44,712 bases of DNA from an uncultured Croceitalea sp. GTDB lineage: Bacteria; Bacteroidota; Bacteroidia; Flavobacteriales; Flavobacteriaceae. Shown piece by piece: positions 1 to 44,712 of the stretch. Location: the NCBI GenBank assembly GCA_947503285.1, contig CANNDD010000014.1, positions 1-44,712 of the forward strand, written 5' to 3'. The notes under the pieces were generated by a model. That model was not told where the DNA came from, searched no databases, and worked only from the letters and a program-made list of their open reading frames with translations. The translations under genes were made by a program, and so were the position numbers. Positions within the stretch are counted from its first letter, which is position 1. Each line of letters opens with the position of its first letter.

Positions 1-100
1 CCACTAACCACTAACCACTAACCACTAACCACTAACCACTAACCACTAACCACTAACCACTAACCACTAACCACTAACCACTAACCACTAACCACTAACC
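1..100. repeat. Heptanucleotide tandem repeat (CCACTAA)n
   Basis: About 14 perfect head-to-tail copies of the 7-nt unit CCACTAA run from the first base of the window to position 100. No base differs between copies, so the array is either young or kept uniform by slippage. It ends one base before the TGTCA repeats of the dnaK upstream region. The true left end lies outside the window. Because 7 is not a multiple of 3 and stops occur in the unit, it is non-coding. Confidence 0.97.
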
Positions 101-140
101 TGTCACCTTGTCAGATTTTTAGTCATGGCATGATCATTGT
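101..140 (+). promoter_or_regulatory. Candidate heat-shock/sigma-54-like promoter region of dnaK
   Basis: Seen: a direct repeat TGTCA-cct-TGTCA (101-113) followed by TGGCATGATCATTGT (126-140). The latter fits the -24/-12 sigma-54 layout: TGG at -24 and TTG at -12 with the right 12-nt register. However, the usual GC of the -12 box is GT here. A start near 152 would leave a leader of about 40 nt before the dnaK ATG at 192. That the paired TGTCA motifs bind an activator or repressor is inference. Confidence 0.4.
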
Positions 141-191
141 CTTTCTAAGGACGAGTATGAAAAAAGAATATTAAAGCATAACTATATAAAC

Positions 192-2108
192 ATGAGTAAA
201 ATAATCGGAATTGATTTAGGGACAACCAACTCTTGCGTTTCCGTCATGGAAGGTAATGAGCCAGTGGTAATACCGAATGCTGAAGGAAAGCGAACGACTC
301 CTTCCGTAATTGCATTTGTAGAAGGTGGAGAAATAAAAGTGGGTGATCCTGCAAAACGACAGGCAGTGACCAATCCGCATAAAACCATTTATTCCATCAA
401 AAGGTTTATGGGAAACAAATTCTCAGAATCTTCAAAAGAGGCAAATAGGGTTCCTTATAAAGTGGTTAAGGGTGACAATGATACACCAAGGGTCGATATT
501 GATGGCCGTATGTATTCCCCACAAGAATTGTCGGCAATGATCCTTCAGAAAATGAAGAAAACCGCAGAAGACTATTTGGGTCAAGACGTGAGTAGGGCAG
601 TGGTTACCGTACCGGCTTACTTCAACGATTCGCAACGTCAGGCAACCAAAGAAGCTGGTGAGATTGCAGGTTTGACCGTAGAACGGATCATCAACGAACC
701 GACTGCCGCCTCTTTGGCCTATGGATTGGATAAAAAAGATACCGATCAAAAAATCGTTGTTTTTGACTTTGGTGGTGGTACACATGATGTATCTATCTTA
801 GAGTTGGGTGACGGTGTTTTTGAAGTATTGGCCACAGATGGTGATACACATCTTGGTGGTGATGATGTAGACCAAAAAATCATTGATTGGTTGGCTGAGG
901 AATTCAAGAAAGACGAGAGTATGGATCTGCGTGACGATGCCATGGCCCTACAGCGTTTGCGTGAGGCTGCTGAAAAAGCAAAAATAGAATTATCGTCTTC
1001 TGCACAGACAGAAATCAATTTACCTTACGTAACTGCTACTGCATCAGGACCTAAACACTTGGTGCGTACATTGACCCGTTCAAAGTTTGAGCAATTGATC
1101 GCTGATTTGGTAGCTCGAACCATTGAACCCTGTGAGACAGCCTTGAAATCTGCGGGACTTTCGAAAAGTGATATCGATGAGATCATATTGGTAGGTGGTT
1201 CTACAAGAATACCCGCTGTACAAGAAGCCGTTGAAAAATTCTTCGGGAAGAAACCTTCTAAAGGGGTAAATCCTGATGAAGTGGTAGCCGTTGGTGCTGC
1301 AATCCAAGGAGGTGTGTTGACCGGTGATGTAAAAGATGTATTGTTGTTGGATGTAACACCACTTTCACTTGGTATTGAAACCATGGGTAGTGTTGCGACA
1401 AAATTGATTGAAGCGAATACTACGATTCCTACCAAGAAATCGCAGGTATTTTCAACGGCAGCTGATAATCAACCCTCGGTTGAGATCCACGTTTTGCAAG
1501 GTGAACGCCCAATGGCCGCTGATAACAAAACGATAGGTAGATTCCATTTAGATGGAATTCCACCTGCGCCAAGAGGTACACCTCAAATTGAAGTGACCTT
1601 TGACATTGATGCCAACGGTATTATTAAGGTATCGGCAACGGATAAGGCTACTGGTAAATCGCAAGATATCCGTATTGAGGCTTCATCTGGATTAACCGAA
1701 GAAGAAATACAGAAAATGAAGGCAGAAGCTGAGGCCAATGCTGAAGCGGATAGACAAGCTAAAGAAACTGCCGATAAATTAAATGAGGCAGATGGAATGA
1801 TCTTTCAGACAGAAAAGCAATTGAAAGAATTTGGGGATAAATTATCGGATGATAAGAAAAAACCAATTGAAGATGCTTTGGAAGAGCTGAAGAAAGCTTA
1901 TGAAACGAAAGATTTGGCCGTTATCACTCCTGCCCTAGATAAAATCAATGAAGCATGGAAGGTGGCTTCTGAAGAAATGTATAAGGCCCAAGCTGAGGCA
2001 CAACAGGCTGGGGGAGACCCAACAGCAAGTGCTGGTGCTGATGGTGCTGGTAATGGAGCTACCGAAGGCGATAACGTTGAAGATGTAGATTTCGAAGAAG
2101 TGAAGTAA
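192..2108 (+). CDS. dnaK: Chaperone protein DnaK (Hsp70)
   Basis: 638-aa cytoplasmic Hsp70 that binds unfolded segments and cycles ATP with DnaJ and GrpE. The N-terminal ATPase domain opens with [15 protein letters not shown], carries the phosphate-2 motif ([17 protein letters not shown], with the His common in Bacteroidota) and the adenosine motif [13 protein letters not shown]. The substrate-binding domain starts after the linker [15 protein letters not shown], and the acidic tail ends in [10 protein letters not shown]. Length is usual for the family. The ATG at 192 begins the conserved N terminus directly. It stands alone, without dnaJ or grpE beside it, and is followed by a strong terminator. 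Confidence 0.98.
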
Positions 2109-2163
2109 TCTTGTAACAACGACTGTCGTTGTGTACTAGTAACTTGATAATAAATCATTAATA

Positions 2164-2198
2164 AAAAAAGCCCTGATGTATTTCATCAGGGCTTTTTT
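2164..2198. terminator. Bidirectional intrinsic terminator between dnaK and the GH65 gene
   Basis: Arms AAGCCCTGATG and CATCAGGGCTT are perfect complements around a short loop. An A tract lies on the left and a T tract on the right, so the hairpin plus U-run works on both strands. It closes dnaK (+) and the convergent phosphorylase gene (-). Confidence 0.9.
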
Positions 2199-2299
2199 GT
2201 TACCAATTGGAGAAAACCATTTGAAATGCAAAAGTTGGTCACAAAACCTTGAAAACAAACAGAAACACTGTAGTATTACTTTGAATTAGGGTATTATAG

Positions 2300-4606
2300 T
2301 TACCCTTTTAAAGATTCTCCAGGCCTAAGTGCTTGTGTTTGGTTAGGTAGTGTCACCGTAATGTTTTGCCCATTATCGTCATCACTGGTTACCGTGATGG
2401 AATTTTTTGCAATGCTAATATGCAACAAACACTGTTTGACCAATAGTTTGAATTCTAAACCGTCCCAAGATTGGGGTAGGGCAGGATTGAACTTTACGCC
2501 ATTGTCGGTAACTTCAAATCCGGCAAACCCCTTAACGATGATCAACCATACGCCCCCAGCGGCGGCGGTATGTATGCCCCCCAAAAACGAGCCTCCACTC
2601 ATTACCTTTTTACTGGCATTATATAAATCTATCGTAGAAGACTCCATAAAGTATCGATACGCTTCTCCATGATGGTTGGCCTTACAGGCTACCAAGGCAT
2701 GTACGCTAGGGCTTAGTGAAGAACCATGTTCCGTTCTTGGTTCATAGTAGTCATAATTTGCGGTAAGCACATCATTCGTAAAACCGTCTAACAGCGCGAG
2801 TAATTGTATTACATCGGCCTGTTTTAAAACTTGGGTATTTACGGCAATTCCGTTGGGCCAACCCCAGTATTCTCCTGGATCTATCAACCTTTTACGTAAC
2901 TCGGCCGGACTAATGTCCTCTAATTTAAAATAGCCGTCAAACTGTTCAATGACCTTTGTTTCTGAATCTGGTTGTGGAAGGTAGATGAGTTCAGCGATTT
3001 CTTTCCAGTTGGCAAGGGCAGTTTCATTGATTCCCATCGCCTCCAGTATAGCGGATAGACGCTCTTGATCATCCTTTTTCATGGTTTCAAAGACCCAACA
3101 GGCCTTTTCCATGGCATACTTCGTCAAATAATTGGTGTAAGCATTATTGTCTACATTTTCATGGTACTCATCGGGGCCCAATAAGCGAATTAGCTCAAAT
3201 TGATTTTTATCCTTTTTAAAATGTACCCTGGAAACTAAAAATTGGGCTACTTCAAAAATGACTTCAGCGCCATACTGCAACATAAAGTCCCAGTTAAGTG
3301 TAGCTTCGTAATACGACCAGATACCGTATACTACATCTGGAGAAATATGGATTTGCCAACAGTTGAAATGATTGCGGATCCTTCTTCCTGTTAGCACATC
3401 GGAAAAAAAGTAATCTGGAAACAATTCGTCGCCGGTCTTTCCACTGGTCCATGCATAAAAAGCACCATAATACCCTAGTCTTTTCGCTTTTCGCTTTGCA
3501 CCGGGCAGGGTATCATGGCGATAAGTAACCAGGTTTTTTGCAATTTCAGGATGCGTGTAGTTATACATGGGTAAGTTAAAGGTCTCTTGATCCCAAAAAG
3601 CGGCCCCTTGGTATACTTGACATGAAAGTCCACGTGCGCCTATTGGCAGGTTGTCGTGGGTCGGTGTGGCAATATAGGCCTGATAAATATTGAACCGTGC
3701 CAACACTTGGGCCTCAAGGTTACCTAAAATCTGGATATCTGAGCGTTCCCAAAAACGCTTCCAATGGTCTTGGTGGTCTTCTTTTAAATTCTCATATCCT
3801 AGTTTTAATCCTTCTTCTACCTCCGCAAAGGCTGTTTTTATGGGATTTTCCATCTCATTACTATGGGTAATGGACACCACTTTCTGAAGTGTGATTTCAT
3901 CGCCAGCTTCTAGCTTGAATTCCAATTCCCGCAGTAAGCATTTATCCTCTTTTCGAATTTTCGAGCTTTCAGGTTTTACACCAGAGAGCGCTATTCCTTC
4001 GACAACCGCAATTTCGGTATTCAATTCACTAGTATGAAGTTCTAGGCCTATAAGGTCATGTTCTTGTAACGACTTATAAGATTGGAAATGCTCTCCATTT
4101 ATGCTCCAGACCGCGCCGTCAATACCGGTAACCAGTCGGTAATTGCCCTTCTCTTGGGCCTTGAAGCAATAGTTCATTACGAGTAGGTGGTGGTTTGCAT
4201 GACTCGCAAACTTTTCAACTTCGAGTACTACGGATCCCCCTTTGGCATGTTGCCAGGTCATTTTTCGTTGATTGAGACCTTGGTACATATCTAGGGCCCG
4301 AAAATAATTTGAAATTTGACCGTCAAAAGCGGATACCATTCGTCCGTCAACAAATAGTTGGGTAAATAATCCGTTGGGTACGTTACAAAGCTCACTCCAT
4401 CTGCTGCCCTCGGCTTGATCCCAAGTATCCGTGACTACACAAGCTACAAATTCTTTGGCACCCCATTCTTCAAAAGTACCTCGGTAACCCATATAGCCAT
4501 TACCTATCATAAAGTTGCTACCTGTAGTAACCAACTGCTCTGGGTCAAATGAGTTTTCGATTATTTCCCAGCCTGTTGCGGTACGAAGATTGTTTTGAAG
4601 GTTCAT
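2300..4606 (-). CDS. Glycoside hydrolase family 65 protein (maltose phosphorylase-like)
   Basis: 768 aa without a signal peptide, so probably cytoplasmic. GH65 enzymes split alpha-glucobioses such as maltose, kojibiose, nigerose or trehalose with phosphate to give beta-glucose 1-phosphate. The family signature GPDEYHENVDNNAYTN is present; Glu480 of GPDE aligns with the catalytic acid of the family. The core also has AAFWDQETFNLP and the Trp-rich YYGAFYAWTSGKTGDE segment. N-terminal domain about 1-270, (alpha/alpha)6 barrel about 310-690, small C-terminal beta domain. Substrate cannot be fixed from sequence, and no beta-phosphoglucomutase or transporter lies beside it, although that is the usual partner. 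Confidence 0.88.
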   Translation of the reverse strand: MNLQNNLRTATGWEIIENSFDPEQLVTTGSNFMIGNGYMGYRGTFEEWGAKEFVACVVTDTWDQAEGSRWSELCNVPNGLFTQLFVDGRMVSAFDGQISNYFRALDMYQGLNQRKMTWQHAKGGSVVLEVEKFASHANHHLLVMNYCFKAQEKGNYRLVTGIDGAVWSINGEHFQSYKSLQEHDLIGLELHTSELNTEIAVVEGIALSGVKPESSKIRKEDKCLLRELEFKLEAGDEITLQKVVSITHSNEMENPIKTAFAEVEEGLKLGYENLKEDHQDHWKRFWERSDIQILGNLEAQVLARFNIYQAYIATPTHDNLPIGARGLSCQVYQGAAFWDQETFNLPMYNYTHPEIAKNLVTYRHDTLPGAKRKAKRLGYYGAFYAWTSGKTGDELFPDYFFSDVLTGRRIRNHFNCWQIHISPDVVYGIWSYYEATLNWDFMLQYGAEVIFEVAQFLVSRVHFKKDKNQFELIRLLGPDEYHENVDNNAYTNYLTKYAMEKACWVFETMKKDDQERLSAILEAMGINETALANWKEIAELIYLPQPDSETKVIEQFDGYFKLEDISPAELRKRLIDPGEYWGWPNGIAVNTQVLKQADVIQLLALLDGFTNDVLTANYDYYEPRTEHGSSLSPSVHALVACKANHHGEAYRYFMESSTIDLYNASKKVMSGGSFLGGIHTAAAGGVWLIIVKGFAGFEVTDNGVKFNPALPQSWDGLEFKLLVKQCLLHISIAKNSITVTSDDDNGQNITVTLPNQTQALRPGESLKG

Positions 4607-5007
4607 AGTTGATTTTCAAGAATTTATTTATAAATGAATCTCATGCATAAAAAGTGGCCAAAATAATAATAAATTATGAATGCAAATAAAAATATACGTG
4701 CTGAATAACCTGGATCCTAGACTGGTTTTTACCTTTTCATTTTGAAGCTTTTGACAAGCAAGTTACATACTTCCATAGTACAACACCCCAACTTTCGTTG
4801 CATTAAGAACAAGGCCTTGTGCCATATTGATTCAATCAAATTGACTAAACCATTAGTTGAATTCGCTTTTTCGGGTCTTTAAAAGGGAATAGGTGTTATG
4901 TAATTAAGGTGCAAACGTAATAGAAGCGCAACCGAGATAGGGAAACTGAATTTCTCGATTGCGCTCTAAGGGCACAGAACAATAAGCCTTTCAAGTTATT
5001 TTGGGTA
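4607..5007. other. Intergenic region, about 400 bp, no gene seen
   Basis: AT-rich spacer between the GH65 start (minus strand) and the end of the response regulator gene. It must contain the GH65 promoter, but no confident -33/-7 pair was found. It holds a 12-bp perfect palindrome ACAAGGCCTTGT (4809-4820) and the hairpin listed at 4922-4967. Confidence 0.7.
4922..4967 (-). terminator. Long hairpin downstream of the Glu-type response regulator gene
   Basis: The arms AGAAGCGCAACCGAGA and TCTCGATTGCGCTCT pair with one bulge and one mismatch (a G-U wobble if transcribed from the minus strand). The hairpin lies about 40 nt past the stop of the minus-strand gene ending at 5008. No clear U-run follows, so a terminator is likely but not certain. 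Confidence 0.5.
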
Positions 5008-5652
5008 TTAGGCATATTTGCGCTGATTCGTATCAAGTAGCCTCAATTTTTCCAAGGCCTCTGATTTCGAGTTTACATTAAGTTTGAGATAAATGTTCTG
5101 AATATGAAAGTTCACGGTACTTGTAGTCACGAATAGTTTTTCGGCAATGCTCTTATAGGTGGCACCTTGACTTAGATAATCGACAATTTGATTTTCACGC
5201 TTGGATAAAAGCATGTACCGTTTTTTCTGAAATGTGGATATCAGTTTTTTTGCCACATCATAGCTTAAGGCAGCGCCATCTTGTTTGACGGAATTCAAGG
5301 CATGAAATAGACGTGCTCTGGTTATTGGTTTGGTCAAATAACCATTTGCCCCATTTTTAAAGGCTTTTTTAACGAGATCAAAATCACTTTTGGTACTTAT
5401 CATGATGATTTTGACCGAAGCATCTTTCTTTCGCAGCTGTTCGATGCCGAGAATTCCTGAGATCCCTGGTAATGAGACCTCTGAAAGTATAATATCGGGA
5501 GTCCGTTTTCTGTAGTGAAGCAGGGTTTCGCCTATAGAGTCATAAATACCGAGAAGTTCATATTCTTCTGAATCGAAAAAAAATCCTTGGTATTTAGCGT
5601 GCATGTTTTTGTCATCATCTATTACGATGACCTTTAGGGGTAACGTTTTCAT
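5008..5652 (-). CDS. NarL/FixJ-type response regulator with Glu at the phospho-acceptor site
   Basis: 214-aa cytoplasmic regulator: receiver domain about 1-125, LuxR-type HTH about 145-210 (LSKRENQIVDYLSQGATYKSIA...TVNFHIQNIYLKL). The acidic pocket (D12, D13) and the switch Lys in GYLTKP are kept. The acceptor Asp is Glu58 in IILSEVSLPGISG (codon GAG, 5479-5481). The other NarL-type regulator in this window has the normal Asp58 in IILLDINLLGISG. Glu often mimics phospho-Asp, so the protein may be active without a kinase; this is inference. No kinase gene is adjacent. The start is the only Met before the receiver strand KVIVIDDD. Confidence 0.88.
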   Translation of the reverse strand: MKTLPLKVIVIDDDKNMHAKYQGFFFDSEEYELLGIYDSIGETLLHYRKRTPDIILSEVSLPGISGILGIEQLRKKDASVKIIMISTKSDFDLVKKAFKNGANGYLTKPITRARLFHALNSVKQDGAALSYDVAKKLISTFQKKRYMLLSKRENQIVDYLSQGATYKSIAEKLFVTTSTVNFHIQNIYLKLNVNSKSEALEKLRLLDTNQRKYA

Positions 5653-5997
5653 AACGAGTTAGATTTGGGGTTGAAATTCTTTGAGTTTAGACATGAGAAC
5701 CTCTAGGCATTGCCATTTTGTGTTCATGCCAAATACCAAAGGTATAGTCGAAACTATTCCATAGGGGATTTGGTAACATAAAATAGATGCTAAACCAAAA
5801 GGTAAAAAGGTTCTTCAAATTTGTGATTCACCTAAAGGGAATCAGTTAAAAGCTAAAAGTGGAATGAAGGGGGTTTGCTTTTAAAATAATACCGATGTAC
5901 GAGTACCGATTTTTTGTAGGTTTTGTGAGTTTTCATAATTCGGGGTTTTCGGGGTTTGAAAAATAGATTTGAGTTATTTTCAAGATTCAATATAAAT

Positions 5998-6018
5998 TTT
6001 TTGTTGAGTCAACAAAAA
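5998..6018. promoter_or_regulatory. 21-bp perfect palindrome, possible operator
   Basis: TTTTTGTTGA and TCAACAAAAA flank a single central G. The core TGTTGA-g-TCAACA is a typical dimeric-regulator shape. It lies in the spacer between the PorP-like gene terminator and the Glu-type response regulator, about 350 bp before the latter's start. Binding by a regulator is inference only. Confidence 0.35.
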
Positions 6019-6082
6019 TAATTGTAGGTATTTTCGTCCAACGACACTCATTTTTAAAGAATCCGTAATAGACCAAACAAAA

Positions 6083-6106
6083 GGGACTGCCCATTTAGGC
6101 AGTCCC
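6083..6106 (-). terminator. Intrinsic terminator of the PD40/PorP operon
   Basis: Perfect 9-bp stem GGGACTGCC / GGCAGTCCC with a 6-nt loop. On the minus strand it is followed by TTTTGTTT. It lies about 90 bp past the stop of the PorP/SprF-like gene. Confidence 0.88.
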
Positions 6107-6197
6107 TTGTCAAAAGCATTCGGCACATTATGAAACTAATGACCCTAAAAATCAACCCCGATTTCCGTTAGCTTTTGGTAATATTTTAAGCATGCAT

Positions 6198-7853
6198 CTA
6201 TTCAAAGGTAATTTCAGCAGTTGCTATCGGATTATAGACTTCCATTATCCATTTATCATCTTCGTATGCTCCGTCTAAATGATTGACGTTGGCAATTGAA
6301 GCGTCGTTTTTAGATTTGAAATCGGCCAGATAAACATAATGTAATCCATTCTCTTTGTTATAAAACTGCTTGGCATCCAAGCCTCGCTGTTGTAGGTCTT
6401 TCATAAAAGATTTGAGATATTTCTGATTTTTGAACACATTGGCAATTATATAATAACCTGTTTCTACGCCTAGAACATCTGACCGATTTTTTGCTTTTAT
6501 CATAGAATCATCAAATAATTCCTTTCTATAATCCGATTTGGTATCCGTACCGGTTTTTTCTTCTGAATTTGCCGCGATACCCGTTTGTGCGTATCGACTT
6601 CTCTTTATCCGCTCTTTGGGTAATGTCTGTCTTTCTTGACGCATTTCATGGCGTAAGAGCCTTACCATGGTCTCAAACCTTCTCTCGAGCATACGGTCTC
6701 TAGATCGTTCAATGGAATCTTGGCGTAAGATCAATTCATCAATAACCAATCTGTTCTGATAGGCAATGCTATTCACGTTTTCGGGTATTATCGGTTCTTT
6801 GTTCAGTTCTTCGCGCAATGCCAGTATCTGCTCTTCGTAGTTGCGTACAATCTCATCAACACGCTCATCTTCTGAACTGGCAATATTTACATCGATGCCC
6901 AAACCACGTAGATCATCATTAAATGAATAGCCCAAAGATAATTCATGGTTCCACCCCAGATTATCGCCTGTAGTAGTGATATTTTTTTCCATCAGATAAC
7001 CAAGGGAAAGCTTTTTACTCAAATTGAAGCCTATTCCAGACGAGAAACCATACGTATTGTCAAATGTTGTTTGTAACCAACCGAACTTTGGTAAATCCAT
7101 TAAAAGTGAACCCGTGTATAGCATTTCTTGGTTTTCATCCATACCAACCTGAATAAGCGGCATCAATCTACCGTCTTTGAAAATACCGCCTGCATGCTTG
7201 AACTTGTGCGTATACTGAACTGTGGAATGCAAGCTTTGGGTATTGAAATTGGTAATAAGCTCGTTCGATGTTTGATTATATGAGACCAAATCTTTGAAGT
7301 GTACACCAAAATCAAAACTGCCCAAGGTCAAGTTCAATCCGGGTTCAATTGAAATTTTGTTTTCTTTACGGGTATCTTCGATCAAAGGGTCATTTTGACT
7401 TATGATGATCCTGTTTTTATCCAACCCTTGACTTAAATAGCCAATATTTGCCCCAAAGGCGAGTGCACTTTTTTCACCTAGTTTGACCGCGGTGGCATAG
7501 TTGGCGTTGAAGCCAAATTCTTGTACAACACCTGACCAGTGGCCATAGACACCAAGACCTAACGCCGTATTCTTGTCGAGTTTATTGCTAAAACCAAGAA
7601 AATAGTTTTGATTGTTATCATCAAATGCTGAAGCCTGGTTTCTCATAAGCACGTTCAAATACGATTTATTTTCCCTTACCAAAGAATAGGTGGGGTTGAT
7701 AAGAAACCGGTTAAAGAACAATTGGTTGTGAAAAGGACTCGCAACACGAAATTGATTGTTGGATTCTTGACCGTTCAAAGCTACTGGAACTATGGTAAGA
7801 GCAACTAATAGTAGCAGGCAAATTTTACACTTATGTAGGTTTAAATAGTTCAT
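6198..7853 (-). CDS. PorP/SprF-type outer-membrane protein with C-terminal SPOR-like domain
   Basis: 551 aa from the preferred ATG at 7853, which places a signal peptide (KICLLLLVALTIVPVALNGQ) at the N terminus; an upstream Met at 7898 only adds a charged stretch. The beta-barrel begins with the family's typical FHNQLFFNRFLINPTYS and YLNVLMRNQASAF. PorP/SprF proteins work with the type IX secretion/gliding machinery. After the barrel (about 320) comes a charged, probably coiled-coil segment, then a SPOR-like repeat at about 460-545 (GYYIIANVFKNQKYLKSFM). That last part is unusual, since typical PorP proteins end after the barrel. Second gene of a two-gene operon with the PD40 protein. Confidence 0.82.
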   Translation of the reverse strand: MNYLNLHKCKICLLLLVALTIVPVALNGQESNNQFRVASPFHNQLFFNRFLINPTYSLVRENKSYLNVLMRNQASAFDDNNQNYFLGFSNKLDKNTALGLGVYGHWSGVVQEFGFNANYATAVKLGEKSALAFGANIGYLSQGLDKNRIIISQNDPLIEDTRKENKISIEPGLNLTLGSFDFGVHFKDLVSYNQTSNELITNFNTQSLHSTVQYTHKFKHAGGIFKDGRLMPLIQVGMDENQEMLYTGSLLMDLPKFGWLQTTFDNTYGFSSGIGFNLSKKLSLGYLMEKNITTTGDNLGWNHELSLGYSFNDDLRGLGIDVNIASSEDERVDEIVRNYEEQILALREELNKEPIIPENVNSIAYQNRLVIDELILRQDSIERSRDRMLERRFETMVRLLRHEMRQERQTLPKERIKRSRYAQTGIAANSEEKTGTDTKSDYRKELFDDSMIKAKNRSDVLGVETGYYIIANVFKNQKYLKSFMKDLQQRGLDAKQFYNKENGLHYVYLADFKSKNDASIANVNHLDGAYEDDKWIMEVYNPIATAEITFE

Positions 7854-7927
7854 CTTTTCGGGGTTTTGGGGATTTGTAATCTTTTTAATCGATATCAAGT
7901 AGTTTGATAGTGGAAAAGAGATCGGTA

Positions 7928-9055
7928 TTAATTTTCAAACAAGGTGCTAGAGTAGTCCGTCTCACTATTGTCATTCAATAACTTGAATAGCTGCGCTTCA
8001 TCCTTGGTCTCCTTATCATTACCATTACCTCTGATATAGCTTACCGCAACTTGACTTAACTGATTCTTTTTTCCTCGGTTGGTCATGACATAACCCATAC
8101 CTTTTTCAGGTATAAGGGCCAGTGAAAAGTCATCTTTATCACTATTGATCGAACTTCCTAAGTTTATGGATTCACCAAGCCTTTTCTTAGACATTTGAAC
8201 TGCAAATAAATCTAACCCACCATAACCTTTTCGACCATCGGAAGCATATAGAAGTAAGGAATCATCCGCTAGGGTAGGGTAAAGGTCGTTCTTTTTGGTA
8301 TTTACCTTCGGGCCAAGGTTTTTGGCAATACCTACACCACCATTTGACTTGATTTCAGAGACATAAATATCATACTTACCATAAGAACCGGGCATATTTG
8401 ATGCAAAAAACAAACGTTTACCATCAGCTGAAACGGTAGGGTGTTTTGCAGAGTAATACTTTGGACAAACTGCGACCCTTTGGATATTTTTCCATTTTCC
8501 GTTTACTTTCTCGGCCTTGTAGATTTCATGTACGACCTCTTTTTTTGAAAAAATACCATATTCCGGCTTTTTCTTTACGGCCTGACTGAAAAATGCCACT
8601 TTTCCGTCTTTTGTCATACTCATTGAGGGTGTGAAGGTCTTTTTGGAATCTTGCGCCAGTTTTCCTGAAGCACCATGTTCACTCTCTAAAGTATAATCTG
8701 CCTTAATGGAAGCTTTCCAGTCTTTAGCATTGGTTTTAACAGGGCTTTGGGCATTCAAACTGTTCATTGCAAAATCATAGCGTTCTTGGTAGCTATCACT
8801 AATGGTTTCTTTGTCTACCGCGTTGAAGAGTTTTTCATACCAGAATGCGGCAGCGTCGTAATTTTCGGTTAGAAAATTGACATTGCCCAAGTCTTGAAAT
8901 ATTTCAACTTCTGTATAACCAAGTTGTAATAGTTCGAGATAGTCATCAATTCTTTTGTTTGTTTCGTTATCATTTTTTACCTGTGCATTTACATTGGTAC
9001 TAATGATAAACGTAAAGCAGACAAAAGACATCTTGTAGATTAAATTACGTATCAT
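7928..9055 (-). CDS. Exported TPR/PD40 beta-propeller protein
   Basis: 375 aa with a signal peptide (FVCFTFIISTNVNAQ). Residues about 30-105 resemble a TPR pair (YDAAAFWYEKLFNAV). Residues about 140-330 hold WD40-like PD40 repeats such as HPTVSADGKRLFFASNMPG and YPTLADDSLLLYASDGRKG. This is the front half of the TPR-PD40-OmpA proteins often encoded beside porP/sprF, but there is no OmpA peptidoglycan-binding domain here. Starts the operon; the next gene begins about 74 bp downstream at its preferred start. Likely a periplasmic partner of the PorP-like barrel; this is inferred from context. Confidence 0.75.
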   Translation of the reverse strand: MIRNLIYKMSFVCFTFIISTNVNAQVKNDNETNKRIDDYLELLQLGYTEVEIFQDLGNVNFLTENYDAAAFWYEKLFNAVDKETISDSYQERYDFAMNSLNAQSPVKTNAKDWKASIKADYTLESEHGASGKLAQDSKKTFTPSMSMTKDGKVAFFSQAVKKKPEYGIFSKKEVVHEIYKAEKVNGKWKNIQRVAVCPKYYSAKHPTVSADGKRLFFASNMPGSYGKYDIYVSEIKSNGGVGIAKNLGPKVNTKKNDLYPTLADDSLLLYASDGRKGYGGLDLFAVQMSKKRLGESINLGSSINSDKDDFSLALIPEKGMGYVMTNRGKKNQLSQVAVSYIRGNGNDKETKDEAQLFKLLNDNSETDYSSTLFEN

Positions 9056-9233
9056 AATTCGGGATTTAGGACGTTAATACCATACAAATATCTACAAAGG
9101 TTTAGAACAAATACTTATGAATTTTTCATAGGTTTTGCATTTTAACCTTAAAAAAATGCTCTACAACGATACTTTTTGGTAAAATAGCGAACAGACTTGT
9201 CTATATATCTGTTGAAAAAATAGGAAGTCTACT

Positions 9234-9956
9234 TTAGTTATGTGTTTTCGACGAACCTGAAACCAACCTATTGATCTCGTTTAGTTCTTCATGGGTTAAA
9301 TACCTCCATTTTCCGACCGGAACATCTAAATTCACATTCATGATGCGAACCCGTTTTAGTTTTTTCACACGATAATCAAGATACTCGCACATACGGCGTA
9401 TTTGACGGTTCAGACCTTGTGTGAGGATTATGGTAAACTGCTTTTCGCCAATTTGCTCTACATGACATTTTCTGGTGACCGTATCAAGAATTGGCACTCC
9501 ACCACGCATTTGTTTCAAGAAATTGGCCGTAATGGGTTTGTTGACCGTAACGACATATTCTTTTTCATGATTATTGCGTGCCCTTAAAATTTTATTGACG
9601 ATATCTCCGTCGTTGGTCAGAAAAATTAGCCCTTCGCTTGGTTTATCCAACCTACCTATGGGAAAGATACGTTTTGGATAATTGATATAATCAATAATAT
9701 TATCTTTCTCAACTTGGGTATCCGTAGTACAAACAATGCCAATAGGTTTATTGAAAGCCAGATAAACTGATTTTTCCTTGGGTTCAATTATTGGTTCCCC
9801 GTCAACTTTTACCACGTCCCCCTCAACAATCTTGGTTCCCATTTCGGGTACCATGCCATTAATGGTTACGCGGCCTTGCTGAATTAACTTGTCGGCAGCC
9901 CTTCTTGAGCAATACCCTGCCTCACTAAGGTATTTATTGACTCTTGTTTCCTTCAT
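9234..9956 (-). CDS. rluF: 23S rRNA pseudouridine(2604) synthase
   Basis: 240-aa RsuA/RluB/E/F-type pseudouridine synthase. An S4 RNA-binding domain comes first ([20 protein letters not shown], about 5-60). The catalytic motif [17 protein letters not shown] carries the nucleophile Asp104, and the C-terminal [22 protein letters not shown] matches RluF/RluB better than RsuA. It isomerises a uridine in the 23S rRNA peptidyl-transferase region. RluF is preferred over RluB because of the short length and the [11 protein letters not shown] segment, but the choice is by eye. The gene appears monocistronic, with no strong terminator after it. Confidence 0.85.
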
Positions 9957-10007
9957 TTACCGCAAATCGTTTAAGCTGCGTAAACTTCTTTAAAAAAAAC
10001 AGATAAA

Positions 10008-10035
10008 AAAAGCCCACTTTTCATAAAGTAGGCTT
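10008..10035 (-). terminator. Intrinsic terminator of the Bax-inhibitor-1 gene
   Basis: On the minus strand AAGCCTACTTT and AAAGTGGGCTT form an 11-bp stem with one wobble around ATGA, followed by a long T run (TTTTTATC). It lies just after the stop at 10058. Confidence 0.85.
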
Positions 10036-10057
10036 CTTGAATCGTATTTCAATGAGA

Positions 10058-10768
10058 TCAATCATTGGAAAGAATACTCAAAATATACCAAAATAAAAGC
10101 ATCAATGAAGCAAACAACCCTAATGAAGCGGCTACATGCTGATTTTCATGATACTTGTGAATCATGTTCGAAGTTTGATATAAAATAGATCCTGAGGCCA
10201 ATACCACCATGCCGACACTGAACCAAAGGCCTAGGTCAAAACCAAATAGGGTACCTGCGATGATTAGGCCTAGCGCAATAAAAAAGCCAATCGTGAGTGC
10301 CGATTTAAGAAATGAGAAATCTTTTTTAGTAATGAAAACGATGGCCGAGAGTCCGGTAAATAGTGATATCGTTAAAATAGCGGCTTGGTATAGAATATTA
10401 AAGGCACCGCCATCGGCAATCATTACCGCCATAAAAATAAGGGGTATAAAAATAAATGCCTCAGCTACCACATATAACACCAGGCCAGCATAGTGGGCTT
10501 GTATGTTATCGCTTTTTAAAGCCAGCTTTTCGGCATAGTTCGTCACGAGCATAAACCCCCCAACTAATAGCAACCAGCTAATACCGCCTGTAAGCGATAT
10601 GGCAAGTTCTACAATTGCCGGAATTTGAAAGAATAGGGTTTCCACTAAGATAAAGAGCAATACCGCTCCCGCTAAATGGGCATAGGTTTTTTTGTAAAAA
10701 GCGACCCTGGTCTGGTCATCAAGTTGACTGATTACTGGAGGTAAGTGTGGAATTTCTTGGTTTTCCAT
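10058..10768 (-). CDS. Bax inhibitor-1/YccA family membrane protein
   Basis: 236 aa with about seven transmembrane helices after a short soluble N terminus (VISQLDDQTRVAFYKKTYAHLAG, the family's typical entry to helix 1). The family covers bacterial YccA/YbhL and eukaryotic TMBIM proteins, with roles in FtsH regulation or ion leak. It sits in the inner membrane. Helix 6-7 has the GSILYQTSNMIHKYHENQHVAASLGLFAS segment, typical of the family. Single gene with its own terminator. The physiological role in this organism cannot be read from context. Confidence 0.9.
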   Translation of the reverse strand: MENQEIPHLPPVISQLDDQTRVAFYKKTYAHLAGAVLLFILVETLFFQIPAIVELAISLTGGISWLLLVGGFMLVTNYAEKLALKSDNIQAHYAGLVLYVVAEAFIFIPLIFMAVMIADGGAFNILYQAAILTISLFTGLSAIVFITKKDFSFLKSALTIGFFIALGLIIAGTLFGFDLGLWFSVGMVVLASGSILYQTSNMIHKYHENQHVAASLGLFASLMLLFWYILSILSND

Positions 10769-10946
10769 GAATTGGGATTTAGAGGTTAGGTTGTTTTAAC
10801 GGTGCTTCTGTATCACTAAGTATTTTAAACCGGTCTTATTCGATGAGTGGTCTTTATATGAGGATTACATACCATATGTGAATTCTATGATCTTGTCCAA
10901 GAAATTAAAAGTCCAGTAACGGCTGATGACTTCCATAATGGCATTT

Positions 10947-11426
10947 TTAAAACGAAATTTTTATTTTCTTAATAAGGGAATCCATGAAAAGCAAGGCAGC
11001 AAGAGTGACGACACTTACCCAAAATACTGGCGGTATGATGAATAAATCTTGAAACCACGCTATTTTCAACCAGGTTTTTTCTGATACTTGAATGGTATTG
11101 AAGAATAATCCATCGAGCAATAAACAAATGTAGATTATGCTCATGATGCTGATGAGAACAGTGTTCGCTTTTGTTGAAGATAAGGGTTCAAGAGTAGGTT
11201 TTTCAACTTTGTCTCTCAGCGCTTTCATAGTTTTATGAGTAAAATCGACTGATACATCATGAAGAATTTCCTTTTTGAAATTGTACTGATGAATGAAATC
11301 GTTCTCTTTAAGCAGTGTTTGCCCTTCTTTGAGATAGTCCATCACATTTTCAGTAAAATCAGGGCTTGGTTTATCAGATGGAACCGATTTGATAAGTTGA
11401 ATGAGAAGTTTGTCTTTTTGTTTCAT
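10947..11426 (-). CDS. Small membrane protein coupled to the ECF sigma factor (possible anti-sigma)
   Basis: 159 aa of unknown family. The first 95 residues are soluble and charged; two hydrophobic helices follow (VLISIMSIIYICLLLDGLFF and IIPPVFWVSVVTLAALLF) and a basic tail. The gene starts one base after the stop of the ECF sigma gene, so translation is probably coupled. Position and topology suit an anti-sigma or accessory factor. No zinc-binding HxxxCxxC motif or FecR domain is visible, so the role is inference. Confidence 0.7.
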   Translation of the reverse strand: MKQKDKLLIQLIKSVPSDKPSPDFTENVMDYLKEGQTLLKENDFIHQYNFKKEILHDVSVDFTHKTMKALRDKVEKPTLEPLSSTKANTVLISIMSIIYICLLLDGLFFNTIQVSEKTWLKIAWFQDLFIIPPVFWVSVVTLAALLFMDSLIKKIKISF

Positions 11427-11427
11427 C

Positions 11428-12000
11428 TTATAGTATTGAATTTGATTCTCCCCTTAGCAAGACATCAAGTCTTTTCTTTAGCTTCTTTCTTGCCCTAAAT
11501 AATTTCACTTTTATATTCGTGGCAGATAAGTCGGTAATAGTACTTATTTCTTCAATGGTGTTTTCATCGATATAATATAGTGTTATAAGAAGCCGCTCTA
11601 TAGGTCTTAAAGAATCAATGGCCAATTTTATAAACCTTTGTTGTTCTTCAATCTTAAAATTTTCAAGTTGTGCATTGGCAGTAGCTAGAAACGCTTCATC
11701 ATCTTGCTCTTGTAGATTTCGAGTGCTGATTTTATTCTTTCGTTTATAGTAAAGGGCCGACCTATATGTTATGGTATACAACCAGGTAGAAAATTTGGCT
11801 TCTTTTTTAAACGCATCGATGTTCTCATAGGCCTTTATAAAACTTTCTTGTGCAATATCTTCGGCATCGTCAGCATTTTCTAGAATTTTTAAAGCTACTG
11901 CATATACCATTTCCTTATATTTTTCAACTAGATGTGAAAACGCCTCAAGGTCTCCTTCCCTAACCTTGTCTATATATTTCAAGTCGTTTTTAAAGCCCAT
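11428..12000 (-). CDS. RNA polymerase ECF sigma-70 family factor
   Basis: 190 aa from the ATG at 12000 (MGFKNDLKYIDKVREGD); an ATG six codons upstream is possible. Region 2 is clear (FSHLVEKYKEMVYAVALKI...DAEDIAQESFIKAYENIDAF), including the core-binding DAEDIAQE motif and FSTWLYTITYR. Region 4 is present (LRPIERLLITLYYIDENTIEEISTI...NIKVKLFRARKKLKK). It directs RNA polymerase to a small regulon. It is divergent from the DUF6249 gene and transcribed with the small membrane protein downstream. Confidence 0.93.
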   Translation of the reverse strand: MGFKNDLKYIDKVREGDLEAFSHLVEKYKEMVYAVALKILENADDAEDIAQESFIKAYENIDAFKKEAKFSTWLYTITYRSALYYKRKNKISTRNLQEQDDEAFLATANAQLENFKIEEQQRFIKLAIDSLRPIERLLITLYYIDENTIEEISTITDLSATNIKVKLFRARKKLKKRLDVLLRGESNSIL

Positions 12001-12134
12001 CTTAGTATTAAGATGCAAGTTCTTCCCTTTACGTTACAGTTTTCGCGTGGTTTACTGAAAAATAATTTCTTCCGATTTTGTGTAACCTCAATCACGATTC
12101 TTGCATCACATCCATAACAACAAAAACAATCGTG

Positions 12135-12473
12135 ATGAACGGGGATATTATCGTACCAATAACATTTATAACTTCCATATTCGGAATTATTTACTTCTAC
12201 CTAAAATCGAGACATCGAGAGCGAAGCGCCATGATTGAAAAAGGCATAGACGCGAGTTCCATCGAGAACAAAACCAAAACAATTGCAACTACTTTAAAAA
12301 TAGGAATGCTGTGTGTCGGTATCGGTATGGGAATTTTGATGGGCTATCTGGTCAATACCTTTTTTGGCATACAGGACAGTCCCGTATTCTATTTTGCATT
12401 TACCTTCCTTTTTGGTGGCTTGGGCCTTATTCTAAATTATAAGATTGAAAAAAGCAGTACAGATGGGTACTAA
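12135..12473 (+). CDS. DUF6249-like small membrane protein
   Basis: 112 aa from the ATG at 12135; the longer frame uses a TTG upstream and would only add a charged, unlikely leader. Helix 1 (IIVPITFITSIFGIIYFYL) is followed by SRHRERSAMIEKGID, the conserved basic stretch of this family, and two more helices. In Bacteroidota such genes commonly lie beside ECF sigma genes, as here, where it diverges from the sigma factor. Function is unknown; control by or of the sigma factor is inference. Its end overlaps the next gene by 11 bp. Confidence 0.75.
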   Translation: MNGDIIVPITFITSIFGIIYFYLKSRHRERSAMIEKGIDASSIENKTKTIATTLKIGMLCVGIGMGILMGYLVNTFFGIQDSPVFYFAFTFLFGGLGLILNYKIEKSSTDGY

Positions 12474-13500
12474 GACACTCGTTATATCCGCGATGCTGTT
12501 CTCATTCTATCTCAATGCCCAAACTAAATTCGAAAGTTTAGCGGATAGAAAAGAAATAATGGAACTCTTACAAAAGTATAAGGTACCTGCTATGGGCCTG
12601 GGCGTTATCGAAAATGGAAAGCTCGTAACCGTAAATGCCTATGGTAAAATCAAAGAGGGTATTACCGCTCCATATAATACCATTTTTGATGTCGCTTCGT
12701 TGACAAAATCGGTTGTTACCATGACTACCCTTCAATTGGTCGAAAATGGGGATTGGAATTTAGACAAGCCGTTATATTCCTATTGGGTTGACCCCGATAT
12801 TATAAATGATTCCCTTCATAAGAAATTAACGACCAGGCATGTATTGACCCATACTAGTGGATTTAATAATTGGCGTTGGATGGATGCTACCGGTAAACTT
12901 CAATTTCATTTTGAGCCAGGGAAGAAATTCAAATATTCAGGGGAAGGCTTCGAGTACCTGAGAAAAGCACTGGAAAGTAAATTTAAAATATCGTTACAGC
13001 GTTTATCGGATTCTTTACTCTTTCGACCCTTGGGTATGAAAGACTCGAGACATGCTTGGGATGAAAATGTTGATGAAAGCAGGTTTGCCATAGGACATGA
13101 TACCCTTAAAAACAGCTATGAACTGCCTAAGGAAAATAAGCCAAATGGCGCTGATAATGTATTGACCACCATCGAGGATTTTGGAATTTTCGGAATCAAT
13201 GTTTTTGAAAAACTAAATACTACCAAGGGTGCTTATCAAGAAATGGTAAAACCACAGGTTATGGTTCGGGAAAAAATAGCAATGGGCCTTGGTTGGTTCA
13301 TTTTTCCAGATTTACCCAATGATGAATATGCCCTATATAATGTAGGGGGTGATCCAGGAGTTCATACGGTCATAGTGTTACTGCCAAAGTCACAAAAGGG
13401 GGTCATCATATTTACCAATGGGGACAAAGGGTATTTACTCTATAAAGAACTACTGCCAAAGTTATTGGAGGTAGGCGCCGAAATAATCAGTAGAATCTAA
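12463..13500 (+). CDS. Exported serine hydrolase 1 (beta-lactamase/PBP fold)
   Basis: 345 aa from the ATG at 12463, which gives a signal peptide MGTKTLVISAMLFSFYLNAQ. The 12445 alternative is a TTG. Active-site SxxK is S79-L-T-K82 in DVASLTKSVVTM. The second motif is Y-S-G in FKYSGEGFEYL, close to the class C YxN. HTSGF and the C-terminal NVGGDPGVHT stand in for the KTG box. Likely acts in the periplasm on peptides or esters; substrate unknown. First of five serine hydrolases here, overlapping the DUF6249 gene, with 10 bp to the next gene. Confidence 0.88.
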   Translation: MGTKTLVISAMLFSFYLNAQTKFESLADRKEIMELLQKYKVPAMGLGVIENGKLVTVNAYGKIKEGITAPYNTIFDVASLTKSVVTMTTLQLVENGDWNLDKPLYSYWVDPDIINDSLHKKLTTRHVLTHTSGFNNWRWMDATGKLQFHFEPGKKFKYSGEGFEYLRKALESKFKISLQRLSDSLLFRPLGMKDSRHAWDENVDESRFAIGHDTLKNSYELPKENKPNGADNVLTTIEDFGIFGINVFEKLNTTKGAYQEMVKPQVMVREKIAMGLGWFIFPDLPNDEYALYNVGGDPGVHTVIVLLPKSQKGVIIFTNGDKGYLLYKELLPKLLEVGAEIISRI

Positions 13501-13510
13501 ATCAAATCAA

Positions 13511-15217
13511 ATGAAAAACAACCAATTTATCCAGTCCATTGCAATCGTACTCTTTGTGATACAATCGGTAATGCTACATGCCCAAGACAAAAACGATAGT
13601 GCAATTAATATCGATACCGAACAGCAAATAAATAATCTCTTTGAAACTTGGAATACGAATAAAACCCCCGGTGCCGCAGTGGCTATTATAAAAGATGGTA
13701 AGATCCTCTTTAAAAAGGCCTATGGTTTGGCCAATCTTGAGTTTGGTATAAAAAATAGCCCATCGACGCTGTTCAATATTGCTTCTAATTCAAAGCAGTT
13801 TACCGCGTATGCCTTATTGCATTTAGTTGAAGAAGGGAAAGTGGATTTAGGGGATGACATTAGAAAATACATTCCTGAACTGCCTGATTTTGGCGAAACT
13901 ATTAAAGTGAAGACCCTAATGCAGCATACACACGGAATACGGGGTATAACATATCTTTTAGGAATGGCCGGTTGGAATATCGAAGATGTTATCTCAAGAG
14001 AGGTTGTTTTAAAAATTTTAAGCCAACAAAAAGAATTGAATTTTTCACCTGAAACCGATTTCTCTTATAACAACTCTGGTTATATGTTACTTGCAGAACT
14101 TATTGAACGGGTATCGGAAAAACCCTTTCATCGGTATTTGGATGAAATCATTTTTACGCCCTTAGAAATGAAAAGTACGGTCTTGTTTGAAGACTATCAG
14201 AAGGTCATACCTGACCTTGCCAATCCCTATTTCTTTGATGGTATGGGTTACAAAAAGGGCATACGTAATTCAAAAGATATTGTCGGTAATACAGGTATAC
14301 GAACGAATATTGAGGATTTAAGCAAATGGATCATCAACTTTGATAAGGAAAAAGTCGGTAATCAGGCGTTGTTCAATACGTTGGCCAAGCCCGGTATTTT
14401 AAAAAATGGGGATACCATCGGTTATTCCTGTGGTCAAATAGTTTCTATGCACAAGGGAAGACAGGTCGTAAGTCACGGAGGCGCCGATGCCGGGTATAGA
14501 AGTCAGATTTTGAGGTTCCCTGATGATAAGGTTGCAGTAATTGTGCTTACGAATGATGGGTCACTTAATGCTCATGAAAAAGCATATGCCATAGCCGATA
14601 TCTTTTTCGATGGTATAAAGATGGCCGATCCAGTAAAAACCAATGACTCAAAACCGACTAAAATAGTGGTCAAAGGGACCTTAAAAAGGTACGAGGGAAA
14701 ATTTGAACTTCAACCAGGTTTTATCATGGAATTTAACGAGAAAGAAGAAAACCTATATATTACGGCTACGGGCCAAGGGACCTTTCCGTTGGAGACGCTT
14801 AATGAGAAGCAATTTCAAATAAGAAGGATTAGTGCGATCATTACTTTTATTGAAGGTGATAATGGAAATTTTGATACTTTGACCTTTACCCATAACGGAC
14901 AAAATACGCTAGGCAAAAGAATACAGTATAAATTGGATAGTGCTACACTTGAAAAATATACCGGCATTTATTACAGTCCCGAGTTGCATACATCTTATGA
15001 GTTGAGTGTTGAGAACGGGGTGCTGCTTGCCAAACATCAACGCCAAGAAAGCACAAGATTATCACCTTTAGGTAAAAATAGGTTTTCAGGTAATACTTGG
15101 TTTTTCGGGACATTTGAATTCGAGCTGCAAGAAGATATGGTAAAAGGCTTCAGGGTAAGTGCGGATAGGGTCCGGAACTTAAGATTCAATAAGGTAGCGG
15201 AGACCTATTCCTATTGA
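13511..15217 (+). CDS. Exported serine hydrolase 2 with two C-terminal beta domains
   Basis: 568 aa with a signal peptide ending at MLHAQ. Catalytic SxxK is S92-N-S-K95 (NIASNSKQFTAY), YxN is YNNSGYMLLAELI, and the third motif is SHGGADAGYRS. These are complete class C/PBP4*-type motifs. Residues about 385-470 and 475-565 are two related beta-rich repeats (LKRYEGKFEL... and LEKYTGIYYS...), like the DUF3471-type domains found after many such hydrolases. It is the only one of the five with this tail. It probably shares a transcript with hydrolase 1. Confidence 0.9.
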   Translation: MKNNQFIQSIAIVLFVIQSVMLHAQDKNDSAINIDTEQQINNLFETWNTNKTPGAAVAIIKDGKILFKKAYGLANLEFGIKNSPSTLFNIASNSKQFTAYALLHLVEEGKVDLGDDIRKYIPELPDFGETIKVKTLMQHTHGIRGITYLLGMAGWNIEDVISREVVLKILSQQKELNFSPETDFSYNNSGYMLLAELIERVSEKPFHRYLDEIIFTPLEMKSTVLFEDYQKVIPDLANPYFFDGMGYKKGIRNSKDIVGNTGIRTNIEDLSKWIINFDKEKVGNQALFNTLAKPGILKNGDTIGYSCGQIVSMHKGRQVVSHGGADAGYRSQILRFPDDKVAVIVLTNDGSLNAHEKAYAIADIFFDGIKMADPVKTNDSKPTKIVVKGTLKRYEGKFELQPGFIMEFNEKEENLYITATGQGTFPLETLNEKQFQIRRISAIITFIEGDNGNFDTLTFTHNGQNTLGKRIQYKLDSATLEKYTGIYYSPELHTSYELSVENGVLLAKHQRQESTRLSPLGKNRFSGNTWFFGTFEFELQEDMVKGFRVSADRVRNLRFNKVAETYSY

Positions 15218-15504
15218 TGTTACAACACCATTTTTTCACGTATTGTAATTCGATGGCATGAAAACATTTGATCAGTGTCGTAACCTTACCTGTGGGCACT
15301 GCCATATTTGAGTATTACGAAAATTTAAGAACGGCATCCTTTTGAATGGAAAATACTACCTATTTCCTTTATATAAATAATTGGACACGTATTCAGGTGG
15401 AAGGAACGGCCATGGAAAAAACAAAAAAAGAAAGACGGCGGTAACAAAATGTCAAAAATTGACTCTTTATAGGTAAAGGCTAAAATTTATACCCTTGCGA
15501 TAAG

Positions 15505-16320
15505 ATGAAAATATTGACAAAAGGAAAATATTACGGCAGTAAGGATTTAGAGGTTTCCTATAACGGAATTCTGCTTTCGCAGTATAATTACAATACCAAA
15601 CGAAAAACGGATTGGCACTATCATGAAAACCCCTATTTTATGTATGTTCTACAGGGTAATATGATGGACTGCAATAAGAAAGTGAAATCATTGTGCCCCG
15701 CTGGTAGTTTGATGTTCAATAATTGGCAAGAGGCGCATTATGGCTCTAAGCATTCTGAAGATGCCAGTGGTTTCCATCTCGAATTTGAGCGGGAATGGCT
15801 ATTAAAAAATGAAATACCCCTGAATTTATTGGAAGGGAGTCAACTCATCGAAAACCCAAAATTACATTTGCTTTTCGCAAAGTTATATCACGAATTTTTG
15901 ATTTCAGATGATTATAGTGATGTTTCCGTTGAAGTCTTATTACTTCAAATATGTGATGCTTTGGGCAATTTAAAACATACGAATGCCCAAAAGAATCCAA
16001 GCTGGGTAGCTAGCTTGAAAGAATTGCTACACTATGATTCCACTACACTTAGTCTTGAATATTTATCCCAAGAGCTAAAATTACATCCTGTGCATATTTC
16101 TAGGGCGGCATCAAAGCACCTTTCAATGAGTCTTGGCGAATATATACGACAGCATAAACTTAGAAAGGCCATTTCGCTACTTCTAAATTCAAATGATTCC
16201 TTAACTGAAATAGCCTATCAAACGGGTTTTTCTGACCAAAGTCATTTCAATCGGGTATTCAAATCGATTTTTAATAGCAGTCCAAGTGCTTATAGAAAAA
16301 CGATCCATAAACATCTGTAA
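15505..16320 (+). CDS. AraC family transcriptional regulator
   Basis: 271 aa. The N-terminal part looks like a cupin sensor (DWHYHENPYFMYVLQGNM; CPAGSLMFNNWQEAHYG), as in AraC members that sense small ligands. The C-terminal double HTH (about 165-268) has LSLEYLSQELKLHPVHISRA and SLTEIAYQTGFSDQSHFNRV followed by FKSIFNSSPSAYRK, the family signature. It lies between serine hydrolases 2 and 3 in the same direction and probably controls some of them. The 287-bp spacer before it contains no gene. The ligand is unknown. Confidence 0.92.
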   Translation: MKILTKGKYYGSKDLEVSYNGILLSQYNYNTKRKTDWHYHENPYFMYVLQGNMMDCNKKVKSLCPAGSLMFNNWQEAHYGSKHSEDASGFHLEFEREWLLKNEIPLNLLEGSQLIENPKLHLLFAKLYHEFLISDDYSDVSVEVLLLQICDALGNLKHTNAQKNPSWVASLKELLHYDSTTLSLEYLSQELKLHPVHISRAASKHLSMSLGEYIRQHKLRKAISLLLNSNDSLTEIAYQTGFSDQSHFNRVFKSIFNSSPSAYRKTIHKHL

Positions 16321-16381
16321 TGTTAATTTCATCCTATTTTCAGAATAGGGGAACAGCTACTTTTGATTTTTCATTACAATC

Positions 16382-17467
16382 ATGAAAGCTATGAAGCATT
16401 ACTTTTTCCCCTTTTTCTATTTCTTTTTGACCAATATTTCAGCACAAATTGATTTTGACAAGGTCAATACCGTTGGTGCCCCGTTATTTCAAAAAATGGA
16501 CAGTACGATAAATTCAGGGAAATATGAAAAAATCACAAGTGTATTGGTTGCCCATAACGGAAAGGTTTTATTTGAAAAGTACTACAACGAAAATGATGTT
16601 AACTCTAAACACAACACACGTTCTGTCACTAAAACCATGGCAACTTTATTAACGGGCATCGCCATAGATCAAGGGTATATTACCTCTGAAAATGATAAGA
16701 TTTTCGACTATTTGCAGCACAAACTCCCTGTAAGAAATCCTGATAAACGTAAAGAAGAAATTACTATCGAAGATCTCTTGACCATGAGTTCTACTCTAGA
16801 ATGTAGTGACTGGAATCATTACTCTAGAGGCAATGAAAATCGTATGTATCTTATAGAAGATTGGGCTAAATTTTATTTGGACCTTCCTATTTTTTCATAT
16901 CCTTATGGGCCTAAACCAGAGGAACAGCTTTATGGTCGGGCATTTACCTATTGCACTGCTGGAGCTGCTTTAATGGCAGAAATTTTACAAAATGCCATTA
17001 AAGATGATTTGGTAGAATTTGCGAAAAAGCATCTTTTTGAACCACTGGCAATTGAAGACTATACCTTGCATTATACACCTCTTGAAATATTAAATACCGC
17101 TGGAGGTAGTGAATATAGAAGTAGGGATTTTTTGAAATTAATTCAACTATGTTTGAACAAGGGGCAATGGAATGGAAAACAAATTATTGCATCATCATGG
17201 ATTGAAAAGGCATCGTCACCAAAAGCAAATGTCAGAAAGGGTACTGATTATGGGTATTTACTTTGGCTTAAAAGTTTTGGTAAAGACAAGAAGTATAAAT
17301 CTTTTTATATGTCTGGTAATGGTGGTAATAAAGTTCTGGCATGTCCTGAATTACAGATGTCCGTTGTTATCACTACAACAAACTACGGCAATAGTGAAGG
17401 GCATTGGTACACTGATGATATTATGAATGAATTTATTGTTCCTGCAGTTGAAAAACTTGCAAATTAG
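16382..17467 (+). CDS. Exported serine hydrolase 3
   Basis: 361 aa with a signal peptide (YFFPFFYFFLTNISAQ). SxxK is S81-V-T-K84 in NTRSVTKTMATLL. It carries LLTMSSTLECSDWN, also seen in hydrolases 4 and 5. The second motif is YCTAG, Tyr without the usual Asn, and the third is SGNGGNKVL. Hydrolases 3, 4 and 5 form one subfamily (TRSV-K, LLTMSS, GNGGNK) distinct from 1 and 2. Likely periplasmic; an esterase or peptidase role is possible. It is first in the group after the AraC gene. Confidence 0.88.
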   Translation: MKAMKHYFFPFFYFFLTNISAQIDFDKVNTVGAPLFQKMDSTINSGKYEKITSVLVAHNGKVLFEKYYNENDVNSKHNTRSVTKTMATLLTGIAIDQGYITSENDKIFDYLQHKLPVRNPDKRKEEITIEDLLTMSSTLECSDWNHYSRGNENRMYLIEDWAKFYLDLPIFSYPYGPKPEEQLYGRAFTYCTAGAALMAEILQNAIKDDLVEFAKKHLFEPLAIEDYTLHYTPLEILNTAGGSEYRSRDFLKLIQLCLNKGQWNGKQIIASSWIEKASSPKANVRKGTDYGYLLWLKSFGKDKKYKSFYMSGNGGNKVLACPELQMSVVITTTNYGNSEGHWYTDDIMNEFIVPAVEKLAN

Positions 17468-17552
17468 ATATATCAATTGTTTAAAAACCTAATTCACATA
17501 GTATCCTAAAAGGTTTAAAGAAATAGTATTCATCAAATCAAAAATTAGAATT

Positions 17553-19199
17553 ATGAAATCGAATCTTTTAATAGTACTTGTTACATGCCTATTGGTATCT
17601 TGTAGAGGTTTTGGTCAGCCAAAGGCGAATGATATCAATGCAGACGAGATTGGAAGTTTATATTTTTCAAAAGTAGACTTTACAGAAGCAAAGATTTCTT
17701 CAGCCCCATATTCAAAAAGTCTCAACCTACATGACGACAATTACCTTAGTATTGTTTTTACCTTAAGTAAACCACTCATAAAAGAACTTCAAGAATTGGC
17801 ACCTGACCTGTCTGAAGAGGAACTGTTACGGAAGGGAAATTTTCAATTTTCATATCTAATAGACGACGAAAAAATCTATGTTGAGAATTTAAACACGGGT
17901 GCAGGGCCGAAAACCCGTAAGACCGAAGCACTTCGACAGGTCATACCCTTAATAACACCGGAGCGAATAAATTTTTGGGGTTGGTTTATGTGGCAACGAT
18001 TTATGAAAATGGGGGGTGGGGTAGATTCATTTACCCAAGGCGATCACACCCTAAGCATAGAGGTAAGGTCTTACTTAGAAACCGATACTTTAAAAGTTGG
18101 ACCCCTTTTGGCCACAGGAAATATCGCTGTCACCGTTCCTAAAATAGAGATAGATGAAAGCATGGTTCCCGTTCAAAAAATACAACCCAATAGCGGGTGG
18201 AAAATTTCTAAAGCCAACTATGACCGCGACAAAATTGAAGCACTCAATAGAAAAATTGCCGAAGGTAGATTTAAGGATATCAATGGAATCGTGGTATTAA
18301 AACATGGCGAACTCTTAATTGAGGAATATTTTAATGGTGCATCCAGAAGCAGTTTGCACGACACCAGATCTGTAGGCAAATCATTCGCCTCTACTATTAT
18401 GGGCATAGCTGTCGAAGATGGGTTTATAAAAAATGAAGATACCTTCTTGAAAGAATTTTACGATTTAAAATCCTACAAAAACCATAGTGCCAAAAAAGAT
18501 TCCGTAACCTTAAAATCGCTCTTGACCATGAGTTCCGGATTTTTAGGTGATGACGAGGACGATGAAAGTCCGGGCACTGAAGACAAAATGCAAGCTACCG
18601 ATAACTGGGTGAAGTTCACTTTAGATTTACCGATGCATAAAGACAAAGTAATAGGTAGGGATTATAATTATTTCACCGCAGGTACGGGCTTGTTAGGGGA
18701 TATCATACATAAATCAGTTCCTGATGGGCTCGTTTCGTATGCCGATAAAAAATTATTCACCCCTTTAGGGATTACTGATTATAAATGGATCTACACCCCG
18801 CAACGTGTTGCATATACAGGTGGCGGAATACGTCTTAGGGCTATTGATTTTGCCAAATACGGACAGCTGTATAAAAACAAGGGACATTGGAATGGCAAAC
18901 AAATCTTAACTCAAGAATGGGTAGAAAAAAGTTTGGCCAAGCAGGTATCTCAAGACTATGGGGGCATAAAAGGGTTTCACTATGGGTATCTCTTTTGGAA
19001 CATGGTGTATACCATCAATGACAAAGACTATGAGGTTTCTTTTTCCAATGGAAATGGAGGTAATAAGATCTTTGTTTTTAAAGACATTCCTTTTGTAGTA
19101 GTAATCACTGCCTCAGCATATGGAAAACTGGATGCTCATACCAATGTTGACAAAATGATGGTGGACTATATTTTGCCCGCAATACTGGCTAGACAATAA
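17553..19199 (+). CDS. Lipoprotein serine hydrolase 4 with an extra N-terminal domain
   Basis: 548 aa; lipoprotein signal MKSNLLIVLVTCLLVSC with the lipobox Cys at 17, so probably anchored in the outer or inner membrane. Residues about 35-200 form an N-terminal beta-rich domain that I do not recognise (FQFSYLIDDEKIYVENL). The hydrolase domain follows, with SxxK S273-V-G-K276 (DTRSVGKSFAST), LLTMSSGFLGDDEDDE and SNGNGGNKIFVF. The motif Y-F-T replaces YxN. It is 85 bp after hydrolase 3 and 56 bp before the chosen start of hydrolase 5, which suggests one operon. Confidence 0.88.
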   Translation: MKSNLLIVLVTCLLVSCRGFGQPKANDINADEIGSLYFSKVDFTEAKISSAPYSKSLNLHDDNYLSIVFTLSKPLIKELQELAPDLSEEELLRKGNFQFSYLIDDEKIYVENLNTGAGPKTRKTEALRQVIPLITPERINFWGWFMWQRFMKMGGGVDSFTQGDHTLSIEVRSYLETDTLKVGPLLATGNIAVTVPKIEIDESMVPVQKIQPNSGWKISKANYDRDKIEALNRKIAEGRFKDINGIVVLKHGELLIEEYFNGASRSSLHDTRSVGKSFASTIMGIAVEDGFIKNEDTFLKEFYDLKSYKNHSAKKDSVTLKSLLTMSSGFLGDDEDDESPGTEDKMQATDNWVKFTLDLPMHKDKVIGRDYNYFTAGTGLLGDIIHKSVPDGLVSYADKKLFTPLGITDYKWIYTPQRVAYTGGGIRLRAIDFAKYGQLYKNKGHWNGKQILTQEWVEKSLAKQVSQDYGGIKGFHYGYLFWNMVYTINDKDYEVSFSNGNGGNKIFVFKDIPFVVVITASAYGKLDAHTNVDKMMVDYILPAILARQ

Positions 19200-19255
19200 T
19201 CGTATGGACTATGTATCAAAACAAGGATTACTTACCTCAAAATTCAATACAAGCC

Positions 19256-20899
19256 ATGTTTAAAAAACTACTGATTTTCGTGTTGGTATCCCTGTCATTT
19301 ACCATATGCCAAGCCCAAGAAACCATGGCAGCCTATATTGGCGAGTGGCAAGGAAAAACTGAAAATGCAAATGCCCTTAACTTAGATGTGACCATTAAAA
19401 GGCTTAAGGGTAAAAATTCCCAGTTCACCCTTTCCAATACTAAAGAGATCGTATCGCATGACTTCCAATTTGATAAGGAAATCAATCTTGTTCTGGACAC
19501 TAATTTTGTTTTTAGCGGTATCGTTAACGATGCTCGATCAGAAATAAAGGGTTTCATTAAAAATAAGGGAAACTTATACCCCACCACCCTTTATAAAAGC
19601 GGAGATGCTTATAAAGGAAAATGGGATTTATCGATAGTCCATTACCTACAGCCACAATCTTTGCGCTTGACCATAAAAGAAAGTAACATACCGAATGACG
19701 AATATCGTGGGTATCCCATTTTAGGAGGGCTATGGTGCAACAACTTTAAAAAGGAAAACACCACCATTTCGTTTGTGGATAATAATACAAACCTTGAATT
19801 TGAAGGGCAATTGAAGGGTTCTGAAATTGTATTGAATATAGGGCTATTGGGAAATTTCATTACAAAAGCATCATTTAGGAGAATAGTAAGGTCTAAAGTG
19901 GACACGAGAACAAATAAATATGCACAAATACGTGACGGTTGGGAGATAGCAACCAAGGGAATGACACTACGGAAAATGGAGGAAGATATTCGAAATGACA
20001 CTCTAGTTGGTATAGAAGGGGTACTTGTTGCCCAAAAGGGCAAGATTGTTTATGAAAACTATTTTGCGGGTTTCAACGCCAATATTCCGCATAGTATGCG
20101 TTCCGCCTCAAAGAGCATCTCTTCAGCAATGATCGGTATTGCCATTGATGACCAAATTATAGGGGATGTTGATGAAAAATTATATGATTTTATCCCTCAA
20201 GAATATCAGTATACCAAAGATGCCTTAAAATCTAAAATAACGATTAAAGACTTATTGACGATGAGTTCAGGACTGGATGTAAATAATAAGGCATACGAAG
20301 ATAATTATCAAGAATCGGATAATTGGTTAAAAACGGTTTTAGAAGCACCCATGGTAAAAGAACCAGGGACTTATACTGATTATGGGTCGGCAAACCCATT
20401 TTTACTTGGTGTTTATTTAAGTAATCGTTTAAAGGTACCCTTGGAATCATATATGGTGGATAAGCTCTTCTCGCCTTTGGGAATTACAAACTACATCATG
20501 AATACTGACGACACAAAAGCGATACCTTATTTTGGGGGCGGCTTTCGATTGACCCCAAGGGATATGCTTAAATTTGGACAACTCTATTTAAATGGTGGTG
20601 TTTGGAACGGGCAACAAATTATTTCAAAACATTGGGTTGAAGCGTCGTTTAAAAGACATGTTCAACTGCAGGATAGGAATAAAATCGAATATGGCTATCA
20701 ATGGTGGCATGGCGGCTATAATATTGCTGGACAATCAATTGAAACCTTAGAAGCAAGGGGCGCTGGAGGGCAACGCATTATTGTTGTTCCTGCTTTAGAA
20801 GCTGTCGTAGTGGTAACGGCAGGTAATTATCGAAATAGGAAAAGTTATTTGTCCCAAGTACTATTTGAGACACATATACTCCCCAAACTTGTGAATTAA
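19256..20899 (+). CDS. Exported serine hydrolase 5 with an N-terminal beta domain
   Basis: 547 aa from the ATG at 19256, which starts a clear signal peptide (MFKKLLIFVLVSLSFTICQA); the longer frame from 19211 adds 15 polar residues. An N-terminal beta-rich region (about 20-220) is not recognised and includes two similar strands (IGEWQGKTE and YKGKWDLS). Hydrolase motifs: S283-A-S-K286 (MRSASKSISSAMIG), LLTMSSGLDVNN, YGSANPFLLG and RGAGGQRIIVVP. Third member of the TRSV/LLTMSS subfamily. The PD40 gene follows after 13 bp. Confidence 0.86.
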   Translation: MFKKLLIFVLVSLSFTICQAQETMAAYIGEWQGKTENANALNLDVTIKRLKGKNSQFTLSNTKEIVSHDFQFDKEINLVLDTNFVFSGIVNDARSEIKGFIKNKGNLYPTTLYKSGDAYKGKWDLSIVHYLQPQSLRLTIKESNIPNDEYRGYPILGGLWCNNFKKENTTISFVDNNTNLEFEGQLKGSEIVLNIGLLGNFITKASFRRIVRSKVDTRTNKYAQIRDGWEIATKGMTLRKMEEDIRNDTLVGIEGVLVAQKGKIVYENYFAGFNANIPHSMRSASKSISSAMIGIAIDDQIIGDVDEKLYDFIPQEYQYTKDALKSKITIKDLLTMSSGLDVNNKAYEDNYQESDNWLKTVLEAPMVKEPGTYTDYGSANPFLLGVYLSNRLKVPLESYMVDKLFSPLGITNYIMNTDDTKAIPYFGGGFRLTPRDMLKFGQLYLNGGVWNGQQIISKHWVEASFKRHVQLQDRNKIEYGYQWWHGGYNIAGQSIETLEARGAGGQRIIVVPALEAVVVVTAGNYRNRKSYLSQVLFETHILPKLVN

Positions 20900-20912
20900 A
20901 ATAAAAATACCA

Positions 20913-21815
20913 ATGATAAAATTGAATATGGAAACACTCTTTGTGATGTTAAGCCTATTGTTCTTTGTAAACGTATTTGGACAAACGGAGCCTAATGAAA
21001 AACTAAAATATCTAGGTCAAAAACCACCTAACACGACCCCAGAGGTTTTTGCTCCAAATTTTATTTCCAAAAAAGGGGAGTATGAGTTCGGATCTGTCTT
21101 GAATAAAGATGCTACTGAATTCTTTTATGGGGTTAATGTCAATGGAAAAGAAGAGATTCGGTATACCAAGTTAGTTAAAAACGTTTGGAGTCAACCCAGA
21201 ACTATTCTATCCCATAAAGCTTATGGTTACAATGACCCTTTTCTTTCGCCTGATGAAAATCGATTATATTTTATTTCCAAAAGGGCCTTAAATGGGTTGA
21301 ACAGCAAGGAGGATTATGACATTTGGTATGTTGAAAAATCGAAAGATGGATGGTCACAACCTTTTAATGCCGGGCCGAACATTAATACCAAGGGCAATGA
21401 ATATTACATTTCATTTACCAAGAATGGCACCATGTATTTTTCATCAAATAAAAATGGGGGGAACTTTGATATATACTCCTCAAAAGCAGTTAATGGGGAA
21501 TTTCAAAAGGCAGAACCGATGGGTAACGCCATAAATACACCTAATTACGAGGCGGATGTTTTTATTGATCCAAATGAGTCTTACGTCATTTTTTGTGCAA
21601 CGAGACCAGATGGCCTTGGTAGGGGCGATTTGTATATTAGTTTTAAAAATTCGGATGGTGTATGGGGAAATGCCAAGAACATGGGTACATTGATCAACAG
21701 TAGAGGCCATGAACTCTGTCCGTTTGTGAGTAAAGATGGAAAATACTTTTTCTACACCAGTAACCAAGATATTTATTGGGTCGATGCTAGAATCCTTGAG
21801 CATTATCGAGATTAA
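20913..21815 (+). CDS. Exported PD40/TolB-like propeller protein
   Basis: 300 aa with a signal peptide (METLFVMLSLLFFVNVFGQ, if started at the second Met). The body is a beta-propeller of PD40 repeats: YNDPFLSPDENRLYFISKR, YYISFTKNGTMYFSSNKNG, EADVFIDPNESYVIFCATRPDG and LCPFVSKDGKYFFYTSNQD. Such proteins bind ligands or partners in the periplasm. It ends the serine hydrolase group, 13 bp after hydrolase 5, and is followed by a terminator, so it is probably the last gene of that operon. Confidence 0.82.
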   Translation: MIKLNMETLFVMLSLLFFVNVFGQTEPNEKLKYLGQKPPNTTPEVFAPNFISKKGEYEFGSVLNKDATEFFYGVNVNGKEEIRYTKLVKNVWSQPRTILSHKAYGYNDPFLSPDENRLYFISKRALNGLNSKEDYDIWYVEKSKDGWSQPFNAGPNINTKGNEYYISFTKNGTMYFSSNKNGGNFDIYSSKAVNGEFQKAEPMGNAINTPNYEADVFIDPNESYVIFCATRPDGLGRGDLYISFKNSDGVWGNAKNMGTLINSRGHELCPFVSKDGKYFFYTSNQDIYWVDARILEHYRD

Positions 21816-21882
21816 TTTAAAGTGGAATCTGGATTTCTTTTTAGGTCATGTTTCTTACCAAACACCGAAACCCTAAAAACAG

Positions 21883-21914
21883 AAAAACCACTCAAGTAAA
21901 CTTGGTGGTTTTTT
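21883..21914 (+). terminator. Intrinsic terminator after the PD40 gene
   Basis: AAAAACCACTCAAG pairs with CTTGGTGGTTTTTT around a TAAA loop, with a one-base bulge, and ends in a T run. It closes the serine hydrolase/PD40 transcript. Confidence 0.85.
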
Positions 21915-22114
21915 CATTTCAAGCTTAGTGCTTGTTTGCGGAGAAAGAGGGACTATCCAAAATCTTGTTTTTTGAGGTTTTATAGGGCTTAAAACACCCT
22001 TAAATTTACTGAAACCGAATTAGCCCCTTTTTAACAAATGTTTAAGAGTTTTGTAATGTTTCGGGTTCAAATTCTTGTTAATGAGTTTAAGCAAAATTCT
22101 TATTGACAGATTAT

Positions 22115-22167
22115 AGTAAACTTTCGAGTAAAGTAGCAATATTTAATACTTTTCTCGAAAGTTTACT
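22115..22167. repeat. Long inverted repeat, 21-bp arms with 11-nt loop
   Basis: The left arm (22115-22135) begins AGTAAACTTTCGAG; the right arm (22147-22167) ends CTCGAAAGTTTACT. The two 21-nt arms are complementary except for one position. The AT-rich loop is 22136-22146. No T run follows on either strand, so it is not a plain intrinsic terminator. It lies in the convergent spacer at the distal end of the DUF6090 island. It could be a recombination or protein-binding site, or the remains of a mobile element end. Confidence 0.8.
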
Positions 22168-22263
22168 TCAAATGAATCATACTATCCAAAACAATTGAAG
22201 CCTATTGCTTATTTAAAGTATTTGCTAGTTTTTCCTTCGGAAAGAAGTCGCTGTCTTACGTTT

Positions 22264-23067
22264 CTAAAAACCTTTATCATTGTTTAGCGTTGTACTTTCG
22301 TTATTTGAGTCTAATTCGTTTGATAGTAATTCCAAAACACGTTTAATATATGAATCAATATTTTCTTCATTAATAAAAACAAAATATTGATTCACATAAT
22401 GGTCATAAATAACTCCATCTACTTCAAGTGAGGTTATAAATTCTGCATAGTTCTCATCGGGAACTGTAATAGGACTTATTTGCATATGCCTTTGATAATC
22501 TGGCCGCTCTTGGGTAGCATCTGAATTTCTTGCTGGAATATGTCTCCTAATCACTGGCAAAAGATAATTTAAGAAATGTTCTCGTCTCACTATAACGTCT
22601 TCTTTTAAATCATTAAGCTCACCTGACCACCGACTAAGATGGATTTTAAGCGAATCGCTTTGGATTAAATCCAACTTTCCAGCACTTATTGCCTGATTGA
22701 TGTATCCAATACTTGGGTCAAAGGTTGCATACATACTTAATCGCCCTATTATACTATCTATTTGCTTAGGTGTTTTCGTATGCAGGTCAGTTTCTAAAAA
22801 ATAATGCGAAGCTTCTAATGTTCCAAGATTGATTTTATGGTCAGAATGAAGTTCATTTAAATTTTTGGTAAACTCTTGCTGTAAGTTATGCAGTAGTATT
22901 TGTTCTTCCTCTCTATCGTCTTGATCGTTTTTCCAATTATTGAGACTTAGTGCAATCAATATCCCGATGACGACAAGGATAATTTCGCCAATAGCGTATT
23001 TAAAGTACTTACCCATTTTGTTTTCTTTGATTAGTGATTTACGGATATGTCTGAAGAATTTTATCAT
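22264..23067 (-). CDS. DUF6090 family membrane-anchored protein 1
   Basis: 267 aa. Basic N terminus (MIKFFRHIRKSLIKENKMGK), then the family's near-invariant helix YAIGEIILVVIGILIALS and NNWK, then about 215 mostly helical, charged residues. The positive-inside rule puts the N terminus in the cytoplasm and the main domain in the periplasm. A second conserved motif is SAGKLDLIQSDSLKIHLSRW (about 136-155). Function unknown. Last gene of the island; its ATG overlaps the stop of the 160-aa gene by 4 bp. Confidence 0.9.
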   Translation of the reverse strand: MIKFFRHIRKSLIKENKMGKYFKYAIGEIILVVIGILIALSLNNWKNDQDDREEEQILLHNLQQEFTKNLNELHSDHKINLGTLEASHYFLETDLHTKTPKQIDSIIGRLSMYATFDPSIGYINQAISAGKLDLIQSDSLKIHLSRWSGELNDLKEDVIVRREHFLNYLLPVIRRHIPARNSDATQERPDYQRHMQISPITVPDENYAEFITSLEVDGVIYDHYVNQYFVFINEENIDSYIKRVLELLSNELDSNNESTTLNNDKGF

Positions 23068-23546
23068 TCTTCTATTCCCATTTTTTGCCTTTGTCCAATG
23101 CCATACTCAATAAATGAACCATCAAAATACTTTTTAAATGGATGTTTAAGTAGTGCCCCAAAACCGCCTGAAAGTACGATGCCGTCCATCAATGCTTTTC
23201 TTGATAGCCAATGTTTTTCACTCAACATTTTATTTTCATATTGTAGAAACAAGTTTTCAACGTGCCGTACTTCTGCACCAAATAAATAAAAGCCGTGATT
23301 TTGCGCTTCCTCTGTTAAAGCATCTGGGTTTTCCCGAAGCGTTGAGACTAATTGCGCTAATTCTTTTGTGTTACCAAAATTGAGTAGCAGGTTTATATCC
23401 AATTCTGCAATAGCTTGAAAGGTTGAGGCTTGAGTTGCCTTGGTATTTCTTTTAATTTGAATACCGACAAATATTAGTGATATGATAATGGCTAATCCCG
23501 ATATAATTTCGGCTACTAAAGCGTATTCCTGTAGTAATTCGTTCAT
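23064..23546 (-). CDS. Single-helix membrane protein of unknown function in the DUF6090 operon
   Basis: 160 aa. One N-terminal helix (AEIISGLAIIISLIFVGIQ) is followed by IKRNTKATQASTFQA and a helical soluble domain. This start is shared by a widespread group of hypothetical proteins in marine bacteria (recognised by eye, no name known to me). The build, one helix then a helical domain, resembles the neighbouring DUF6090 proteins although the sequence differs. It overlaps the next DUF6090 gene by 4 bp and lies 59 bp after the previous one, so it is probably co-translated. Confidence 0.8.
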   Translation of the reverse strand: MNELLQEYALVAEIISGLAIIISLIFVGIQIKRNTKATQASTFQAIAELDINLLLNFGNTKELAQLVSTLRENPDALTEEAQNHGFYLFGAEVRHVENLFLQYENKMLSEKHWLSRKALMDGIVLSGGFGALLKHPFKKYFDGSFIEYGIGQRQKMGIEE

Positions 23547-23605
23547 TTTATTTAGGTTAGAAGGTTTTAATGTTTGCTTTTTTCTTTTTATTGAAGCTAA
23601 TCATA

Positions 23606-24367
23606 TCAATTACAATAGTTTGACAATTTGTTAAACAACTCTTCAGAAGATACTTTGATATCCTGCAACAGTTGTTGTTCTCTTGAACAAAGAATTACAG
23701 TCATATTCATATGGTCTTTAAGATGCTTAAAAAGTACGTTATCTGGGTCTTGCTGCCATTCAGTACTTTTTAATAAAGCGCTAAGTTCTGGTCCATATTC
23801 ATCTTTGTACAAAGGCACCTCATTAATTCCAAAATCTGTAAAATTGTTGTAGCTAAAAATTTTCTGAAATATTTCGTTATCATTCGCTTCAATTACTTTA
23901 AGCGCATAATCTTGCTCTGAATAATGATTGAGAATTTCATTTTTTAATGCACTATTTTTCAGGTTTTCCAATTTCCCAGAAGAAGTGATATCTACAAGGG
24001 CTGCTTTGGTTGGTATATAGTCATAAGCTCGAATAGCACCCAAATAATCTTGCAATAGAACAGACTTATCTTCATGTACATTTAATAAATTAATAAGTAA
24101 TCGCTTTGCGATAATTTTTCGTTCTTTTAGAGAGACTAGCGTACGATTAATGTTCTTAATATCTGTTTTTATGTCTTCACTTATTTTACAATAATACGTT
24201 TGCTCTTGTTGTTTGAGTTTGCGTTGGTCATTCCAGTTATTAATCTGCAGTGCAATGAGAATTCCTATGACCACGAGGATGATTTCGCCTATGGCGTATT
24301 TAAAATACTTGCCCATTTTATTTTGTTCTAAAAGAGATTTTCGAATATGTCTAAAAAATTTAATCAT
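23606..24367 (-). CDS. DUF6090 family membrane-anchored protein 2
   Basis: 253 aa. N terminus MIKFFRHIRKSLLEQNKMGK is almost that of paralogue 1, followed by the helix YAIGEIILVVIGILIALQ and INNWN. The second family motif is SSGKLENLKNSALKNEILNH at about 129-148. The distal domain shares little else with its neighbours. Its ATG overlaps the stop of paralogue 3 by 8 bp (ATGATTAA), so translation is probably coupled. Confidence 0.9.
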   Translation of the reverse strand: MIKFFRHIRKSLLEQNKMGKYFKYAIGEIILVVIGILIALQINNWNDQRKLKQQEQTYYCKISEDIKTDIKNINRTLVSLKERKIIAKRLLINLLNVHEDKSVLLQDYLGAIRAYDYIPTKAALVDITSSGKLENLKNSALKNEILNHYSEQDYALKVIEANDNEIFQKIFSYNNFTDFGINEVPLYKDEYGPELSALLKSTEWQQDPDNVLFKHLKDHMNMTVILCSREQQLLQDIKVSSEELFNKLSNYCN

Positions 24368-25139
24368 TACTATTTTTACATTTAGAATTGAGTACCTTAA
24401 TCATTGCAACTATTTCTTTTTCAAGTCTCGTTAATAGTTGTCTGTGTCTTGAGGTTATGGCTAAATAAAAAAGAGCATCATTGAGCATATTTTTTCTGAT
24501 TTCATTATTAAAATTAATTTTTGATTTGAGCGATTCATACTTGACTTTTGTGGTATCAATTGTATTGAAATCCTCTATTAATTTTATCCAGCCAGAACTT
24601 ATTAAATCTTTACTCTCAAAAAAACGTTTATCTGTGGTAGCTTTCCCACTACTTTCAATAACAGTACTTGTATTTGCTAATGTTTTGTAATAGCTAGCTA
24701 ATTTGTTTTTGATAGATAAATCCTTAATTATATTTAAGTTTCCACTCGATTTAATATCATCAAAAGCATCAGTTGTAGCACTTGTACTTCTTATAGAATA
24801 TTTTATAGATTTTAGAACAAGTGGTGCAATGCTATCTAAAGGCATTGAGTCGTCTAATAGCCTTTGTATTAGTGTGTTATTTGCGTCTATCTTTTCGTTG
24901 AGTAAAGCAACATAATTTTTATAGTTTGTGAAGTCCTGATTAACATCCTCTAATAACCTACAATAATATTGCTGTTCTAATTTTTGGTCTTTTTTATTCT
25001 GATTCCAGTCGTTTATTTGAAGTGCGATTAAAATACCGATTACCACGAGGATAATTTCGCCTATGGCATACAGCAAATACTTATTGAAACGATTTTCAGC
25101 GAGTAGTTTTCTCCTGATATTTCTAAAGAATTTAATCAT
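24360..25139 (-). CDS. DUF6090 family membrane-anchored protein 3
   Basis: 259 aa. N terminus MIKFFRNIRRKLLAENRFNK is followed by YLLYAIGEIILVVIGILI and INDWNQ. The NRFNKYLLYA form of the juxtamembrane part is shared with paralogue 6 (DRFSKYLVYA), whereas paralogues 1, 2, 4 and 5 read KYFKYA or RYFKYA, so two subtypes are mixed in one array. Second motif SSGNLNIIKDLSIKNKLASY. The leader before the ATG (CTAACCA) is shared with paralogues 4 and 6. Confidence 0.9.
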   Translation of the reverse strand: MIKFFRNIRRKLLAENRFNKYLLYAIGEIILVVIGILIALQINDWNQNKKDQKLEQQYYCRLLEDVNQDFTNYKNYVALLNEKIDANNTLIQRLLDDSMPLDSIAPLVLKSIKYSIRSTSATTDAFDDIKSSGNLNIIKDLSIKNKLASYYKTLANTSTVIESSGKATTDKRFFESKDLISSGWIKLIEDFNTIDTTKVKYESLKSKINFNNEIRKNMLNDALFYLAITSRHRQLLTRLEKEIVAMIKVLNSKCKNSND

Positions 25140-25186
25140 TGGTTAGTTATAATGAAGTACATATGGCATTGAACTTTTGTTATTTT

Positions 25187-25951
25187 TTATAATTCTTTCA
25201 AACGGACGTCAATTAACTCCAGTATGAGTTCTATTTCCTCTTCTAATGGCTTGTAATACTGTATATTGGTTAGGTTCGAGCTAGCTTGATAGACTATAAT
25301 TTTGTTTAAAAACGGTAAGTAATTGCTCAGTGCTTTATTTGTGGTTTTAAAATTGGTGTCGATATAGTTTTCCCTCACACCAATATCTACATAACCCTTT
25401 TCCATATTTCCGTTTTGTAATATGTCTTTAATAGCCATCGCTCTGTAATCATAAACTTCTAGTTCTTGTTGTTCAATGGCATCCACCTTGCTATTAAAAC
25501 CAGCTAATTTGTGCTTTAGTTCACTGTTTAAAATGAGTTTAAGTTGCCCTGAACTCAATATTTCGGTAAGAACACCATTTTCAGGTGAAAAATTTATTTC
25601 GGTTCCTAGTGTTTTGCTAGAAAATTGCGCCATTGTTTTCCCAGTAAGAGTGTCCAGTACTTTAGCATTATAGCTTTGCACCAATTTTTCTGCCCAAACA
25701 ATATTTTCATCATTTATCCGAATAACTTCTTGTAGTGCAGCTTTGTTTTGTGAATACTCCTGCATAAGGGCTAAAAGATTGTCTTTCTCTACTTTTCGGT
25801 CTTGTTGGTCAAGATTCCAGTTGTTAATTTGTAATGCGATAAGAATCCCGATAACTACTAGTATGATTTCGCCAATGGCGTACTTGAAGTATCTTCCGGT
25901 TTTATTTTCACTCATAAGCTTGTAGCGTATTTTTCTAAAAAATTTTATCAT
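25187..25951 (-). CDS. DUF6090 family membrane-anchored protein 4
   Basis: 254 aa. N terminus MIKFFRKIRYKLMSENKTGR, helix YAIGEIILVVIGILIALQ, INNWN. Second motif SSGQLKLILNSELKHKLAGF. The first 30 codons are very close at DNA level to paralogue 5 (30192-30998), differing by the 33-bp insertion in the latter. This makes it the natural reference for that insertion. Ends 47 bp before paralogue 3, probably in the same transcript. Confidence 0.9.
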   Translation of the reverse strand: MIKFFRKIRYKLMSENKTGRYFKYAIGEIILVVIGILIALQINNWNLDQQDRKVEKDNLLALMQEYSQNKAALQEVIRINDENIVWAEKLVQSYNAKVLDTLTGKTMAQFSSKTLGTEINFSPENGVLTEILSSGQLKLILNSELKHKLAGFNSKVDAIEQQELEVYDYRAMAIKDILQNGNMEKGYVDIGVRENYIDTNFKTTNKALSNYLPFLNKIIVYQASSNLTNIQYYKPLEEEIELILELIDVRLKEL

Positions 25952-25974
25952 TGGTTAGCGGTTTCTTATAATGA
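25952..25974 (-). repeat. Shared leader before DUF6090 paralogue 4
   Basis: On the minus strand the bases just before the ATG read TTATAAGAAACCGCTAACCA. Similar leaders precede paralogue 3 (25140-25156, TTATAACTAACCA) and paralogue 6 (31821-31842, TTATCAGAAACTACTAACCA). The homology therefore extends beyond the coding start and marks duplication with the upstream region. Confidence 0.6.
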
Positions 25975-25993
25975 ATCACAACGGCTTTTATTT

Positions 25994-26467
25994 TTAATTC
26001 CCATTCAACTGTTTTTCATATACTTCCGCATCGTACGTTCCGATTGATTTTTGGACGAGTCCTTGGTCATTCATAGTCCATTCTTCAAATCCGCTGAAAT
26101 CAACTTTATTTCCAGTTCCGTTTGGTCCAGAATTAGTTCCTTTAAAAGTCCAGTAATATCGATAATTACCATTTTCTTTAGTAAGACTGTCCATCGTTAA
26201 TTCCAAATCAGGAAATGCATCCATATAGGATTTAGCAGTTTCCGCCAATTGTTTTCTTCCAACTGCTGTTGTTCCTTTATTTACGGTTAGAGTTCCATCC
26301 TCTGCATAAAATGAAGCCATTTTTTCAGGCACTTTACTGTTCCAGGCATCGGTATATTTTTGTCCGAATTCGACCATTTTATCCAGTTCGGACTTATCAG
26401 ATTTACATCCAGTCATATTGATTAATAGTGTTAAAAATGTTATTAAAAATGTGCGATTATTTTTCAT
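25994..26467 (-). CDS. NTF2/SnoaL-like lipoprotein
   Basis: 157 aa from the ATG at 26467, which opens a lipoprotein signal (MKNNRTFLITFLTLLINMTGC); the longer frame to 26545 adds residues read from the duplicated fragment upstream and is unlikely. The domain is an alpha+beta cone: YTDAWNSKVPEKMASFYAED, VGRKQLAETAKSYMDAFPDL and YYWTFKGTNSGP are typical of the SnoaL/ester-cyclase group. Such folds bind small hydrophobic ligands or catalyse isomerisation. Here it is membrane-anchored. The ligand is unknown. It lies about 40 bp upstream of DUF6090 paralogue 4. Confidence 0.82.
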   Translation of the reverse strand: MKNNRTFLITFLTLLINMTGCKSDKSELDKMVEFGQKYTDAWNSKVPEKMASFYAEDGTLTVNKGTTAVGRKQLAETAKSYMDAFPDLELTMDSLTKENGNYRYYWTFKGTNSGPNGTGNKVDFSGFEEWTMNDQGLVQKSIGTYDAEVYEKQLNGN

Positions 26468-26551
26468 AAAATGCTGTTTTATAAAATGGTTATAACGGTA
26501 AGCTAGGATGGGTTGAAAACCATTACTCATACTCAATCTTGGCATTCGTAT

Positions 26552-26647
26552 TTTTTTTTCTCAATATTTTGTACATCCTCTATCAATCTTTGAGAACCCA
26601 AAGCTGTTTTAGCTTTGCCATACATAAATGAGTCATTTTCTTTGTCC
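26552..26647 (-). pseudogene. 96-bp duplicated 3' fragment of the FAD oxidoreductase gene
   Basis: This segment matches 27446-27541, the 3' part of the oxidoreductase gene, at 92 of 96 positions. It keeps the reading frame (ENDSFMYGKAKTALGSQRLI) and then runs into a stop. Only the tail of the gene is present; just upstream is the stop end of the DUF2306-like gene. It is either a remnant of a second oxidoreductase gene or the scar of a local duplication. Confidence 0.9.
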
Positions 26648-26652
26648 GTTTA

Positions 26653-27375
26653 TTACGTAATTGGTAACCTCACAAACCATTCTGCAATTGAATCCCACAA
26701 CGGAAAGCTTACTTGAAAGAAAATGAGATAGTGAAATATCATAAACAGAACTAAAAGAAGAGGGAAAACCCACCGTCCGCTAGTTTGTTTTCTTTCAATA
26801 ATGATGAGCGATATAATCAGTATATACATTATGGCAACCGTAATACCCAATCCTAGCATGAAATCAGGCTCCGGTAATATGGTTAGAATAATAAATCGCC
26901 CCAAAGTTGGCTCTATAAATACAATTCCAGTAGCAATCATGGCACGTGCATGAACTTGCATATTTTTTGTGTTCATCATGGCTATCGCAAACATGAGCCC
27001 GATAATAACCAAATCCTTTAACTGCAACCATAAACTAGCCCCTAAGCCTGCGGTTACTACACCTCCAATATTATGATGCTTTAATAAAATTACCGACACA
27101 AAGAACAAGGGTAAAATGATAAAACTGAATTTTCCAGTTTGCTTATGGATTGAGAATTTCTTATTTCTGATAAGTATCGGCTGTAAAATCAATAGTGCAA
27201 TCCATAGTGATGCCATTGCAAAATGGAAATGAAAATAATTATTGAAGTCAGCTGTACCATCAAAGAATTTTGAAAAATAGGTAGGCCAAAAACCTAAAAA
27301 TGCCAGAACAATTAATCCTATGGCAAAATATCCGGCTTTATCGAAATTAATTTTTTTTGTGATAGTTTCTTTCAT
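26653..27375 (-). CDS. Multi-pass membrane protein, DUF2306-like
   Basis: 240 aa with about seven transmembrane helices. His residues lie in NYFHFHFAMASLW and KFSIHKQTGKFSF, an arrangement reminiscent of DUF2306/cytochrome b561-like proteins, where helix His pairs may bind haem. The family assignment is tentative. The leader and start (ATAAAAATGAAAGAA) are identical to those of the DUF2306 gene at 31941-32573. The gene is flanked by the two copies of the 96-bp repeat, so recombination could remove or duplicate it. Confidence 0.75.
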   Translation of the reverse strand: MKETITKKINFDKAGYFAIGLIVLAFLGFWPTYFSKFFDGTADFNNYFHFHFAMASLWIALLILQPILIRNKKFSIHKQTGKFSFIILPLFFVSVILLKHHNIGGVVTAGLGASLWLQLKDLVIIGLMFAIAMMNTKNMQVHARAMIATGIVFIEPTLGRFIILTILPEPDFMLGLGITVAIMYILIISLIIIERKQTSGRWVFPLLLVLFMIFHYLIFFQVSFPLWDSIAEWFVRLPIT

Positions 27376-27399
27376 TTTTATTGAACTTTTATTGGTTAA

Positions 27400-28806
27400 T
27401 TATTGCTCTATTTGGTTTTTAGCTTTCCCATTATTCTTTGCATTATTTTTTTTCTCAATATTTTGTACATCCTCTATCAATCTTTGGGAACCCAAAGCTC
27501 TTTTAGCTTTACCATACATAAATGAGTTATTTTCTTTGTCCAATAAAAGGTCAGCTGCTATTAATCCATAAGCTAAAGACCCTTTAGCTCCAATACCCGA
27601 CATTCCTCCTACGAGCACGAAACTAGAATCAATCTCAGTTCCATTTTTTAAGACGTGAGTTACGTAGGGTATTTCAGATTCGGTTAAAGAATAGACGCAA
27701 GAATAGCCTTGGTCAAATTCCAAATCAGAGAAAGTTATGGGTATATCGAGTTTAGCCAGATAATCTACCGTATTCTCTTTGCTCCACTGAATTTCTTGCT
27801 CGGTTAATTGCATTGCCCACACGGTATCTAAATCCTTAATTTCTGTTCTTAAAAAATGTCCTCCAACTTTTAATAAAGGCCTTTGGTCACTATCGAACTT
27901 CTCAATCATTGAATAAAATATTTCAGAATTTAAATACGCCACAGGATAAGAGGAAATAAGTCTATTTTTCTGTTCAATAGACAACATATCATAGCGGTCA
28001 GGTTTTATTTTTAAAAATGAAAGAAATAAACGCTTTGGGCTAATCAAGTCTTTAAAATAGGGTGCTATATCTTTTACTAAAGTCCCATTATAGGGGCCAG
28101 CGGCAGCCACTACCTTCTTGCTCAATACTATTTTAGTTTTTCCAGTTTTAGTATCTGTAATTTCAATTTTATATATCCCGTCCTCTTTTATGAGACTGGT
28201 TACTTTTTGGTTGTAGCGTACGCTATTTCCAGATTTTCTTATGGCTTGATGCAGTTTGGTGATTAACACTTTCGGGTTGAGCGTGCCCGTGTACTCATTA
28301 TATTCACGAATAACAAGCGTGGTATCTGAAATCTTCATTCCAAATTTCTCATCTGCTTCTTCTCTAGTTGATGCATATTCATAGGTGTCTAATTGCCCAT
28401 CTAACAATGCTTCAACTTCATTTAATTGCGATGTCGAGTAGATGTAAGTTACAGGGGAAGTTCTATAAATATCTTCCATAGAATGAAGCCGGTTGGTTTC
28501 TCCTTCATTCAAGTAAGCTATCAAACCTTCGGTCTCTTCTACAGAGGTTTGCTGTAGAAATGAGAAAAGATCTTCTTTTGGACCTAAACTTCTTGAAATT
28601 CTTGCTTCTCCAAAACTAGAGCCATAAGTGTAAACGGAATCTTGCTGCTCAAGCAATAACACATTCTGTCCATATTTAGAAAGCTCCCAAGCCGTCGAAC
28701 TTCCCATAAGTCCACCACCAATGACCACAATATCCTCAATCTTTTCAGATGTTTGACAGGATATTACATTCAATACAATGACTGATATTAAGAGTAGGTT
28801 TCTCAT
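27400..28806 (-). CDS. Lipoprotein FAD-dependent oxidoreductase, monomeric sarcosine oxidase type
   Basis: 468 aa. Lipoprotein signal MRNLLLISVIVLNVISC (Cys17), then the dinucleotide-binding motif VVIGGGLMGSSTAWEL. GEARISRSLG corresponds to the HGDTRIIRH region of monomeric sarcosine oxidase. Cys370 in GYSCVYSLT aligns with the Cys that covalently holds FAD in that enzyme. The C terminus has GGMSGIGAKGS. The family oxidises N-methyl or secondary amines to imines with release of H2O2. An extracytoplasmic, lipid-anchored form is unusual. The tail ends in a Lys/Asn-rich stretch. It overlaps the amidohydrolase gene by 4 bp. Confidence 0.85.
   Translation of the reverse strand: MRNLLLISVIVLNVISCQTSEKIEDIVVIGGGLMGSSTAWELSKYGQNVLLLEQQDSVYTYGSSFGEARISRSLGPKEDLFSFLQQTSVEETEGLIAYLNEGETNRLHSMEDIYRTSPVTYIYSTSQLNEVEALLDGQLDTYEYASTREEADEKFGMKISDTTLVIREYNEYTGTLNPKVLITKLHQAIRKSGNSVRYNQKVTSLIKEDGIYKIEITDTKTGKTKIVLSKKVVAAAGPYNGTLVKDIAPYFKDLISPKRLFLSFLKIKPDRYDMLSIEQKNRLISSYPVAYLNSEIFYSMIEKFDSDQRPLLKVGGHFLRTEIKDLDTVWAMQLTEQEIQWSKENTVDYLAKLDIPITFSDLEFDQGYSCVYSLTESEIPYVTHVLKNGTEIDSSFVLVGGMSGIGAKGSLAYGLIAADLLLDKENNSFMYGKAKRALGSQRLIEDVQNIEKKNNAKNNGKAKNQIEQ
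27446..27541 (-). repeat. Intact copy of the 96-bp direct repeat
   Basis: This is the in-gene copy, inside the 3' end of the FAD oxidoreductase gene, of the segment repeated at 26552-26647 (four mismatches). The two copies lie in direct orientation about 0.9 kb apart and enclose the DUF2306-like gene. Confidence 0.92.
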
Positions 28807-30080
28807 TGTTTATATACAATTCCACCTTTCATTACAAACACTACGTTTTCTAAACTTTTTACGTCTTCGATTGGGTTGGTTTCAATAGCAATGATATCTG
28901 CCAGTAGCCCTGGCTTGATTTCACCTCTATCTTTAAGATTGAGCATTTCGGCGGGAATTATGGTGGCTGATTTAATAGCTTCCAAAGGTTTCATTCCACG
29001 TTCTACCATTGCAGACAGCTCCTTTGCGTTCATACCGTGCGGAATAAGCGGAGCATCGGTGCCCAGGGCAATTTTAACTCCTGCTTTTACTGCTTTTTCG
29101 TGACTTTTTATGGCGATAGGAATGATATATTTTGCTTTTTTCACAAGTTGCGGGTGCATTTTTTCATAACCCTTGGGAATCACATCAAACAATCCCGTTG
29201 TAGGCACTAGGTAGGTTCCCTTTTCTTTCATTAGTTGTATGGCTTCATCATCTAATATCGAACCGTGCTCAATAGACGTTACACCCGCATTTATGGCGGC
29301 GATTATTCCCTCTGTTCCGTGTGCGTGTGCACCTACTGTGATGTGGTGTCTTTGCGCCTCATCTACAATCGTTTTCATTTCTTCATCGGTAAGTTGTTGG
29401 GCTCCTAGGGATTCTTCTAATGAGAGAACACCCGCTGTAGCCATAATCTTTATTGCTTTTGCACCATACTTTATTTGATGTCTTACCGCTCGTAAAACCT
29501 CATCTTTTCCATCTGCTACGCCATATTCAGGTTTCGTGTCCAAAATTCCATCGGCATAACCCGCAATCATCGCTAAATCGGCGTGTCCGCCTGTGATGCC
29601 TATCATATGTCCACAGGGAATGATTCTAGGGGCTTCAATCCACCCGTTTTTCTCAGCTTCTGAAAGCGCAACATCAATAAGTTCAATAGTAGGGTGTGTC
29701 TGGCCAATGTTTCTTATCGTCGTAAAACCAGATAAAAGGGTTTTTCTAGCGTTTCTTGCTGCCCTCAATGTTTGTTTGCTTCCACTTTCTGTGACCAATA
29801 GATATTCGTAATTCTCTACAAAATCTAAGTCTAAATGAACGTGCATATCCATTAACCCGGGCATTAGAATCTTTCCCGTAAGGTCTATTACTTCAACATT
29901 TTCTGGAATGGAAGTCGGGTTGATGGATTGTATGAATTCACCCTCAACAAGAATATTTGCTGGTTGAATTAATTTTCCCGTGCTTACGTCTAAGTAGGCT
30001 TCCGCTTTGATAAGCTTTGTCTGCGCGTTGATTGAAAATGTGAATGAGCACAAGGCAATAAAGAAGAATAGATTTTTCAT
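28803..30080 (-). CDS. Exported amidohydrolase family protein
   Basis: 425 aa with a signal peptide (NLFFFIALCSFTFSINAQ). The metal-binding residues of the amidohydrolase superfamily are visible: H80 and H82 in MDMHVHLD, a Lys in GAKAIKIMATAG, His in VGAHAHG and SIEHGS, and Asp in LGTDAPLIPHG. It resembles imidazolonepropionase-like and Xaa-Pro dipeptidase-like exported hydrolases. These act on cyclic amides or peptide-like bonds. The product enters the same transcript as the FAD oxidoreductase (ATGA overlap), so a joint pathway outside the cytoplasm is likely. The substrate is unknown. Confidence 0.9.
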   Translation of the reverse strand: MKNLFFFIALCSFTFSINAQTKLIKAEAYLDVSTGKLIQPANILVEGEFIQSINPTSIPENVEVIDLTGKILMPGLMDMHVHLDLDFVENYEYLLVTESGSKQTLRAARNARKTLLSGFTTIRNIGQTHPTIELIDVALSEAEKNGWIEAPRIIPCGHMIGITGGHADLAMIAGYADGILDTKPEYGVADGKDEVLRAVRHQIKYGAKAIKIMATAGVLSLEESLGAQQLTDEEMKTIVDEAQRHHITVGAHAHGTEGIIAAINAGVTSIEHGSILDDEAIQLMKEKGTYLVPTTGLFDVIPKGYEKMHPQLVKKAKYIIPIAIKSHEKAVKAGVKIALGTDAPLIPHGMNAKELSAMVERGMKPLEAIKSATIIPAEMLNLKDRGEIKPGLLADIIAIETNPIEDVKSLENVVFVMKGGIVYKQ

Positions 30081-30191
30081 TTTTTAAGTTTGTTTTGGTT
30101 AGTAAAATCAGCGATTAATGGTCTTTCGTTATTTGCAATTTTTATCTTTTTATAATTTTATGGGTTCTTGTAAGGTATATGGCTTATTGTT

Positions 30192-30998
30192 TTAAACATT
30201 AGTAAAATTTAAATAGTCTTCGATTACCTTTTTTATAAGTTGGGCCTTTTCAATGGCTTCTTTGTACAGTAGTTGTTGATTCTTTAATTGGTAATATCTC
30301 GCAAATATTAGCGTCGACATTTTATTGTCATTTTTTATTTTTTCTATATCAAGTTCAATAGGTTTTCTTCTGTCATCCTTGTAATAATCACTAATAATAG
30401 GATGCTTATTACTGCCTTTTCTGTGATACATGCTGTAACTATCAAAATAATAGGGCTCTAAGTCTTTCTTTATAAATGTATTGGAAATTTCTTCGCGTTC
30501 CTTAACTCGGTTTAATAGGTTGTAATAAAGGGTAATTTCACTTTGTAAAGTTTTTGGTAAAATTGAGAATTCACCACTTTGATTTAGCTTATCGAAAGCT
30601 GTTGTATTAGTGTAAAAATTTCGTTCAAATAAATTATCTATAATGTGACTTGTGGTTAAAGAATCAAACGGTTTTATGAGTTGAAATTGTTCTGATAGTC
30701 TTTGACACGATACTAAATTGGTTAAGGTATTATCATTGAGTGTGCGCAACAAAATGAGGTCGTCCGCAACGTATTGGTACAATTGGCTTAGTTGTATCTC
30801 AGCCGACCTTTTTGATTTAGATTGTGCATTCCAATTATTAATCTGTAATGCTAAAAGAATACCAATCATAACTAAGATGATTTCGCCTATGGCATATTTG
30901 AAGTAGCGGCCGGTTTTATTTCCTGCCCGTACCGAACGGTTACGTTCGGGCGGGTCACTCATAAGCTTATATCGTATGTTTCGGATGAGTTTTATCAT
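30192..30998 (-). CDS. DUF6090 family membrane-anchored protein 5, with an in-frame palindromic insertion
   Basis: 268 aa. N terminus MIKLIRNIRYKLMS is interrupted by the extra residues DPPERNRSVRAG before NKTGRYFKYAIGEIILVM. Paralogue 4 reads MSENKTGRYFKYAIGEI at this place. The extra DNA is exactly 33 bp, so the frame is kept and the gene looks intact. Second motif QSGEFSILPKTLQSEITLYY. The insertion lengthens the cytoplasmic segment just before the membrane helix. It stands apart from the main array, between the amidohydrolase and paralogue 6. Confidence 0.9.
   Translation of the reverse strand: MIKLIRNIRYKLMSDPPERNRSVRAGNKTGRYFKYAIGEIILVMIGILLALQINNWNAQSKSKRSAEIQLSQLYQYVADDLILLRTLNDNTLTNLVSCQRLSEQFQLIKPFDSLTTSHIIDNLFERNFYTNTTAFDKLNQSGEFSILPKTLQSEITLYYNLLNRVKEREEISNTFIKKDLEPYYFDSYSMYHRKGSNKHPIISDYYKDDRRKPIELDIEKIKNDNKMSTLIFARYYQLKNQQLLYKEAIEKAQLIKKVIEDYLNFTNV
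30922..30954. mobile_element. 33-bp GC-rich palindromic element inserted in a gene
   Basis: On the minus strand it begins CCCGCCCGAACG, passes TAA, and ends CCGTTCGGTACGGGCAGG. The two sides pair (CGAACG/CGTTCG and CCCG/CGGG) with a short asymmetric bulge, forming a hairpin. About 70% GC in a roughly 35% GC gene. Removing it restores exactly the sequence of paralogue 4 (AGTGA joined to AAATAAAACC). It resembles REP/RPE-type short palindromic elements. Confidence 0.85.
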
Positions 30999-31005
30999 AT
31001 TTCAT

Positions 31006-31023
31006 TTCCCGAGAAATCGGGAA
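31006..31023. repeat. Small perfect hairpin TTCCCGA-gaaa-TCGGGAA
   Basis: A 7-bp perfect stem with a tetranucleotide loop lies just before the start of DUF6090 paralogue 5. It has no T run. It may be a short palindromic repeat or a leader hairpin; nothing more can be said. Confidence 0.5.
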
Positions 31024-31049
31024 TCTTTTGATTATGCTTAGGTGCTTTT

Positions 31050-31820
31050 TTATTTTTCATCTATATACTGCATCAAACGTTCCCTTAATGCTATTCCTTC
31101 TTGAAGTAATTCGCTGTGCATTGAATATAATGGCACCATTAGCGCTTGTTTAAAGGTCGATTTATTTGCAAACTCTTTTACTCTATCAGACTGTGTAGAT
31201 TCATAAAAAAATGAATTATCAAAGGCGTTCACTTCCATTTTTGCGTAATCTGGTAAACGGTTTTGTAGCACTGAATTGATATTAAAAAATGGTATCAGGT
31301 CAATGCCAGCACTATATATTAAATTAAGGTTAGTATCCTGAAAGTCGAGTACGTATGAAACATTATCATAATAAGATTGAATGCTGTTTTTAATGGAATC
31401 GTTTAAAATATAATTCAACTTACCTGAAAATTGTATTTGATTAAAAATGATTTGATTAGGTACGAAACTGGACGAAAATGAGCCTTCATAAATTTTTTGT
31501 TTTAGCAAGGGTTTATTCCGCCTAATCGAATCATTCTTCAATGCGCTCAATAGTATTCTGTTGGCATCTATGAAAGTGCTATCTATTTTTTTCACAAATG
31601 TTAGACTATTAATATCCTCTTCAATATTTCGTATCAAACCAGCAATGAGTATTTTTTCCTCAGTTTTTATCTTCTCATTTTCACTCCAAGTATTGATTTG
31701 AAGCGCGATTAAAATCCCTAAGACCACAAGGATGATTTCACCAATGGCATAGACTAGGTACTTTGAGAATCGGTCTTCGTCAAGTAGTTTTTGACGGATT
31801 TTCCAGAAGAATTTTATCAT
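31050..31820 (-). CDS. DUF6090 family membrane-anchored protein 6
   Basis: 256 aa. N terminus MIKFFWKIRQKLLDEDRFSK followed by YLVYAIGEIILVVLGILI and INTWSE. Second motif FSGKLNYILNDSIKNSIQSY. Closest in its juxtamembrane part to paralogue 3. The leader before the ATG is shared with paralogues 3 and 4. It is the first DUF6090 gene of the island in transcription order, 120 bp after the DUF2306 gene. Confidence 0.9.
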   Translation of the reverse strand: MIKFFWKIRQKLLDEDRFSKYLVYAIGEIILVVLGILIALQINTWSENEKIKTEEKILIAGLIRNIEEDINSLTFVKKIDSTFIDANRILLSALKNDSIRRNKPLLKQKIYEGSFSSSFVPNQIIFNQIQFSGKLNYILNDSIKNSIQSYYDNVSYVLDFQDTNLNLIYSAGIDLIPFFNINSVLQNRLPDYAKMEVNAFDNSFFYESTQSDRVKEFANKSTFKQALMVPLYSMHSELLQEGIALRERLMQYIDEK

Positions 31821-31940
31821 TGGTTAGTAGTTTCTGATAAGATGCGCAACGCATATTATACTAAGGATAAACAAATCAGCCACAATCTATAGATAGACAA
31901 TGAAGCCAAGCATTATGGTTTTAGAAGGTTTCAGAAGCTT

Positions 31941-32573
31941 TTATGCTCTATTCCAACTGATAAATATTTCGGCTATCAACAAAGGAATTGCAAAAGAAAC
32001 CCATATCGTTGTTGGACCAGTTTCAATAAAATCACCTAAGTTTTCTACAAATGGCAATCCGTCTAAAAACCGAAATGTTACAAAACCAAAAGTCACTACA
32101 TAACTTCTTATCATCCAGTCTTTGTGTTGTTGTATTCGTTTCCGTCTTACCGAGATATATGCCATAGATGCAGTAACTATCCAAGCAAATGCTAGAGCTT
32201 GCAAGGCGACTGCCCAAGTCCAATGTATTTTTAAAGCACTTGTCCAAGCTAAATAGGTTGAAGATCCTGTTGCTACTACAATGGCCATTAGATATATCTT
32301 ACCAAGCCATCTATGTGTTGTTAAATAGTTGTTTCTAAAGGCTTTCCACAATTGAAAAGGCCCAATTACCAAAGCTAAAAGCCCTCCTGAAATGTGCCCT
32401 ATTAGAGACCATTTGTAGTTCCACCACCTACCCAAAACTTCTTTGTTAAATCCAAAATAGGGCAAAGCATCATTTATGATGAATTTTCCAGCTAATACTA
32501 TCAAGAATAACCAGCCTACTACATATAAATAGGATTTGGGTTTGGAAAGCTTAAAAGTGCTCGATTCTTTCAT
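31941..32573 (-). CDS. DUF2306 family membrane protein
   Basis: 210 aa, about six to seven transmembrane helices. Typical DUF2306 features: KWSLIGHISGGLLALVIGPF, TTHRWLGKIYLMAIV and IQQHKDWMIRSYVVTFGFVT, with conserved His residues at helix ends that may bind haem or another cofactor. Function unknown. The start region (ATAAAAATGAAAGAA) is identical to that of the membrane protein at 26653-27375. It lies between the RidA-like gene and DUF6090 paralogue 6. Confidence 0.88.
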   Translation of the reverse strand: MKESSTFKLSKPKSYLYVVGWLFLIVLAGKFIINDALPYFGFNKEVLGRWWNYKWSLIGHISGGLLALVIGPFQLWKAFRNNYLTTHRWLGKIYLMAIVVATGSSTYLAWTSALKIHWTWAVALQALAFAWIVTASMAYISVRRKRIQQHKDWMIRSYVVTFGFVTFRFLDGLPFVENLGDFIETGPTTIWVSFAIPLLIAEIFISWNRA

Positions 32574-32619
32574 TTTTATCGGTTTTTATTGTTGATAATG
32601 GTCTAGTGCGACCGTACTT

Positions 32620-33135
32620 TTATTCAGCTTTATGGACTTCAAGCTCAATTTCTACCATAAACTCTGGCAATGCCAATCCTTTTACTTCCAGCCAAGAACC
32701 TGTGGGAAATCCGTTTTTGTAAATCTCAGCACGGTAGCCAGAAACTTCCAGCATTTTTGGCATATTGGTAGTAAAAATGTCTTCCTTTACTACATCATCA
32801 AAAGTGCAACCGTAGTGGGTGAGTATTTTTTGTAAATCGGTATAACAGTTTTTCATCTGTTGTTCCATATCACCAACAGCGGTTGGATTTCCTTCATCGT
32901 CCATACTTACTGCTCCAGAAATTTTAATGGTGTTGCCAATTTTTACGGCGTGTGAGTAGCCGTAGGCTTTTTCTACTTCGGGACGGAGTAGGAAGTATTC
33001 GGGTTTTATAACTAAAGTTGTTTCGTCTTCAATTTCGGTTTCCTTCTCGGATATTTGGTTGCAGCTTGATAGCAAGAATATGGATACCATAAAAACAAGC
33101 ATTTGTTCCAATGAAATAAAAATTGAATTTTTCAT
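32620..33135 (-). CDS. RidA/YjgF-like lipoprotein lacking the key Arg
   Basis: 171 aa from the ATG at 33135, which gives a lipoprotein signal ending in FLLSSC; the longer frame to 33165 is less likely. The RidA domain runs from about 45: YGYSHAVKIGNTIKISGAVS, YTDLQKILTHYGCTFDDVVK and MVEIELEV. In enamine/imine deaminases the substrate carboxylate is held by Arg in FPARSxVEV; here FPTGSWLEV has Gly at that place. It therefore belongs to a RidA-like group without proven deaminase activity. Being exported is unusual. Start of the minus-strand island. Confidence 0.85.
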   Translation of the reverse strand: MKNSIFISLEQMLVFMVSIFLLSSCNQISEKETEIEDETTLVIKPEYFLLRPEVEKAYGYSHAVKIGNTIKISGAVSMDDEGNPTAVGDMEQQMKNCYTDLQKILTHYGCTFDDVVKEDIFTTNMPKMLEVSGYRAEIYKNGFPTGSWLEVKGLALPEFMVEIELEVHKAE

Positions 33136-33284
33136 AATAATTGGTAATGAGACACGTAACCTCAAGTATAAATGAACCTCTGCAATTTAAAATGAAGAAC
33201 TTGATGGGTCAACCACATCTTAATGTGAAATTTGGAGCTATTATTCTGTATATTTAGACATTACAACCAATTTAGCCAGTCCTT

Positions 33285-36200
33285 TTGAGTACTATTATTA
33301 GACATTTACCAACTCTTCTAGGCTTTGTTATATGGTTTTTTATTGGAAATGCGCTTGCTCAAAATCCTTCACAAATTGATGTACTGAACACAGACCACGG
33401 TCTTCTATTTCGAGACGTGTCTAATATTGCGCAAGACAGTACTGGTTTAATGTATTTTGGTACGACCCAAGGTCTTAATCGTTACGATGGTACGAATTTT
33501 AAGGCCTATACAAGCGATACCAATAATCCTTTTTACGTTAAAGAAGACTTCATCAAAGCCAATATGGTTTATGAGCCCACCGAGAATGCCTTATGGTTTA
33601 TGGCCAATGATGAGTTATTTCAATTGCTGCTAACTGAAGATTCCATTATAAACTACACCAGAAAACACAACTTAAAAGATAGGGTTCTGGATGTCTTTAA
33701 AACAAAAGACAATGCTATATGGGTAGTTACCGATGATTTTTGGGAAGTAAAAAAGGATAGCTCAAAATTATACCTTCAAAAGTTTGAAAACAATGCCTTT
33801 CACGTTATGGCACAGATTAATCGTTATAAACGTGTTTTCAACCAAGTGGCCATAGATGCTGATGGTTTTATATGGTGGACAACCACCCGGGGAACCAACA
33901 AATATAGTCTTAAAGGCGAGTTGTTAGAGCACATAAAATTAGACACCCATAATTGGTCAGGTGATGTGATACACTATGTACCTTCCTTTTTCGATAGTAA
34001 TAATACCCACTATTATTTTCCAAACTCTACAGGTGGTATTGCCATTTTCGATACTAAAACCAAGACTCACAAAACCATACTAAAATCAAATGAAATTTTC
34101 AGGCATGCCGTAGAAGACCAGAATAATAATATATGGTTTTCGAGTGATTCCAGTGTATATAAGATGGATGCTCAGGGCAATTTTACCAATTATGGCAACC
34201 TATTAAAAAGCACTTTTGATTTTTCTGTAATCAGTTCTTTATTTGTTGATAAAACTGGCTTACTATGGGGAAGTACCGATAATGGCCTCTTCAAAATAAA
34301 GACCGAAGAACAACTTTTTAGAACGCTCTTTAAATCTGAAAAGGAAGGTTGGGGAAACTCCATGCGCGGTATTTTTGAAGCTTTTGAAGGTCGTATATTT
34401 TCCTTGTGTGAAAATCAGCATAAACTCTGGTACACTACAAAAACGGGAATAACCGACACCTTGCCCTTAAAAAATGCTTTAGGAAAGCCTATATCCCTCT
34501 TATATGATGCCAATTTCTTGGTAACCGACGAAACTAAAACCAAAGCCTATACTACAGCAAATGGTTTAAGCGAAATAGATTTAAAAACAGGGCTTACTAC
34601 AACGTACAATGCCTTTACATCAAACAACAATGTTAATGGACCTAATAGTTTACTTCGGTTAGACAACGGTAAATTGCTCTTTGGCTATACCTTTGAACAC
34701 TTAACGTTATTTGACCCCAAGTCTAAAAAAAGCAAACCTATTTTCAGCACAAAGTCGCTTGATTCTAATATCAGGGATATTCGGGTTTTTGAAAAAAGTC
34801 GTGACCAAGACCAAGTTTGGTTGGGCACCCGCAATGATGGCGTCATAAAAATTGACCTTAAAGGCCAAATAGTCACCTCTTACAATCAAAGTACCCTACC
34901 AGAGTTCGGTAATTATCAAATTTTGTCCCTACTGGAAGATGATGATGGGAGTTTATGGGTTGGTACTTATGGTGGTGGCCTAAAACATATTTCTGGGGAT
35001 GGTGAACTTTTAGCACATTATTCAACGGACAATGGTTTACCAAACAACAATGTGGTAGGTGTTTTAAAAACAGAAAACAATACGTTATTAATAAGTACCT
35101 ACGATGGCTTGTCTGTTATGGATATGTCGTCTGGGGAATTTCAAAACTTTTACGCTGAAGACGGTCTTTCGCATAATGAATTCAATTATTCCTCTTTTTT
35201 TAAAAGCAATAACGGTTTGTTTTATTTCGGGGGAATGAATGGTGTGAACGTGTTTGACCCTAAGGAGCTTGAACAGCCTGTTGAACCACCAGACATACAG
35301 TTTTTAGGAATTTCAGGTTATAATAGCAAGACCAAAGACTATTTTGAAACCGATTACGCCCAAACCGAATTTTCGGAGCTCGAGATTTCGCCTTATGACC
35401 AGTATTTTGAAGTAAATTGGTCACTGCCCAGCTATTTTCAGAATAACAAAAATACCTTTAGCACCCAGTTGGAGGGCTTTGAAGACCGATGGTTTTATCA
35501 GGGCAACGCCACATCTATCCGATACAACCAGCTACCGGCAGGCAACTATGTGTTAAAGGTGAAGGGCACCGATTCTAGCGGCAAAGAGAGTGCTTCGGTG
35601 CTGTCTATACCCATTACCGTAAGGCAAATATTTTACAAGCGTTGGTGGTTCATTGGGTTGGTCTTATTGGCTCTTTCAGGCATTGTTTATAGTGTTTTTA
35701 GGTATCGGCTGCAACAAATATTGGCTATAGAACGGTTACGTACCCAAATATCCAGCGACCTGCACGATGATGTGGGCTCGATGCTATCGGGCTTGGCGAT
35801 GCAAACCGAACTTTTAGAGGCAACTGCCAGCGAAAAAGACAAAAAGCGTTTGCATAAAATCGGGAATATCAGTCGAAATGCCGTTTCACAAATGCGGGAT
35901 TTGGTATGGAGCATAGACAGCCGTCGTGAGACCATTGCCCACTTGATTGAACGTATGCAAGAACTAGCCGAAGAACTCCTGTTATCTAAAGGCATCACTT
36001 TCAACATTAATAGCAAGGGCATCAAAAATCTGGACAAAAAATTGCCCGCCCAAACCAAGCAGGACATTTTCTTGATTTACAAAGAAGCCATTAACAATGT
36101 GGTACGGCACTCTGATGCCACGCAGGTACAAATAAAGATTGTCAATAGCCTCAAGGGTTGCTCGTTTACCATACAGGATAATGGTAGCAACAAAGAAACC

Positions 36201-36323
36201 TATAAATCCACTGGTTTTGGCCTTTCAAATATGAAAATGCGTGCTAGGAAATTGAAGGGAACCCTGAATTTTCATACCGAAAATGGCTTTAGTGTACACC
36301 TGGACTTGCCTTTTCAAATGTAA
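33285..36323 (+). CDS. Two-component-propeller sensor histidine kinase
   Basis: 1012 aa. Signal peptide (LLGFVIWFFIGNALAQ), then a long periplasmic region of propeller repeats (for example GLMYFGTTQGLNRYDG, GLLWGSTDNGLFKIK, DQVWLGTRNDGVIKID, GSLWVGTYGGGLKHI), a Y_Y_Y domain near 680-775, one helix (WFIGLVLLALSGIVYSVF) and a HisKA_3/HATPase kinase. The phosphorylated His is His827 in SSDLHDDVGSMLSGLA; N box EAINNVVRHS and G boxes DNGS, GFGLSNM are intact. It starts at TTG (33285); an in-frame stop at 33273 and the signal peptide support this start. Its partner regulator follows 57 bp later. Confidence 0.93.
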   Translation: MSTIIRHLPTLLGFVIWFFIGNALAQNPSQIDVLNTDHGLLFRDVSNIAQDSTGLMYFGTTQGLNRYDGTNFKAYTSDTNNPFYVKEDFIKANMVYEPTENALWFMANDELFQLLLTEDSIINYTRKHNLKDRVLDVFKTKDNAIWVVTDDFWEVKKDSSKLYLQKFENNAFHVMAQINRYKRVFNQVAIDADGFIWWTTTRGTNKYSLKGELLEHIKLDTHNWSGDVIHYVPSFFDSNNTHYYFPNSTGGIAIFDTKTKTHKTILKSNEIFRHAVEDQNNNIWFSSDSSVYKMDAQGNFTNYGNLLKSTFDFSVISSLFVDKTGLLWGSTDNGLFKIKTEEQLFRTLFKSEKEGWGNSMRGIFEAFEGRIFSLCENQHKLWYTTKTGITDTLPLKNALGKPISLLYDANFLVTDETKTKAYTTANGLSEIDLKTGLTTTYNAFTSNNNVNGPNSLLRLDNGKLLFGYTFEHLTLFDPKSKKSKPIFSTKSLDSNIRDIRVFEKSRDQDQVWLGTRNDGVIKIDLKGQIVTSYNQSTLPEFGNYQILSLLEDDDGSLWVGTYGGGLKHISGDGELLAHYSTDNGLPNNNVVGVLKTENNTLLISTYDGLSVMDMSSGEFQNFYAEDGLSHNEFNYSSFFKSNNGLFYFGGMNGVNVFDPKELEQPVEPPDIQFLGISGYNSKTKDYFETDYAQTEFSELEISPYDQYFEVNWSLPSYFQNNKNTFSTQLEGFEDRWFYQGNATSIRYNQLPAGNYVLKVKGTDSSGKESASVLSIPITVRQIFYKRWWFIGLVLLALSGIVYSVFRYRLQQILAIERLRTQISSDLHDDVGSMLSGLAMQTELLEATASEKDKKRLHKIGNISRNAVSQMRDLVWSIDSRRETIAHLIERMQELAEELLLSKGITFNINSKGIKNLDKKLPAQTKQDIFLIYKEAINNVVRHSDATQVQIKIVNSLKGCSFTIQDNGSNKETYKSTGFGLSNMKMRARKLKGTLNFHTENGFSVHLDLPFQM

Positions 36324-36380
36324 TTCTTTCACATTGTTATGTGGTTTGCGGAGGGGAGCTAAAATTGTAACTTTATCTAT

Positions 36381-37013
36381 ATGATTTCCCTAGCCCTCAT
36401 TGAAGACGATTTGTTGATTCAGGAAAGTTTACGCGACTTTTTTAGGGCACAAGAGGGTATTGCTGAACTGCAAACGGCTACTTCGGTAGAATGTTTTCTT
36501 TCTGATTTTGCAAAAGTGGAAAATCGGTTAGAGCCAGAAATCATTTTATTAGATATCAATTTATTGGGCATTTCGGGTATTGAGGGCATTCCCTTGTTGT
36601 TGGATGCATTTTCCAAGGTAGATATTATTATGTTGACCACGTTTGAGGACAATGACAAGATTTTCAAAGCGCTTTCGGCTGGGGCTTGTTCGTATTTGTC
36701 CAAAAAGACGCCCCTTGCAAAAATACTGGAAGCGGTAGAAGTGGTTTATGCCGGGGGCTCGTATATGTCGCCCAGCATCGCCCGTAAGGTGGTCAACCGT
36801 TTTGCGCCCAGCAAAAAAGTGTCGCAAAAACTCACCAAACGCCAACAAGAAATTGTTGATGGTATTGTGGCTGGTAAGAGCTATAAAATGATTGCTGACG
36901 ATTTGTTTGTGTCTTTAGATACCGTACGCAGCCACATAAAAAACATCTACAAGGCCTTGAACATTAACAGTAAGGCGGAATTAATCAGGAAATCTTATGA
37001 CAATGAGATTTGA
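36381..37013 (+). CDS. NarL/FixJ-type response regulator, partner of the propeller kinase
   Basis: 210 aa. Receiver domain with D9/D10, acceptor Asp58 in EIILLDINLLGISG, Thr in IIMLTTFED and Lys in YLSKKTP. LuxR HTH about 140-205 (LTKRQQEIVDGIVAGKSYKMIADDL...TVRSHIKNIYKAL). All receiver residues are intact, unlike the regulator at 5008-5652. Directly downstream of the HisKA_3 kinase, so the two form a pair. Target genes may include the divergent RidA-led island, but this is only inference from position. Confidence 0.93.
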   Translation: MISLALIEDDLLIQESLRDFFRAQEGIAELQTATSVECFLSDFAKVENRLEPEIILLDINLLGISGIEGIPLLLDAFSKVDIIMLTTFEDNDKIFKALSAGACSYLSKKTPLAKILEAVEVVYAGGSYMSPSIARKVVNRFAPSKKVSQKLTKRQQEIVDGIVAGKSYKMIADDLFVSLDTVRSHIKNIYKALNINSKAELIRKSYDNEI

Positions 37014-37650
37014 TTTATACCATTAAAATTCATAGGTCGTAAAATATGTTGTGCGTTTCTAATTTAGTTAAAGGTTTTACATCAAAATAAAATCCCTCAA
37101 AATAGGAATCCAATAATAACACTTTTAGGTCGATAGATTAATTTACTCAGTAATTAAAAGCCGTTCCACCCCATTCGCTACATTTCTTAAAAAGAGGTTC
37201 ATTAAAATAATCTTGAACACAGTAGCTGAAAAAGCGACAGTGTTCGCTTTCAAGACCATCACCATACATTTCTTCAGAAAGGTCGAAATTTTCTTGGAAC
37301 AGACGGCATAATCGGTCATAGCTTCCCTTTTTAAAGTCCTTGCCCAATCAAAATTTTAGGGTGGTTACCGAAAAGGTAACAGCTATGGCGTTATGGGAAG
37401 TAAGCGAAAGGAGAAAGAGACGGACTCTGGTTTTACAGTGCTACAAAGTCTATCATATAAGATTAAATACAATCAAACATCATTAAATGAAAAGGAAAAT
37501 GCCCAAGATATAACAAGTAAGCGTTATTAAATGGAATACGATACCAAATAGCATCAAATCAACCATGGAGAGTTGAACGGATACCGAATGAATTTAATCG
37601 ATGTGGTGAAAAATGATTAAGAAAGCTATGCTTTCCGTCTACAGAAAACC
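37014..37650. other. Region of about 640 bp with one doubtful ORF
   Basis: After the response regulator the sequence shows no convincing gene apart from the small minus-strand ORF at 37147-37347. Small inverted repeats occur (GTTACC-gaaaa-GGTAAC near 37364-37380; GAAAGC-tat-GCTTTC at 37621-37635). Confidence 0.6.
37147..37347 (-). CDS. Doubtful 66-aa ORF, possible gene remnant
   Basis: 66 aa with four Cys and many aromatic residues (SEHCRFFSYCVQDYFNEPLF). The composition is protein-like, but it begins with TTG directly after an in-frame TGA, and I do not recognise it. It may be the 3' end of a decayed gene or a small real gene. Confidence 0.3.
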   Translation of the reverse strand: MGKDFKKGSYDRLCRLFQENFDLSEEMYGDGLESEHCRFFSYCVQDYFNEPLFKKCSEWGGTAFNY

Positions 37651-37681
37651 AAAAAAGCTCCACCTTACGGTGAAGCTTTTT
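37651..37681 (-). terminator. Intrinsic terminator after tRNA-Ser
   Basis: AAAAAGCTTCACC and GGTGGAGCTTTTTT pair around GTAA on the minus strand, ending in a T run just past the tRNA 3' end. Confidence 0.85.
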
Positions 37682-37685
37682 GATG

Positions 37686-37770
37686 CGGAGAAAGAGGGAT
37701 TCGAACCCCCGGAGGTGTGACCCTCAACAGTTTTCAAGACTGCCGCATTCGACCACTCTGCCATTTCTCC
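37686..37770 (-). tRNA. tRNA-Ser (anticodon TGA)
   Basis: 85 nt on the minus strand. Acceptor stem GGAGAAA/TTTCTCC, D arm with GAGTGGTCGAATGC, anticodon loop CTTGAAAAC with TGA at its centre, a long variable arm (GAGGGTCACACCTC) as expected for serine, and the T arm GGGGGTTCGAATCCC. CCA is not encoded. It reads UCA and related Ser codons. It has its own promoter and terminator. Confidence 0.96.
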
Positions 37771-37781
37771 TAATGCGGGTG

Positions 37782-37789
37782 CAAATATA
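37782..37789 (-). promoter_or_regulatory. -7 box of the tRNA-Ser promoter
   Basis: On the minus strand TATATTTG fits the Bacteroidota -7 consensus TAnnTTTG exactly and ends 11 bp before the tRNA's first base. The -33 box would fall near 37810, inside the palindrome at 37805-37832; no clean TTG is seen there. Confidence 0.6.
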
Positions 37790-37804
37790 ATAACCTTTTT
37801 TATT

Positions 37805-37832
37805 CTATGGAACATAAATTTATGTTCTATAG
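37805..37832. promoter_or_regulatory. 28-bp near-perfect palindrome beside the tRNA-Ser promoter
   Basis: CTATGGAACATAAA is followed directly by its complement TTTATGTTCTATAG, with a single mismatch pair. It lies between the stop of the LytTR gene (20 bp away) and the tRNA-Ser -7 box, overlapping the expected -33 position. It could be an operator or, as RNA, a hairpin ending the LytTR transcript; no T run follows on the minus strand. Confidence 0.6.
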
Positions 37833-37851
37833 CTGCTTTTTTTAAAACAAG

Positions 37852-38961
37852 CTAGAGATTAAGCCACTGTTTGAATTCTGAGGCCCTATTCTTGCTGATG
37901 ATGATATCTACTTCTGAATTGGGGTTTACCAAGATTTTAAGTTGGTTATTGCCATACTTGACTATTTTCTCTATTGCTGAAATGGCAATGATGAATTGTC
38001 TGTTGGCCCTAAAAAAATAGGTGCTGTCCAAATTGGAAAAAAGTTCATCCAAACTTGAATTGGATGTTGAACGTTTTGAATCGATACAGACCACATACGT
38101 AATGGTACTTTCCGTGTAAATGTAGGCAATATCGGTAGTAGGCACCGGCCGTAGTTCATTTCTACGATAGGTAAGTATGCGCCTTTTGGTCGCAACGTCA
38201 TCTTCAAGGTTTACCTCTGATTTTTCCTCTACTTTCTGCTGGTAGGCATTGACGGCACTATTTAACTTTGCCAAGTTTACTACCTCATTGGAGAGTTTTA
38301 GGTTTTTCGTCTCCAATCTTTTTTCATAAGTACTTCCGATTAGCCTAACCGCAACTACCGAAGAAACGATCATAACTAGCCCCATGATGATTAAAATGGT
38401 ATAAAACTTACTTCTTAAATCACCGATTTGGGCCATGACCATTTGAGTATTGGCATGTGCGGCAATAATCCAGTCAGAATTCTTGACCGGAAAAAGATAT
38501 ACGACTTCCGATTCTTGTAGTCCATCCTCAAAATCTCGAATGCCCCCAACCTCTTCCTTATCCTGCAATAGGTTATAGAAGTCTTTTGAAGTGAGGTTAT
38601 CGGATACCGAAGAGACAAAAGACTGTTCAGGGCTAATGGTCTCTCCAATAATCTTAACATCAGGATGACAAACAATTTTGCCCGACCAATCAAACATACT
38701 TACAAAGCCGGTCGTCTGGTCAGTATTCTCAATACTTTCTTGCAAAGAAACGATTACGGTGTCTTTAAGAATGCCATTGGCCAATTGTGCACCCAATAAT
38801 GAAGCTACCTCCCTGGCTTCCCTTTTACTGAACTCTAATTGTGTCTCTAGTACTTTATCTGCACTGAATTTTACGAAATAGCCAACGGCAACGCTTGATA
38901 TGATTAAAAATATCAAAGTAACCGATAAAAATGTCAACAGATAAAGACGGTCTTTTCGCAT
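37852..38961 (-). CDS. Membrane-bound Cache-LytTR transcription regulator
   Basis: 369 aa. Helix 1 (LTFLSVTLIFLIISSVAVGYFV, about 9-30), a periplasmic Cache-like sensor (about 35-185; FVSMFDWSGKIVCHPDVKIIG is typical), helix 2 (ILIIMGLVMIVSSVVAVRLI), a coiled-coil segment, and a C-terminal LytTR DNA-binding domain (about 270-369; DIAYIYTES, YFFRANRQFIIAISAIEKIV). It is thus a one-component sensor-regulator rather than a kinase or a usual LytTR response regulator. It may control the divergent cytochrome/YceI operon, whose start lies 215 bp away; this is inference from position. Confidence 0.88.
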   Translation of the reverse strand: MRKDRLYLLTFLSVTLIFLIISSVAVGYFVKFSADKVLETQLEFSKREAREVASLLGAQLANGILKDTVIVSLQESIENTDQTTGFVSMFDWSGKIVCHPDVKIIGETISPEQSFVSSVSDNLTSKDFYNLLQDKEEVGGIRDFEDGLQESEVVYLFPVKNSDWIIAAHANTQMVMAQIGDLRSKFYTILIIMGLVMIVSSVVAVRLIGSTYEKRLETKNLKLSNEVVNLAKLNSAVNAYQQKVEEKSEVNLEDDVATKRRILTYRRNELRPVPTTDIAYIYTESTITYVVCIDSKRSTSNSSLDELFSNLDSTYFFRANRQFIIAISAIEKIVKYGNNQLKILVNPNSEVDIIISKNRASEFKQWLNL

Positions 38962-39111
38962 GATGCTTTGTTAAATGCTAAAATAAGAATCTTTAAAAAA
39001 TATAGTAGGTATGAACGTGCTTTACTCAACTTAAATGGTAAAAGCTTGAAATTTTCAAGGTCAAATATTCCTTATTAAGCCTAAAAATTCCCTTTCACAA
39101 AAGTTAATAGG

Positions 39112-39140
39112 TTGTATCCCAGACGATATGGGTTCATTTG
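39112..39140 (+). promoter_or_regulatory. Candidate promoter of the cytochrome/YceI operon
   Basis: TTG (39112-39114) and TTCATTTG (39133-39140; 7 of 8 to TAnnTTTG if one base is allowed to vary) stand 18 bp apart, as in Bacteroidota promoters. The first ATG is at 39177. Low confidence. Confidence 0.35.
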
Positions 39141-39176
39141 AATTGTAATTAACATAAACATTTAAAACAGAAAAAA

Positions 39177-39569
39177 ATGAAGAGAACTAAGTTGATCATG
39201 CTTTTTTTATGCTTCCTGGTCGTCTGTAGCTGTACAAACGACAGCGAAGATGATTTGATTGGGCTTGACCAAGAACAAGGTAGTGATGATGAAACCGACG
39301 ATGTTGAAGCAACCGGAATCACCTATGAAAACACGGTAAAGGCCATTATCCAAGGTAGTTGTATCGGCTGTCATGACAATCCACCTAGAAACGGAGCCCC
39401 GTTTGCACTTGTAAATTTTCAGCAAGTCAGTCAACGGGCCAATAGTATCCTTAGTGCGATGGCGAGGCAAAATGGTGCGGCCGGTGCGATGCCACCTGCT
39501 GGGCGATTACCCGAAAATACCATTGATCAGATCCAAGAGTGGATTGACAACGGGACTCCAGAAAATTAA
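39177..39569 (+). CDS. Monohaem cytochrome c lipoprotein
   Basis: 130 aa. Lipoprotein signal (MLFLCFLVVCSC, lipid Cys probably 19) and an acidic linker (about 22-45). The haem motif is C62-x-x-C65-H66 in GSCIGCHDNPP; a likely distal Met105 is in GAMPPAGRLPE. It resembles the small c-type domains found with Bacteroidota and planctomycete exported enzymes. It would carry electrons on the periplasmic face of a membrane. First gene of the cluster with YceI, OB-fold and DUF5777 proteins. Confidence 0.88.
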   Translation: MKRTKLIMLFLCFLVVCSCTNDSEDDLIGLDQEQGSDDETDDVEATGITYENTVKAIIQGSCIGCHDNPPRNGAPFALVNFQQVSQRANSILSAMARQNGAAGAMPPAGRLPENTIDQIQEWIDNGTPEN

Positions 39570-39599
39570 ATTCCAATCCTAATCCAATAAAATCAAAAA

Positions 39600-40163
39600 A
39601 TGAAAAATAATAGAACACTTCTTCTAGCACTCGTATTACTTATTATCAACGTATTGGTCTACAGTTTACAAGCACAAACGAAATATATCGATAAATCAGG
39701 GAACATAAAATTTGAGGCTTCCGAGAAACTCTTTGAACCTGTCGAAGCTGTGAATAATGCGGTTACCGCTGTTTTGAATGCCGATAATGGTGAATTTGCC
39801 TCCTTGGCATTAGTTACGGCATTCCGTTTTAAGAACTCGCTCATGGAAGAGCATTTCAATGAAAACTATATGGAATCCGAAACATACCCCAAAGCAATAT
39901 TCAAGGGTGAATTACGAGATTTTGACCTCTCCAATTTGTCTGAAACTCCAAAGGAATTTGAAGTAGATGGGAAATTAGAATTGCATGGAAAAGAGAAGGA
40001 GGTCAAAACAGTGGTTCGCTTACATCAATTGAATGGAGCCATAGTCATGAAGGGTGGCTTTGCGGTCGCCCCTTCTGACTTTGATATTGAGATCCCTTCA
40101 ATCGTTCGAGGTAAAATTGCAAAGCAAGTAAATGTATCCGTCAATTTTAAGCTACAGCCATGA
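39600..40163 (+). CDS. YceI-like exported protein (module A)
   Basis: 187 aa with a signal peptide (LLLALVLLIINVLVYSLQAQ). Then the YceI lipocalin-like beta barrel: FRFKNSLMEEHFNENYMESE, TYPKAIFKGEL and DGKLELHGKEKEVKTVVRL fit the family. YceI proteins bind polyisoprenoid or fatty-acid-like lipids in the periplasm. It overlaps the OB-fold gene by 4 bp. A paralogue lies in module B (42219-42767). Confidence 0.88.
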   Translation: MKNNRTLLLALVLLIINVLVYSLQAQTKYIDKSGNIKFEASEKLFEPVEAVNNAVTAVLNADNGEFASLALVTAFRFKNSLMEEHFNENYMESETYPKAIFKGELRDFDLSNLSETPKEFEVDGKLELHGKEKEVKTVVRLHQLNGAIVMKGGFAVAPSDFDIEIPSIVRGKIAKQVNVSVNFKLQP

Positions 40164-40570
40164 GTAAAAAAAGAATTGGATATATCGTCATGGCCATTTT
40201 AGTAGTAGGGCTTATTACAGGTTTTGTGGTCTATAAAAAGGTCATCAATCCTGAACAACGGCAAATATCCAAAGAAGTTACGGAATTCACAATGGATGCC
40301 GAAGACCTACAATTTCACTTTCTAAATGATCCAGAGGCCGCCACTTTTAAATATATCGATAAAGTCGTGGAGACCTATGGCACTGTCACCGAAGTGGGGC
40401 CAAATTTCATTGTAATGGAAGGTAAGGTTCAGGCAAACCTTCTACAAGAAAACAAGCAACCCGTCAAAGTCGGTGATATCGTAAAGACCAAAGGCAGATG
40501 CATCGGTTTTGATGAATTTCTGCTATTGGTAAAAATAGATCAAGTAACCATTATTAAAAACAACCAATGA
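40160..40570 (+). CDS. Membrane-anchored OB-fold (tRNA_anti-like) protein (module A)
   Basis: 136 aa. One N-terminal helix (IGYIVMAILVVGLITGFVVY), then an OB-fold of the tRNA_anti-like kind: VETYGTVTEVGPNFIVMEG and VGDIVKTKGRCIGFDEFL. Despite the family name, an exported OB-fold of this kind need not bind RNA. It overlaps its neighbours by 4 bp on both sides (ATGA), so the three proteins are likely made together. The paralogue is the lipoprotein at 41807-42217. Confidence 0.85.
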   Translation: MSKKRIGYIVMAILVVGLITGFVVYKKVINPEQRQISKEVTEFTMDAEDLQFHFLNDPEAATFKYIDKVVETYGTVTEVGPNFIVMEGKVQANLLQENKQPVKVGDIVKTKGRCIGFDEFLLLVKIDQVTIIKNNQ

Positions 40571-41421
40571 AAACTAAGATAGTATTAAGCATATTCCTTT
40601 TTGCAATATTGGGTAGCAATGCCCAAGAGGATCTGCTTGCTGAATTTGATTCCGTGCAACCCAGTTCGTTTAAGACCGCCGCATTTAAAGGATTGAAAAT
40701 CGTAAATTTTGAATCAACGAAGATGATCTCAAAAGGTGAGCTGTATTTTGTGGTATCACATCGCTTTGGATCGGTAAAAACGGGTTTTGAAGATTTTTTC
40801 GGCTTGGATCAAGCGGTTACGCGACTCAATTTTTTGTATGGGATTACGGATGGAATCAATATCGGTGTTTCAAGAAGCTCATTTCAAAAGATTTATGAAT
40901 CTTCTTTAAAGGTAAGGTTGATACGAGAGAAAAAGGATGGTTTTCCCTTCACGATCGTAAGTTCGAACAACATTCTTATCAATACTGCATTGGACCGGCA
41001 ATTTTTGCCAGGTCTAGAATTTGATAATAGATTGGGATATACGGCACAAATGCTGATTTCAAAAAAATTCAATAAAAACTTTTCCCTTCAGTTGATACCG
41101 ACTTTTTTTCATGACAATTTGGTAGCCATTGATGAACAAGACAACTCACAATACGTACTTGGCTTTGGTGGTAGACATAAGTTGACAAAACGATTTTCAC
41201 TCAATTTTGATTATGGCCTGCATTTGAACAGGGCGTCTAGCTCACCATTTGTAAATCCACTTTCCATCGGTGTCGATATAGAAACAGGCGGGCATGTGTT
41301 TCAATTGCATTTTACCAACGCCCAACCAATGAACACCAATGGTTTTTTAGGGCAGGCAACCGGAGATTGGGGAGATGGTGATTTTTTCTTTGGTTTTAAT
41401 CTTTCAAGGGTCTTTAATTGA
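40567..41421 (+). CDS. DUF5777 family outer-membrane beta-barrel protein (module A)
   Basis: 284 aa with a signal peptide (IVLSIFLFAILGSNAQ). The body shows alternating barrel strands and the family's core MISKGELYFVVSHRFGSV and LYGITDGINIGVSRS. The end VFQLHFTNAQPMNTNGFLGQ is shared with the module B member (LLQFMLTNAVNMVEDTFITQ). Probably in the outer membrane; ligand and role unknown. Overlaps the OB-fold gene by 4 bp. Confidence 0.88.
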   Translation: MKTKIVLSIFLFAILGSNAQEDLLAEFDSVQPSSFKTAAFKGLKIVNFESTKMISKGELYFVVSHRFGSVKTGFEDFFGLDQAVTRLNFLYGITDGINIGVSRSSFQKIYESSLKVRLIREKKDGFPFTIVSSNNILINTALDRQFLPGLEFDNRLGYTAQMLISKKFNKNFSLQLIPTFFHDNLVAIDEQDNSQYVLGFGGRHKLTKRFSLNFDYGLHLNRASSSPFVNPLSIGVDIETGGHVFQLHFTNAQPMNTNGFLGQATGDWGDGDFFFGFNLSRVFN

Positions 41422-41429
41422 TACATAAA

Positions 41430-41690
41430 ATGGAAATACAATTAGCAAGAATTCAGGTGCAGAATAGATTCTGTACAAGTTGTAAAAGCGCAATAAAGGC
41501 GCGATTGGCCGAAATAAAATCCATTTCAAATATCGAATTATATGTAAGTGAGTCTTTAGTAGTCTTTAATTTTTTAAGGGCAAATGAGCTATGCGATGTC
41601 TTAAATGTATTATCTGAAATAGGTCACCCCGAAATTGGGGAGCGATTCACAAACCCCAATGAAGCGGTATCGAAAATATGTTTGTGTTAG
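41430..41690 (+). CDS. Small CxxC heavy-metal-associated-like protein
   Basis: 86 aa from the ATG at 41430; a TTG at 41418 is an alternative that overlaps the DUF5777 stop. It has the ferredoxin-like pattern of HMA domains (IQVQNRFCTSCKSAIKARLA), although the metal motif is CTSCK rather than the usual MxCxxC. It ends in KICLC, a second Cys pair. No signal peptide, so cytoplasmic. Metal or haem-related role in the operon is inference. A strong terminator follows. Confidence 0.7.
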   Translation: MEIQLARIQVQNRFCTSCKSAIKARLAEIKSISNIELYVSESLVVFNFLRANELCDVLNVLSEIGHPEIGERFTNPNEAVSKICLC

Positions 41691-41706
41691 TTTAAGTAGT
41701 TTTTAG

Positions 41707-41736
41707 AAGCCTCCCAATTGAGGGAGGCTTTTAATT
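41707..41736 (+). terminator. Intrinsic terminator between modules A and B
   Basis: AAGCCTCCC and GGGAGGCTT pair perfectly around AATTGA, followed by TTAATTTT. It divides the two copies into separate transcripts, or makes module B dependent on its own promoter. Confidence 0.88.
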
Positions 41737-41806
41737 TTGAATTACTGATGTTATATAAAGTCCGTTATAAAGTAGTAGTTTTAATTATGGTTAGTACAAG
41801 TTGGAT

Positions 41807-42217
41807 ATGATAAGGCATTTTTCATTTTTATATCGTATTGTCTTTGGTTGTTTTGCCTTATTCGTTATCAGTTGTAAATATGCAACGAATCAAGATATTA
41901 GTGCCATCGCGCCTAAAATGTCGTATGATGCGGGCAATTTGATTGCTACCTTGCAAACCACAAAAGAGTACGATAGCGAGACCGTCATCGCGGTTACAGG
42001 GATTGTGCATGAAGTCAACACTATCAATAACAGGGTAACTATTTTGTTAAAAGGAAATGACGAACAAGAAAACTATATTATATGCGATATGGATTCCAAT
42101 CAAACCCATAAGATAAAGACCATACAAAAAGGGGATTCTTTGGTAATCAAAGGCCTTTTAAAGGGAATGTTGAAAGATGTCATTATGTTGAATTGTATAA
42201 TTGTCAAGAGCGAATAG
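41807..42217 (+). CDS. OB-fold lipoprotein (module B)
   Basis: 136 aa from the ATG at 41807; the frame extends to a TTG at 41801. Lipoprotein signal ending CFALFVISC. The OB-fold shows VIAVTGIVHEVNTINNRVTI and IQKGDSLVIKGLLKGMLKD. Paralogue of the module A OB-fold protein, but lipid-anchored rather than helix-anchored. One base separates its stop from the YceI-like ATG, so coupling is likely. Confidence 0.82.
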   Translation: MIRHFSFLYRIVFGCFALFVISCKYATNQDISAIAPKMSYDAGNLIATLQTTKEYDSETVIAVTGIVHEVNTINNRVTILLKGNDEQENYIICDMDSNQTHKIKTIQKGDSLVIKGLLKGMLKDVIMLNCIIVKSE

Positions 42218-42218
42218 C

Positions 42219-42767
42219 ATGATAAGGATTTTAGTCATTTTTCTTTTGATGGTCACTAATGCGAAACCACCCAAAGCCACGGAAAAGGTAATTGCAAGAC
42301 AAGGGAAGGTTTCTTTTTTTTCATATACTTCAGTTGAAGATATAAAAGCCGAAAACAATCAGGTTCTAAGTGTAATCGATATAGATAAAAAGGAGATTGC
42401 GGTTCGTATGCTAATGAACGCTTTTATTTTTGAAAAGGCGTTGATGCGAGAGCACTTTAATGAAAGTTATTTAGAGTCGGATATCTATCCAAAGGCCATT
42501 TTTGAAGGTGAAATCGTAGATTTTGATCCTACTATCGATGGCGAGCAGACCCGTATTGTTAAAGGTGTTTTTACCATGCATGGCAAATCCAAAGCGTTGG
42601 AAATAAAGACAAAAATTGTAAAACAAGATAATAATTACATGGTTTCCGGTGTTTTTGAAACTTTTGTAAAAGACTATGATATCAATATTCCGCCATTACT
42701 TGCAGGAAATATAGCCAAAAGTATTTCAGTAGAATTTAGATTTGAATATCAGCCTTATGAAGATTAG
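42219..42767 (+). CDS. YceI-like exported protein (module B)
   Basis: 182 aa from the ATG at 42219. The signal peptide is short (MIRILVIFLLMVTNA). The domain matches module A's YceI closely: FIFEKALMREHFNESYLESD, IYPKAIFEGEIVDFDP and GVFTMHGKSKALEIKTKI. In gene order it follows rather than precedes the OB-fold gene. Its last 11 bp overlap the next gene. Confidence 0.85.
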   Translation: MIRILVIFLLMVTNAKPPKATEKVIARQGKVSFFSYTSVEDIKAENNQVLSVIDIDKKEIAVRMLMNAFIFEKALMREHFNESYLESDIYPKAIFEGEIVDFDPTIDGEQTRIVKGVFTMHGKSKALEIKTKIVKQDNNYMVSGVFETFVKDYDINIPPLLAGNIAKSISVEFRFEYQPYED

Positions 42768-43647
42768 AATTGCGTTTACTACGGCCATGGTGCTGCTTAC
42801 GGTGAGCAGGTCATTTTCTCAAGATTTGTTGGAAATTTTGGAGTCTGAAACTTCTAAAGCAACCCAATTCATTCCTGCCACTTTTAAAATGACCCGAATT
42901 ACCATAGGCCATTCAACTGAAGTTAGAAGCAAGGGTATTCTTGAGGTGTTTGTCGCAAATCGTTTCTGGAACCTGCCAGTTGAAAGGTCGCAGAGCTTTA
43001 TCGCCGATAGAATGAGTAGTCGAATAGCCTTGGAATATGGTATTTCCGACAATCTCACCTTCGGTGGCGGGGCTACGACCTTTGATGGCCTTTTTGATGC
43101 TCACCTCAAGTATAGGATACCAACCAAAAATGCAGGTGTACTTCCTTTTCGGGTGACGTTGTTCCAAAATTTCAGTTACGACAGTAGTCCAATCGCAAAC
43201 CAGGCTATCGCCGATGATTTTTCAGATAGATTGGCATTCACATCCCAGGTATTGCTTTCTAAAAAGGTAACGAAAGACTTTTCGTTTCAATTGGCACCAA
43301 CATATGTTCATAAATCATTGGGAACACAGCCAAATGACCCGACCAATTTTTTTGCTTTGGGTGTAGGGGCCCGCTATAAATTAGGAAGCCATTTGAGCTT
43401 AGTTTCCGAATATTATCATACGGTGAATCCCATTGAATCGTTCGAGACCCATGACCCATTTGCCATTGGGGTCAATTGGGAACTTGGGGATGTGCTTTTG
43501 CAATTTATGTTGACAAATGCAGTGAACATGGTAGAAGATACCTTTATTACCCAGACCAGGAATAACTTCAATTTTCGTAATCCCAACCTGAATTTTGGCT
43601 TTAACGCCACTTATGTAATCCACTTTAAGAATAAGCTTAAGAAGTAA
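42757..43647 (+). CDS. DUF5777 family outer-membrane beta-barrel protein (module B)
   Basis: 296 aa from the ATG at 42757, with the signal peptide FTTAMVLLTVSRSFSQ; the frame upstream starts only at TTG. Barrel core: VRSKGILEVFVANRFWNLPV and LEYGISDNLTFGGGATTFDG. Paralogue of the module A barrel. It ends the second set; no HMA-like gene or cytochrome follows. Ligand unknown. Confidence 0.87.
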   Translation: MKIRIAFTTAMVLLTVSRSFSQDLLEILESETSKATQFIPATFKMTRITIGHSTEVRSKGILEVFVANRFWNLPVERSQSFIADRMSSRIALEYGISDNLTFGGGATTFDGLFDAHLKYRIPTKNAGVLPFRVTLFQNFSYDSSPIANQAIADDFSDRLAFTSQVLLSKKVTKDFSFQLAPTYVHKSLGTQPNDPTNFFALGVGARYKLGSHLSLVSEYYHTVNPIESFETHDPFAIGVNWELGDVLLQFMLTNAVNMVEDTFITQTRNNFNFRNPNLNFGFNATYVIHFKNKLKK

Positions 43648-43762
43648 ACAAGATTTTTGGGGAAATACGAAGTAAACCCATAACGGTACACAAGAAGTTG
43701 TGGAACAAAATTTAGGGGGAAACATGTTGGCATACCACCTTCGGCCGCAGTACTTTTACAAA

Positions 43763-44518
43763 ATGTACGAGTGGTACCATTTTATTTTATTGGTTGTTGT
43801 GGGCTTTGTGGTCGGTTTTATAAATACCATTGCAGGTGGGGCTTCTCTAATTTCATTGCCAATACTTATTTTTTTGGGTCTACCACCCGCGGTTGCAAAC
43901 GGTACAAATAGGGTGGCGATTATCGTCCAGACCGCTATGGCTACCGCCGGTTTTAAAAGTAAGGGCATAAACACATATCCTTTTAATGTGTATTTAGGTA
44001 TTTCTGCCCTCTTTGGGGCAATTATCGGTGCTAGAATTGCAGTTGACGTTGATGGGGAGGCTTTTAATAGGATTCTAGCGATAGTCATGATCGCAGTGGT
44101 GCTGATCATCATTTTCAAACCAAAGATTAAAACAACCGATTTAAAGGAAAGACTTACGGGCAAGCACTTATGGATTGGAATCATAGTGTTCTTTTTCTTC
44201 GGAATTTATGGTGGATTCATTAACGCAGGGCTGGGCTTTCTCATGTTACTTTTTCTACATTTCATAAATAAAATGACTTTGGTTCGTGCGAACGCTACGA
44301 AAGTAGTAGTGGTATTTATCTATATGTTATCCGCCCTTGCCGTATTTGCCTTTAATGACAAGGTAGAATGGCTGATAGGCCTCGTCTTGGCTATCGGTAA
44401 TGGAACAGGGGCTTGGGTAGCCAGCCGATTTTCGGTCAAGAAGGGAGATGGATTTATAAAGTCTTTTCTGATCGTTATGGTGATTGCAATGGCAATTAAA
44501 TTATGGTTTTTTACCTAA
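43763..44518 (+). CDS. TSUP (TauE/SafE) family permease
   Basis: 251 aa from the ATG at 43763; a GTG at 43700 and ATG at 43724 would add a polar leader before helix 1 (FILLVVVGFVVGFINTIAGG). Two related halves of about four helices each. Motifs GGASLISLPILIFLGLPPAVANGTNR and YGGFINAGLGFLMLLFLHFI are the two family repeats. TSUP proteins export sulfite, sulfonates or sulfolactate; the substrate here is unknown. Monocistronic, followed by the repeat arrays. Confidence 0.9.
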   Translation: MYEWYHFILLVVVGFVVGFINTIAGGASLISLPILIFLGLPPAVANGTNRVAIIVQTAMATAGFKSKGINTYPFNVYLGISALFGAIIGARIAVDVDGEAFNRILAIVMIAVVLIIIFKPKIKTTDLKERLTGKHLWIGIIVFFFFGIYGGFINAGLGFLMLLFLHFINKMTLVRANATKVVVVFIYMLSALAVFAFNDKVEWLIGLVLAIGNGTGAWVASRFSVKKGDGFIKSFLIVMVIAMAIKLWFFT

Positions 44519-44520
44519 TC

Positions 44521-44575
44521 AGGAGTTAGGAGTTAGGAGTTAGGAGTTAGGAGTTAGGAGTTAGGAGTTAGGAGT
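44521..44575. repeat. Heptanucleotide tandem repeat (AGGAGTT)n
   Basis: Seven full copies plus a partial of the unit AGGAGTT, starting two bases after the permease stop codon. The reverse complement TAACTCC is close in style to the CCACTAA unit at the window start. A 60-bp spacer separates it from the next array. Confidence 0.96.
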
Positions 44576-44635
44576 CAATGGAGCCTAAATAGTTAACAGT
44601 ATAGGGTTATAGTTGGTATCCAAATTATATTTTTG

Positions 44636-44712
44636 CATAAACCATAAACCATAAACCATAAACCATAAACCATAAACCATAAACCATAAACCATAAACCA
44701 TAAACCATAAAC
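44636..44712. repeat. Heptanucleotide tandem repeat (CATAAAC)n
   Basis: Eleven perfect copies of CATAAAC run to the last base of the window. The array's true right end lies outside. Confidence 0.96.

What the first reader, a model, noticed from the sequence alone, without database searches (positions are those of the whole stretch)
30922..30954. Exact 33-bp GC-rich palindrome inserted in frame in a DUF6090 gene
The paralogue at 25187-25951 shows the empty site: removing the 33 bp joins AGTGA to AAATAAAACC exactly. The element adds 11 codons net (DPPERNRSVRAG in place of E), keeps the frame and folds as a hairpin. Short palindromic elements inside genes are known from Rickettsia (RPE); a flavobacterial case would be of interest.
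Basis: partly seen in the sequence, partly recalled or inferred. Interest (0 to 1): 0.7.

Follow-up and report, generated by a model that had tools for sequence, protein, structure and literature searches.

The report
Mobile palindrome inserted in protein gene
A 33-letter hairpin-forming piece of DNA, one of a family scattered through Bacteroidia and often found in broken copies of tRNA genes, has landed inside a membrane-protein gene without breaking its reading frame and adds eleven amino acids.

Summary
The 33-bp insert at 30922-30954 is real, the only copy found in its genome, and in frame in a DUF6090 gene. It is an imperfect hairpin, not an exact palindrome. It belongs to a dispersed family (E; consensus CCCGCCCGAACGTACCGTTCGGTACGGGCGGG) found in 20 of 199 genomes of its family and 16 of 395 of its class. 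The closest relative of the gene, in Croceitalea dokdonensis, is empty; that species has its only copy at the same codon of another DUF6090 gene, whose counterpart in the window is empty. Elsewhere E adds exactly 33 bp in frame to paaA (20 of 20 readable orthologues lack it) and lies in frame in an aminotransferase gene. The other copies read are by my reading non-coding: tandem 6-9-mer arrays, or helix ends of tRNA-gene copies, some followed by a small GIY-YIG nuclease gene and an intact tRNA. A second palindrome family (F2) behaves alike. What moves it is unknown; the GIY-YIG nuclease is a candidate (about 0.3).

The parts
30922..30954 (-). 33-bp palindromic element of family E, in frame (DPPERNRSVRAG with its flanking bases)
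30192..30998 (-). DUF6090 gene that carries the element (268 aa, element at codons 15-26)
25187..25951 (-). empty DUF6090 paralogue; its closest relative in C. dokdonensis is filled at the same codon
31006..31023 (.). second GC-rich hairpin (TTCCCGA-GAAA-TCGGGAA) just upstream of the focal gene; not shown to belong to family E

Best explanation
The insert is one copy of a dispersed, non-autonomous short palindromic element of Bacteroidia (family E, mostly 32-33 bp). Shown: copies that differ little occur in genomes of 11 families; it sits as a block between sequences that are contiguous in intact relatives, without target-site duplication; it occurs in tandem 6-9-mer arrays, at helix ends of tRNA-gene copies, and in frame in four protein genes (two DUF6090, paaA, an aminotransferase). 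Inferred: it landed in a DUF6090 gene in Croceitalea and was kept because 33 bp keeps the frame and the site, a segment before the membrane helix, tolerates extra residues; recombination between the 5' ends of neighbouring paralogues, or loss, then gave the swapped filled/empty pattern. Inferred, not shown: an enzyme acting in trans moves it, possibly on a folded single strand. It probably does nothing useful for the protein.
For: Pattern in 16 of 199 family genomes, reversed control in 0 of 199. Covariance model in 20 of 199 family genomes and 16 of 395 class genomes, 13 of these in 10 other families. Focal gene vs C. dokdonensis gene: 73% over 232 aa, empty; window 25187 gene (empty) vs C. 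dokdonensis filled gene, 63% over 235 aa. paaA of G020: +33 bp in frame, absent from 20 of 20 orthologues with a readable start, one of them a congener 98% identical. Aminotransferase of G418: E in frame at codons 341-351 where three solved relatives shown have about 18-20 fewer residues. DUF6090: 258 of 298 genes have exactly 20 residues before the core motif; 18 distinct genes have real extra residues, 15 of them GC-rich hairpins by my reading. Flanks of E or F2 match a tRNA across the junction in 33 of 128 sites, up to 64 nt at 100%; control 16 of 2250. Repeats of 4 nt on both sides of E in only 2 of 113 copies.
Against: No movement has been observed. Own genome and C. dokdonensis have one copy each, so recent activity there is not shown. 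Both copies sit at the same codon of two paralogues with different flanks and differ in their cores; independent random insertion explains that poorly. No strain-level alleles were available. The alignment shows no compensatory base changes. The aminotransferase insert is longer than E alone and has no close empty relative here.
Confidence: 0.85

Rival explanations
1. E is spread by, or with, a GIY-YIG nuclease mobile unit that targets tRNA genes: [tRNA 5' piece broken by a palindrome][GIY-YIG ORF][intact tRNA]. The palindrome spoils the left-over target so that it is not cut again or recombined away; solo copies like this one are escapees.
For: 7 of 90 E copies, in 5 genera, have a GIY-YIG domain starting 20-33 bp after E. 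11 of 48 small GIY-YIG stretches have an intact same-strand tRNA 8-19 bp behind; in the 10 with a visible upstream I read a GC-rich palindrome in the tRNA 5' piece each time, of several unrelated sequences. F2 takes the same place in the genus (L166, L170). The own genome has a tRNA-Phe version (L317).
Against: 7 of those 10 units were fetched because they carry E or F2; only L290, L307 and L284 are independent of that choice, and their genomes were not drawn at random. 83 of 90 E copies have no GIY-YIG stretch within 400 bp, and none lies near the two DUF6090 copies or the paaA copy. Of 23 class copies, 2 loci have one. Palindromes may simply collect in dead tRNA pieces.
Confidence: 0.3
2. 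E is an ordinary REP moved by a RAYT (Y1 tyrosine transposase).
For: Short palindrome, no target duplication, multi-copy in some genomes; 6 of 9 genomes searched and the own genome hold a Y1_Tnp gene.
Against: G167 (25 copies), G025 and G001 have no Y1_Tnp match. None of 13 Y1_Tnp loci, with about 1.5 kb on each side, holds an E-like match. GTAG within 6 nt of E in 9 of 113 copies, several of them inside tRNA D-loops.
Confidence: 0.08
3. Both Croceitalea copies go back to one old insertion at this codon that was passed between DUF6090 paralogues by gene conversion, rather than to two insertions. This is a rival for the history only, not for what the element is.
For: One copy per genome, same codon, 33 bp each. 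The 5' ends of the focal gene and the 25187 paralogue agree in 115 of 150 nt, the rest in 45 of 179 residues.
Against: Immediate flanks and cores of the two copies differ. F2-like inserts at other codons of DUF6090 genes with close empty relatives show that this segment is hit repeatedly.
Confidence: 0.5
4. Local hairpin duplication or assembly artefact, unrelated to any dispersed family.
For: No second copy found in the own genome.
Against: G069 (another genus) holds a 33-bp copy that differs at one base.
Confidence: 0.02

Closest known systems
Rickettsia palindromic elements (RPE)
   Same: Hairpin-forming repeats found between genes and in frame inside unrelated protein genes (passages of PMC10969869 and PMC3733652).
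   Different: E is 32-33 bp (RPEs about 150 bp in PMC10969869); no CGTC near either end in 113 copies; other phylum; common sites here are tRNA copies and tandem arrays.
GTAG/CGTC-tagged REP elements, including intragenic REPs
   Same: 20-40 bp palindromes, multi-copy in some genomes, some inside genes; PMC3733652 reports CGTC repeats in Bacteroidetes too (passages).
   Different: Neither tag is a regular end feature of E; no RAYT link.
MITEs
   Same: Small, non-autonomous, can make in-frame fusions (PMC10969869, passages).
   Different: E is shorter than the 70-300 bp given in PMC3733652, has no target duplication and no known parent transposon.
GIY-YIG homing endonuclease genes
   Same: A small GIY-YIG gene beside an interrupted and a restored copy of its presumed target.
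   Different: Known homing genes come without such palindrome modules, as far as I recall; cutting was not tested here.

Membership tests
RPE | in-frame copies in unrelated protein genes | tested here: met
   two DUF6090 genes, paaA, an aminotransferase
RPE | also present outside genes | tested here: met
   most of the 90 family copies read
RPE | CGTC end tag reported for R. conorii RPE sequences (PMC3733652) | tested here: not met
   CGTC within 6 nt of either end in 0 of 113 copies
RPE | length of about 150 bp as given in PMC10969869 | tested here: not met
   32-33 bp; 52-61 bp variants in G081 and G167
RPE | sequence similarity to RPE consensus sequences | not tested
   no RPE consensus was compared
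REP/RAYT (REPtron) | GTAG at one end | tested here: not met
   9 of 113 within 6 nt
REP/RAYT (REPtron) | REP copies beside a RAYT gene | tested here: not met
   0 of 13 Y1_Tnp loci; no Y1_Tnp in 3 of 9 E-bearing genomes searched
MITE | target-site duplication | tested here: not met
   identical 4-mers on both sides in 2 of 113 copies
GIY-YIG homing unit | nuclease gene next to an interrupted and a restored target | tested here: inconclusive
   7 of 90 E copies and 2 genus F2 copies; selection bias as told
GIY-YIG homing unit | site-specific cutting of the empty target | not testable with these tools
   needs biochemistry

The most novel reading that the evidence does not exclude
Bacteroidia host a new type of composite mobile element: a mini GIY-YIG nuclease gene that invades tRNA genes at cloverleaf helix ends, restores the tRNA, and leaves the broken tRNA piece interrupted by a short palindrome. 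The palindromes are exchangeable modules that also spread alone, into tandem arrays and in frame into protein genes such as DUF6090, paaA and an aminotransferase.
Probability: 0.3. Interest if true: 0.85.

Novelty: new variant of a known kind. Interest (0 to 1): 0.66.

Why it matters
In-frame palindromic insertion is best known from obligate intracellular Rickettsia. Here it is seen in Bacteroidia with filled and empty versions of the same gene, including a 98%-identical congener pair at a conserved enzyme (paaA). The same palindromes recur at helix ends of tRNA copies, partly beside small GIY-YIG nuclease genes. That gives a concrete, testable lead on how such short palindromes move, which is, as far as I recall, an open question for RPEs.

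Tried and rejected
Looser copies in the own genome: two patterns at 2 and 3 mismatches gave fewer matches than the reversed control (13 vs 19, 11 vs 15). The idea that the C. dokdonensis orthologue shares the insert: rejected. RAYT as mover: disfavoured. ARAGORN on flanks with the element left out: a tRNA called across the junction in 0 of 90 copies; this result stands against intact tRNA genes at these sites. BLAST against 104 ARAGORN tRNAs then showed partial tRNA matches. Covariation: 0 double changes in 12 pairs. AlphaFold on the focal protein alone: mean pLDDT 43.6, usable only as a hint of helix-loop-helix at the N-terminus. A strict regular expression for GIY-YIG found one ORF and was replaced by an HMM. 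tblastn of the aminotransferase in plasmids gave relatives below 60% identity only, so no close empty allele. Rfam search of five tRNA-site loci found three intact tRNAs only.

Literature: ten searches (open-access papers only) listed no paper that by title or abstract start reports palindromes in tRNA copies or in-frame palindromes in Bacteroidota. Of four papers I saw passages: PMC3733652, PMC10969869, PMC1564403, PMC12306157; the others only as listings. PMC3733652 names Bacteroidetes among phyla with CGTC repeats and lists intragenic REPs in a supplement I did not see; PMC12306157 lists repeat counts for Flavobacterium genomes. Prior notice of such elements is thus not excluded.

Rows dropped before counts: L032 repeats the gene of L025; L097 is a start misassignment; 2 of 92 listed E copies were not fetched; the two paaA pieces of G048 were not read. 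ORFs over E copies that are short, made of repeats or start downstream of E I judged not to be genes.

Full report
OBSERVATION. The 33 bp at 30922-30954 lie in frame in an 807-bp ORF on the minus strand that encodes a DUF6090 protein (PF19578). Leaving them out gives the junction seen in the paralogue 25187-25951. The best fold is a 7-bp stem with a 4-nt loop, bulges, a 4-bp outer stem and 4 unpaired bases: a good but not an exact palindrome. None of 100 shuffled windows gives a match within 3 mismatches. The window is a whole contig of G000. G001 of the same genus has a contig of the same length (772,424) as Croceitalea dokdonensis NZ_LDJX01000002.1, with the same matching gene.

FAMILY. The pattern CCCGCCCGAACN{6,20}CGGGCRGG is found in 16 of 199 genomes of the family, its reversed control in none. 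A covariance model of 20 copies finds E in 20 of 199 family genomes at E <= 0.01 and in 16 of 395 class genomes at E <= 0.001, 13 of them in 10 other families. Both searches used strict filters, so these are lower bounds. The arms and GAAC are invariant in the 20 aligned copies, partly because the pattern fixed them; the pairs show no compensatory change. The own genome and G001 have one copy each; G167 has 25, G081 15, G020 14, G150 11. G069 has a 33-bp copy that differs from the focal one at one base.

CODING COPIES. (1) The focal gene: its closest relative, in C. dokdonensis, is empty (73% over 232 aa). (2) A DUF6090 gene of C. dokdonensis has E at the same codon (NPPEHTGSARAG); its closest relative outside that species is the window gene 25187-25951, empty, and the window gene hits it back (63% over 235 aa). 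Filled and empty are thus swapped between two gene pairs. The focal gene and the 25187 paralogue share 115 of the first 150 nt without the element but 45 of 179 aligned residues beyond, so their 5' ends have recombined or been conserved. (3) paaA of G020 (TIGR02156) reads MSEEQI-TRPNVPLGTGVE-NLEAQ. In 20 of 20 orthologues with a readable start the 12 residues are one (K, R or similar), and the congener G205 is 98% identical after the insert; the gain over G205 is 33 bp. (4) In G418, another family of the class, an LL-diaminopimelate-aminotransferase-like gene carries E in frame at codons 341-351, directly after a second palindrome (CCCCTCTCCTCGAGGAGAGGGG); three solved relatives shown have about 18-20 fewer residues there. 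This fourth case rests on more distant relatives. Other ORFs over E copies are short, run through repeat arrays, or start in tRNA pieces or downstream of E; I do not count them.

DUF6090 AS A HOT SPOT. Of 298 distinct DUF6090-like genes, 258 have exactly 20 residues before the core motif. Eighteen distinct genes have real extra residues (+7 in 14, +11 in two, +9 and +14 in one each). In 15 of these I read a GC-rich hairpin: E twice, otherwise mostly an F2-like 21-bp form CCTGCCT-n-GCCGGCAGGCAGG (KPALPAG and the like), most of them five codons further on; three are not clearly palindromic. Mean folding energy of 54 nt from the site is -12.3 kcal/mol over 20 filled rows (one gene twice, one misassigned) and -5.8 over 258 empty genes. 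Five other filled genes have close empty relatives, 78 to 94% identical beyond the site.

NON-CODING COPIES. Flanks of 90 of 92 listed family copies were read. Tandem 6-9-mers lie within 60 bp in 38 of 90 copies against 33 of 1518 control windows; all 38 are in G167, G081 and G020. With the element left out, flanks match a tRNA across the junction in 12 of 90 family copies, 11 of 23 class copies (two weak, E about 0.01) and 10 of 15 F2 copies of the genus (two weak, E about 0.04); control 16 of 2250 random junctions in the same family loci. The 33 junctions fall after tRNA nt 9 (6), 12-13 (6), 17 (1), 21-23 (16), 50 (2) and 58 (2), mostly ends of cloverleaf helices as I number them, in both orientations. 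ARAGORN calls none of the 90 family sites a tRNA even without the element, so these are mostly partial copies; intact tRNAs of the same kind are often nearby. G181 has three E-bearing copies of tRNA-Leu(tag) and an intact one 12 kb away. About 40 of the 90 copies fall in none of these classes; in G150 several share flanks and may belong to a longer repeat.

GIY-YIG UNITS. In 7 of 90 copies (5 genera) a GIY-YIG domain (PF01541) starts 20-33 bp after E. Eleven of 48 small GIY-YIG stretches have an intact same-strand tRNA 8-19 bp downstream. Ten have a visible upstream, and in all ten I read a palindrome in the tRNA 5' piece, of several unrelated sequences; seven were fetched through E or F2. A 3' version exists: tRNA-Phe followed by GIY-YIG copies, with CCCCGA(A/G)GCTTCGGGG in the repeated T-arm remnant, in G001 (L296) and the own genome (L317). 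About 30 of the 48 stretches have no tRNA within 300 bp.

MECHANISM. Shown: block insertion without target duplication, the sites, the host range. Inferred: neutral retention in a tolerant protein segment, shuffling between paralogues, mobilisation in trans. RAYT is disfavoured. The preference for helix ends suggests a folded single strand as target; this is inference. The GIY-YIG nuclease is the best candidate I can name, at about 0.3.

NOVELTY. In-frame palindromes are known from Rickettsia and as intragenic REPs (PMC10969869, PMC3733652, passages). In ten searches of an open-access library I saw no listing on palindromes at tRNA helix ends or on in-frame ones in Bacteroidota; a supplement of PMC3733652 that lists intragenic REPs was not seen. 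I file it as a new variant of a known kind.

Noticed in passing
L164/L165/L172 (tRNA-Asn), L168/L174 (tRNA-Ile), L175/L177 (tRNA-Thr), L166 and L170 (tRNA-Arg): In the genus the F2 palindrome sits in broken tRNA copies beside an intact tRNA, the tRNA-Asn, -Thr and -Arg cases in more than one species; in L166 and L170 a GIY-YIG gene lies in between.
   Followed up: partly
L317 (G000:C10:1-2700): Own genome: tRNA-Phe followed by three GIY-YIG stretches; repeats of the tRNA 3' end carry CCCCGAGGCTTCGGGG in the T-arm.
   Followed up: partly
L290, L284, L311: Left-over tRNA-Met and tRNA-Leu pieces with two palindromes each, at two places of the D-arm.
   Followed up: no
window 1-119, 44521-44575, 44628-44704: 7-bp tandem repeats (CCACTAA, AGGAGTT, CCATAAA) at both contig ends; arrays of similar period surround E copies in other genera.
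   Followed up: partly
window 26552-26647 and 27446-27541: 96-bp repeat, 96% identical.
   Followed up: no
window 6081-6108 and 41707-41730: Two more GC-rich hairpins with 11- and 9-bp perfect arms.
   Followed up: no
L211-L216, L222, L226 (G081): Longer E variant (53-55 bp) with the same arms around another core, in 7-mer arrays.
   Followed up: no
L381 481-1791 (G418): The aminotransferase ORF ends in CHPEPVEGAVQKKEMLRQAQHDK, which looks like the translation of another dispersed repeat (recalled, not tested).
   Followed up: no
L206/L267 (G181:C12:281600-282200): Three tandem tRNA-Leu(tag) copies with E in the D-arm and TTCCGATAGCTATCGGAA in the T-arm.
   Followed up: partly
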